From positions 1 to 37,568 of the forward strand of contig JAGWTI010000027.1 of the NCBI GenBank assembly GCA_028876065.1: 37,568 nucleotides of DNA, written 5' to 3'. This document shows, in pieces, positions 1 through 37,568 of this stretch. How positions within the stretch are numbered: the first letter of the stretch is position 1; each line of letters starts with the position of its first letter. Below the pieces are notes generated by a model, which had not been told where the DNA came from, did no database searches, and saw only the letters and a program-made list of their open reading frames with translations. Origin of the DNA: Nitrospirota bacterium (lineage in GTDB: Bacteria > Nitrospirota > Nitrospiria > Nitrospirales > Nitrospiraceae). Made by a program: the position numbers and the translations under genes.

Positions 1-86
1 CCCAGTGGGATACGACGGCCAAGGCGACGGCGTTGGGCGACGACGCGGAGTTGTCGCTGGCGGAGGCCTGGCGTCCGCCGTACTGA
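1..86 (+). CDS. C-terminal end of an unidentified protein, probably T6SS-associated (partial)
   Basis: An open frame enters from the left edge (codons begin at base 3) and ends at a TGA at 84-86. The visible 27 residues end in WRPPY and are rich in Ala, Asp and Glu. Too little is visible to name a family. DUF3540 and DUF4150 genes commonly follow a DUF2169/pentapeptide-repeat gene, so that is the best guess from context. The frame is supported mainly by its orientation and by the 110-bp spacer before the next start. Confidence 0.5.
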   Translation, partial: QWDTTAKATALGDDAELSLAEAWRPPY

Positions 87-103
87 CGCGTGCTGTGTGG
101 CTC

Positions 104-175
104 GTGAAGCGTGAAGCGTGAAGCGTATCTCGCAAGAATGGATAATTCGGGCGAGATACGATCGACGAGATACGA
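104..175. repeat. Short tandem and inverted repeats in the spacer before the DUF3540 gene
   Basis: GTGAAGC is repeated three times in tandem at 104-124. CGTATCTCGC at 124-133 is matched by a perfect 10-bp reverse complement, GCGAGATACG, at 151-160 (17-nt loop). CGAGATACGA then recurs as a direct repeat at 152-161 and 166-175. The element fills most of the spacer. It could fold as a hairpin but has no T-run, so it is not a standard terminator. It resembles small interspersed palindromic repeats. Confidence 0.7.
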
Positions 176-196
176 ACGACGCAACGGAGGGGAATC

Positions 197-850
197 ATGA
201 AGACGAATCTGGCAAAGAAACCCAAGTTCGGTGAAGCCTATATGGAGCTCGGCCTGGTCGAGAAGGCCGAGGAGGGGGGGTGGCTCGTGCGGACGGACGG
301 AGGGTTGGTGGAGGCCAAGCGGGCCACCGGCTGCCTGCTGGAGCCGATCCCGTCCGATCTGGTCCTGCTGTCCTACGGATCGAAGGGGTGGGCCTACATC
401 CTGTCCGTGCTGGAGCGGCGGGGCGACCAAGCCGGGACCCTTTCCTACGAGGGGGCCCTCACCTTGGCGGCGCGGGAGGGTCGGCTGAACCTGACGTCGG
501 CGCAAGGGCTGTCGCTCTCCTCCGACAAGGACCTGACCGTGGCGGTCGAGCGCTTGTCCGTCGCCGCACAGGAAGGGGAGGCGCGGGTCGGCATGTTCGC
601 GACGATCGGCCGCTACCTGCAGACGCAGGCCGAGCACATCACCGTCGTGGCCGAGGCCTGGGACTCGGTCGTCAACCGGATGACGCAAAAGCTGAAGCTC
701 AACATCCGCTACGTGTCGGAGGCGGAGGAGGTGCAGGCGGCCAGCCTGCGGCAACTGGTGGACGGGACCATGACGATCCATGCGAAGAACACCAACCTGA
801 TCGCCGAGGAGCATGTGAAGGTGGACGCGGAACAGATTCACTTAGGATAA
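197..850 (+). CDS. DUF3540 family T6SS-associated protein
   Basis: The product has 217 residues. It matches the DUF3540 pattern as I know it: a short N-terminal strand region, then a beta-rich middle with EGALTLAAREGRLNLTSAQG-type alternating hydrophobic repeats (about residues 85-110), then a helical part and a C-terminal repeat-like tail ending in AEQIHLG. DUF3540 genes travel with DUF2169, DUF4150/PAAR-like and VgrG genes in T6SS loci, as here. The role is unproven; assistance in loading or assembling the VgrG/PAAR tip is plausible. The start is supported by GGAGGGG at 186-192 just before the ATG. A run of seven G at 274-280 lies inside the gene but the frame stays open. Confidence 0.8.
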   Translation: MKTNLAKKPKFGEAYMELGLVEKAEEGGWLVRTDGGLVEAKRATGCLLEPIPSDLVLLSYGSKGWAYILSVLERRGDQAGTLSYEGALTLAAREGRLNLTSAQGLSLSSDKDLTVAVERLSVAAQEGEARVGMFATIGRYLQTQAEHITVVAEAWDSVVNRMTQKLKLNIRYVSEAEEVQAASLRQLVDGTMTIHAKNTNLIAEEHVKVDAEQIHLG

Positions 851-858
851 GAGCGAAT

Positions 859-944
859 GGCGTATGGCAGATAGCGTATGGCCTGAAAGGGAGTCGCCAG
901 GATTGAACGTTCTTGCCATCGGCTATCAGCCATCTGCCATAGGC
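859..944. repeat. Imperfect long inverted repeat in the DUF3540-DUF4150 spacer
   Basis: The left arm at 859-882 is built from repeated TATGGC/AGATAGC words. The right arm at about 915-944 is its reverse complement with a short insertion (GCCAT, CTATC, CATCTGCCATA words). Together they could form a long imperfect hairpin with a loop of about 32 nt. There is no T-run after it. It fills nearly the whole spacer and stops just before the AGGAGG ribosome binding site at 948-953. Confidence 0.6.
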
Positions 945-959
945 TCCTAGGAGGCTCAG

Positions 960-1364
960 ATGTTTGTCTCGACGATGGAAGGCGGTATGAACATGGGCAT
1001 GCCGGACGTCTGCAAGACGCCGGTCGGGCCGGTCATCACGCCGATTCCCTATCCCAACATCTCCACCGGCGTGATGGCGAACCCCGGGACCTGCGCGATG
1101 ACGGTCCTGACCTCGGCCATGCCCTCGGTGACGCAGATCACGGAAATCATGCTGAGTCAGGGCGACGACGCCGGCGTGCTGATGGGCGTGGTGTCCCAGA
1201 TGGTCATGGGGCCGACGGAGCACCTGCTGGGCGCCCCGACCGTGCTGTTCGAAGGCACCCCCGTCCAGCATCTCACGACGATGACCGGCCACAACGGCAT
1301 GGCGATGAACTGTCCCGGCGCGACCCTGGCGCCGAGCCAGGTGACCGTCTTGGCCCTGGGCTGA
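960..1364 (+). CDS. DUF4150 / PAAR-like T6SS tip protein
   Basis: The product has 134 residues and the features of a DUF4150 (PAAR-like) protein. It opens with a Met/Gly-rich stretch, followed by PDVCKTPVGPVITPIPYPNI, a hallmark of the family. The central Met-rich segment and the C-terminal part with GHNGMAMNCPGATLAPSQ follow. PAAR-like proteins form the sharp cone on the end of the VgrG trimer and may carry effectors; this one is a bare tip with no extra toxin domain. It lies directly upstream of vgrG, which fits the assignment. AGGAGG at 948-953 supports the ATG. Confidence 0.85.
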   Translation: MFVSTMEGGMNMGMPDVCKTPVGPVITPIPYPNISTGVMANPGTCAMTVLTSAMPSVTQITEIMLSQGDDAGVLMGVVSQMVMGPTEHLLGAPTVLFEGTPVQHLTTMTGHNGMAMNCPGATLAPSQVTVLALG

Positions 1365-1429
1365 TCGAGCCGGCGGCCCCCCCGCGCTCCGGTCCCAACG
1401 CATTCGTATGCATCGATGGGGAGGTTCCT

Positions 1430-3760
1430 ATGGCGACGTTTGACGATCGGCTCGGCCGGGACAAGCGATTCTCCTTCGTCTCGACCGCCGTCTCCCCCGA
1501 CACCTTTGCCGTGGTCGAGCTGGAGGGGGTCGAGGCCATCTCGCGGCCCTATGAATTTACGCTCACCCTGGTTTCCGAGCGCGCCGAGCTCGATCTGAAC
1601 GCCCTGCTCGCCCGTCCCGTCTCGCTGACGATCCGTTCGCGCACGCCGGCGCGGCAGCCGAACCCCTATCGGGGCGTGTTGGTGGAGTGCTCGCAGTTGC
1701 AGCAGGTTGCGGACGGGCTGACGTTTCGGCGGAACTCCGAGGTGTACCTCAACCAAACGGTGCCGCAGGTCATCGAGACCGTCCTGAAAAATTCCGGCTT
1801 CGGGTCGGCGGATTACGAGTTTCGGTTGGCCCGGAAGGATTATCGCGTCTTGCCCTACATCTGTCAGTTCGAAGAATCCGCGCTCACGTTCATCAGCCGG
1901 TGGATGGAATGGCGGGGCCTCTATTACTTTTTCGAGCAGGGCGCGGATCAGGAGAAGATGATCGTCACCGACAACCGGCTGGCGCACGTCGCCTCACGGG
2001 ACGCCGTGACGTACCGGCCGGCCGCGCAACTGGACACCGGCGTCGCCGACGAATTCGTGCAGGCCTTGATCTGCACGCAGAAGCAGGTGCCGCGCAAAGT
2101 CGGGGTGAAGGAATACCACTACGACAAGGCGACGCTGTCGTTGATCGGCGAGGCCGAGGTGTCGGCCCAGGGGACCGGCGAAATGTGGCTGTACGGAGAG
2201 CATTTTTGGACGGCGGAGGGCTCGGCCAAGCTCGCGTCGATCCGGGCCGAGGAACTGGCCTGCCGCGAGAAAGTCTTTCACGGGGAAGCGACGGCAACCG
2301 GATTGCGAGCCGGCTATACGATGGGCCTGCAGGGCCACTATCGCGCGGATTGCAACCGGGAGTATCTGGCGATGGACGTTCGTCACGAGGGATCGCAGGC
2401 CGGGTCGTTGCTGGCCGGCCTGAGCCTCCCGTCCGAAACCGGCCTGTCGGCGCGCGAGGATTTTTACCGGGCGACGTTCTCGGCCATCCCGTCGGACGTC
2501 CAGTTCCGGTCGGAACGTCTGACGCCGAAGCCGCGGATCAGCGGGGTCATCAGCGCCTTCGTGGACGCGGAAGGCAGCGGCGACTATGCCGAGATCGACG
2601 AGCAGGGCCGCTACAAGGTGCAGGTGCCGTTCGACAAGACGGACAAGGCGGCCGGCAAGGGCTCGGCGTGGGTCCGCAAAGCGTCGCAGTATTCGGGAAA
2701 GGATCACGGGCTGCACTATCCCCTGCACAAGGGGGCGGAAGTGCTCCTGGGGTTCGAGAACGGAGACCCGGACCGGCCCATCATTCTCGGCTCGGTCTTC
2801 AATTCGCAGAACCCCAACATGGTGACCCGCAACAACCAGACGCAGACCGTGCTGCACACGGCCGGCGGCAATCACATGCAGTTCGAGGATCAGGAAGGGG
2901 AGGAGCATATCTTCTTCAGCACCCCGAAGGCCGGCACGTCCCTGCGATTGGGCGCCGGCCCCCAGTCCACAGTGGGCGCTCAGGCCGCGGCGGGGACGAG
3001 CTTTTCCGACCGGGACGGCTTCGTGTTTTCGACCAACGCGAACTGGAGCGAAACGACGAGCGGCAACAAGACGGTCACCGTGAGCGGCAACCTCTCCGTC
3101 ACGACGTCCGGGGCGAAGACCGAAGAGGTGGACGGGGATCAGACCGAAACCGTCAAGGGCAAGCGGATCGCCAATTGGGGCACACCGGGCCTGGCCGGAT
3201 CGGAAGCCGGGCAGTTCATCCCGGTGGCCAGCACGGTCGGCCCTCATGTCGGAAACGCCAGCGCGCACTTTACCCCGACGTCCCAGGAGATGATCTGGGG
3301 CGGCCACAGCCAGACCGTCATGGGCAACATGAGCCGAACCGCCATCGGCACCTCGCACTCCGACACTTTTATCTCCGCGGGCTCGACGACCTTTCACATC
3401 GGCGCGCATCTGAATGTCGGGGTCGTTGAGGTCCAGTCGTGGGGACAGTACGTCAACGCGGCGGTCAGCAAGATCCAGGCCGCCGTGAACAAGGTGGCCA
3501 CGGCCGTCTCGAAAGTCACCTCCTCGGTCAACCGTGTGCAGGTTGCGGAGGATTCCGTCGAGGTCGATGAGATCCGATCCCAGCTCGCAGCGCTGCGCCT
3601 GGCCAACATGGAAGTGGACGTCGAGGACCAGGGCGTTGCCGTGCAAAATTCCGGCGTGCATGTGCATGAGTCCGAGACCAGGGTGTCGAACTCGTCCGGC
3701 ATCGCCATCCAAAACGCGCCGATTATCGTGAACGACGCCGGCGTGGCGTTTCTGGGGTAA
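1430..3760 (+). CDS. vgrG: VgrG, T6SS spike protein (first copy)
   Basis: The product has 776 residues. Residues about 1-360 are the gp27-like base (FEES.LTFISRWMEWRGLYYFF near residue 150). Residues about 370-455 form the gp5-like OB fold (GRYKVQVPFDKTDKA at 393, then HYPLHKGAEVLLGFENGDPD). After it come VgrG strand repeats (GNHMQFEDQEGEEHI; SGNKTVTVSGNLSVTTSG) and a C-terminal tail of repeated V.V..S.V segments from about 660. No separate toxin domain is evident, but the tail may dock an effector. Compared with the second VgrG here, about 14 residues are missing at residues 99-100, where YRAVLVPRLWRLSL would be expected. The frame stays open across that gap. GGGGAGG at 1418-1424 supports the start. 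Confidence 0.93.
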   Translation: MATFDDRLGRDKRFSFVSTAVSPDTFAVVELEGVEAISRPYEFTLTLVSERAELDLNALLARPVSLTIRSRTPARQPNPYRGVLVECSQLQQVADGLTFRRNSEVYLNQTVPQVIETVLKNSGFGSADYEFRLARKDYRVLPYICQFEESALTFISRWMEWRGLYYFFEQGADQEKMIVTDNRLAHVASRDAVTYRPAAQLDTGVADEFVQALICTQKQVPRKVGVKEYHYDKATLSLIGEAEVSAQGTGEMWLYGEHFWTAEGSAKLASIRAEELACREKVFHGEATATGLRAGYTMGLQGHYRADCNREYLAMDVRHEGSQAGSLLAGLSLPSETGLSAREDFYRATFSAIPSDVQFRSERLTPKPRISGVISAFVDAEGSGDYAEIDEQGRYKVQVPFDKTDKAAGKGSAWVRKASQYSGKDHGLHYPLHKGAEVLLGFENGDPDRPIILGSVFNSQNPNMVTRNNQTQTVLHTAGGNHMQFEDQEGEEHIFFSTPKAGTSLRLGAGPQSTVGAQAAAGTSFSDRDGFVFSTNANWSETTSGNKTVTVSGNLSVTTSGAKTEEVDGDQTETVKGKRIANWGTPGLAGSEAGQFIPVASTVGPHVGNASAHFTPTSQEMIWGGHSQTVMGNMSRTAIGTSHSDTFISAGSTTFHIGAHLNVGVVEVQSWGQYVNAAVSKIQAAVNKVATAVSKVTSSVNRVQVAEDSVEVDEIRSQLAALRLANMEVDVEDQGVAVQNSGVHVHESETRVSNSSGIAIQNAPIIVNDAGVAFLG

Positions 3761-3839
3761 CGGTGCCGGGGCGGGCGGGCCGGCCGGCCGGATCCGAGGA
3801 GGGACATCCTTAGCGGAATCGAGCAGGAGGTGGGTAGCG

Positions 3840-5681
3840 ATGGGGAAGTTCGATCAGGTGTTGGGAGAGAACAAGTTCCTGTCCTTTGCCTCGAAGGGGG
3901 CGCCGGCCGGGACGTTCGCGGTCCTGGATCTCGACGGGTACGAAGCGCTGTCCTACCTCTACGAGTTCACGGTCACCCTGATCTCGGAAGATGCGGACGT
4001 GGACCTGGAGAAGGTTTTGTCGCATTCGGCCACCCTCACCGCGTATCCCAAGGACAAGCGATTCAAACCCGTGACCTGCTCCGGTATCCTGCGTTCGCTG
4101 GAGCAGATGGGGCAAACCCATGGATACTGTCTCTACCGGGCGGTGCTCGTGCCGAGGCTCTGGCGTCTGTCGCTGATCAAGCAGTCGGAAATCTATGTGA
4201 ATCAGACGATCCCCCAGGTCGTAGAGTCCTTGTTGCGCAAGGCCGGGCTGGACTTCGAATGGAAGCTCGGCGGGCCGTCGAAGCGGAAGGTGTGGCCGGC
4301 CCTGTGCCAGTACGAGGAGTCCGATCTCGAATTTTTCTCGCGGCTCTTGGAGCGCGAGGGCATTTACTATTTCTTCGATGAAAAGGACGGACGCGATGTG
4401 CTCATGCTCGTGGACGACCGGCGCTACCATGCCGCCACGGCGCGGAACGTCTCCTATCGGCCGAACGATCCGGTGGCGGAAACCGGCTTGACGGACCGGA
4501 CGGTCCAGGCGTTTATCTGCCAGCGGCGTCCGACGCCCCGGACGGTGACGTTGCGCAATTACAATCCGGACCGAGCCAGCGCCGGCGACCTGGCTGTGTC
4601 CGCCGAGGTGTCGCCTCATGGGTTCGGCGAGATGGCCTTGTACGGCGAACAGTACGAGACGAAGGAGGAGGGGCAGGCCTTGGCCAGGATCCGTGCGGAG
4701 GAACTGGCCTGCCGTGCGAACGTGTTCCATGGCGAAAGTCATTCCGCCTTGCTGTGGACCGGAGATTTTTTGGCCCTCTCGAACCATTTTCGATCGGACT
4801 TCAACGGCAAATATCTGGTCACGAGCGTGCGGCACAAGGGCACGCAAGCGAGGGCGTTGTTGGGCGGGACGTCGGAGCCGGATGGGCCCCCCGAGAGCCC
4901 GAGCGGGTACTACGCGGAATTCACGGCGATTCCCGCCGACGTGCAGTTCAGGCCGGAGCGGCGGACGCCCAAACCCAAGGTCTCCGGGACGATGACGGCC
5001 TTTGTGGACGCGGAAGGCGCCGGCACCTATGCGGAAGTGGACGAGCGGGGGCGGTATAAAATTCAGGTGCCGTTCGACGTCACGGACAAGGCCGCCGGTC
5101 GGGGCTCGGCCTGGATCAGGATGGCGACACCCTATGCCGGCAAGGACGCCGGCATGCATTTTCCTCTACACAAGGGCACGGAGGTGCTATTGTCCTTCGT
5201 GGACGGGGACCCGGACCGGCCGATTATCACGGCTGCCGTGCCCAACTCGCTGGCCGCCAGCGTGGTGACGCGGAAGAACGAAACGCAGAGCGTCATCCAC
5301 ACGGCCGGAGACAACCACCTCGTCTTTGAAGACCGGGAGGGGCACGAGGCCATTCGTCTCGAGTCCCCCGCCGCCCGCACCGCGATTGTGCTCGGCGCGG
5401 CCGACGGAGCGCCAACGGGGTTGACCCTCAACACCGAAGGCGACAGGACCGAGTCCACCGGCGGGAACAAACAGGAAGCGACGGAAGGGAATCAGACGAT
5501 CTCCGTCTCGGGAGACGTCGCCCGGAGGATCTTCGGGAAAGAAGTCACCATCCGCCACCAGGGGGCAACCGACATCATGGTGGGGGGGGGCTGCGAACAC
5601 AAGTCACGGCCGGAGCCAAAGCCGAGACCGTGGGGGGCTTCAAAGCCGAGGTCGTGGTCGGAGGCAAATTGGCTGTCATAG
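3840..5681 (+). CDS. vgrG: VgrG, T6SS spike protein (second copy), main frame ending early after a G9 tract
   Basis: The frame gives 613 residues with a complete gp27-like region, including YRAVLVPRLWRLSL, and a gp5-like OB fold (GRYKIQVPFDVTDKAAG...HFPLHKGTEVLLSFVDGDPD). The strand repeats then begin, but after IMVGGG the frame reads nonsense (CEHKSRPEPKPRPW...) and stops at 5681. The break coincides with nine G at 5582-5590. One extra G would read on as GGGLRTQVTAGAKAETVGG and join the next frame to its stop at 6052, giving about 737 residues, close to the first VgrG. AGGAGG at 3825-3830 supports the ATG. This may be a true frameshift, slippage-based expression, phase variation or a homopolymer sequencing error. 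Confidence 0.85.
   Translation: MGKFDQVLGENKFLSFASKGAPAGTFAVLDLDGYEALSYLYEFTVTLISEDADVDLEKVLSHSATLTAYPKDKRFKPVTCSGILRSLEQMGQTHGYCLYRAVLVPRLWRLSLIKQSEIYVNQTIPQVVESLLRKAGLDFEWKLGGPSKRKVWPALCQYEESDLEFFSRLLEREGIYYFFDEKDGRDVLMLVDDRRYHAATARNVSYRPNDPVAETGLTDRTVQAFICQRRPTPRTVTLRNYNPDRASAGDLAVSAEVSPHGFGEMALYGEQYETKEEGQALARIRAEELACRANVFHGESHSALLWTGDFLALSNHFRSDFNGKYLVTSVRHKGTQARALLGGTSEPDGPPESPSGYYAEFTAIPADVQFRPERRTPKPKVSGTMTAFVDAEGAGTYAEVDERGRYKIQVPFDVTDKAAGRGSAWIRMATPYAGKDAGMHFPLHKGTEVLLSFVDGDPDRPIITAAVPNSLAASVVTRKNETQSVIHTAGDNHLVFEDREGHEAIRLESPAARTAIVLGAADGAPTGLTLNTEGDRTESTGGNKQEATEGNQTISVSGDVARRIFGKEVTIRHQGATDIMVGGGCEHKSRPEPKPRPWGASKPRSWSEANWLS
5582..5590 (+). other. G9 homopolymer tract at the vgrG frame change
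   Basis: Nine consecutive G follow GGT. The tract sits exactly where VgrG homology switches frame; a tract of ten G would make a single open frame. Long G tracts are classic sites of replication slippage and also of transcriptional or ribosomal slippage. Confidence 0.85.
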
Positions 5682-6052
5682 GGCCCTTGTCCACCACGAT
5701 CAATGCGGGCGCCGTCACGGGCGTCAATGTGGGCCTTTCCACCGCCGTCAATCTCGGCAAGTCCTTCGACCTCCGTCTCGGATCGTTGACCCGGGTGAAC
5801 AACTTCGTCGTCGATGTCACGTCCAGTACGATCAAGGCGCATGGAAGTGAGATCGAGGCGTTGACCTCGAAGGTCCAGGCGATCGGGAGCCAGGTGACCT
5901 CCTGTGCCGCCAAGATCGAGGAAGCCGGGGTATCTCTGAAGGAGGCCGGCGCGGATATTGAAAACACCGATGTGCATTTGCAGAAGGCCGGCGTTGCCCT
6001 CGAGTCCGCGAGCGCGCATTTGAACCAGAGCGGCATCATCTTGCTCGGGTAG
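5591..6052 (+). pseudogene. Out-of-frame C-terminal part of the second VgrG
   Basis: This frame picks up the VgrG strand repeats exactly where the upstream frame loses them and ends with a tail like that of the first VgrG: KIEEAGVSLKEAGADIENTD-type repeats and a final GIILLG, compared with GVAFLG in the first copy. A GTG at 5630 could open a 140-residue ORF, but no ribosome binding site precedes it and the homology begins before it. The segment is therefore best seen as the displaced end of the second vgrG, expressed only if a ribosome or polymerase slips on the G tract. The next gene follows after 28 bp. Confidence 0.8.
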
Positions 6053-6080
6053 GGCGACAGGAGAGAGGAGGCGAGGAGAC

Positions 6081-6857
6081 ATGAAAACCGTTTGGGTCAC
6101 CGCATTGGCGAAAGACGAGGCCCGCGTCCAGCAGGTCATGGGACAGCTCAAGACGTATGGGCTGGCCCCCAACGGCCACTTCTGGATCGACAATCTGGAG
6201 AAGATGGCCTGGATGGGCGCGCGCGACGAAATGAAGAACAGCAAGGCCGCTCTGTGGCTGGTGCTGGCGTCGGAGAAGGAATTGGCCCAGCCGTCGATCC
6301 GGTACGGACTCTCGCTGATGGCGCTCTCGACGTATGCCGCCAACGGAACCGGATTCCCGGTGGTGTTGCTGTCCAGCGGGAAAGAAGCCGTGGCGCCGGC
6401 GACCCTGCCGACGCCGCTGCGCGGGGCGACGGTCTGGTCGGACACGGCTCCGGCCTGGCAGGCCAAACTGGTGGCCCAGGTGAACAAGCCCCAGGCGCAA
6501 GTCGCCCAGGACTATCGGCTGGACGTCTATGGCGATCCGAACCTGGGGCAGTGGTTCGAGGTGGGGCCGGCGCAGGGAACCTGGACCGGGGCCATGTTCG
6601 GCGTGGCCGGCGCGGAGATCACGTTCCATGCGGTGGGGCCCAAGGGCAAGCTGCCGGAGCGCACGGTGCTCGAATACGAACAGAAAGGGTTCGAACTGGC
6701 TTTGGGGGACAAAAAATTCACCGCCTGGGCGCTCAAAAACGTTGTGGAGGCAAGCCAGTCCTACTTTGTCCGCGTGAAGGGCCAGCCGGACTCCCTGCTG
6801 TTCAGCCAGTACGCCGAAGGTCAGGACGCCGAGGTCTTTACCTTGCAATTGAAATAA
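6081..6857 (+). CDS. T6SS-linked protein of unknown function with a TIR-like N-terminal half
   Basis: The product has 258 residues, is soluble, and has no signal peptide or membrane segment. Residues 1-100 alternate strands and helices in a TIR-like order: VWVTALAKDEARVQQVM (strand A, helix A), HFWIDNLEKMAWMGARDEMK (W-x-D after strand B), ALWLVLASE (strand C), PSIRYGLSLMAL, then GFPVVLLSSG (strand D). The catalytic Glu of NAD-cleaving TIR domains is not evident at the expected W...E site. Residues about 150-258 look like a beta-sandwich (GQWFEVGPAQGTWTGAMFGV...). The gene lies between vgrG and tssJ, with GAGGAG at 6073-6078. It could be an effector, an adaptor or a structural accessory. The TIR likeness is my reading of the pattern, not a proven homology. 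Confidence 0.5.
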   Translation: MKTVWVTALAKDEARVQQVMGQLKTYGLAPNGHFWIDNLEKMAWMGARDEMKNSKAALWLVLASEKELAQPSIRYGLSLMALSTYAANGTGFPVVLLSSGKEAVAPATLPTPLRGATVWSDTAPAWQAKLVAQVNKPQAQVAQDYRLDVYGDPNLGQWFEVGPAQGTWTGAMFGVAGAEITFHAVGPKGKLPERTVLEYEQKGFELALGDKKFTAWALKNVVEASQSYFVRVKGQPDSLLFSQYAEGQDAEVFTLQLK

Positions 6858-6886
6858 TGCGGGCCATTTGAAATAATGGGCCGCAT
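6849..6886 (+). repeat. Near-perfect 19-bp direct duplication at the tssJ start
   Basis: TTGAAATAATGCGGGCCAT (6849-6867) is followed directly by TTGAAATAATGGGCCGCAT (6868-6886). The first copy includes the end of the upstream gene and the second includes the candidate tssJ ATG at 6876. The duplication appears to have replaced a normal spacer, and no good ribosome binding site is visible. Confidence 0.7.
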
Positions 6887-7544
6887 GCGCCGACTCCTCA
6901 GTCTCTCGCTCGCCTGCGCACTGTCGGTTGTTCTTCCCGCTTGCTCCACCATGAATTCCTGGTTCGGGGGCAACTCCGAGGAGGACGCCCGCAAACAGAT
7001 GCAATGGACCTACGGGTCCAATGCGATCACGGTCGAGGTCAAGCCGGACCCCAACCTCAACTTGTTCGGCGGCCAGCCGCATACGCTGGCCTTGGGCGTC
7101 TATCAGACCGCCGACCCGAACGCGTTCATTTCCCTGCTGAACGATCCGGCCGCCATCGGCAAGCTCTTCGCCACCGGCTATGCGAGCGCCGGGACCCTGG
7201 GCTTCACCCGGTATATCATCGAGCCGGGCAAACCGAAGACGATCACGGTGGATCGGGCGCAGAACGCGAAGTACGTCGGCATCGTCGCCGGCTATTTCAA
7301 GCTGGACCCCCCAAACACGGCCCGCCTGTTCCAGATCCCGGTTGTGGTGAAGACCAGCGGGTGGATCATCCATACCCGGGTCGCCAGCCCAGGGAACGTG
7401 GTGATCAATCTGTTGCTCGGCACCGAACAACTGGTCAACGCGCTCCGGGTCCGCCAGCCCGAGGAAGGCAAACCCAAGGAAGGCGAACCAGAAGCGGAGA
7501 CAGGCCAGATCAATCTTCTGACTCCCGCAGAAGGCGGCAAGTAA
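6876..7544 (+). CDS. tssJ: TssJ, T6SS outer-membrane lipoprotein
   Basis: The product has 222 residues with a lipoprotein signal: RRLLSLSLACALSVVLPAC places the lipidated Cys at residue 23, or 20 if the start is the ATG at 6885. The mature part carries the TssJ core: YGSNAITVEVKPDPNLN, then LALGVYQTADPNAFISLL, and YIIEPGKPKTITVDR followed by YVGIVAGYF. TssJ is a small beta-sandwich anchored in the outer membrane that binds the periplasmic part of TssM. The charged C-terminal tail (EEGKPKEGEPEAETG) is longer than usual. The start is uncertain because two in-frame ATGs lie within a duplicated sequence and neither has a clear ribosome binding site. Confidence 0.87.
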   Translation: MGRMRRLLSLSLACALSVVLPACSTMNSWFGGNSEEDARKQMQWTYGSNAITVEVKPDPNLNLFGGQPHTLALGVYQTADPNAFISLLNDPAAIGKLFATGYASAGTLGFTRYIIEPGKPKTITVDRAQNAKYVGIVAGYFKLDPPNTARLFQIPVVVKTSGWIIHTRVASPGNVVINLLLGTEQLVNALRVRQPEEGKPKEGEPEAETGQINLLTPAEGGK

Positions 7545-7953
7545 CGAGCCGGTTGCTTCCTTTTCCCTGCCGCTTCAGAAAACCACGGTGACCGCAGAAG
7601 ACGGTTGTCCCCTCTTGTCCACAGGCCGGTTCGGCAGGCTGTTACGCCCCAAGATATTGATAGATAAAATAGAATCGAGCCCCATATATGGTAATTCAGC
7701 TTGACTTCGAGGGGTCGATTTGCTATAGGCAAGCGAGTTTTTCGCGTGTGGCTGAACCGGAAAGGCCATCGTGACGGGAGCAGTGTCTGGAGACAGGTCA
7801 GTGCTCCAATTCGGGTCGGCCGGACCATTCCTTCTGCCGAAGCCGCGCCGCTGTCGGGGTCGCGCCGTCCCCGTTTCTCTCCGCGTCCGTTTCGGGTCCG
7901 AACGCCCGCTTGTGCCGGCGGCCTCGATGGACGGATGCAGTAAGGGTTAACGC
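7545..7953 (+). other. 409-bp spacer between tssJ and tssK
   Basis: No convincing gene is present. The 80-residue frame at 7701-7943 is rich in Arg and Pro and has no family likeness. The spacer has a short A+T-rich part around 7650-7700, a good sigma-70-type promoter at 7701-7729, and two direct TTGTCC half-sites at 7605-7610 and 7615-7620. These resemble half of the palindrome described elsewhere in this window, but no -24/-12 site goes with them. Confidence 0.6.
7701..7729 (+). promoter_or_regulatory. Sigma-70-type promoter for tssK-tssL-tssM
   Basis: TTGACT at 7701-7706 and TATAGG at 7724-7729 are separated by 17 bp. TG at 7721-7722 gives an extended -10. Transcription would start near 7736, about 218 bp upstream of the tssK GTG, leaving a long leader. 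Confidence 0.5.
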
Positions 7954-9351
7954 GTGGACAGTAAGAAGCCGATTTTTTGGCATCAAGGCCTCTTTCTCCA
8001 GCCCCAGCATTTTCAACTCTCCGACCTCTATGCAGGATTCCTCCAGCGTCCTTTCGCCGACCTAGGCCTGCCGCATTTCTGGGGAGTCGGGGCCCTGGAA
8101 CTGTCCGCCGCCGCCGTGAAGAACCTGTCGGTCGAGATCGCGCAGGCGCAGCTGCTGTTCCGCGACGGTACCTACGTGGAATATCCGGGCAACGCCCTGA
8201 TCAAATCCCGTTCGTTCAAGACGGACTGGGTCGAAGGGGATAAACCGTTTACGATCTACCTGGGTTTGAAGAAGATGAGCCAAACCCAGCCGAACGTCTC
8301 GGTCGTGAAATCCTACGACGACCTGCCCGAGGCCGCGACCCGATTCGCGACGACGGCGGACCCGGAAGAAGTCCGAGATCTCTATCAGGGCGGGACCACC
8401 GCCATGGTTCAGACCCTGACCTATGCGGTGAAAGTGTTCTGGGAGACCGAACTGGACCGGCTGGACGATTACGAGACGATCCCCGTGGCGCGACTGGAGC
8501 GGGACGGGGAAACCATCAAGCTCTCCGGCAAGTTCGTTCCGCCCTGCGTGGCCGTCTCCGCCTCCGGCGTCCTGATGGGCATCATCAAGGACATCCGCGA
8601 CGAGATCGCGGGCCGGGCCCGCCAACTGGAGGAATACAAAAGTCCGCGCGAGACGCAGAAAAGGGAATTCGACGCCGGCCACCTGGTCTACCTGCTGGCG
8701 TTGCGTTCGCTGAACCGGTACGTGCCGCTGCTGGTCCATTACACGGAAACCAAACAGGTGCATCCGTGGGTCATCTACGGCGCCCTGCGGCAAATGGTGG
8801 GCGAGCTGAGTTCGTTCTCGGAGCGGTTCAATATGCTGGGCGAGACGCAGGGCGGTCCGGCGGACGGCGGCACGGTGCCGGCCTACACCCACGACGACTT
8901 GGGCCGATGCATGGTCGCGGTGCGGAATCTGATCGCGCAGCTGTTGAACGAGATCACCATCGGCCCGGAATTCCTGGTCCGGCTCGAACTGCAAGACGGG
9001 TATTACGTCGCCGATCTGCCCAAAAACTTCTTCGCGCAACGCCACCGCTTCTACCTGGTGATGCGGACGGAGAGCGCGCCGGAGGGGCTGCTCCAGTCGT
9101 TTGAAGCCCAGGCGAAGCTGGGGGCGCGCGATCAAGTGCCGGTGCTGATCAGCCGGGCCCTGCCGGGCGTCGAGTTGATTCAACTGCCGGTGGCGCCGCA
9201 AGGTTTGCCGCGCCGCGCCAACTCCTTTTATTTTCGGGTCGAGCAATTCAGCGACCAATGGGATTTTGTGGAGCACAGCGGCAGCATCGCCCTCTACTGG
9301 GGTGAAGCGCCGGCGGACTTGCGGATCGAACTTGTGGCGCTGCGGGGATAG
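7954..9351 (+). CDS. tssK: TssK, T6SS baseplate protein
   Basis: The product has 465 residues, typical for TssK. It opens with the family signature PIFWHQGLFLQPQHFQ, then shows YVEYPGNALIKSRSFKTDW and, further on, the helical part with PLLVHYTETKQVHPWVIYG. The C-terminal domain (about 320-465) contains PKNFFAQRHRFYLVMRTE and RANSFYFRVEQFSDQWD. TssK trimers link the baseplate wedges to the membrane complex through TssL and TssM, encoded directly downstream. The start is a GTG at 7954, chosen because the family signature begins a few residues later; TAAGGG at 7941-7946 is a fair ribosome binding site. Confidence 0.95.
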   Translation: MDSKKPIFWHQGLFLQPQHFQLSDLYAGFLQRPFADLGLPHFWGVGALELSAAAVKNLSVEIAQAQLLFRDGTYVEYPGNALIKSRSFKTDWVEGDKPFTIYLGLKKMSQTQPNVSVVKSYDDLPEAATRFATTADPEEVRDLYQGGTTAMVQTLTYAVKVFWETELDRLDDYETIPVARLERDGETIKLSGKFVPPCVAVSASGVLMGIIKDIRDEIAGRARQLEEYKSPRETQKREFDAGHLVYLLALRSLNRYVPLLVHYTETKQVHPWVIYGALRQMVGELSSFSERFNMLGETQGGPADGGTVPAYTHDDLGRCMVAVRNLIAQLLNEITIGPEFLVRLELQDGYYVADLPKNFFAQRHRFYLVMRTESAPEGLLQSFEAQAKLGARDQVPVLISRALPGVELIQLPVAPQGLPRRANSFYFRVEQFSDQWDFVEHSGSIALYWGEAPADLRIELVALRG

Positions 9352-9353
9352 GC

Positions 9354-10022
9354 ATGCGGCTCGTTGACTGTTTCACCGACGTTCTGGCCTATGCCAAAGG
9401 ATTTCTCCAGCAACCGTCCCTCGATTACCAGGCCTACCGCTCCCAGGTCCTCCAAATGCTCGGCCAGGCGACGATCCGGGGGCGCCAGGCGGGATTCAGC
9501 GCCGAGGATTGCGATGCCGCGCTCTTCGCCGTCGTCGCATGGATCGACGAAGCGACGCTGAGCTCGGGCTGGTCCGAGGTCGGACGATGGCAGAAGGAGC
9601 CCCTCCAAGGGGTCTATTTCAAGACGGCGAAAGCCGGGCTGGAGTTTTACACCCGGCTGGACATGTTGGCGCCGCAGCAACGGCACATCCGCGAGGTGTA
9701 CTTTCTGTGTCTGCTGCTCGGGTTTCGGGGCCGCTATGTGTACCAGACCGACCGGGACGTGCTGCGCGGGATGCAGCACAAGCACTTGTCCCTGCTGTTC
9801 AACGATCCCGCGCTGCTCCAGCTGGATGAGACCAGCCAGCTTTTCCCCAGCGTCTATCCCGTCGCACGCCCGATCACGAAGCCCCCGAAGCTCACGAGCC
9901 GCGTCTCCGCCCTGACGCTGAATCTCGTAGTCACGCCGGTCCTCGTGGTGGTGATCTTGTACGCGACGTATCACGTCCTGTTGAGCAACATGGTCGCCGA
10001 TTTCACGACGGTGCTGAAATGA
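9354..10022 (+). CDS. tssL: TssL (DotU/IcmH family), T6SS inner-membrane protein
   Basis: The product has 222 residues. The cytoplasmic helical domain shows the DotU pattern: FSAEDCDAALFAVVAWIDEA, SSGWSEVGRWQKEPLQGVYF, AGLEFYTRLDML and REVYFLCLLLGFRGRY. A single C-terminal membrane segment (about residues 188-212, ALTLNLVVTPVLVVVILYAT) gives a tail-anchored protein with a very short periplasmic end. It lacks the OmpA or SPOR peptidoglycan-binding extension that some TssL proteins carry; here a SPOR domain is on TssM instead. The ATG lies two bases after the tssK stop, so the genes are surely cotranscribed. Confidence 0.93.
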   Translation: MRLVDCFTDVLAYAKGFLQQPSLDYQAYRSQVLQMLGQATIRGRQAGFSAEDCDAALFAVVAWIDEATLSSGWSEVGRWQKEPLQGVYFKTAKAGLEFYTRLDMLAPQQRHIREVYFLCLLLGFRGRYVYQTDRDVLRGMQHKHLSLLFNDPALLQLDETSQLFPSVYPVARPITKPPKLTSRVSALTLNLVVTPVLVVVILYATYHVLLSNMVADFTTVLK

Positions 10023-10062
10023 CCGGGCGACGTCGCCGTGGGTGTGATGAACTGACGAGCCG

Positions 10063-13000
10063 ATGACCAAGGTCCTCAAAGTCCTGCTCTATATCCTCGC
10101 GCTGTTCTTCCTCTTATTGGTCTGTTGGGGGCTGACCCTCTATTGGGGGTGGAAGCCGGCCGCCGTCTTGCCGCTCTTCGTCGGGACGATCGGGCTCATC
10201 GTGGCCGTGCGATGGATCAAGCGGCTGGTGCTGGTCTATCGCGCCAAACGGCAAATCAGCCGCGCGGTCGAAGAGGCGCCGCTTCCGGCGGAGCCGCCGG
10301 CCACGGCCATCGGCCTCAAGGCCCAATGGCAGGCGGTCGTGCAGTTGCTGCGGGATTCCAATCTCCGCCAGCAGGGCGATCCCGTCTACGTGCTGCCCTG
10401 GTACCTCGTGCTGGGCGCCCCCGGCTCCGGGAAGTCGACGGCGCTCGGGCGGGCCAAAGCCGCGTCGCCGTTGAAAGACATCGCGCCGAGCGACGACCTG
10501 CGGGACGCGGGGCACGGCGAATGGTGGTTTCTCAACAACGCGATCGTCTTCGAAGCGCCGGGCGAATTCGCCGTGCCGCTCGCCGAAGCGCCGACGCGGG
10601 AGGACTGGGCGCAATGTCTCCTGCTCCTCGGCAAGTACCGGAAGCGGGAGCCGCTCAACGGCCTCATCGTGACGATCGCCGCCGACCGTCTGCTGACGGC
10701 GGGCACCGAGGCCTTGGTGGAAGAGGGGCGCTTTATCCGCAAGCGGATCGATCAATTGATGCGTTTGCTGGACGTCAAGTTCCCGGTCTACGTCATGGTG
10801 ACCAAATGCGACCTGCTCTACGGCTTTGCCTCGTGGCGACGCGCCATGCCGGACGCCCTGTTGGAGCAAGCGATGGGGTTTGTCGGCGGAGCGGACGCGG
10901 TGGACGGCAAGGCGTTTTTGGCCCAGGCGTTTGCCGCCGTCTCGGAGCGCATCAAGGACCTGCGCCTGGCCGGCGCCCATCGTCTCGGATCGCTGGATCT
11001 GCCGGGGCTGCTCTTCCCCGCCGAATTCGATCGGCTCAGCGCGGGACTGACGGACTTTTGGAATGCCGCGTTCAGCAGCGATCCCTACCTGGACTCGCCG
11101 CTCCTCCGCGCCCTCCTGTTCACGAGCGGACGGCAGGGCGAGGAGTCCGCCTCGACCGTGCTCAAAGACGCCGGCCTTGCCGTGGCCGCCCGACCGTCGC
11201 CCGGTCCATCGGCCGGCCTGTTCCTCCGCGACCTGTTCCGCGTCGTGCTCCCGGACGACCGGGGGTACTTCAAGCCGCTGGGGTACGTGCCTCGGTGGGA
11301 ACGCGTGATGCGGAACGTCGGCCTGACGACGTGGCTGGCGTTCGGATTGGTGGCCATCGCCGGATTGACCATTTCCTTCGCCTACAGCTTCAGCACGATG
11401 AACCATCTGCGCAACGAGTATCCGGGCAAGCGGGCGCAACTGACCGGCAAATTGAAATACGACCTGCCGGCCATGGGCCAGTACATTCCGTTGCTGCGAC
11501 GGATGGAGGAGGGGGACCAGAACTGGTTCGTGCGGCTGGTCCCGTTCAACGGGCAGATCGTGCAACTGGAGGATCAGCTGCAGCAGGCCTACGCCGACGA
11601 TTTCCGCAAGCTCTTGCTCGCGGATCTCGACACCAGGTTGGCCCGAGGGCTCGAACTGCTCGCGGCGCAGGACCCAGAGAACGTCCGCCCCTTGCTCCTG
11701 GAGCTGATCGTCCGGCGCGTCAATTTGATCAAAGCACGACTGGCGGGCGACGGACTGGACAAGCTGGTAACGATGCCGAACCCTTTTGCGGAGGGGCCGA
11801 CCCTGGCGAGAGTGGCCGACCCGAACGCGGAGGCCTCGCCCGAAGCCATGCAACAGTTCGGCTACCTCTATGCCGCTTACGTGGCCTGGGAGCAACATCC
11901 GGAGCAGCTCCAGTACGAGCTCGACACGCTCCAGGGGTGGCTGAATCAATATGCGCTGACCAGCAGCGGGCTGGGCTGGCTGCGCGGCTGGGCCAATCAG
12001 CGGGCCGGGCTTGCGCCGGTCACGTTGAAAGACTTCTGGTATGGGAGCCGGTCCGTGGCGGAGCAGGTGACGGTGGAGGCGGCGTTCACACGGCAAGGCA
12101 AGGAGGCCATCGACCGGTTCGTCGAGGAATTGGCCGCCGCCGCGGCGGATCCGGCCAGTCTGACCGAAGCCAAGGCGGTGCTGGAGACGTGGTACCTGAG
12201 CGAGAAGATCAAGGCCTGGTATGTCTTTCTCCGCAACGTCGACGTGGGGAAGACCATGCTGGCGGGCGAGCTCGAGTGGAAAGTCTTCATGGAGAAGATC
12301 ACCAGCGAGCACAGCCCCTACTACGCCTTGCTCGCCAGGTTGGATCAGGAGTTCAGCGACTATCGGGACGAACAACAATTGCCCGATTGGGTCAAGTTGG
12401 CCCGCCACCTCGCCGCGATCCGCCCCGCCACCACCAAGCCCGGCATGATGGAGAAGGCCGAGATGGTGACCGGCGTCATCAACCGGACGGGCGGGGAGAT
12501 GATCCGCCAGGCCCTCTCCGGCGGGGCCGGGAAGGGGAAAGAGCTGTTCCAGAATCAACTCAACGCGGCCAAGACGTTCCAGACCTATCAAGCGGAGCTG
12601 GATATGATCTGGAAAGAGGCGGTGTTGGGCCAAGGCCGTGCGTACAAGATCGCCACCGACTTCCACACCTTCTCCCTGGACCCCTCCGTCAAAGCGTCCC
12701 CCTTCCACGCCGCGTACGAGGCCCTGGCGACCATCAAGAAGCTGCTGGGCGCGCGGGACGATTTTGAAAACCGCGCGGTCTGGACGCTGATCGAAGGGCC
12801 GCTCCGGTTCTCCATGGATTTCGTGGAAGAAGAGGCGGCCTGTACGCTGCAGAAAGAATGGGAAGCGAAGGTGCTCTATCCGACGCAGGGCGCGGCGTCG
12901 TCGAGCGATCTGCACGACGTGCTCTACGGGCAGAAAGGCGCGGTCTGGGCCTTCGCGGACGGGTCCGCCAAGCCGTTCGTCGTGCGCGATGCGCGGGCCT

Positions 13001-14793
13001 ACCATTTCATCGAAACGCTGGGCGCCCGCGTCCCGTTCACCGACCAGTTCCTGCCGTTCATGAACGAGGCCTTGAACCGGGTGGTGGAGCAGAAGGTCGA
13101 GACCAAAGCGGTGGAGATCGAGCAGAAGCAGCTCAAGCTGGAGTCCCAGAAAAAGATGGCCGGCGTCGAGGCGGCGTTGGGCGACCTCAAGGGCTCGATG
13201 GAGCAGTTGAAGCAGGCCGTCACCAACGTCACGATCAAGGGACTCCCGACCGGAGTCAATCCGGACGCGAAGGTCGGCCCCTTTGCCACCGTCCTGACGG
13301 TCGAATGTGTGGGCGGGGCCCGCGCGATTCCCAACTACAACTTCCCCGTCACCGACACCTTCAAGTGGTCGCCGATGACCTGCGGGGACGTGACGCTGCA
13401 GATCAAGCTGGAGGATTTCACGCTCGTGAAACGGTATCCGGGCGCCAGGGGCTTCGCCCGCTTCCTCCAGGATTTCTACGACGGGGAACGCAGCTTCACG
13501 CCGGCCGAATTTCCGCAGCAACAGCAGCGGCTGGAGCTCCTGGGCATCACGTCCATCCGGGTGCGCTACGAGATCACCGGGCAAGAGGCGATCCTGGCCC
13601 AGACGAAAAAGCTGGATCAGCTCGAGCAGGAAGAGAAGCGCCGGCAGGAGGCGAAGCGGGCGCTGCAGGCGCAGCAGGATAAGCTGGAAGAGCAAAACCT
13701 GGAAGAAGTGTCGCGGGCCGCGGCCAACGGCCAGCTCGCCAGCGCGACGATCGCGGCCATGCTGAAAGATCTGGACCAGTCGCTGGCCGATTTGAAGGGG
13801 TCGCTGGAGGTGCTGAAGAACACCGTCACCTCGGTCACGATCAGCGGACTGCCCACCAGCGTCAACGTCGAGGCCAAGGCCAATCCCTCCGCCACGACGC
13901 TGACCGTGCAGTGCGCCGCCGGCGTCAATACGATTCCCAATTACAACTTCCCCGTCGTGGGCAGCTTCCAATGGTCGCCCAACACCTGCGGCGATACGAC
14001 CCTGCAAGTGGTGCTCGACGGTCTCATGCTGAGCAAGAAGTATCCGGGGCCCGAGGGGTTCGCCCGCTTCCTGCAGGACTTCTATTCCGGCGACCATCTG
14101 TTTACGCCGGCCGATTTCCCGCAGCACAAGCAGCGGTTGGAGCTGATGGGGGTCAAGACCGTCCGGGTCCGCTACGAGATCGCCGGCCAGGAGACGATCC
14201 TGGAGCAGATCCGACAGACGGACCGGCTGGAACAGCAGGAGCGGCGTCGGCAGCAGCTCCGGCTCCTGCTGGAAGACCAGCAGGACCAGATGCTCGCGCA
14301 AGAGGCGAAGGAGAAACAGAAAGAACTCCGGCAGAAGCCGCAGATCAAGGTCTCCGTCCCGGCCAGGATCGCGGCCTGTTGGGATCAACCGGGAAACGGC
14401 CTGCCCAAGAGCGGGATGCACACGGCGGCCGTGACGGCCGAGCCGGCCGCCCCGGTGGCGACGGGCAACCCCGTCGCCATGGCCGACGTGCCGATGCCCG
14501 ACCAGGCTCGGGTGATGACGGTGGGGATGCTGTCGTCCGCGCCGGACGGCGCCTTCGCCGTCCAAGTGGGCGCGTTTTTATCGGAGACCAACGCCGAAAC
14601 GTTGCGGAAGCAGCTGGAAGTGAGGGGGTACACGACCACCATCCTGATCGAGCAGGATGGGCGGCAGCGGGACTGGTACACCGTCCTCATCGGCTGGGAC
14701 ATGGACCGGGTGCGGGCGTACCAGGCGGCGGAAGACTACAAAGCGTACGAGCAGTTGCCCGCCATCGTGCGCGAGCTGGCTCCGTCCAGCTAG
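10063..14793 (+). CDS. tssM: TssM (IcmF family) with duplicated C-terminal domain and SPOR domain
   Basis: The product has 1576 residues, against roughly 1100-1300 for most TssM. Two N-terminal membrane segments lie in residues about 4-50. The cytoplasmic NTPase-like domain has a P-loop, GAPGSGKST, at 118-126. A third membrane segment follows at about 418-440, then the long periplasmic part. Residues about 1035-1185 and 1240-1390 are two copies of one domain: each has DLKGS-type helix, GLPT.VN, IPNYNFPV, WSP.TCGD.TLQ, GFARFLQDFY and RVRYEI.GQE. They are joined by charged coiled-coil segments. Residues 1497-1576 are a SPOR domain (FAVQVGAFLSETNAETLRKQ... WYTVLIGW), which binds denuded peptidoglycan. 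TssM spans the envelope between TssL and TssJ. The stop codon overlaps the stop of the opposite antiporter gene. Confidence 0.93.
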   Translation: MTKVLKVLLYILALFFLLLVCWGLTLYWGWKPAAVLPLFVGTIGLIVAVRWIKRLVLVYRAKRQISRAVEEAPLPAEPPATAIGLKAQWQAVVQLLRDSNLRQQGDPVYVLPWYLVLGAPGSGKSTALGRAKAASPLKDIAPSDDLRDAGHGEWWFLNNAIVFEAPGEFAVPLAEAPTREDWAQCLLLLGKYRKREPLNGLIVTIAADRLLTAGTEALVEEGRFIRKRIDQLMRLLDVKFPVYVMVTKCDLLYGFASWRRAMPDALLEQAMGFVGGADAVDGKAFLAQAFAAVSERIKDLRLAGAHRLGSLDLPGLLFPAEFDRLSAGLTDFWNAAFSSDPYLDSPLLRALLFTSGRQGEESASTVLKDAGLAVAARPSPGPSAGLFLRDLFRVVLPDDRGYFKPLGYVPRWERVMRNVGLTTWLAFGLVAIAGLTISFAYSFSTMNHLRNEYPGKRAQLTGKLKYDLPAMGQYIPLLRRMEEGDQNWFVRLVPFNGQIVQLEDQLQQAYADDFRKLLLADLDTRLARGLELLAAQDPENVRPLLLELIVRRVNLIKARLAGDGLDKLVTMPNPFAEGPTLARVADPNAEASPEAMQQFGYLYAAYVAWEQHPEQLQYELDTLQGWLNQYALTSSGLGWLRGWANQRAGLAPVTLKDFWYGSRSVAEQVTVEAAFTRQGKEAIDRFVEELAAAAADPASLTEAKAVLETWYLSEKIKAWYVFLRNVDVGKTMLAGELEWKVFMEKITSEHSPYYALLARLDQEFSDYRDEQQLPDWVKLARHLAAIRPATTKPGMMEKAEMVTGVINRTGGEMIRQALSGGAGKGKELFQNQLNAAKTFQTYQAELDMIWKEAVLGQGRAYKIATDFHTFSLDPSVKASPFHAAYEALATIKKLLGARDDFENRAVWTLIEGPLRFSMDFVEEEAACTLQKEWEAKVLYPTQGAASSSDLHDVLYGQKGAVWAFADGSAKPFVVRDARAYHFIETLGARVPFTDQFLPFMNEALNRVVEQKVETKAVEIEQKQLKLESQKKMAGVEAALGDLKGSMEQLKQAVTNVTIKGLPTGVNPDAKVGPFATVLTVECVGGARAIPNYNFPVTDTFKWSPMTCGDVTLQIKLEDFTLVKRYPGARGFARFLQDFYDGERSFTPAEFPQQQQRLELLGITSIRVRYEITGQEAILAQTKKLDQLEQEEKRRQEAKRALQAQQDKLEEQNLEEVSRAAANGQLASATIAAMLKDLDQSLADLKGSLEVLKNTVTSVTISGLPTSVNVEAKANPSATTLTVQCAAGVNTIPNYNFPVVGSFQWSPNTCGDTTLQVVLDGLMLSKKYPGPEGFARFLQDFYSGDHLFTPADFPQHKQRLELMGVKTVRVRYEIAGQETILEQIRQTDRLEQQERRRQQLRLLLEDQQDQMLAQEAKEKQKELRQKPQIKVSVPARIAACWDQPGNGLPKSGMHTAAVTAEPAAPVATGNPVAMADVPMPDQARVMTVGMLSSAPDGAFAVQVGAFLSETNAETLRKQLEVRGYTTTILIEQDGRQRDWYTVLIGWDMDRVRAYQAAEDYKAYEQLPAIVRELAPSS
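13165..14250 (+). repeat. Internal duplication coding for two C-terminal TssM beta domains
   Basis: The region encoding residues about 1035-1185 (13165-13617) is repeated as residues about 1240-1390 (13780-14232). The protein likeness is clear over about 150 residues, with shared NYNFPV, GFARFLQDFY and RVRYEI. The DNA has diverged, so the event is old. Each copy is followed by a Gln/Glu/Arg-rich helix. Confidence 0.85.
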
Positions 14794-15968
14794 GCGGATG
14801 GCGAAAGCGGCCGCCACCGGGCGCAGCGCCATTTCAACAGGATCGGGGAAAGGAACGTGGTGAGCGCCACGACCAGCAGGATGGCCCCATACTCGCCCTC
14901 GCCGATGATCCGCTGAGCCAAGCCGGTTCCCGCAAAGATCAGCCCCACTTCCCCGCGCGGCAACATCCCGATCCCCACCACCCAGCGATCGGTCTTTCCC
15001 CCCGCGACTCCCAACCCGGCGGCGAGTTTGCCGAGCACGGCGACGATCGCCAGCCCTCCGGCCAGGAACAGGACCGGCCAATTCTCCGCCTGCAGCGGGT
15101 TCAACAGCCGGAGATTCACGGCCATCCCGACCAGAACAAAAAAGATCGGGACGAAGACGTCCGCCACCGGTTTGATCGCATCCCCGATGTGCGCCTGATG
15201 TTCCGTCCGCGCGAGCACCAACCCGGCCGCAAAGGCGCCGACGAGCGGCGCCAGGTGGAGCAGCCCGGCCAGGTAGCCCAGGGTCAGGGCGAAGGTCACG
15301 GAGGCGACGATGAGGCTGCCGCGCACGTGCATCAGGCTCAAGAGCCGACTGATCCGATGGGCATAGCGGGTGCCGACCAGAATGGCCGCGATGAGCAGGG
15401 ATACGGCCAGCCCGGCCGTCCACCCGACCTCCAGCCAGGACACGGTGCCGGACATGGCCAGGCCGATGACGACCGACAGAACGATCAGGCCCAACATGTC
15501 GTCGATGACCGCTGCCCCCAGGATGATCTGCCCTTCGGCTGTTTTGAGGCGCCCCAGTTCGGCCAGCGTGCGGGCCGAGATGGCGATGCTGGTGGCGGTG
15601 AGCGTCGCGCCGACGAAGACGGCTTGGAGTTGGCTCATGTGGAGCGCCAGGCCGAGCAAGTAGCCCAGGGCGAACGGCGCCGTCACGCCGATGGTCGCGA
15701 CCAACGCGGCGGTCTTGCCGACGCGGAGAAACGACTGCAGGTCCGATTCCAGGCCGATCTCGAAGAGCAGCAGCATGACGCCGATGTCGCCGAGCAGCTT
15801 CAGCGGCTGGGTGGCTTCGACCAAGCCCAGCAGGCTCCCGCCCACCAGGACGCCGGCAAGCAGCTCGCCCAGAACGGCCGGCTGGCCGAGCCGCACGGCC
15901 AATTCGCCGAGGACGCGCGCCGAGACATAGATGACGATCAGGCTGAGGAGAAAGTGCTGGAGTTCCAT
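14790..15968 (-). CDS. CPA2-family Na+/H+ (or K+/H+) antiporter
   Basis: The product has 392 residues and 12-13 membrane segments. Typical CPA2 features are LRQP/LGQPAVLGELLAGVL near the N-terminus, LLFEIGLESDL, ATLTATSIAISA, and GAAVIDDMLGL with the paired Asp at 156-157. This DD pair is the ion-binding site of electrogenic NapA/NhaA-like exchangers. No RCK/TrkA-N domain follows, unlike Kef channels. It probably exchanges cytoplasmic Na+ for H+ and helps in pH and salt balance. The stop codon overlaps the tssM stop in the shared palindrome CTAG (14790-14793). No strong ribosome binding site is visible; the ATG is chosen because the first membrane helix starts right after it. Confidence 0.9.
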   Translation of the reverse strand: MELQHFLLSLIVIYVSARVLGELAVRLGQPAVLGELLAGVLVGGSLLGLVEATQPLKLLGDIGVMLLLFEIGLESDLQSFLRVGKTAALVATIGVTAPFALGYLLGLALHMSQLQAVFVGATLTATSIAISARTLAELGRLKTAEGQIILGAAVIDDMLGLIVLSVVIGLAMSGTVSWLEVGWTAGLAVSLLIAAILVGTRYAHRISRLLSLMHVRGSLIVASVTFALTLGYLAGLLHLAPLVGAFAAGLVLARTEHQAHIGDAIKPVADVFVPIFFVLVGMAVNLRLLNPLQAENWPVLFLAGGLAIVAVLGKLAAGLGVAGGKTDRWVVGIGMLPRGEVGLIFAGTGLAQRIIGEGEYGAILLVVALTTFLSPILLKWRCARWRPLSPSA

Positions 15969-16216
15969 GCTGCGTCACACCGGATAGTTATCGCAGGCAC
16001 ACCATACTGGAGCCCCGGAGGTAAGGCAAGAACGGAGAAGGCGCGCGGGGTCTTCTGGCGGGTCTGGAATGTCCACGACGTCGCGGATGGCAGGGCCATC
16101 TCTGTTGATGGACGGCAGGCCTTCAGGGTTGGGTCGGTTGGCGCAGATAGGCCGTGGGCGGTTCGCGCATGGACTCTCTTTCCGCAGGTTGTCGGGCCAA
16201 GGGCGGCCGAGACGTG

Positions 16217-16229
16217 CGCCGTCACGGCG
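16217..16229 (-). terminator. Possible weak hairpin just after the ompA-like gene
   Basis: CGCCGT-C-ACGGCG (6-bp arms, 1-nt loop) lies directly beyond the OmpA-like stop codon. No clear T-run follows on the minus strand. It may slow transcription or protect the 3' end; a true terminator is not established. Confidence 0.25.
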
Positions 16230-16233
16230 TGCT

Positions 16234-17421
16234 TTACGGTTTGGTCTGGTTGGCGATCTCGGCGAGGTCCTTCGGGTAGAGCGTGATCTCGATGCGGCGG
16301 TTGGCTTTGCGCCCCTCCTCCGTGTCGTTGTCGGCCACCGGTTTCGTATCCGCATGCCCCTCCGCCGAGAGCAGGGCTCGATCGACTCCGCCCTGCTCGA
16401 TCAGGTGCCGCGCCACGCTGGCGGCGCGGACGGCGGAGAGCTCCCAGTTGGTCGGAAATTTATCCCTGAGCTTCTCCCTGATCGGCACGTTGTCGGTATG
16501 GCCCTCGACCAGGACCTGCCTGTCGGGGGCGGTCTTGATGAGATCCGCCGCGAGTTTGAGAAATTTCAGGCCGGCCGGTTTGACTTGGCTCTGGCCAGAC
16601 TCGAAGAGGAGCCGGTCCGCGATGCGGACCGTCAGCCGGTCCCGGTTCGGCGTGATCAGGATGTCGCCCCTGACCATCTCGGTCTCGAACGATCTGGCGA
16701 AGTCTTCCTGCGCCCTGGACAAGAGGCGCAGGGTCCCCGCGTCCCTGGCGGCCCGTTCCTGCTCCAGTTTCGCCTTCTCCGCTTCCATGGATTTGAGCCG
16801 CTCCTCCTGCTGCTGGAGCGTGACCTGCATCCGCGCAACCTCTTCCCGAGCGGTCGTGGTGCCGCTCAAGAGCCGCTGTTTGTCTTCCCGCAAAATGGCC
16901 ACCTTCACTTGTTCGGTGGCGAGCTTGGTGGCCAACTCCTTCCCCTGGTCGCGCGCCTCGGCCAGCGCCGCGGCGAACTGCTCCTTCTCCTTTTCGAGCG
17001 CCGCGCCGCGGGCGCTTGTCTCGGACAGGCTCTGCTGCACCTTTTCGTTCCGGTCCTGCAGTTTCTTGACCTGGCCCTCGAGATCCCGCCGGTTCTCCTG
17101 CTCGGCGGCGAGATTCTTGCCGGTCGTGTCCAGCGCGGCTTGCGTCTCGGCCAGCGAGGCCTTGGCGGTGTGCAGGTCGGCCGCGAGCCTGGCCTTGTCC
17201 TCCTTCAACGCCGCGAGGTCCTGAGCGGATTTTTTCCTGGCCGCCTCCGCTTCGGCCGCCGCTTGCTTTTTGTACGCGTCCAGGTCCGCCGCGGTCCTGG
17301 ACGCCGACGTCCGCGCGCGTTCCAGTTCGGCCAGCGCCTGCCGATGCGTGTCCGAACTGACGCACCCGGCGGCAAGCATGGCACAGAGCCCGACGAGCGC
17401 AACCCGTATGAACGACATCAT
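16234..17421 (-). CDS. OmpA-family lipoprotein with long coiled coil
   Basis: The product has 395 residues. It starts with a lipoprotein signal, SFIRVALVGLCAMLAAGC, placing the lipidated Cys at residue 20. Residues about 25-250 form a long Ala/Glu/Lys/Arg-rich coiled coil. Residues about 265-390 are an OmpA/MotB-type peptidoglycan-binding domain: LLFESGQSQVKPAG, VEGHTDNVPI with the binding Asp, NWELSAVRAASVARHLIEQG, and GRKANRRIEI with the binding Arg. It would tie the outer membrane to the cell wall across the coiled-coil span. Two ATGs overlap at the start (17421 and 17418); GGGGGGA just upstream serves either. It is followed on the same strand by the antiporter after 265 bp. Confidence 0.9.
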   Translation of the reverse strand: MMSFIRVALVGLCAMLAAGCVSSDTHRQALAELERARTSASRTAADLDAYKKQAAAEAEAARKKSAQDLAALKEDKARLAADLHTAKASLAETQAALDTTGKNLAAEQENRRDLEGQVKKLQDRNEKVQQSLSETSARGAALEKEKEQFAAALAEARDQGKELATKLATEQVKVAILREDKQRLLSGTTTAREEVARMQVTLQQQEERLKSMEAEKAKLEQERAARDAGTLRLLSRAQEDFARSFETEMVRGDILITPNRDRLTVRIADRLLFESGQSQVKPAGLKFLKLAADLIKTAPDRQVLVEGHTDNVPIREKLRDKFPTNWELSAVRAASVARHLIEQGGVDRALLSAEGHADTKPVADNDTEEGRKANRRIEITLYPKDLAEIANQTKP

Positions 17422-17759
17422 TCCCCCCGCCGTATTCCATGGCGACGTTCCTCCCGGACAAGCAGGACCGACGCAGCCGGGATTATATGCCAGTTGGACC
17501 GGGCCTTGTCCACCACGGAAACCCTCGAGGCCTCCCCGCGTGGCTCGCGGTGGTGTGTCGGCGGCGAATGGGCGAGTCTATCCGGCAACGGCGCCGGAGG
17601 GGCGCTCGGTGCGCGGACCGGCAGCGTGATGGGAGGAGCGGATGAGGCTGGGCAACCGCGAGCGGCGATGGGTGAGCGGACGCCGCTCACGCGCCGGCTC
17701 CGTCGCCGATATCGAAGTCGTCCCGGCGGGACCGGTCTGTGGACGGCGTCTCTGCGGTG
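17422..17759. other. 338-bp spacer upstream of the OmpA-like gene
   Basis: No protein frame here looks real; the overlapping Arg/Pro-rich frames are GC artefacts. The half nearest the OmpA-like gene holds a TATAAT -10 on the minus strand and a short inverted repeat, TGGAC...GTCCA, at 17495-17512. The rest, towards the small exported protein gene, shows nothing clear. Confidence 0.6.
17482..17512 (-). promoter_or_regulatory. Candidate promoter of the OmpA-like gene
   Basis: On the minus strand TATAAT (17487-17482) is a perfect -10. TGGACA upstream is a 5-of-6 match to a -35, but the spacing is 19 bp, which is long. TGGAC and GTCCA in the -35 area form an inverted repeat (17495-17512) that could bind a regulator. 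The start would be near 17475, about 55 nt upstream of the gene. Confidence 0.4.
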
Positions 17760-18077
17760 CTATGGCAGTGCCCGCAGCAGCGTGACCGCATGGCCATTGG
17801 CAGACACTTCTGCGTCGACCTTGTCTCCGACGCGCAGCCCGGACTGGAGCACGGTCTCCTGGTTCACGTGCAGGCGCACTTCCTTGCCGGTCGCGTCTTT
17901 CACGATGTATTGCTCGCCCTCGATGGTAACGATCTGCCCCTTGAAGGACTGGACCGTCGCCGTCGCGGGGGCCGGTTTGGGCGAGGGGGCAGGCTGGGAA
18001 TCGGCGGAAGCGGCCGGCCCGACGATCACAAGGCTCATCAGTAAGGAGGTCGCCGCGAATCCTGCAACCGTTGTCAT
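17760..18077 (-). CDS. Small exported protein with OB-like C-terminal domain (copy 1)
   Basis: The product has 105 residues. Residues 1-25 form a signal peptide (TTVAGFAATSLLMSLVIVGP, cleavage after the AASA region). A Pro/Ala-rich linker follows, then a 65-residue beta-rich domain: FKGQIVTIEGEQYIVKDATG, EVRLHVNQETVL, and VGDKVDAEVSANGHAV. It is clearly related to the protein at 29417-29737, sharing the pattern kGqi..i.ge.YiVkD..GK...V...T.l...GD.VeA...a.G.AV. The fold suggests a small OB-like barrel in the periplasm. The function is unknown. The ATG at 18077 is chosen over an upstream one because AAGGAG (18084-18089) precedes it and the signal peptide begins there. Confidence 0.8.
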   Translation of the reverse strand: MTTVAGFAATSLLMSLVIVGPAASADSQPAPSPKPAPATATVQSFKGQIVTIEGEQYIVKDATGKEVRLHVNQETVLQSGLRVGDKVDAEVSANGHAVTLLRALP

Positions 18078-18155
18078 ACTGCGCTCCTTCTGTGCCTGGG
18101 TGGTGACCCTGCGGACGGAACGGGGCACGGCGGCTTGCCGCCGTGCCCGGACGGA

Positions 18156-18344
18156 CTACTTGCCGCCCTTGTCGTCCTTCTTCTCGTCCTTCTTCTCGTT
18201 TTCGAACGCCTTCGGCCCGCTGGGATGCTTCTTGTCCTTGTCGGTCGGGGCGGGAGCCGGGTCGCTGGCATAGACCGAAGCGACGGTGACGGTGCCGAAG
18301 CTGAGCGCGATGGCCAGGGCCATCAATCCTGCGAACTTCTTCAT
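18156..18344 (-). CDS. Small exported Lys/Asp-rich protein of unknown function
   Basis: The product has 62 residues: a clear signal peptide (KKFAGLMALAIALSFGTVTV, likely cut after VYA) and a mature part of about 36 residues rich in Lys, Asp and Pro, ending KKDEKKDDKGGK. The mature part should be disordered and highly charged. I recognise no family. It is followed after 78 bp by the OB-like exported protein on the same strand, and both would be read from the sigma-54 promoter at 18416-18431. The ATG at 18344 is supported by GGGAGG (18352-18357); an upstream in-frame ATG is rejected because it precedes the signal sequence. Confidence 0.75.
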   Translation of the reverse strand: MKKFAGLMALAIALSFGTVTVASVYASDPAPAPTDKDKKHPSGPKAFENEKKDEKKDDKGGK

Positions 18345-18381
18345 GGTGAAGCCTCCCTCGGGTAGTGAGTTTGTAGTGGCA

Positions 18382-18398
18382 TGGCGCACAACGCGCCA
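18382..18398 (-). promoter_or_regulatory. Inverted repeat in the leader of the small exported protein gene
   Basis: TGGCGC-ACAAC-GCGCCA has perfect 6-bp arms. It lies between the predicted sigma-54 transcription start (near 18405) and the ribosome binding site, so it would form a hairpin near the 5' end of the mRNA, or serve as an operator. Confidence 0.4.
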
Positions 18399-18415
18399 CT
18401 CGGAAGAGTGATGTG

Positions 18416-18431
18416 AGCAAAGACCGGGCCA
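18416..18431 (-). promoter_or_regulatory. Sigma-54 -24/-12 promoter for the small exported protein genes
   Basis: On the minus strand TGGCCCGGTCTTTGCT matches the sigma-54 consensus TGGCACG-N4-TTGCW with one mismatch. Transcription would start near 18405, about 60 nt before the ATG at 18344. A perfect 13-bp palindrome about 200 bp upstream (18601-18613) is at the normal distance for an activator site. Confidence 0.6.
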
Positions 18432-18600
18432 ATCCGGGCGGATTGTAAGCCGTCGGCAAAGGTCGAGGTTTCTTGAGAAGTTATGCGCAGGTTCGGTCAG
18501 GCTTCATGCTGCGCCTTCCCCGACGTTTCGGAACGTCTTGTCGCGAGAGCGATCGGAAGGAATGATCGGACTCGCGCCCTGACAGCGGATTGTGAGGAGC

Positions 18601-18613
18601 GGACAAGTTGTCC
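18601..18613. promoter_or_regulatory. Palindromic activator site (GGACAA-G-TTGTCC)
   Basis: This is a perfect palindrome with 6-bp arms around one base, and an extra half-site TTGTCC lies at 18627-18632. It lies between the end of the NtrC-type regulator gene and the sigma-54 promoter of the small exported protein gene. A near-identical site occurs upstream of the GT4 gene at 28945-28957. It is a candidate binding site for the adjacent regulator. Confidence 0.55.
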
Positions 18614-18642
18614 CGCGCCGGATAGCTTGTCCGGCCGAAACG

Positions 18643-19995
18643 TCACGCCATGCCGTATTGACGCAGCTTGCGCAGCAGCGTCTTGCGGTGGATCCCGAGG
18701 ATCTCGGCGGTTCTTCCCAGATCGCGCCGATGCGACTCCATCACGCGCAGGATGTAATCGCGCTCCACGTTGTCGAGCGTCATCCAGCCGCCGGCCCGGT
18801 CGCCGGCCGCGGAGGCCGCCGACTGCACCGCCTGGGGCAAATCGTCGGGGAGGATGATGGAGTGAGGGGTGAGGACGACGGCCCGTTCGATGACGTGCTC
18901 CAGTTCCCGCACGTTGCCGGGCCAGGAGTAGCGCGAAAGCACCGCCATCGCTTCGGGCGAAACCCCCGTCACCGGCGTCTCCCGGGAGGCGCCGTACTTC
19001 TGCACGAACGATTGCACGAGCATCGGGATGTCCTCCGGACGGTCGCGCAGCGGCGGGATGACGATGGTCACCACGTTCAGACGGTAGTACAAGTCCTCCC
19101 GGAACTTGCCGGCTGCGACCAGGGGCCTCAGGTCTTTGTTCGTGGCTGCGATGAGGCGGACGTCCACGGCCATCGGCTCCCCGCCTCCGACGCGCCGAAT
19201 TTCGCGTTCCTGGATCACGCGGAGGAGTTTGCTCTGGAGCAAGGGGGAGATGTCGGCCACTTCGTCCAGGAAGCAGGTGCCCCGGTGGGCCTTCTCCAAG
19301 AGCCCTTTTTTCGAGGCGACCGCGCCGGTGAAGGCGCCCCGCTCATGGCCGAACAGCTCGGATTCGAGCAGGCTTTCGGCCAAGGCTCCCCCGTCCACCG
19401 CCACGAAGGGCCCCTCGCTCCTTGGGCTGTGCGCGTGGATCGCCCGCGCCACCAGCTCCTTGCCGGTGCCGCTTTCGCCCTGGATCAGCACCGTGCTGTC
19501 GGCCTGGGCGACCCGCGCGATCATTTTGTAGACGGCGACCATCCCGGGACTGCTCCCGACGATGTTGTCGAACCGGTACCGGTCGCGCAGCTGCTCCCGG
19601 AGGGCTTGGTTTTCCCGCAGCACGTGCTTGTGCTCCAGGGCCCGTCGCACGACCAGCCGGATCTCGTCCACGATGAAGGGTTTGCTGAGGTAGTCGAAGG
19701 CGCCGGCCTTGATCCCGTCCACCGCCGTCTTGAGGGACCCGTAGGCGGTGGCCAGGATCACGAGCGTGTCCGGAATCCTGGTCCGGAGCTCGGCCAGAAG
19801 GGCCAGGCCGTCCATCCCCGGCATGTTCAGGTCGGTAATCACCACGTCCGGCTGTTCGCGGGCCGCCAGCGCCAGCGCCTCTTCGGCGCTCGACGCCGTC
19901 GCCACCTGATAGCCTTCTTTGGCGGTGATTTCGCGGAGCAAGGCCAGCGTTTCGGCGTCGTCGTCCACGATCATGACGCGCGAGTGATTCAGCAT
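18643..19995 (-). CDS. Sigma-54-dependent NtrC-type response regulator
   Basis: The product has 450 residues in the classic three-domain order. The receiver domain (about 1-120) has the acidic pocket DDD at 11-13, phosphorylated Asp55 (VVITDLNMPGMDG) and the Lys of YLSKPF. The AAA+ domain has Walker A GESGTGKE at 173-180, the sigma-54-contacting loop GAFTGA at 220-225 and Walker B GTCFLDEVAD. The C-terminal Fis-type helix-turn-helix reads GRTAEILGIHRKTLLRKLRQ. All residues needed for sigma-54 activation are present. The ATG at 19995 overlaps the end of the kinase gene by 7 bp, so the two are translated together. Nearby palindromes at 18601 and 28945 are its likely targets, by inference. Confidence 0.95.
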   Translation of the reverse strand: MLNHSRVMIVDDDAETLALLREITAKEGYQVATASSAEEALALAAREQPDVVITDLNMPGMDGLALLAELRTRIPDTLVILATAYGSLKTAVDGIKAGAFDYLSKPFIVDEIRLVVRRALEHKHVLRENQALREQLRDRYRFDNIVGSSPGMVAVYKMIARVAQADSTVLIQGESGTGKELVARAIHAHSPRSEGPFVAVDGGALAESLLESELFGHERGAFTGAVASKKGLLEKAHRGTCFLDEVADISPLLQSKLLRVIQEREIRRVGGGEPMAVDVRLIAATNKDLRPLVAAGKFREDLYYRLNVVTIVIPPLRDRPEDIPMLVQSFVQKYGASRETPVTGVSPEAMAVLSRYSWPGNVRELEHVIERAVVLTPHSIILPDDLPQAVQSAASAAGDRAGGWMTLDNVERDYILRVMESHRRDLGRTAEILGIHRKTLLRKLRQYGMA

Positions 19996-21608
19996 CGGTC
20001 CGCTCCGTCGGACAGGGGGAGGAGCACCAGGAAGCGCGATCCTTTGCCGGCCTCGCTCTCCACCGAAATCTGGCCTCCGTGGGCCCGGACCGTCTCGAGC
20101 GCGATGGCCAGGCCGAGCCCGGTGCCGCGCCCGGCCTTCTTGGTCGTAAAGAACGGCTGGAAGATTTGAGCCTGGACCTCGCGCGGGATGCCTTCGCCCG
20201 TGTCCTCGACCTCGACCGCCGCCCGGCGCCCGGCCGAGCCGGCTGTCGTCGGGCCCCGGGTGCCGCTGCGGATGGTGAGGGTGCCGCCGGTCGGCATGGC
20301 GTCCAGCGCATTCTCGATCAGGTTGCAGAACACCTCCTGGAGTTGCTGCGGATCGGCCTGGACCTTGTCCAGATCCGGGGACAGCGCCAGGACGGGGACG
20401 ACGCCCCGCCGGTCGATCTCGGGTCGGAGCAAGGCCACGCATTCTTCCAGACATTCGTTGAGATTCAACGGGACCACGGTCAACTCCGGCTTGCGGGCAT
20501 ACAGCAGCAGATCCTGGATGATCCGGGAGGTGCGCTCGATCTGGGCCTCCACCGTGTCGATTCGACGCCGGGCTTCGAGGCTGAGCTGCGGGTCTTCTTG
20601 AAGGAGCTGGATGTGGCCGGAGAGAGCGGTCAGCGGCGTGCCGATCTTGTGGGCGACGGTCGCCGCGAGTTGGCCGATAGCGGACAGCCGTTGGGCGCGG
20701 GCGGCCTCGCGCTGCGTGGTGGAGAGAATCTCGTTGGTCCTGGCCAGTTCCTTGATCTTTTGCCGGACCTCGGTCGTCGCTTCGTCCACCTTGATCTGCA
20801 GGTCGTCGTGCGCGCGTTGGAGCTGGTCGTACAGTTTGCGGTTTTCTTCCGTGGCGGCCCGGATGCGCTTGACCATCGTGTTGAACCGGCTGCCCAGCCG
20901 GCCGATTTCATCCCCGCCGCCGACCGGCACGGCGGTCGTCATGTTGCCGTGAGCGACGGACTCAACCGCGGCCAGGAGGGCCCTGACGGGACGGTGGACC
21001 TTCAGGTAGAGGAACAGGTTGATGGCCAACACGATGACGGCTCCCGTGGCCAGCCGTCGGGTCAGCGAAAGGCGTCGCTGATAGTCCAGGACTTCGTCAA
21101 ATTGAGCCGTGGAGAATTCCGCGTAGGCGGCGCCGACCATCCGGTTTTCCACGAGGATCGGCGCCGCGATTTTCAGCAGGTGTTCGCGCCCCCACCCCGA
21201 CAGATCGCTCACGTCGCTGGCTTGCCGGACGGCCTGCTCTACCAGGATGGGATTGCCCTCCTGCTTGGGCTGTACGTTGTTCCCGGCGCTGACAAACAGC
21301 GAGGGCGGGCCGGCCTCTCCGGCGGGCAAGGTGTAGAGCCTGATTTCGACGAGGTCCGGCCGGCTCGCCAGCAGTTTGTACAGTTCCAACTCCCGCGAGG
21401 GCTGGTTGTGGAACTCCGCGATCGTCGTGATGGCCGCGCCGACCTGCCGGACGACGGCCACCATCTCCTGCTGAAAATTCTCCTGCGCCAGCTTGGCGAC
21501 GTACCGGCGATCGATATACTCGGCCGAGAGCGCCGACAACCCGACGATCACAAGGATCATGCCGGACACCTTGGTCCGGAGGCTCGTCTCGTTCCAACGT
21601 CGGATCAT
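19989..21608 (-). CDS. Membrane sensor histidine kinase paired with the NtrC-type regulator
   Basis: The product has 539 residues. The first membrane segment is at about 15-33, a periplasmic sensor region of about 150 residues follows, and the second segment is at about 184-200. A HAMP domain and a coiled coil follow. The dimerisation helix carries His320 in VAHKIGTPLTAL; the residue after His is Lys where Glu or Asp is usual. The ATPase domain has the N box (FCNLIENALDAMP), G1 (DTGEGIP), F box (FQPFFTTK) and G2 (GRGTGLGLAI). It should sense an envelope signal and phosphorylate the regulator encoded directly downstream. The ATG at 21608 is chosen because the membrane helix follows; a longer upstream frame reads across the spacer and the next gene in the wrong frame. 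Confidence 0.93.
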   Translation of the reverse strand: MIRRWNETSLRTKVSGMILVIVGLSALSAEYIDRRYVAKLAQENFQQEMVAVVRQVGAAITTIAEFHNQPSRELELYKLLASRPDLVEIRLYTLPAGEAGPPSLFVSAGNNVQPKQEGNPILVEQAVRQASDVSDLSGWGREHLLKIAAPILVENRMVGAAYAEFSTAQFDEVLDYQRRLSLTRRLATGAVIVLAINLFLYLKVHRPVRALLAAVESVAHGNMTTAVPVGGGDEIGRLGSRFNTMVKRIRAATEENRKLYDQLQRAHDDLQIKVDEATTEVRQKIKELARTNEILSTTQREAARAQRLSAIGQLAATVAHKIGTPLTALSGHIQLLQEDPQLSLEARRRIDTVEAQIERTSRIIQDLLLYARKPELTVVPLNLNECLEECVALLRPEIDRRGVVPVLALSPDLDKVQADPQQLQEVFCNLIENALDAMPTGGTLTIRSGTRGPTTAGSAGRRAAVEVEDTGEGIPREVQAQIFQPFFTTKKAGRGTGLGLAIALETVRAHGGQISVESEAGKGSRFLVLLPLSDGADRC

Positions 21609-21778
21609 GGCCAGATGATACCCTCGCCTAGGCGCCGGTGCAAACCCGGGAGGCGCGGCGAGCCGCTCGCTCGAAGATCCCCCATCGGGTTCGGTGGGCT
21701 CGATCGGAACCGTCTGTTCCGTGACGAAGGTGGGAACGGATGGCAGGCTCGATCCATGCGATTGTCCGGGGGCGCGGG

Positions 21779-23944
21779 TTATTTCCTCGCGACCAGCGTC
21801 ACCCGTCCCTCCTTCCGCAAGACGCTGATGCTCACGTCCTGGGGGTGCCGTTGGAGCAGCAGGTCCACCGATCCGTCCTTCACCCGGAGGTTCCTGATCC
21901 GCACCTCCTGAAGAAACTCCGGGAGGCTCGGGTTGGACAAGGTGATCCGTCCTTCTCGTCCGTCGATCTGGATTCCCAAACAGGCCTGGAGGAGCAGATA
22001 TACGGAGGCCACCGACCAGGCTTGGGGCGAACAGGCGACGGGGTACAAGCCGGGACCTTCGCCCGGGCGGCGGGTAAACCCGCAGAACAGTTCGGGCAAC
22101 CGATGGAGGTCCAGAAACAGCGTCGCGTCGAACAGGCCGGCCAAAATCCGGAGGGCCTCGTTCTTCAATCCGTACCGGGCCAGCCCCATGGCGATCACCG
22201 CGTTGTCGTGCGGCCAGACGGAACCGTTGTGGTAGGACATGGGGTTGTACCGCGCCTCTTCCGCGCCGACGGTTCGAACGCCCCAGCCCGAAAAGGAGTC
22301 TTTCCCCAACAGCGTCTCGGCCACGCGTCGGGCGCGCTCCGGGGCGGCAATGCCGGTCCAGAGGCAATGGCCCGCGTTGGAGGTCCGCACCTGGCACGCC
22401 CGCTTGCCGCCATCGAGCGCCAGGGCGTAGGTCGCGATCTCTTCGCACCAGAAGGCCTCTTCGAACCGCTCCCGAAGGGTCGCGGCCTGGCGGAACAACT
22501 CGTCGGCCCGTTCCGTCCGCTCCAAGGCCTGGGCCAGTGCCGCCGCCCCGGACTTGGCGGCGTAGACATAGCCCTGGACCTCGCAGAGGGCGATGGGGCC
22601 GCCGGCCAACGATCCGTCCGCATGGAACACCGCATCGTGGGAATCCTTCCATCCCTGATGCAGGAGACCGTTCGACGAGTGTCGAGCGTACTCGACGAAG
22701 CCGTCCCCATCGGGGTCACCGTAGGTGTCTATCCAAGCGAGGGCCAGTTCGAGGTGGGGCCAGAGGGTTTCGAGGAAACCCCGATCGCCCGTCCGTTCGT
22801 AGTAAGCGCCGGCCAGCATGACGAACAGCGGCGTGGCATCGACGCTGCCGTAATACCGCCCGAACGGGATCTCACCGAGGGCGGCCATCTCGCCTTTTCG
22901 GACCTCGTGGAGAATCTTCCCCGGCTCGGCATCCTGCTCCGAGACGACCTCCGTGGCTTGGCCGGACGCCAGGTAGGCCAAGACCCCCCTGGCCAGGTCC
23001 GGATTGATCCACAGGGACTCGAGGGCCGTGATGAGGCCGTCCCGGCCGAAGGGCGCGCTGAACCAGGGCACTCCGGCATAGGGGTAGGGCCCGGTCGGGG
23101 TTTCCGTGATCATCATGTGGAGGTCGGGCTGCGAGCGGTTCAGCCAGTCGTTGAACTGCTCATTGGAGGTGTCGATGACGCAGTCCCTGGCCCGCGCGGA
23201 TTGCAGGGCCTGCTCGGCCTGGAAGAAGGCCTGGTCGTAGGACGGCGGGGCGGTCGCACGGTCCGCACATTCGCAGGACACCGTCAGGAAGAACGACGCT
23301 TCTTCCTTGGGCTGCAGCCGGGCTTCATAGATCGTCTGCGTGGAGGACATCTGATGAGGTCTGGGGCCGGCGTGCACCCGGGTCTGCCGCGTGACCCCGT
23401 CGAGCCCCTGATAGCCCAACTGCACGAGGTCCTTCCCGACCGCGTCGTTCAAGCGTCGGCCTTTCCGGTTCCGCTTCGTGCCCCGCACCTCGAAGAGGTC
23501 GGCAAAATCGGCGTCGAACCGGAAGGCGAGCGTCACATTGATCGGGCCGAGCCCATAGTTGGTGACCCGGAGGCGTTCGTAGCAGGTTCCCTGCCAGAGA
23601 AAGATCGCACGGAAGAGATGCAGGCTGCCCCTCGGGATCGCGATGTGCCCGTTCAGATAGATGTCGGGATTCGTCAGGTCCACCGCGAGCAGCGCGTTGT
23701 CCTCTTTGACCGTCGAGCTCAGCAGCATCGGGCGGCTGTCGTCGAGGCGCAGCTCGAGTCTTGAGAGAAACCGCGTGCCTTCATGGTAGAGGCCTTGGGA
23801 ACCGTTCCCGACCGGCTGGATGTCCCCGTAACGATCGAACACGGCGAAGGTCTCGCCGTGCTTGAGGATACACGCACGATCGTCGGTCGTCGTGGACGTG
23901 GCGGGGATGTAAAACCGATCTTCAGTGTCCTGGCCGTGATCCAT
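21779..23944 (-). CDS. Glycogen-debranching-type amylo-alpha-1,6-glucosidase
   Basis: The product has 721 residues. The N-terminal region (about 20-230) matches the bacterial debranching N-terminal domain: VFDRYGDIQPVGNGSQGLYH followed by GTRFLSRLEL, then IPRGSLHLFRAIFLW. The C-terminal part is an (alpha/alpha)6 barrel with GVPWFSAPFGRDGLITALES, DATPLFVMLAGAY, EVQGYVYAAKSGAA and YNPMSYHNGSVWPHDNAVIA. It should hydrolyse alpha-1,6 branches or related alpha-glucans in the cytoplasm, since no signal peptide is seen. The ATG at 23944 has a GGGGA a few bases upstream; another in-frame ATG at 23965 lacks one. It lies on the same strand as the MFS/BON/GT4 group and ahead of the kinase gene after 170 bp, so it links glycogen turnover to the trehalose genes nearby. 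Confidence 0.9.
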   Translation of the reverse strand: MDHGQDTEDRFYIPATSTTTDDRACILKHGETFAVFDRYGDIQPVGNGSQGLYHEGTRFLSRLELRLDDSRPMLLSSTVKEDNALLAVDLTNPDIYLNGHIAIPRGSLHLFRAIFLWQGTCYERLRVTNYGLGPINVTLAFRFDADFADLFEVRGTKRNRKGRRLNDAVGKDLVQLGYQGLDGVTRQTRVHAGPRPHQMSSTQTIYEARLQPKEEASFFLTVSCECADRATAPPSYDQAFFQAEQALQSARARDCVIDTSNEQFNDWLNRSQPDLHMMITETPTGPYPYAGVPWFSAPFGRDGLITALESLWINPDLARGVLAYLASGQATEVVSEQDAEPGKILHEVRKGEMAALGEIPFGRYYGSVDATPLFVMLAGAYYERTGDRGFLETLWPHLELALAWIDTYGDPDGDGFVEYARHSSNGLLHQGWKDSHDAVFHADGSLAGGPIALCEVQGYVYAAKSGAAALAQALERTERADELFRQAATLRERFEEAFWCEEIATYALALDGGKRACQVRTSNAGHCLWTGIAAPERARRVAETLLGKDSFSGWGVRTVGAEEARYNPMSYHNGSVWPHDNAVIAMGLARYGLKNEALRILAGLFDATLFLDLHRLPELFCGFTRRPGEGPGLYPVACSPQAWSVASVYLLLQACLGIQIDGREGRITLSNPSLPEFLQEVRIRNLRVKDGSVDLLLQRHPQDVSISVLRKEGRVTLVARK

Positions 23945-24051
23945 GAGCGTCCCCGAGCGGAGCATTGTTTCGGCCGACCAAGCACAACCATACGGCGAAC
24001 CGGCCGCGGTGTCAAAATCACGGTCTCGGGCGCCTCCCGACGATTCGCCCG

Positions 24052-25410
24052 TCAGGGTCCGCATGCCTCGAGTCGCGTGCGGGAGGCGGCGGGGTCGCCG
24101 AGCGCCGAAGAGGGGCGATGGGCCTGCACCCATCGCCCGAAGGCGATCGCCGCGATCGCGGTGATGAAAAGGATCGCCCCGATGCCGATCACGCTGGGAC
24201 GCTCCCCGAATTCCTGGGTGGTCCATCCGAAGAACGTCATGCCGGCAATGGCGGCCGTCATGGCGCCGGTGGTGTACAGCGCCAGCACGCGGCCGACCAT
24301 CTGTGGGGGGGCGATCTCTTGCAGCACTCCCCAGGCGATCGGCGTCAACGCCCCGACACCGCTCCCGGCCACCGCCATCAGCAGGCCTGCCACCAGGTGG
24401 TCGGAGGCCCACACCAGCCCCCAGAGTGCGGCCCCGCTGATTGCGCTGGATACGGCGATGAGCCGGACCCGTTGGGACAAGCTCCACTCGGTCACCCACA
24501 CGAGCCCGAGGGAAGTCAGCAGCAGGCCGATGCCGAAGGCGGACCACAGGTACCCGACTTCCACCGGGCCCAGGTCCAGCATTTTTCTCCCGAAGACCGG
24601 AAACAGCGTCGTGAAGGCGCTGGTCCCGAACGTGTAGAAGGCGGCGGTCGCGGTGAGCAGCAGGACGATCCGCTGCTCGATCAGTGCGAACCGGAGCCCC
24701 GCCAACAGGTCGCGAATCGCCGTGGTCGTCGGCGCGCCGTCGGCCCGCGGAGGGACGACGGGGGCGAGGCGCACCGGCAGCAGGCAGGCGGCCGAGAACA
24801 GGTAGGTGACGGCATTCACGCAGAGCACGTCCTGCGAACTCAACGCCGCAATGCCCAGCCCGCTCAGCGCGGGGCCCACGATGACTCCCAGGCTCGTGGT
24901 GCTTTGCAGCAGGGCGTTGGCGGCGGTGAACTGGGTCCGTTGCACGATGAGGGGCACGGAGGCGGTCAGGGCCGGGCCGAACACCGCGGTGGCCACGGCG
25001 TGGAGAAAGACCAGCACATACAGACGCTCCACCGTAAAGGTTTCAACCGAGACCCAGCAGGGGATCAGGCCGATGAGCAGGGCCCGTACGACGTCCGTCC
25101 CGATCAGGAGCGGCTTTTTCGGGAGCCGATCCACATACACCCCGATCAGCGGGCCGAAGGCGATGGGCGGAATCGTCTGCAGCAGGCCGATGACCATGGT
25201 TTTCAGGGGGGACCCGGTAATCGAGTACACGAACCAGAGGAGGGCGAGCTTGGAGACTCCGTCCCCGATCTGCGAGATCAGTTGACCCCACCAGACCAGG
25301 GCGAAGTCGCGCGTCAGCAGCCAGCGGGGACGGCTGCGATTGTGCGCGGCTCCGAGGGCGGAGACGCGGTGCGGGTCCCCTTGCGTTCGACCGGACGGAG
25401 GTCTTTCCAT
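24052..25410 (-). CDS. MFS transporter (MFS_3/EntS-like), copy 1
   Basis: The product has 452 residues and about 12 membrane segments. The cytoplasmic loop after helix 2 carries the MFS motif A variant GPLIGVYVDRLPKKPLL. It is a close relative of the transporter at 26381-27658: both have WGQLISQIGDG/SGQVISQIGDG, LLWFVY, VIGLLQTIPP and GVLQE/ALLQE stretches. The family usually exports small molecules such as siderophores or drugs. The N-terminal 25 residues are Arg/His-rich and not shared with copy 2. The start is the only in-frame ATG before the first helix; no strong ribosome binding site is seen. The BON gene ends 33 bp upstream. Confidence 0.88.
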   Translation of the reverse strand: MERPPSGRTQGDPHRVSALGAAHNRSRPRWLLTRDFALVWWGQLISQIGDGVSKLALLWFVYSITGSPLKTMVIGLLQTIPPIAFGPLIGVYVDRLPKKPLLIGTDVVRALLIGLIPCWVSVETFTVERLYVLVFLHAVATAVFGPALTASVPLIVQRTQFTAANALLQSTTSLGVIVGPALSGLGIAALSSQDVLCVNAVTYLFSAACLLPVRLAPVVPPRADGAPTTTAIRDLLAGLRFALIEQRIVLLLTATAAFYTFGTSAFTTLFPVFGRKMLDLGPVEVGYLWSAFGIGLLLTSLGLVWVTEWSLSQRVRLIAVSSAISGAALWGLVWASDHLVAGLLMAVAGSGVGALTPIAWGVLQEIAPPQMVGRVLALYTTGAMTAAIAGMTFFGWTTQEFGERPSVIGIGAILFITAIAAIAFGRWVQAHRPSSALGDPAASRTRLEACGP

Positions 25411-25443
25411 ATCATCGTGTCGCCTGCGCGGACGCGCGCCGGC

Positions 25444-26184
25444 TCAGTCTGCCGCCTCGAGGCGGACTCCGTCGGTGCGTACGGCCTTGACGCCCGGCGT
25501 CTGACGGGCGGCTTCAACCGCTTCGAGGATGATGACCTGGAACCGCGTGCGTCCGCTCAGCGACACCACGCCGTCCTCTGTCTTGACGTCGAACCCGGCC
25601 GCCTCCAGAGTCGTACTCTTTTTGAACCGTTCTTTCACGTATTGGGTGATCGCCTCATCTCGCTTGCGGCTCAAGGCCTGCGGCAGTTCCTTGACGACTT
25701 TCAGCTTGTTCACGACCGATTTGATGCCGTCCACGCGTTGCGCGATCTCGGTGGCCGCCTGTTTGTCCTCCTCGCTGGCGACCGCCCCCGAGAGCACGGC
25801 TTCCTGCCCGCTTAGGTCCACCTCGATCTCATACGGGAAGAGCCGCGGGTCGGTCATCAGGGTCAGCTTGACGGTGAGAATCAACGACCGACCCAACTTG
25901 CCGCCGGGCTCCTGGGGTTTGGGGTCCTGATCTTTCGGTTTGGGAGGACCGGCGTCTTGGCCCTTCGGTTCTTGCGTCTTGGCATCCGAAGTTTTCGGTT
26001 CAGGCGGCTGCGCCTTGGGCTCCTTCAGGGAGTCCTGTGGCTTTGGCTCTGCGGTCTTGGAGGCAGGCCCTTTTATAGGGGGCGGCGCCGGTCCTCCCGC
26101 GTCCTGCGCGGACAAGGGCATGGCCGGCCATAGTGCAACGGTCAGTATCACCCCCAAGGTTGTCGTGATCCGCCGTACGTTCAT
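25444..26184 (-). CDS. Periplasmic double-BON-domain protein
   Basis: The product has 246 residues. A signal peptide (about 1-26, cut after LSA) is followed by a Pro/Lys-rich linker with repeated EPK, PKPQ and DAKTQ words to about residue 95. Two BON domains follow. The first (about 105-165) reads LTLMTDPRLFPYEIEVDLSG, EAVLSGAVASEEDKQAATEI and VDGIKSVVNKLKV. The second (about 175-243) reads ITQYVKERFKKSTTLEAAGF, DGVVSLSGRT and VRTDGVRLE. BON proteins such as OsmY bind the outer membrane or phospholipid and are often induced by osmotic stress. That suits the neighbourhood. AAGGAG about 8 bp upstream supports the ATG. Confidence 0.88.
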   Translation of the reverse strand: MNVRRITTTLGVILTVALWPAMPLSAQDAGGPAPPPIKGPASKTAEPKPQDSLKEPKAQPPEPKTSDAKTQEPKGQDAGPPKPKDQDPKPQEPGGKLGRSLILTVKLTLMTDPRLFPYEIEVDLSGQEAVLSGAVASEEDKQAATEIAQRVDGIKSVVNKLKVVKELPQALSRKRDEAITQYVKERFKKSTTLEAAGFDVKTEDGVVSLSGRTRFQVIILEAVEAARQTPGVKAVRTDGVRLEAAD

Positions 26185-26380
26185 GGGCTCGACTCCTTCT
26201 CCTTCCGTGAGCTATTCCAGGGATGCACGGTGCGCGCTCCCCATCTTGCGTGACGGTCGTGCGGCCGGGCACGCAGCCTGCCCGTAAGGGATCGGTAGAC
26301 AGGAAAGGCCAGGCGGGAGTCCGGGCGCCCATCGGGGCGCGGAGACGGTTCCGCGCCCGTCGTTGTCCGGGGAAGTTTGG
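26185..26380. other. 196-bp spacer between copy-2 MFS and the BON gene
   Basis: No gene is seen. The strong ribosome binding site for the BON gene lies next to its ATG. I found no convincing promoter or hairpin, so the BON gene may be read from upstream. Confidence 0.4.
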
Positions 26381-27658
26381 CTACAGGGCTTGCGTCAGCG
26401 GCACGACCGCGCAACGTCGGCCGAATTGGGCTGCGACAACCGCCGTCCCAATCAGGATCAGGCCGATGCCGACCAGGCTGGCGGCGGGACTGATCCGGTC
26501 CGCCGCCCACCCGAAGCCCGCCATCCCCGCCATGGCGGACGCCATCCCGCCGGTACTGAAGGTGGTGAAGACACGGCCGAGCATGTGTCCGGGGGTCAAT
26601 TCCTGAAGGAGCGCCCACACGACCGGCGTGAACAGGGCCGTGCTTCCTCCGATGACGATGACCAGGACCGTGGCGAGCAGAGGGGTTTCCAGGAGGCTGA
26701 GCCCGCAGACCGCCATGCCGCCGATGGCCATCGAACCGGAAACGATTCTCATCCGGTTGCGGAGGTCGCCTTGTTTGATCCAGGCAAGCCAGGCGGAGGT
26801 CGTCAACATGCCGATCCCGAGAGCCGACCAGAGCCATCCCAGTCCAATGGGGCCGACGCCCAGTAATTCTTTGGCGAACACGGGAAGCACGAAGACAAAG
26901 GCGCTTGCGCCCAGGCTGTAGAGGGTGGCGGTGGCCATGAGGGCGGACACCGTTCTGTGCTGAACGAACACGAACCGGAAGCCGGTCAGGAGGTCATGAG
27001 CCACCGTCTCGACGGGCTCGCTCGCCCCTCCTTCGGTCCGGGTGTTCCGGACCCGGATCGGGATCAGGCACAGCGCCGAGATCAGAAACGTGGCGGCGTC
27101 AACGTACAACACGTTTTGCGAGCCAATGAGCGCGATGCCCAGGCCGCTGACGGCCGGGCCCACCAGTATGCCGATGTTGCTGGTGCTCTGGATCAAGGCG
27201 TTGGCGGCGGTGAGTTGCGCCCGCGAGACGATCAACGGGATGGCCGACGACAGGGCCGGTCCGAAGACCGTCGAGACGACCGACGTCAGGAAGACCAGCA
27301 CGTACAACCGTTCCAGCGTCAGGGCGTCCTGCGCATAGAGGGCCGGGATGAGCAGGATCATCAGGGTGCGAATCAGGTCCACCCAGACCATGACCGGTTT
27401 CTTCGGCAGGCGGTCGAGGTAGACGCCGATCAGCGGGCCGAATATCAGCGGCGGGATGGTCTGGAGGAGGCCGATCACGGCCATTTTCAGGGCCGAACCG
27501 GTGAGCTCGTAGACGAACCAGAGCAAGGCGACCTTGTTCAACCCATCCCCGATCTGAGAGATGACCTGGCCGGAAAAGAGCAGACCGAAGTCCCGGGTCT
27601 TCAATAGTCCCCACCCTGTTTCCTGAGGGCCGGTCTGTGTCGCTGGCGTGTGGTTCAT
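26381..27658 (-). CDS. MFS transporter (MFS_3/EntS-like), copy 2
   Basis: The product has 425 residues and about 12 membrane segments. It carries GPLIGVYLDRLPKKPVMV as its motif A and the same SQIGDGLNKVALLWFVYELT opening helix as copy 1. The two proteins differ through most of the loops, so the duplication is not recent. The gene begins 35 bp after the GT4 gene on the same strand, indicating one operon. The substrate cannot be inferred from sequence; a sugar conjugate, lipid or drug is possible. No strong ribosome binding site is visible before the ATG. Confidence 0.88.
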   Translation of the reverse strand: MNHTPATQTGPQETGWGLLKTRDFGLLFSGQVISQIGDGLNKVALLWFVYELTGSALKMAVIGLLQTIPPLIFGPLIGVYLDRLPKKPVMVWVDLIRTLMILLIPALYAQDALTLERLYVLVFLTSVVSTVFGPALSSAIPLIVSRAQLTAANALIQSTSNIGILVGPAVSGLGIALIGSQNVLYVDAATFLISALCLIPIRVRNTRTEGGASEPVETVAHDLLTGFRFVFVQHRTVSALMATATLYSLGASAFVFVLPVFAKELLGVGPIGLGWLWSALGIGMLTTSAWLAWIKQGDLRNRMRIVSGSMAIGGMAVCGLSLLETPLLATVLVIVIGGSTALFTPVVWALLQELTPGHMLGRVFTTFSTGGMASAMAGMAGFGWAADRISPAASLVGIGLILIGTAVVAAQFGRRCAVVPLTQAL

Positions 27659-27693
27659 AACGGCTGCTGTTCAGGTCGTTCGCGGACCTGTCC

Positions 27694-28782
27694 TCACCCC
27701 ATCAGGGCCGGCATGGCGGTTGTGCGCGGTCCCTGGGAGCGGGCGCGCGAGCCGCTTTCGTCGGCGATCACCTGTTCGTACACCTTGAGATAGTCCTGCA
27801 CCATCCGCTCGACCGTAAACCGCATCTCGAACGCCTGCCGGCACCGGCGCCGATCGATCAACGACACGCGCTCGACGGCGGCGGTCAGGTCTTCCAGGGT
27901 GTCGCAGATAAACCCGGTTTCCCCGTCTTCGATGATCTCCGGAATCGAGCCGCGGCGATAGGCCAGGACCGGCGTTCCACAGGCCAGCGCCTCGATGAAC
28001 ACGATCCCGAACGGTTCAGGCCAGTCATACGGGCAGACCAGAGCGTAGGCGTCGCCGAGAAAGTCGTCTTTTTCTGCGTCGGTGATTTCGCCGATGTACT
28101 CCACCAGCGGGTGATGCATGAGGGGTTCGACCTCGGCGCGGAAGTATTCGCGGTCGGCCGGATCGACTTTCGCCGCGATGCGTAACGGCAGGCCGGTGCG
28201 CTTGGCAATCTCGATCGCATGGTCGGGGCGTTTCTCGGCCGAAATCCGCCCGAGAAACGCAAGATATTTTCCCGGCTGCGGATGGCATGTGTAGAGGTCC
28301 CGGGGGAGCCCATGGTAGACCGTGGCTTGCCAGTTTGCCCAGGTAAGCGGACGCCGCTGGGCGTCGGAGATGGAGACCAGCGGCATTTCCGAGAACTCGC
28401 GAAAGACCGGTTCCAGTTCGGGCAAGTCAAGACGTCCGTGCAGCGTCGTGACGGTGGGGACCGGACAGCGGCGCGAAAGCGGAAACCCGAGGAAGTCCAG
28501 GTGCGAATGGATGATGTCGAAATGGCCGGGTGAGCCGAAAGCGCGCTCCAGCAGGGTCACCAGCGGCGCGTCACGGTTGAAGATGCCGCTGTTCAACCGG
28601 AGGGCTTGGGGGCAGATTGCCTGAAGATGTGCGGTTGTGGCGGAATCTCCGCTGGCGAACAGCGTCACGTCGTGCCCCAGACGAACCAATTCTTCGGTGA
28701 CGTAGGAGACGATCCGCTCCGTGCCCCCGTACAGCCTGGGCGGGACACTTTCCCAAAGCGGTGCAACTTGTGCGATTCTCAT
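27694..28782 (-). CDS. GT4-family glycosyltransferase
   Basis: The product has 362 residues with the GT-B fold of family 4. The N-terminal domain has RIAQVAPLWESVPPRLYGG, EELVRLGHDVTLFASGDS and HSHLDFLGFPLSR. The C-terminal nucleotide-sugar domain has LAFLGRISAEKRPDHAIEIA, LVCPYDWPEPFGIVFIEALA and TPVLAYRRGSIPEIIEDGET: the EX7E motif and sugar-binding loop. It is close to soluble enzymes that act on sugars or on cell-surface glycans. The ATG at 28782 is chosen over one 33 bases upstream because GGAGG (about 28792-28796) precedes it and the fold starts there. A sigma-54-type promoter lies at 28843-28858, so this gene and the ones downstream may be induced by the nearby regulator. Confidence 0.9.
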   Translation of the reverse strand: MRIAQVAPLWESVPPRLYGGTERIVSYVTEELVRLGHDVTLFASGDSATTAHLQAICPQALRLNSGIFNRDAPLVTLLERAFGSPGHFDIIHSHLDFLGFPLSRRCPVPTVTTLHGRLDLPELEPVFREFSEMPLVSISDAQRRPLTWANWQATVYHGLPRDLYTCHPQPGKYLAFLGRISAEKRPDHAIEIAKRTGLPLRIAAKVDPADREYFRAEVEPLMHHPLVEYIGEITDAEKDDFLGDAYALVCPYDWPEPFGIVFIEALACGTPVLAYRRGSIPEIIEDGETGFICDTLEDLTAAVERVSLIDRRRCRQAFEMRFTVERMVQDYLKVYEQVIADESGSRARSQGPRTTAMPALMG

Positions 28783-28842
28783 TCTGTTGTTGCCTCCGAT
28801 AGCCGTGCATGGCAATGCAAGTGGACCATGCTCGGTTTAGAG

Positions 28843-28858
28843 AGCAATTGAGGTGCCG
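28843..28858 (-). promoter_or_regulatory. Sigma-54 -24/-12 promoter for the GT4 gene
   Basis: On the minus strand CGGCACC-TCAA-TTGCT keeps GGCAC and TTGCT, the invariant GG and GC at the right spacing (mismatches at the first and seventh bases of the -24 box). The start would be near 28832, about 50 nt upstream of the ATG. The palindrome at 28945-28957 lies about 120 bp upstream of that start. Confidence 0.55.
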
Positions 28859-28944
28859 AACCAACGCAGAGGGGCATTGAATCCTATCGTATTGATTTCC
28901 AATCGCTTCTTTTATCAATGGTGGAGCAAACCTGCCCGACTTGA

Positions 28945-28957
28945 AGACAACTTGTCT
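28945..28957. promoter_or_regulatory. Palindromic activator site (AGACAA-C-TTGTCT)
   Basis: A perfect palindrome with 6-bp arms around one base. It matches the site at 18601-18613 in 10 of 13 positions, and the differences at the ends are symmetrical. It is well placed to activate the GT4 promoter and possibly the plus-strand promoter as well. Confidence 0.55.
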
Positions 28958-29038
28958 AGATAGGGATCGGTAAACTGTAGGAATTAGCCTGCAATCTCGA
29001 TCGCGCTCGGAAATAAATTTTGTTAAATTACAATAGGT

Positions 29039-29051
29039 TATCAACGATTTG
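29039..29051 (+). promoter_or_regulatory. Candidate IHF site
   Basis: TATCAACGATTTG fits the IHF consensus WATCAA-N4-TTR at every fixed base, and an A+T-rich stretch lies just upstream, as at strong IHF sites. IHF bends DNA to bring activators to sigma-54 polymerase. Its place between two palindromes and two divergent sigma-54 promoters makes sense, but the consensus is short. Confidence 0.4.
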
Positions 29052-29096
29052 CCTGTAGGCATTCATCTGCAATAGTGAGAACAAAATCCAACGGAC

Positions 29097-29125
29097 GGAC
29101 TGTCCTATGAAAGGACAACCTGTCA
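29097..29125. promoter_or_regulatory. Cluster of GGAC/GTCC half-sites
   Basis: GGAC-T-GTCC at 29097-29105 is a perfect palindrome. GGACAA-C-CTGTCA at 29113-29125 keeps one full arm of the RGACAA-N-TTGTCY element and a weaker second arm. The cluster is about 200 bp upstream of the predicted start from the promoter at 29293-29308. Confidence 0.4.
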
Positions 29126-29292
29126 TTCATCGAAATGTCATGTAAAACCAGCTAGTTGTGTAGTTGAACCCCATTCGTTGGCTAAGAAAACGCTTGGAGA
29201 GAGGAAGACGGAGGGGGACGTCGAACTGAGCAAGAATCGCGCAGGCTATTGAAAACTCAACTTTTCTCTGGGTCATGCCAGATAGGCTATTA

Positions 29293-29308
29293 CGGCCCGT
29301 CGTTTGCT
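29293..29308 (+). promoter_or_regulatory. Sigma-54 -24/-12 promoter for the exported OB-like protein (copy 2)
   Basis: CGGCCCG-TCGT-TTGCT keeps the GG and GC with correct spacing and a full TTGCT -12 box. Its -24 box differs from the one at 18425-18431 by one base. The start would be near 29319, about 98 nt before the GTG at 29417. Confidence 0.55.
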
Positions 29309-29416
29309 TCCTATCTTGTTTACCCCCTCCCGAAGTTCCGACATCGGACCTTGCGGGAAAATGGTGATGTCCAACTCTTTGCCAGGAGCGATCATATTGA
29401 ATGCCGAAGGAAGGTT

Positions 29417-29737
29417 GTGAACCTTGCCGGTCTGAAAAAGGTCGTCGCGATGGCGGGCATCGCTCTCGCCCTGCCGGCGCTGTCAGAGGGGACAAGCGCT
29501 GCCGGTCCGTCATCCCTCCCTTCCCCAGGGGCTGTCTCTCAGTCGGTCAAGGGAGAAGTGATGATCGTCACCGATGAGTTTTACGTGGTGCAGGATTCCG
29601 TCGGCAAGGGCATGGTGCAAGTGCTCGTCGGCAAGGCCACCAAACTGGACCGCTCCATCAAAAAGGGAGACACAGTCGAAGCGACGTTGGCGGCGGATGG
29701 TTACGCGGTCTCTATCAAGAAAAAGAAAGCACGGTAG
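29417..29737 (+). CDS. Small exported protein with OB-like domain (copy 2)
   Basis: The product has 106 residues if started at the GTG at 29417, which has AGGAAGG (29408-29414) just upstream. A longer in-frame ATG at 29249 lies ahead of the predicted promoter and adds a stretch without signal-peptide character, so it is rejected. Residues 1-30 form a signal peptide (KKVVAMAGIALALPALSEG). The mature domain has VKGEVMIVTDEFYVVQDSVG, VQVLVGKATKLD and KKGDTVEATLAADGYAVSIK, and ends in a Lys-rich tail. It is a paralog of the 17760-18077 protein and is nearly the same length. The function is unknown; the shared promoter type suggests a stress-induced periplasmic protein. Confidence 0.75.
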   Translation: MNLAGLKKVVAMAGIALALPALSEGTSAAGPSSLPSPGAVSQSVKGEVMIVTDEFYVVQDSVGKGMVQVLVGKATKLDRSIKKGDTVEATLAADGYAVSIKKKKAR

Positions 29738-29857
29738 CGACGGTCTGCCGTTGCATCAGCCGCGGGAGACTTCGGTAGCCGAATCGGAATGGATGGGGGC
29801 GGAATTTCTATACGTGCCACCGTGGAGGAAGGCGCTCGTATTGTCGGCACGCTGACC

Positions 29858-29872
29858 TTCCGGGCCCCGGAA
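29858..29872. repeat. 7-1-7 palindrome upstream of the GpgS-like gene
   Basis: TTCCGGG-C-CCCGGAA is perfect. It may form a hairpin after the exported-protein gene or be an operator for the operon at 29922. There is no T-run, so I do not call it a terminator. Confidence 0.35.
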
Positions 29873-29921
29873 GTGTCCTCGTGCCCCGTCGATTGCTGCA
29901 GGAGGTTTCGAGAAGAACACA

Positions 29922-31166
29922 ATGTCTGACTTTCATCAGAACGGCGTGGTGGCGGTCTTGCACCGGCTGGGGCAGCTGAACCTGGAGCAGTTGGAGGCGG
30001 AACTGCAACGGCACGCGACGGCCAACCCGATCGCCCTGGTGCTGCCGTCGCTGTACTCCGAACTGGAACGTCCGGCGCTGAAAGGCATCATCGAGCATCT
30101 GAAACAGGTGACCTATGTCAGTGAAGTTGTGGTCGCGCTGGGGCAGGCGTCGGCCCTGGAGTTTCGGCGCGCAAAGGAATACTTCAAGGTCTTGCCGCAG
30201 GACGTCCGCCTCGTGTGGGTGGATGGCCCCCGTATCCAGGACATCCTCAAAGGCCTCGTCGAGCACGAAATTGACATCGGTCTTCCGGGGAAAGGGCAGT
30301 CGTGCTGGATCGCCTTCGGGTATGTGCTGTCGCGTCGCCGGAGCAACGTCATTGTCCTGCACGACTGCGATATTCTGAGCTACAACCGTGAGTACCTGGC
30401 CCGGCTCTGCTACCCCATCGCCAACCCGAACCTCGGCTATGAGTTCTGCAAGGGCTATTACAGCCGCGTGACGGACCGTCTGCACGGCCGGGTCACCCGT
30501 CTTCTCATCACGCCGCTGCTCCGCAGCCTCCAGCAGTTGGTGGGAACGCAACCGCTGCTGACGTTCCTCGACGGGTTCCGCTATCCGCTGGCCGGCGAAT
30601 TCGCCATGGTCAAGGATTTGGCCTGGATCAACCGGATTCCCGGCGACTGGGGGCTGGAGGTCGGGGTCCTGGCGGAAGTCTATCGCAATTGCGCGTTGCG
30701 TCGGATCTGCCAGGTGGACATCGCGGACGCCTACGAGCACAAGCATCAGACCCTGTCGGCGGACAACCCGGAGGCGGGGCTTTACAAGATGTGCGTAGAC
30801 ATCACCAAGTCCCTGCTGCGGAACCTGGCGAGCGAGGGTGTGGTGCTGTCGGAGGAACGGCTCAAGACCCTGCGCGCGACCTATCTCCAAGCCGCTCAGG
30901 AAGCCATCCGGCGGTATGAAGACGACGCCGCCATCAACAGCCTGAAATTCGACCGGCACGAGGAGCGGACCGCGGTCGAGGTCTTCTTGAAGGGCATTAA
31001 GCTGGCGTCGGAGGTCTTTCTGAAGGACCCGCTCGGCGTGCCGATGATCTCGAATTGGAGCCGCGTGGCCGCCGCCGTGCCCGATATTTTCGGCCGTCTC
31101 ATCGAGGCGGTCGAAGACGATCACGAATGGGATCCCACGGCCGCCGACGGTCCTCCCCGGCCATGA
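29922..31166 (+). CDS. GpgS-like (GT81-type) glycosyltransferase
   Basis: The product has 414 residues with a GT-A fold. Features are ANPIALVLPSLYSELERPAL, VSEVVVALGQAS, LPGKGQSCWIAFGYVL, the metal-binding region IVLHDCDI at about 145-151 in place of a DXD, GFRYPLAGEFAM, RIPGDWGLEVGVLAEVYRN and DAYEHKHQTLSADNP. This order is that of glucosyl-3-phosphoglycerate synthases, which make the precursor of glucosylglycerate from NDP-glucose and 3-phosphoglycerate. The protein is longer than the usual 320-340 residues, mainly at the C-terminus. Glucosylglycerate synthesis is therefore the likely but unproven role. GGAGG at 29901-29905 is rather far; AGAAG lies closer. The stop overlaps the next start by four bases. 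Confidence 0.7.
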   Translation: MSDFHQNGVVAVLHRLGQLNLEQLEAELQRHATANPIALVLPSLYSELERPALKGIIEHLKQVTYVSEVVVALGQASALEFRRAKEYFKVLPQDVRLVWVDGPRIQDILKGLVEHEIDIGLPGKGQSCWIAFGYVLSRRRSNVIVLHDCDILSYNREYLARLCYPIANPNLGYEFCKGYYSRVTDRLHGRVTRLLITPLLRSLQQLVGTQPLLTFLDGFRYPLAGEFAMVKDLAWINRIPGDWGLEVGVLAEVYRNCALRRICQVDIADAYEHKHQTLSADNPEAGLYKMCVDITKSLLRNLASEGVVLSEERLKTLRATYLQAAQEAIRRYEDDAAINSLKFDRHEERTAVEVFLKGIKLASEVFLKDPLGVPMISNWSRVAAAVPDIFGRLIEAVEDDHEWDPTAADGPPRP

Positions 31167-32431
31167 GCCCCGCAGCGACGCCACTGACCCAGGAGACCGA
31201 GGCCAGCGTCCGAGCGATCGGCGAGGCCGACGTGCTGGTCGGCATTCCCAGCTTCAACAACGCCGGCACGATCGGGCACGTGGTCCGGGCCGTGAGCGCC
31301 GGGCTGGCCAAATACTTTCCCGCCGCCCGCGCGGTCCTGGTCAATTCGGACGGGGGATCGTCGGATGGAACCCCCGACGTGGTGGCTCGGGCGGGCGTGG
31401 ACCTCGGCGCCATGCTCATCAGCGACCGGCAGAGCCCCTTGCACAAGATCATCACGCCCTACCAGGGGATTCCCGGCAAGGGCAGCGCGTTCCGGACCAT
31501 TTTTGAAATTGCCCGGCGGGTGAACGCCAAGGCCTGCGCGGTCGTGGACTCGGACCTGCGCAGCATCACGCCGGAGTGGGTCGAATTGCTGATCCGGCCC
31601 CTGCTGGAGGAGGGTTACGACTATGTGGCCCCCTATTACTTGCGGCACAAGTATGACGGCACCATCACCAACAGCATCGCCTATCCGCTCACGCGGGCCC
31701 TGTACGGACAGCGCATCCGCCAGCCGATCGGCGGCGATTTCGGGTTCTCCGGGCGGCTGGCCGAGCACTATCTTGACCAGCAGGTCTGGGAGTCGGAGGT
31801 GGCGCGGTTCGGCATCGACATCTGGATGACCACGGAGGCGATCGCCAGCGGGGCGCGGGTCTGCCAGAGCTTTCTGGGGGCCAAGATCCACAATCCCAAG
31901 GACCCGGCCGCGGACCTTTCGGCGATGCTGGTCCAGGTCGTGGGCGCCCTCTTCGCCCTCATGGAGGAGCATCACCGGGTCTGGGCCATCATGGACGGAT
32001 CGAACCAGGTCAAACTGTACGGCTTTCAGTACGAAGTGGGGGTCGAGCCCGTGCATGTCAACGTGGACCGCATGATCGGCCATTTCCGACAGGGCTTGGC
32101 CGACCTGGAACCGATCTGGCGGCAGATGCTGGCGATCGAAACGATGGAGGGGCTGTGGCCGCTGCACGACTGCCCGCTTCAGGCGTTCCGCATTCCCGAC
32201 GAGTTGTGGGCGCGCCTGGTCTACGACGCGGCGATCTCGTATCACCGTCGGGTTCTGCCGCGCGAACACCTTCTCAAGGCGCTCACTCCCCTCTATCTGG
32301 GCCGCACGGCGACTTTCGTCCTGGAGACCCAAGGACTGACGTCCGCCGAGGCCGAAGGCCGGATCGAGACGGTCTGCGAGGCGTTCGAGCGACAAAAGCC
32401 GTACCTGCTGGAACGGTGGGGCAAGCCGTGA
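31163..32431 (+). CDS. GT2-like glycosyltransferase
   Basis: The product has 422 residues. The start is the ATG of the ATGA overlap with the upstream stop; no ribosome binding site is needed if translation is coupled. The N-terminal GT-A domain has DVLVGIPSFNNAGTIGHVV, AVLVNSDGGSSDGTPDVV, IPGKGSAFRTIFEIA and CAVVDSDLRS, with the DSD metal site near residue 129. QPIGGDFGFSGRLAEHYLDQ and FGIDIWMTTEAIASGARVCQ are typical of the acceptor side. The C-terminal 150 residues are helical. The substrate is unknown; coupling to the GpgS-like gene suggests a role in the same glycoside pathway or in extending it. Confidence 0.8.
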   Translation: MSPAATPLTQETEASVRAIGEADVLVGIPSFNNAGTIGHVVRAVSAGLAKYFPAARAVLVNSDGGSSDGTPDVVARAGVDLGAMLISDRQSPLHKIITPYQGIPGKGSAFRTIFEIARRVNAKACAVVDSDLRSITPEWVELLIRPLLEEGYDYVAPYYLRHKYDGTITNSIAYPLTRALYGQRIRQPIGGDFGFSGRLAEHYLDQQVWESEVARFGIDIWMTTEAIASGARVCQSFLGAKIHNPKDPAADLSAMLVQVVGALFALMEEHHRVWAIMDGSNQVKLYGFQYEVGVEPVHVNVDRMIGHFRQGLADLEPIWRQMLAIETMEGLWPLHDCPLQAFRIPDELWARLVYDAAISYHRRVLPREHLLKALTPLYLGRTATFVLETQGLTSAEAEGRIETVCEAFERQKPYLLERWGKP

Positions 32432-32467
32432 TGAGAAAGGAACGTACGGGATGGCGGAGGCGGATCT

Positions 32468-32506
32468 CCGGCGGCTCAATGGCTTAACCCGACAATAAGC
32501 CGCCGG
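32468..32506. repeat. Inverted repeat unit, first copy
   Basis: CCGGCGGCT at 32468-32476 pairs with AGCCGCCGG at 32498-32506 across a 21-nt loop. The unit is followed by CCCAAGCGAAAG, the beginning of a second small hairpin that is not complete here. A second unit lies exactly 165 bp downstream. Confidence 0.8.
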
Positions 32507-32576
32507 CCCAAGCGAAAGAACGAAGCCTGCTGGAGGCAAAAAGCTTCTCCGCCCGCATCTGATCGAAGTGCCGGGC

Positions 32577-32600
32577 TCAAGCGAAGCTTGGTATGAAACG
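32577..32600 (+). repeat. Small hairpin, variant CAAGC-GAA-GCTTG
   Basis: CAAGC-GAA-GCTTG followed by GTATG matches CAACC-GAA-GGTTG-GTATG at 32674-32691, with both members of the stem pair changed so that pairing is kept. Confidence 0.7.
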
Positions 32601-32632
32601 CAATAGAGCAAAGACCAAACAAAGGTGTTTCT

Positions 32633-32691
32633 CCGGCGGCTCAATCGCATAAACCGATAGTAAGCCGCCGGCCCAACCGAAGGTTGGTATG
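32633..32691 (+). repeat. Inverted repeat unit, second copy, with small hairpin
   Basis: CCGGCGGCT at 32633-32641 pairs with AGCCGCCGG at 32663-32671 (21-nt loop; the loop sequence is related to that of the first copy). It is followed at once by CCAACC-GAA-GGTTGG, which ends next to the ribosome binding site GGAGGGA (32691-32697) of the channel-like gene. The hairpins may therefore influence translation of that gene. Confidence 0.8.
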
Positions 32692-32700
32692 GAGGGAGTC

Positions 32701-33405
32701 ATGAACGACTTCTGGACACAGGCCCTGGTAGGACCCCTGGAAACGCTGGGGAAAAAGCTGTTGGCGCTGCTGCCCAACGTGCTGGCCATGGTCATCATCC
32801 TGGCGGTCGGGTTGGCGGCGGCCTGGGCGCTGGGCTGTCTGGTGGAGCGGCTGTTGCGCGTGGTCGGCCTGGACCATCTGGCGGACCGGCTGGGCGTGAA
32901 TGCCGCCCTGGCGCGGGGCGGCGTGAAGACCGACCCCTCCCGCCTCGCCGGGCGCGCGGTCCATTGGGTCGTCCTGATCGTGGCCGCGATGGCCGGGTTG
33001 GGCGCGCTGAATCTCCAGCCGGTCAATCAGTTCGCGCAGTCCCTGCTGGCCTACGTTCCGCACCTGTTGACGGCCGCCGTGATCCTGGCCGTGGGGTACC
33101 TGTTGTCGAACTTCAGCTCCCAGGCGGTGCTGATCGCCGCGGTCAACGCCAGCCTGCCGCCAGCCCGGCTGGTGGCGGCCTGCTCGCGCTGGGGTGTGCA
33201 ACTGGTGGCGGTGGCGATGGCGCTCGAACAACTGGGCATCGCGCAACACATCGTCGTGGTGGGGTTCGGCCTCGCATTCGGCGGCGTGGTGCTGGCGGCG
33301 GCCTTGGCGTTCGGGTTGGGGGCCCGCGATCTGGCGAAGGAGTTTCTGGAACGACAGTTCGGAAGAACCGAGGGACAGAACAAGGACGACCTGACCCATC
33401 TGTAG
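32701..33405 (+). CDS. Small mechanosensitive-channel-like membrane protein (TM_helix type)
   Basis: The product has 234 residues if started at 32701, right after GGAGGGA (32691-32697). An ATG at 32689 would put the ribosome binding site inside the gene. Five or so membrane segments are seen, with the Gly/Ala-rich helices of the conserved TM_helix repeat: LPNVLAMVIILAVGLAAAWA, then YVPHLLTAAVILAVGYLLSN, and GFGLAFGGVVLAAALAFGLG followed by ARDLAKEFLE. These resemble the pore-lining helices of MscS-like proteins, but the beta domain of MscS is absent. Its place among compatible-solute genes suggests a role in osmotic release or membrane tension sensing. Confidence 0.78.
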   Translation: MNDFWTQALVGPLETLGKKLLALLPNVLAMVIILAVGLAAAWALGCLVERLLRVVGLDHLADRLGVNAALARGGVKTDPSRLAGRAVHWVVLIVAAMAGLGALNLQPVNQFAQSLLAYVPHLLTAAVILAVGYLLSNFSSQAVLIAAVNASLPPARLVAACSRWGVQLVAVAMALEQLGIAQHIVVVGFGLAFGGVVLAAALAFGLGARDLAKEFLERQFGRTEGQNKDDLTHL

Positions 33406-33483
33406 CCCTGAGGCTGGGGCGGGTGCGTTCCTGTCAGGACGTCGTGGTCGCGCTTCCCCTGAGCAGACCGAGGAGGGTTTTCG

Positions 33484-34152
33484 ATGAACAACCGCGCACG
33501 GGCTCCCTTCCGTTTCATCGGTTGCATGGAGTTGCGAGAGATTCTGGGCGTCCGGGCCCATGACGAGCAGCGACTGCTGGAATTGATCGAAGAGGTGCCG
33601 TCGGGCTCGATCCACTACCACACCCACAGCTACTTTCTGCGGCATGCCTATCTCCAGGGGCGCTACCCCAACGATTTTGCCACCTGGGTTGCCGTGCATG
33701 TGCAGGACCCGATCCTGGGCGAACGGCTGGCGGCGATCGATCCGTTCGACTATGAAGACCTGCAGGCCCTCCGCACGGACATCGCGGGGATCATCGCGGA
33801 GCACCTGAGCCATATGAAGACCATTCCTCGCGTCGTGGCGGGAGAGCCGTTCGAGTTCGTCCGCTCGCATGTCATCGAGGTGGACCTGGGGGTGGAAGCC
33901 TGGACGCTCAAGGAGTTTCGCGACGGCTTGGAAGGGGTGGAAGCCGGCGCGATCTACAACCACGTCTGCGAGGCGCGCATGCGTAAGGGAAGGGTGTCGG
34001 GCGATTTCGCCTCCTGGCTTCTGGCCAAGGAAGGATTGGACATGCCGGAGCTCGCCGAGCAGGTGATGAAGGTGGGGCGCCTGGGGCTGGGGTTGGAAGG
34101 GGTTCGGGAACGCATCGTGCGGTTGTGCGACCAGGCGCTGGTCGCCCGGTGA
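33484..34152 (+). CDS. DUF5752 family protein
   Basis: The product has 222 residues, soluble and mostly helical. Family features include FRFIGCMELREILGVRAHDE, VPSGSIHYHTHSYFLRHAYL, RYPNDFATWVAVHVQDPILG and KGRVSGDFASWLLAKEGLDM. The His-rich HYHTHSYF stretch near residue 45 could bind a metal. I recall DUF5752 genes next to trehalose or GT4 genes in Nitrospira and deltaproteobacteria, and here the TreT-like gene starts 28 bp downstream. The function is unknown; a regulatory or accessory role in sugar-osmolyte synthesis is a guess. GGAGGG at 33471-33476 supports the ATG. Confidence 0.8.
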   Translation: MNNRARAPFRFIGCMELREILGVRAHDEQRLLELIEEVPSGSIHYHTHSYFLRHAYLQGRYPNDFATWVAVHVQDPILGERLAAIDPFDYEDLQALRTDIAGIIAEHLSHMKTIPRVVAGEPFEFVRSHVIEVDLGVEAWTLKEFRDGLEGVEAGAIYNHVCEARMRKGRVSGDFASWLLAKEGLDMPELAEQVMKVGRLGLGLEGVRERIVRLCDQALVAR

Positions 34153-34180
34153 GCACTGCGACTCAAGAGGAGATCTGGCC

Positions 34181-35386
34181 ATGGGAATCACGCTGGAAGA
34201 CTACCGGGACGTCACGCCTCCTGGGACCGTGGATTTCTTGAGGCGGCTGGCTCGGAGCGTCGAAGGGAAGCGGATGCTCCACGTCAACTCGACCCGGTAC
34301 GGCGGCGGGGTGGCGGAGATCCTCCACCGGCTGGTTCCGATGTTTGAAGAACTCGGAGTCAAGGCCCGGTGGGAGGTGATGGCCGGATCCGACGCGTTCT
34401 ACCGGACGACCAAGGGCTTCCACAACGCGCTGCAGGGGACCATACAGCACATTACGGCGGACATGTACGAGGCCTATCTGGCGTGCAACCGCGAGAACGC
34501 GCAGCGTCTGGACCTGGAGGCGGACGTGGTGATGATCCACGATCCCCAGCCGGCTCCCCTGATCGACGCCCGCAAGCTCGGCGCCAAGTGGATCTGGCGG
34601 TGCCACATCGATCTCTCGACGCCGCAGCGGTCGGTCTGGCAGTTTCTCCGTCCGTACGTGGTCCGCTACGACGCCGCGATCGTCTCGCTTCCGAAGTTCG
34701 CCCAGCGCCTGCCCATCCCGCAGTTCCTGATCTATCCCTCCATCGATCCGCTCAGCGACAAGAATCGCGAGTTGTCGGTCGAGGAGATAGACCGGATCCT
34801 GCACCGGCTGGGCGTTCCCCGAGACAAACCGATCCTGCTCCAGGTCTCCCGGTTCGACCGGTTCAAGGACCCGGTCGGCGTGGTCGAAGCGTACCGGCTC
34901 GTAAAGAAGAGCCACGATTGCCGGTTGGTGCTGGCCGGGGGGACGGCGGTGGACGATCCGGAAGGGGCCGAGGTGCTCGCGGAGGTGCAGACAGCCGTCG
35001 GGACCGATCCCGACGTCCACCTCCTGCTCCTGCCGCCGACGGCGAACCTCGAGATCAACGCGCTCCAGCGGGCCGCTACGATCGTCTTCCAGAAATCCAC
35101 GCGGGAGGGGTTCGGCCTCACCGTGGCGGAGGCCCTCTGGAAAGGGAAGCCGGTGATCGGCGGACAGACCGGCGGGATCACGGTGCAGCTCATCCCGGGC
35201 GTGACCGGGTTCACGGTGCATTCGCCGGAGGGCGCCGCGTTTTACACGAAACGCCTGCTGAACGAGCCGGATCTGATGACCGCCATCGGCCGCCAGGGAC
35301 GGGAATATGCCCGCCACCGCTTCCTGATCACCCGGCACCTCCAGGACTACCTGGGCATGATGATTCACCTCTCGCAGGCTGCGTGA
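34181..35386 (+). CDS. treT: TreT-like trehalose synthase (GT4)
   Basis: The product has 401 residues. The pattern is that of trehalose glycosyltransferring synthase: RMLHVNSTRYGGGVAEILHR, LGVKARWEVMAGSDAFYRTT followed by KGFHNALQG, WIWRCHIDLSTPQRSVWQFL, FLIYPSIDPLSDKNREL, LLQVSRFDRFKDPVGVVEAY, and FQKSTREGFGLTVAEALWKG with the GT4 EX7E motif. TreT makes trehalose directly from NDP-glucose and glucose, and can run in reverse. With otsA and otsB immediately downstream, this organism appears to encode two trehalose routes in one operon. An AAGAGGAG-type ribosome binding site lies about 10 bp upstream. The stop overlaps the otsA start by one base (TGATG). Confidence 0.85.
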   Translation: MGITLEDYRDVTPPGTVDFLRRLARSVEGKRMLHVNSTRYGGGVAEILHRLVPMFEELGVKARWEVMAGSDAFYRTTKGFHNALQGTIQHITADMYEAYLACNRENAQRLDLEADVVMIHDPQPAPLIDARKLGAKWIWRCHIDLSTPQRSVWQFLRPYVVRYDAAIVSLPKFAQRLPIPQFLIYPSIDPLSDKNRELSVEEIDRILHRLGVPRDKPILLQVSRFDRFKDPVGVVEAYRLVKKSHDCRLVLAGGTAVDDPEGAEVLAEVQTAVGTDPDVHLLLLPPTANLEINALQRAATIVFQKSTREGFGLTVAEALWKGKPVIGGQTGGITVQLIPGVTGFTVHSPEGAAFYTKRLLNEPDLMTAIGRQGREYARHRFLITRHLQDYLGMMIHLSQAA

Positions 35387-36879
35387 TGGTACGACCGCCT
35401 ATCAGGCCTGAGCAGACCGCGCCGCCGGCCCCCTCGCGATTGATCGTGGTGTCGAACCGCGAGCCCTACGAGCACCGATGGGTCGAGGAACAACTCGTGT
35501 GTCAGCGCACGGACGGAGGCCTGACCTCCGCGCTCGACCCGGTGCTGTGCCGTTTGGGCGGAACCTGGGTGGCGTGGGGAAGCGGGGACGGAGATCGGGA
35601 GGCCGTCAACCCCGGCGACGTCACCCATGTTCCGCCGGATGCACCGGCCTATCGGCTCCGCCGGGTCTGGCTGAGCCGGGATGAGGTCAAGGGTGGCTAC
35701 CTGGGCTATGCGAACCAGGTGCTGTGGCCGCTCTGCCACACCACGCTGGACCGAGTCATGTACAGCAAGTCGTCCTGGGAAGGTTACGTTGCCATGAACC
35801 GCCGTTTCGCCGAGGCCCTGCTGGATGAATTGCACGATCGGCCCGGGTTGGTCTGGGTCCACGATTTCCATCTGGCGCTGGTTCCCGGCTTGATCAAAGC
35901 CGTTCGACCGACGACGACCGTGGCGGTGTTCTGGCACATCCCCTGGCCCGGTCCGGATGTCTTCCGCATCCTGCCGGAACGGCGTGAAATTCTGGAGGGC
36001 CTGCTGGCGGCGGACAGTCTGGTGTTCCAGACGGCCGGCTCGGCGGACCTGTTTATCGACTGCGCCAGGCAATTCCTGCAAGCGGAGTCGGAGATCACCG
36101 GCAAGGCCGTCGACTACAAGGGGCACCGGACTTGGATCGCCGCGCACGCGATCAGCGTGGACTATCAGACCTTCGCCGAACAGGCCGGGACTGTATCCGT
36201 TGAACAGGCCATCAGGCAGGCCCGGGAGCGGCTGGGCGTCGCCCCCGGGACGCGTCTGGGGATCGGCGTGGACCGCTTGGATTACACGAAGGGCCTGCTC
36301 AAGCGCTTTTGGGCGCTGGATGCGTTCTTCGCTCGCCATCCGCACTATCGGGGCTCCTTCACCTTCGTCCAGATCGCGGTGCCGACGCGGAGCGAAGTGG
36401 AGACCTACCGTCGGTATCGCGAGGTGATCCGACAGACCGTCTCGGTGATCAATGATCGGTACGGTCAGGCCGATTGGCGGCCCATCGTCTACCTGGAAGG
36501 CCGGATCAGGTTCGAGACGTTGGTCGCCTACTACCGTATGGCCGATCTGGCCCTGGTCAGTTCGGTCAATGACGGCATGAACCTGGTGGCCAAGGAATAC
36601 GTGGCGTCTCAGGTGGATGAACGGGGCGTGCTGCTCGTGAGCCAGATGGCCGGCGCGGCGGAGGAATTGACGGAGGCGCTGATCATCAATCCCTATGATG
36701 CGGAAGGTACGGCCGACGCCGTGGCGCAGGCGCTGGAGATGCCGCCGGACGAGCGGCAGCGCCGCATGCGCACGATGCGCACGTATCTGCAGACCCACGA
36801 CATCCACGCCTGGGTTGCCAATTGCCTGCGGGAGGTCGGTCTTCTGCTGCCCACCCGGCACGAGGTCGAAACGGGATGA
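35386..36879 (+). CDS. otsA: Alpha,alpha-trehalose-6-phosphate synthase (GT20)
   Basis: The product has 497 residues with the GT20 signatures in order: RLIVVSNREPYEH, GGLTSALDPVL, GLVWVHDFHLALVPGLI, VAVFWHIPWPGPDVFRI, IGVDRLDYTKGLLKRF (from about residue 295), VQIAVPTRSEVETYRRY and SSVNDGMNLVAKEYVASQ. It joins NDP-glucose to glucose-6-phosphate. Some GT20 enzymes instead make glucosylglycerol-phosphate; the neighbouring phosphatase gene does not settle this, though its class fits trehalose. The ATG at 35386 shares a base with the treT stop, and a GTG three bases earlier is also in frame. The otsB start overlaps its stop. Confidence 0.9.
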   Translation: MVRPPIRPEQTAPPAPSRLIVVSNREPYEHRWVEEQLVCQRTDGGLTSALDPVLCRLGGTWVAWGSGDGDREAVNPGDVTHVPPDAPAYRLRRVWLSRDEVKGGYLGYANQVLWPLCHTTLDRVMYSKSSWEGYVAMNRRFAEALLDELHDRPGLVWVHDFHLALVPGLIKAVRPTTTVAVFWHIPWPGPDVFRILPERREILEGLLAADSLVFQTAGSADLFIDCARQFLQAESEITGKAVDYKGHRTWIAAHAISVDYQTFAEQAGTVSVEQAIRQARERLGVAPGTRLGIGVDRLDYTKGLLKRFWALDAFFARHPHYRGSFTFVQIAVPTRSEVETYRRYREVIRQTVSVINDRYGQADWRPIVYLEGRIRFETLVAYYRMADLALVSSVNDGMNLVAKEYVASQVDERGVLLVSQMAGAAEELTEALIINPYDAEGTADAVAQALEMPPDERQRRMRTMRTYLQTHDIHAWVANCLREVGLLLPTRHEVETG

Positions 36880-37568
36880 GGCGCCGTTCGCTTCGCGCCA
36901 GGTTGGCGGATGGCCCTCCCTATCGTCTCCTTCTGTTTCTCGACTATGACGGGACTCTGACGCCGATCGTTCGCCGCCCGGACGAGGCGCGCTTGACCGG
37001 CTCGGTCCGCCGGCTCCTGCGTCTCCTGGTTCGGTCGATGCCGGTCGTCGTCGTGAGCGGCCGTGCGCTGGCGGACCTGCAGCGGCGGGTCCTGGTGCCG
37101 GAACTCCGGTATGTTGCGTGCCACGGCCTCCTCTACAAGGAACCGGGAGCGGCTGTCCGTTGGTTGGGCCGACGAGTCTCACGGAAGGAAGTCCGGCGGT
37201 GGGCGCGGGCACTCGAAATGGCCGCGATGGAGATACCGGGAGCGCTGGTCGAGGACAAGGGGCTCAGCGTGGCGTTGCACGATCGGACCGTCGGCCGGAC
37301 CGATCGGGGCCGACTCAGGCGACGCGCACTGCGGGCCTTGGCGCCCTGGATCCGGCGCGGCGCCGTGACGCTGGTGCGGGGCAAATGCGTGCTGGAGGTG
37401 AGGCCGGCCGGTTCCTGGAACAAAGGCGCCGCCGTGGCCAGGCTTCTGAAGGAAGGATGGGCGCGCCGCCGCCTCCCGGTGTATTTCGGCGACGACCGAA
37501 CCGATTTTGACGCGTTCCGAGTCCTGCGGGGATCCGGCGTCGCCGTACGGGTCGGCGGTCGGCGCGGG
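36876..37568 (+). CDS. otsB: Trehalose-6-phosphate phosphatase (HAD family), partial at right edge
   Basis: The gene starts with ATG at 36876 in ATGA overlap with the otsA stop and stays open for 231 codons to the window edge. HAD motifs are present: motif I FLDYDGTLTPI with Asp23 and Asp25, motif II VVVVSGR, and motif IV GDDRTDFDAF at 205-214. Also present are the OtsB features HGLLYKEPG, EDKGLSVALHDR and LEVRPAGSWNKGAAV. It removes phosphate from trehalose-6-phosphate made by OtsA. The end of the gene lies outside the window. The N-terminus is Arg-rich but has no signal peptide. Confidence 0.9.
   Translation, partial: MRRRSLRARLADGPPYRLLLFLDYDGTLTPIVRRPDEARLTGSVRRLLRLLVRSMPVVVVSGRALADLQRRVLVPELRYVACHGLLYKEPGAAVRWLGRRVSRKEVRRWARALEMAAMEIPGALVEDKGLSVALHDRTVGRTDRGRLRRRALRALAPWIRRGAVTLVRGKCVLEVRPAGSWNKGAAVARLLKEGWARRRLPVYFGDDRTDFDAFRVLRGSGVAVRVGGRRG

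What the first reader, a model, noticed from the sequence alone, without database searches (positions are those of the whole stretch)
13165..14793. TssM with a duplicated C-terminal domain and a SPOR domain
Seen: residues about 1035-1185 and 1240-1390 are two copies of one beta domain, each followed by a charged helix, and residues 1497-1576 form a SPOR domain. Known: TssM usually ends in one such domain that contacts TssJ, and peptidoglycan anchoring in T6SS is usually given by an OmpA-like or SPOR extension on TssL or by TagL. Here TssL has no such extension. Inference: peptidoglycan anchoring has moved to TssM, and the second domain may lengthen the complex or bind a second TssJ.
Basis: partly seen in the sequence, partly recalled or inferred. 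Interest (0 to 1): 0.62.

Follow-up and report, generated by a model that had tools for sequence, protein, structure and literature searches.

The report
Secretion anchor with doubled tip domain
In a few Nitrospira-type bacteria, the main membrane anchor protein (TssM) of a toxin-injecting nanomachine carries two copies of its outer-membrane-contacting domain and ends in a domain known for gripping the cell wall, a combination I found in no other lineage I could search.

Summary
TssM (10063-14793, 1576 aa) of a Nitrospiraceae MAG carries two tandem copies (61% identical, offset 202 residues) of one domain and ends in a SPOR domain above Pfam's cut-off. AlphaFold2 plus VIA-align matches the repeat to the C-terminal C2-like domain of EAEC TssM (Z 9.6-11, five top rows), the domain reported to contact TssJ. 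Both copies and SPOR are kept in two further species under purifying selection (dN/dS about 0.05-0.2; linker about 0.55). By gene order the cluster is Burkholderia T6SS-5-like. Homologous TssMs in other Nitrospirota families, Caballeronia, B. savannae and Rahnella have one copy and no SPOR, and end near a motif that in the window lies just after copy 2. Duplication and SPOR are thus derived in this genus. 'Anchoring has moved to TssM' needs correcting: TssL is short in all related clusters scanned, and no peptidoglycan-binding domain was found there, so this looks like a gain. SPOR is known on TssL, and an OmpA domain on a TssM derivative (TagP); SPOR on the core TssM with a doubled C2-like domain is a new variant. 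Glycan binding and a second TssJ contact are inferred.

The parts
10063..14793 (+). TssM, 1576 aa, the only IcmF_N protein found in the genome
   Evidence: IcmF-related_N PF14331 E 8e-51; single match in genome
10063..10236 (+). TM1 and TM2 (residues 1-58)
   Evidence: hydropathy peaks
10597..11331 (+). cytoplasmic IcmF-related NTPase domain (179-423); Walker A GAPGSGKS at 118-125 lies just before
11317..11394 (+). TM3 (419-444); what follows is expected to be periplasmic
   Evidence: hydropathy
11398..13188 (+). periplasmic region 446-1042, ending in a long helix (about 997-1042)
   Evidence: colinear with single-copy TssMs; helix in a low-confidence model
13189..13602 (+). copy R1 of the C2-like TssM C-terminal domain (1043-1180)
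   Evidence: 61% identical to R2; model pLDDT 75 matches EAEC TssM, Z 9.6-11
13603..13791 (+). charged helix after R1 (1181-1243)
   Evidence: secondary structure; 91-94% identical among orthologues
13795..14208 (+). copy R2 of the C2-like domain (1245-1382)
14209..14346 (+). charged helix after R2 (1383-1428)
   Evidence: secondary structure
14350..14388 (+). tail motif VPARIAACW (I1436 and C1439 invariant), the C-terminal end region of single-copy TssMs
   Evidence: alignment A1
14389..14544 (+). fast-evolving Ala/Pro-rich linker (1443-1494)
   Evidence: dN/dS 0.49-0.59 for 1440-1494
14545..14778 (+). SPOR domain (1495-1572), with Q1501 at the glycan-contact position
   Evidence: PF05036 E 6.7e-10; dN/dS 0.09-0.12; position of the Gln from PMC6895207
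9354..10022 (+). TssL, short form, 222 aa, no peptidoglycan-binding extension
   Evidence: DotU PF09850 E 2e-35 over 3-208
7954..9351 (+). TssK
   Evidence: PF05936 E 1e-113
6876..7544 (+). TssJ lipoprotein (222 aa), single copy in genome
   Evidence: PF12790 E 2.5e-9; one match per genome
6081..6857 (+). conserved 258-aa protein of unknown function between VgrG and TssJ
   Evidence: no Pfam match; a similar 259-aa protein in the Caballeronia cluster
197..850 (+). TagC-5-like DUF3540 protein
   Evidence: PF12059 E 2e-54
960..1364 (+). TagD-5-like PAAR-like protein
   Evidence: position and sequence start as in the B. savannae DUF4150 gene and relatives
1430..3760 (+). VgrG
3840..5681 (+). second VgrG

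Best explanation
This is the core TssM of a Burkholderia T6SS-5-like type VI secretion system. In an ancestor of three sampled Nitrospiraceae species, the unit 'C2-like C-terminal domain plus charged helix' was duplicated in tandem, and a SPOR domain on a flexible linker was added after the old C-terminus. Most likely the C2-like domains work in the periplasm near TssJ at the outer membrane, so each TssM offers two such sites (a second TssJ copy or a TssM-TssM contact). The SPOR domain binds peptidoglycan strands stripped of peptides and so ties the trans-envelope complex to the cell wall, in a system whose gene cluster has no other wall-binding domain that I found. Shown: gene identity, duplication, fold match, SPOR membership, selection, and single-copy SPOR-less relatives. 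Inferred: glycan binding, anchoring, and what the second C2-like domain touches.
For: SPOR above cut-off with Q1501-V-x-A1504-F1505 matching the contact pattern of RlpA SPOR (Q270, A273, F274; PMC6895207). Repeat model (pLDDT 74.9, pTM 0.73): the five best structural matches are all EAEC TssM C-terminal domain, Z 9.6-11.0, rmsd 2.3-3.1, above unrelated C2 domains at 7.3 or less. hhalign of the repeat family against canonical TssM C-termini scores 33.8; best of 100 column shuffles 20.6. Those canonical C-termini hit 4Y7L/4Y7M/6HS7/6IXH by sequence. EAEC TssM contacts TssJ through this beta domain (PMC10564176). R1 rows group 100/98, R2 rows 94/95, together 99/97. Both copies fit a profile of single-copy domains (161-169 bits). 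dN/dS: R1 0.05-0.10, R2 0.07-0.21, SPOR 0.09-0.12, linker 0.49-0.59. Three TM segments put the C-terminus in the periplasm. The cluster pieces in hand (TssB, TssC; Hcp to TssM) show no other wall-binding gene by Pfam or by gene order.
Against: No binding data. The model of 987-1576 was poor (pLDDT 48), so the mutual placement of R1, R2 and SPOR is unknown; the repeat model rests on one good model of five (the others 32-43). Accessory proteins of the G001 and G002 clusters were read by gene order and sequence start, not all by profile. An OmpA-family lipoprotein lies 1.4 kb downstream on the other strand (16234-17421) and could also bind peptidoglycan, though it is no conserved neighbour. Three species only, all MAGs.
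Confidence: 0.7

Rival explanations
1. SPOR is a positional cue rather than a mechanical anchor: it steers T6SS assembly to septal or freshly amidase-treated wall, where denuded glycans are plentiful and the wall may be easier to pass.
For: SPOR domains recognise denuded glycan and target proteins to the septum (PMC6895207); T6SS membrane complexes need local wall opening (PMC10433429). The long variable linker suits a tether or scout as well as a rigid anchor.
Against: No data on septal localisation of this T6SS. The other wall-binding domains described on T6SS parts are read as anchors in the literature (PMC8253398).
Confidence: 0.2
2. The second C2-like domain is a spacer that lengthens TssM and has lost its partner contact; only one copy touches TssJ.
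For: Each unit adds about 200 residues including a long helix; only one TssJ gene.
Against: Both copies keep 30-32 of 38 conserved family positions and score alike and are under strong constraint; a pure spacer would be expected to drift faster. Other Nitrospiraceae TssMs are of ordinary length.
Confidence: 0.25
3. The SPOR domain no longer binds glycan and is a protein-protein module, for example recruiting a lytic transglycosylase.
For: EAEC TssM's C-terminal domain stimulates MltE (PMC10433429).
Against: The glycan-contact Gln and the strand pattern are conserved in all three orthologues.
Confidence: 0.1
4. Assembly or annotation artefact.
For: The genomes with this architecture are MAGs or draft contigs.
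Against: Same architecture in three independent assemblies, with repeats diverged to 61% protein and 73% DNA identity, an open frame and low dN/dS.
Confidence: 0.01

Closest known systems
Burkholderia T6SS-5 (TssM-5; TagA/B-5, TagB-5, TagC-5, TagD-5)
   Same: Same gene order from TssE to TssM with the same accessory genes (table in PMC6335564); TssM homologous over most of its length at about 34% identity
   Different: TssM of B. savannae is 1234 aa and of Caballeronia 1289 aa, each with one C2-like domain and no SPOR
EAEC TssM C-terminal domain (PDB 4Y7L, 4Y7M, 4Y7O, 6HS7, 6IXH)
   Same: Fold of the repeated domain
   Different: One copy, no SPOR; in EAEC the wall anchor is the separate protein TagL (PMC8253398)
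TagP (TssM derivative of Pseudomonas putida K1-T6SS)
   Same: Peptidoglycan-binding domain at the C-terminus of a TssM-like protein (PMC5363822, PMC10433429)
   Different: An OmpA-like domain stands in place of the C-terminal periplasmic part, and TagP is an accessory protein; here the core TssM keeps and doubles that part and carries SPOR
'Evolved' TssL with OmpA or SPOR extension (DotU-SPOR, 14 proteins in PMC3326028)
   Same: SPOR fused to a T6SS membrane-complex subunit
   Different: On TssL, not TssM
SPOR domains of RlpA, FtsN, DamX, DedD, CwlC
   Same: Domain family; contact Gln kept
   Different: Those proteins belong to cell division, morphogenesis or sporulation

Membership tests
TssM / IcmF | IcmF-related N-terminal NTPase domain with TM segments | tested here: met
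   PF14331 E 8e-51; three hydropathy peaks
TssM / IcmF | NCBIfam equivalog TIGR03348 score cut-off (a naming threshold, not a structural feature) | tested here: not met
   216 bits against 388; homology along the length to other TssMs of the T6SS-5-like subtype is shown, so I still file it as a TssM
TssM / IcmF | periplasmic C2-like C-terminal domain | tested here: met
   present twice; Z 9.6-11 to EAEC TssM, hhalign against shuffles; not recognised by Pfam IcmF_C at E 0.01
TssM / IcmF | encoded next to tssJ, tssK, tssL | tested here: met
SPOR domain (PF05036) | score above gathering cut-off | tested here: met
   39.6 against 21 bits
SPOR domain (PF05036) | conserved glycan-contact Gln in strand 1 | tested here: met
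   Q1501 in all three orthologues
SPOR domain (PF05036) | binds denuded glycan | not testable with these tools
   needs a binding assay
T6SS-5-like cluster | TagAB-5, TagB-5, TagC-5, TagD-5 set between VgrG and TssJ | tested here: met
   gene order in G001 compared with the annotated B. savannae plasmid; DUF3540 by Pfam
T6SS-5-like cluster | TssA present | tested here: inconclusive
   no PF06812 match in own genome at E 0.01; a divergent TssA or a gap in the assembly is not excluded
TagP | OmpA-like domain in place of the TssM C-terminal domain, beside a true TssM | tested here: not met
   SPOR instead; C2-like domains kept; only IcmF_N protein in the genome
TssJ contact by each C2-like copy | physical interaction | not testable with these tools

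The most novel reading that the evidence does not exclude
A T6SS membrane complex in which the core TssM itself holds the cell wall through SPOR and presents two rings of C2-like domains, doubling its contacts with TssJ or with itself, so that wall tethering and outer-membrane docking sit on one polypeptide and assembly may be steered to denuded glycan.
Probability: 0.4. Interest if true: 0.65.

Novelty: new variant of a known kind. Interest (0 to 1): 0.48.

Why it matters
How T6SS membrane complexes pass and hold on to the cell wall is only partly understood, and wall-binding modules have been described on TssL or on accessory Tag proteins. A core TssM with its own SPOR domain gives a natural case in which the scaffold itself meets the wall, with a clear prediction (binding to denuded glycans) and a built-in control (single-copy, SPOR-less relatives). 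The doubled C2-like domain allows a test of how far the TssJ-TssM arrangement can be altered while being kept by selection.

Tried and rejected
Structure of 987-1576 from three sequences: pLDDT 48, not used for fold claims. Foldseek alone on the repeat gave only weak C2-domain matches (best E 0.06); VIA-align brought up TssM. Sequence search of PDB with the full TssM family found nothing useful. Viral contigs: no relative. Plasmids: no SPOR related to this one. The genome's other SPOR locus (L001) as the source of the TssM SPOR: no useful similarity found. Idea that a wide Nitrospira periplasm (own memory, not confirmed in the paper looked at) demands a longer TssM: weakened, since other Nitrospiraceae TssM frames are 1151-1287 aa. 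OmpA lipoprotein 16234-17421 as the T6SS anchor: opposite strand, not a conserved neighbour. Papers holding TssM or IcmF together with a SPOR domain: none describes SPOR on TssM; the key review on T6SS wall anchoring (Aschtgen 2010, Virulence) was not read here.

Full report
What the sequence shows. The ORF 10063-14793 (+) encodes a 1576-aa TssM: IcmF-related_N domain (E 8e-51), then SPOR at 1495-1569 (E 6.7e-10, 39.6 bits, cut-off 21). It follows TssJ, TssK and a short TssL that matches DotU only. Residues about 1043-1180 (R1) and 1245-1382 (R2) align without gaps at 61% identity, offset 202 residues (173 bits, E 5e-61; DNA 73% identical). Hydropathy gives TM segments near residues 1-58 and 419-444, which puts everything after TM3 in the periplasm.

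Conservation. The window lies in contig C14 of a Nitrospiraceae genome. Two further MAGs, Nitrospira sp. VGXC01000019 and Nitrospiraceae SYGV01000029, carry orthologues at 81% and 78% identity with the same layout, and SPOR is found in all three by a separate search. A fourth genome of the genus has no TssM match. Against the window, the cytoplasmic NTPase region is 63-64% identical, but R1 is 90-94%, R2 84-88% and SPOR 91-94%. Counts of synonymous and nonsynonymous change give dN/dS 0.05-0.10 for R1, 0.07-0.21 for R2, 0.09-0.12 for SPOR and 0.49-0.59 for the linker before SPOR. Both copies and SPOR are therefore kept by selection; the linker is free to vary.

What the repeat is. Pfam does not recognise it at E 0.01. 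AlphaFold2 on six copies (R1 and R2 of three species) gave one good model, pLDDT 74.9 and pTM 0.73, the other four being poor. VIA-align put EAEC TssM C-terminal domain structures in the first five rows: 6IXH Z 11.0, 4Y7M 10.9, 4Y7L 10.7, 4Y7O 10.4, 6HS7 9.6, rmsd 2.3-3.1 over 101-116 residues; unrelated C2 domains followed at 7.3 and below. Foldseek's own ranking was weak. Independently, hhalign of the repeat family against C-termini of canonical Nitrospirota TssMs scored 33.8, against at most 20.6 in 100 column shuffles and 16.1 for the reversed alignment, and those canonical C-termini hit the EAEC structures by sequence. In EAEC this beta domain contacts TssJ (PMC10564176).

Origin. Of 396 Nitrospirota genomes, 32 have an IcmF_N protein. 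Twelve of the proteins fetched, from families f21, f22 and f34, match this TssM along its length; eleven show one repeat domain (the twelfth, L070, is cut short). Five of them scanned against Pfam gave no SPOR at E 1, and the rest end the same way in the alignment. Homologues on plasmids of Caballeronia, Burkholderia savannae and Rahnella also have one copy, with no SPOR in the Pfam scan of the first two and only 54 residues after the domain in the third. In single-copy proteins the chain ends shortly after a motif I-x-x-C; the window has it at 1436-1439, after R2, and linker plus SPOR come after that. In a tree of the domain the R1 rows group (100/98), the R2 rows group (94/95), and both together are one clade (99/97): one duplication before the three species split. 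Both copies fit a profile of single-copy domains about equally (161-169 bits) and keep both cysteines.

System. In the relative G001 the order is TssE, TssF, TssG, TssH, VgrG, VgrG, a 955-aa TagAB-5-like protein, a TagB-5-like protein, DUF3540, PAAR-like, VgrG, 258-aa protein, TssJ, TssK, TssL, TssM (names other than those profiled in the window rest on sequence starts and order). This is the order of the annotated B. savannae cluster with TagAB-5 and TagB-5 and of Burkholderia T6SS-5 (PMC6335564). TssB and TssC lie on another contig in the window's genome and in G001, and beside Hcp and TssE in G002.

Peptidoglycan link. All seven TssLs of the related clusters in the Pfam batch matched DotU and are 221-229 aa; the 34 proteins scanned from those clusters gave no OmpA, SPOR or other wall-binding family. 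So the SPOR looks like a gain in a clade without a wall-binding domain in its cluster, rather than a transfer from TssL. SPOR domains bind glycan strands stripped of peptides; the contact residues Q270, A273 and F274 of RlpA (PMC6895207) correspond by the Q-V-x-A-F pattern to Q1501, A1504 and F1505 here (my alignment by motif). Function as an anchor is inferred. One TssJ gene per genome was found, so a second TssJ site, if real, takes the same lipoprotein.

Placement. SPOR on DotU/TssL is described (14 proteins, PMC3326028) and TagP is a TssM derivative with an OmpA-like domain (PMC5363822, PMC10433429). I found no paper with SPOR on TssM in the held library. I rate it a new variant of a known kind.

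Limits. Three MAGs or draft genomes; no complex modelling; only Nitrospirota genomes plus plasmid and viral sets could be searched at the protein level, so the fusion may occur elsewhere unseen.

Noticed in passing
whole genome of the window (G000): No TssA (PF06812) match at E 0.01 in a genome rated 100% complete, although some related clusters carry ImpA_N proteins beside TssM.
   Followed up: partly
window 6081-6857: 258-aa protein without any Pfam match just before TssJ, conserved in G001 and G002 and with a similar protein at the same place in Caballeronia (L086:10144-10923).
   Followed up: partly
window 16234-17421 (-): OmpA-family lipoprotein with a long charged, probably coiled region; other genomes of the genus gave only partial matches, mostly to the OmpA domain, and no full-length orthologue beside TssM.
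   Followed up: partly
window 10597-11331: The cytoplasmic NTPase half of TssM diverges much faster (63-64% identity) than the periplasmic half (83-94%), the reverse of what I expected.
   Followed up: no
window 1430-5681 and L012: Two adjacent VgrG genes in the window; G001 has two VgrGs before and one after the Tag gene block: possible carriers of different effectors.
   Followed up: no

Follow-up and report, generated by a model that had tools for sequence, protein, structure and literature searches.

A REP-like two-hairpin repeat of the Nitrospira family with exact junctions at tRNA ends, Shine-Dalgarno sequences and start codons

This study found that positions 32468-32691 of the window (the whole 37,568-nucleotide stretch of Nitrospirota DNA analysed here) consist of three head-to-tail units of a dispersed repeat, in the order B-A-B. 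We lean, at somewhat better than even probability, towards the view that these units (B1, A and B2) belong to a non-autonomous, REP-like mobile repeat of the Nitrospira family that was moved as folded single-stranded DNA. The unit would move, or would have moved, as a single strand folded into its own hairpins and, by analogy with REPs and the ends of IS200/IS605 elements, would be joined next to a short C-rich target, which on the bottom strand reads ...C^ATACC and often CC^A. The enzyme would be one that profiles for Y1, Y2 and reverse transcriptase miss in several high-copy genomes. Some copies would also be carried inside a larger palindrome, and in the window the unit would be a passenger whose place in the leader of a channel gene is incidental.

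The array and the anatomy of the unit

Direct reading confirmed the two hairpins that a sequence-only reading had described: the 9-bp stems CCGGCGGCT (32468-32476) with AGCCGCCGG (32498-32506), and the same pair at 32633-32641 and 32663-32671, lie 165 bp apart and each encloses a 21-nt loop. Inverted repeats of 9 bp with 3-40-nt loops occur at least twice in only 5 of 1000 dinucleotide shuffles of the 271-bp stretch. The compensatory change in the small hairpin also stood, since CAAGC-GAA-GCTTG-GTATG at 32578-32595 and CAACC-GAA-GGTTG-GTATG at 32674-32691 differ by one swapped pair. Missed in that reading was a unit of a second subtype, A, between the two B copies, which share 85% identity over 59 nt.

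All features of the region lie on the forward strand. The array is preceded by an open reading frame with a putative start (31055-32431) that encodes a family-2 glycosyltransferase (PF00535). In unit B1 (32468-32516, or to 32529 with the stretch behind it) the terminal hairpin CAAGCGAA is truncated, and the 3' part, AGAACGAAGCCTG, is apparently the 5' arm of the next unit, by comparison with the L180 array. Unit A (32530-32595) has the full 66-nt core, CTGGAGG...CAAGC-GAA-GCTTG-GTATG, with a partly broken main stem, and scores 70.7 bits with R1, a covariance model built from an alignment of 18 A units. Unit B2 (32614-32691; 32.6 bits) has its mini-hairpin CAACC-GAA-GGTTG at 32674-32686 and finishes with GTAT^G. 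The 3' end of the array meets the Shine-Dalgarno-like GGAGGGA (32691-32697) at zero spacing, as the sequence-only reading had described. The following gene (32701-33405) encodes a conserved mechanosensitive-channel TM helix (PF05552); it likely starts at the ATG at 32701, and the ATG of B2 itself (32689-32691) is in frame with it. The suggested effect of the hairpins on translation was not supported: the predicted structure of the leader joins the Shine-Dalgarno region partly to early coding bases and not to the hairpins of B2. Overall, the stability of the leader RNA is not unusual (z -1.29; 23 of 200 shuffles fold equally well).

Across the family, a unit of about 66-81 nt comprises a main stem, a C-GAA-G mini-hairpin and the end GGTAT^G. 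It starts with (G)AAGAATCTAAGCC or CTGGAGG and ends in GGTAT, and its 3' boundary is constant at GGTAT^G. Position-wise conservation among 78 distinct units gives the order of the 66-nt core as CTGGAGG, a linker, an 8-bp main stem, a short joint, a 5-bp mini-hairpin and GGTATG; in the same units the main-stem loop has 11 nt around TGATCGA and the mini-hairpin loop is mostly GAA or AAA. Hairpins of the C-GAA-G type are exceptionally stable as DNA. Subtype B, judged from six aligned copies, has a longer loop and ends as A does, and the L180 array has an 81-bp period and a 5' arm resembling GAAGAATCTAAGCCTA. At two loci (L139 and L203), a full unit is followed by a lone added sub-unit, about 24 nt long and GCGGTTCAACCGAAGGTTGGTATG-like; the terminal mini-hairpin may thus duplicate by itself.

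Distribution and pairing of the copies

The proposal that these hairpins belong to a family of dispersed, structured, REP-like repeats was upheld by further copies with paired changes. In the genome that holds the window, a 241-nt query region gave 44 blastn matches at E<=10, and the covariance model, a check that the sequence-only reading had suggested together with a genome search, found 47 places at E<=1, and 41 also passed E<=1e-3. R1 matches at E<=1e-4 occur in 93 of 147 genomes of the same family; the best E value is below 1e-10 in 63 of these and weak (1e-10 to 1e-4) in the remaining 30. Copies per family genome range from none to at least 35, with several genomes at 35 or more; these are lower bounds, with at most 35 candidates scored per genome for the family, 13 for the phylum and 8 for the palindrome search described below. 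In the phylum sample, 71 of 395 genomes have a match at E<=1e-6, of which 67 belong to the same family, three (one match each) to another family of the order and one to a distant family. Genome G031 has at least four copies with one identical score (93.5 bits), which suggests recent spread, short of proof. In the loci read, the copies lie between genes, and the arrays run head-to-tail; at L193, units occur on both strands. By eye, different species of the genus retain arrays at seemingly identical sites; a large part of the set may therefore be old.

The site of the window was compared with its relatives. In G019, a genome of the same genus, the two flanking genes have adjacent matches (83% and 81% identity), which are separated by 131 bp as against 290 bp in the window. 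What R1 finds in the G019 spacer is no more than a decayed relic (8.6 bits; E 0.036 in 1.1 kb), which ends at the equivalent position ahead of the start codon, so the spacer does not qualify as a clean empty site; either the array is younger in its own genome, or it has decayed in G019. Most relatives found with the channel protein bear the names Nitrospira, Nitrospiraceae or Nitrospirae. Sixty-three loci around their genes (393,695 bases), of which five (L090-L094) are named for other groups and three (L039, L048 and L056) extend less than 200 bp upstream, gave no R1 match at E<=0.1. These loci serve as a specificity control and show that the repeat is absent from those neighbourhoods.

Pairing within the units exceeds what shuffled alignments produce. 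In the alignment of 18 A units, 94.9% of cells are paired, and 30 cells are changed on both sides compared with 7.3 in shuffles, none of 500 reaching 30. The covariation score of 0.390 was likewise reached by none of 500 shuffles; both-side changes occur in 7 of 13 pairs, which 7 of 500 shuffles reach, and sliding the partner abolishes most of the covariation signal. Thus, the changes to which the sequence-only reading had pointed do go beyond chance, and selection, which it had concluded from them, has an alternative in template switching. Quasipalindrome template switching, in which one arm is copied from the other, would also keep stems perfect. Whole main stems differ en bloc (CCGCTCGC, CCGCCCGC, CCGCCGCG, CCGGCCCC and CCCGGCCC, each with its complement). 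In the first unit of a tRNA-Ser array (L006, L193 and L200), both main-stem arms were seen changed en bloc between related genomes at what is apparently the same position, which suggests replacement of the unit and not stepwise compensation.

Wobble pairs were counted in 97 of the 119 distinct units described below, namely A units left once duplicate 66-mers and units paired at fewer than 6 of the 8 main-stem positions had been removed. The main stem and mini-hairpin have 757 and 466 Watson-Crick cells among 776 and 485, a paired share raised by the dropping of poorly paired units. On the leader strand of the channel gene, 5 of the 1261 cells are G.T (3 + 2) and 16 are A.C (8 + 8), half of the latter at one single mini-hairpin pair; on the opposite strand, which reads out of tRNA 3' ends, the counts are swapped to 16 G.T and 5 A.C. 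An RNA in the channel-gene direction should tolerate G.T more than A.C, and this was not seen, which weakens the leader-RNA reading on that strand; since the counts swap on the other, the test covers one strand only. Wobble is rare on both strands (at most 1.3% on either), which favours pairing kept at the DNA level, through selection or templated correction.

Junctions and the larger palindrome

The constant 3' boundary meets its neighbours at a few precise kinds of site. Junctions were classified for 119 distinct units at E<=1e-3, from loci that were best-scoring, hand-picked or fetched by the palindrome query and hence not random; B2 of the window, whose nhmmer score falls short of that threshold, was left out. 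The apex of a larger palindrome, followed by its right arm, was met by 60 units, another unit by 19, and other sequence by 9. Thirteen units end exactly at a tRNA 3' end, in antisense, with the CCA in common with the tRNA, and all of these junctions read CCA-TACC or are one base off. Two units lie exactly at a tRNA 5' end, at tRNA-Ser and in sense. Eight directly abut a Shine-Dalgarno-like sequence that is followed by a start codon, and in another eight the ATG or GTG of the unit is in frame with an open reading frame of at least 100 codons, a class that is weak taken alone in GC-rich DNA. For the 27 units of the window's own genome, the counts are palindrome 8, another unit 5, tRNA 3' end 3, tRNA 5' end 1, Shine-Dalgarno 2, in frame 4 and other 4. 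After a tail of GGTAT, GGTGT, GGTTT or GATAT, GG comes next in 37 of 47 non-palindrome units. Five of six downstream proteins tested match Pfam (NADH dehydrogenase 30/49 kDa, radical SAM with HemN_C, carbamoyltransferase, pyruvate-ferredoxin oxidoreductase and ZapA); the sixth, at L021, has no Pfam match. Given zero spacing at sites as diverse as these, we infer that target choice at joining explains the junctions better than selection for function.

In the class of other junctions, four loci (L009, L112, L118 and L186) resemble tRNA 3' sequence by eye. At L009 and L118, apparent 3' fragments of tRNA-Glu and tRNA-Pro directly adjoin the units and the rest of the tRNA is absent, which looks by eye as if a tRNA end had been copied or left behind.

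The larger palindrome was found both empty and filled. A query with its filled form (arms plus unit) matched in some part in 97 of 98 family genomes; either the unit or the arms may account for the match. On one contig of genome G072, 8 of 30 loci could be read at the apex, most of the others being anchored on other sequence. Five empty palindromes (L278, L279, L280, L292 and L295) read CAACGTAC-(6-8 nt)-GTACG. In three filled copies (L273-L275), CAACGTAC, or a variant, is followed by unit...GGTAT-GTACC. In other genomes, regions matched by the right arm only have a clean short apex in 9 of 10 cases, L259 being degenerate, and of ten weaker full-length matches, seven of them from genus g10, nine have a diverged unit with a CACACGAAGTGCGG-like end at the apex. 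A guessed pattern for the empty palindrome found none in the window's own genome; the empty apices were seen in relatives. Empty and filled apices together establish the unit as a cargo module in the apex of the palindrome that also exists alone. The palindrome itself, of about 125 bp (TAGCAGGATGCTGAAAAAG ... CTTTTTGAGCATCCTG), often starts on TAG or TAA, apparently the stop codon of the preceding gene (L253-L262, L273-L275, L278-L280, L292 and L295). By its appearance it would be a MITE with a TA-type target, possibly IS630-like.

Mobilising enzyme, rival explanations and known systems

A classical REP system, spread by a RAYT or IS200-type Y1 transposase, would fit the short palindromes in arrays. 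The window's own genome has two Y1_Tnp matches (one 143-aa IS200-type TnpA, plus a fragment where a contig ends); at E<=1e-6 the profile is matched in 96 of 147 family genomes, including the unit-rich G012 and G020, and at one Y1 locus (L163) a weak unit-like stretch (E between 1e-3 and 0.1) lies beside a tRNA. However, none of 31 Y1 loci (the 29 best-scoring and the two of the own genome) has a unit at E<=1e-3, the stem has no GT[AG]G tag beside it, and five genomes with 13 to at least 35 units (G004, G019, G031, G024 and G029) gave no Y1 match at E<=1e-6, absence from draft genomes not being proof. The REP-associated transposase anticipated by the sequence-only reading was thus not borne out, and a classical REP system appears distinctly unlikely. 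Reverse transcription primed by tRNA, in which the UGG of the unit pairs with the CCA of the tRNA and the cDNA is joined to the tRNA 3' end, would explain the form of the 13 tRNA 3' junctions; it leaves the Shine-Dalgarno, tRNA 5' and palindrome junctions unexplained, no RVT_1 match at E<=1e-5 was found in eight genomes (G000, G004, G019, G031, G024, G029, G020 and G015), and it is highly improbable.

A cis-acting RNA, that is, a leader or trailer structure acting on the neighbouring gene or tRNA through translation, stability or processing, is suggested by sense-oriented units that abut Shine-Dalgarno sequences and start codons, by co-varying stems and, on the strand out of tRNA 3' ends, by the excess of G.T over A.C, both rare. 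Against it stand the leader strand, where G.T is not in excess, the units that are antisense at tRNA 3' ends yet sense at a tRNA 5' end, and the half of the examined units, in a biased set, that lie inside the palindrome. No curated Rfam model matches, the channel-relative loci lack R1 matches and the same-genus spacer has only a weak relic; an RNA element, which the sequence-only reading had offered, and with it a dedicated leader role were not supported and are now unlikely. Nucleoid, gyrase and recombination-site roles have been proposed for BIMEs, and a host DNA site of this kind, spread by gene conversion and with stems perfected by template switching, would agree with the sequence conservation over many genera and with stems replaced en bloc. 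Yet the number of matches per genome varies within the family from none to at least 35, and exact gene-boundary junctions are left unexplained, which makes a host site improbable. Against the mobile repeat itself, it can be said that conservation across genera could also mean a host function, and that the Y1, Y2 and RVT_1 profiles found no enzyme. With these points weighed, the mobile, REP-like repeat is still the reading that we prefer.

Several other candidates for the mobiliser were rejected. An IS91-type Y2 protein was matched in only 2 of 147 genomes, of which G091 has no R1 match and G098 has three, and RVT_1 was matched in 5 of 25 chosen genomes and in none of four from the window's genus. 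Inspection by eye of 25 listed clusters of stop-to-stop frames near units, several of which are overlapping loci of one place, revealed no recognised transposase as a recurrent neighbour. Phages, plasmids and viral contigs had no match to one filled palindrome or one exact 20-mer. In the window's own genome, a serine-recombinase gene lies beside an IS200-type tnpA (L031:93-1145 and 1341-1772) and adjoins what by eye is a tRNA-Asn gene.

Among known systems, GTAG REPs with RAYT/TnpA-REP are alike as dispersed hairpin repeats thought, in the available part of PMC6006769, to be processed as single strands, and the Nitrospira unit is also short, palindromic and present in many copies. It differs in that no GT[AG]G stands 5' to the hairpin foot in 78 distinct units and no Y1 gene is flanked by units in 31 Y1 loci (E<=1e-3). 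CGTC-tagged REPs are many-copy short palindromes described, in the part of PMC3733652 available, as having no dedicated transposase; the same part lists five phyla, Nitrospirota not among them, and calls REPs with no known transposase an open question. This CGTC group is the closest precedent for a REP without a transposase. Compared with that description, the Nitrospira unit has no CGTC tag, has two hairpins and a length of 66-81 nt, forms head-to-tail arrays in place of HH dimers in the arrays read, and has the exact tRNA, Shine-Dalgarno and start-codon junctions as its own feature. The ends of IS200/IS605 elements, as far as PMC6006769 was available, are alike in working only (a subterminal hairpin, with the end itself fixed next to a short target); the unit is far shorter, with no transposase gene inside or beside those examined. 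The larger palindrome resembles MITEs such as RUP, NEMIS and Nezha (PMC3733652, in part) in its inverted arms and in being too short for a transposase gene, whereas the unit itself has no terminal inverted repeats. The available part of RepRanger (PMC12306157) names Nitrospira moscoviensis only in a count table, and no description of the Nitrospira repeat was found in the literature searched.

Integron attC sites are defined by R and L core boxes (RYYYAAC/GTTRRRY) and by use by an integrase. With neither a GTAG nor a CGTC tag and no transposase association, the Nitrospira unit is REP-like and not a classical REP, a variant with precise tRNA, Shine-Dalgarno and start-codon junctions as its unusual feature. 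More tentatively, and at well under even probability, it could represent a novel class of hairpin DNA elements whose precise joining beside CC^A-like targets is the work of an enzyme family so far not connected with REP-like repeats; tRNA CCA ends, Shine-Dalgarno sequences and start codons would stay intact on its entry, its CCA- and start-codon-restoring end being an adaptation for harmless insertion.

In sum, the repeat offers a sharp system, with fixed boundaries and with empty and filled sites in one genome, and the high-copy genomes that have no Y1, Y2 or reverse-transcriptase match are places in which to seek the enzyme. It is also a warning that co-varying hairpins upstream of a gene need not be a regulatory RNA.
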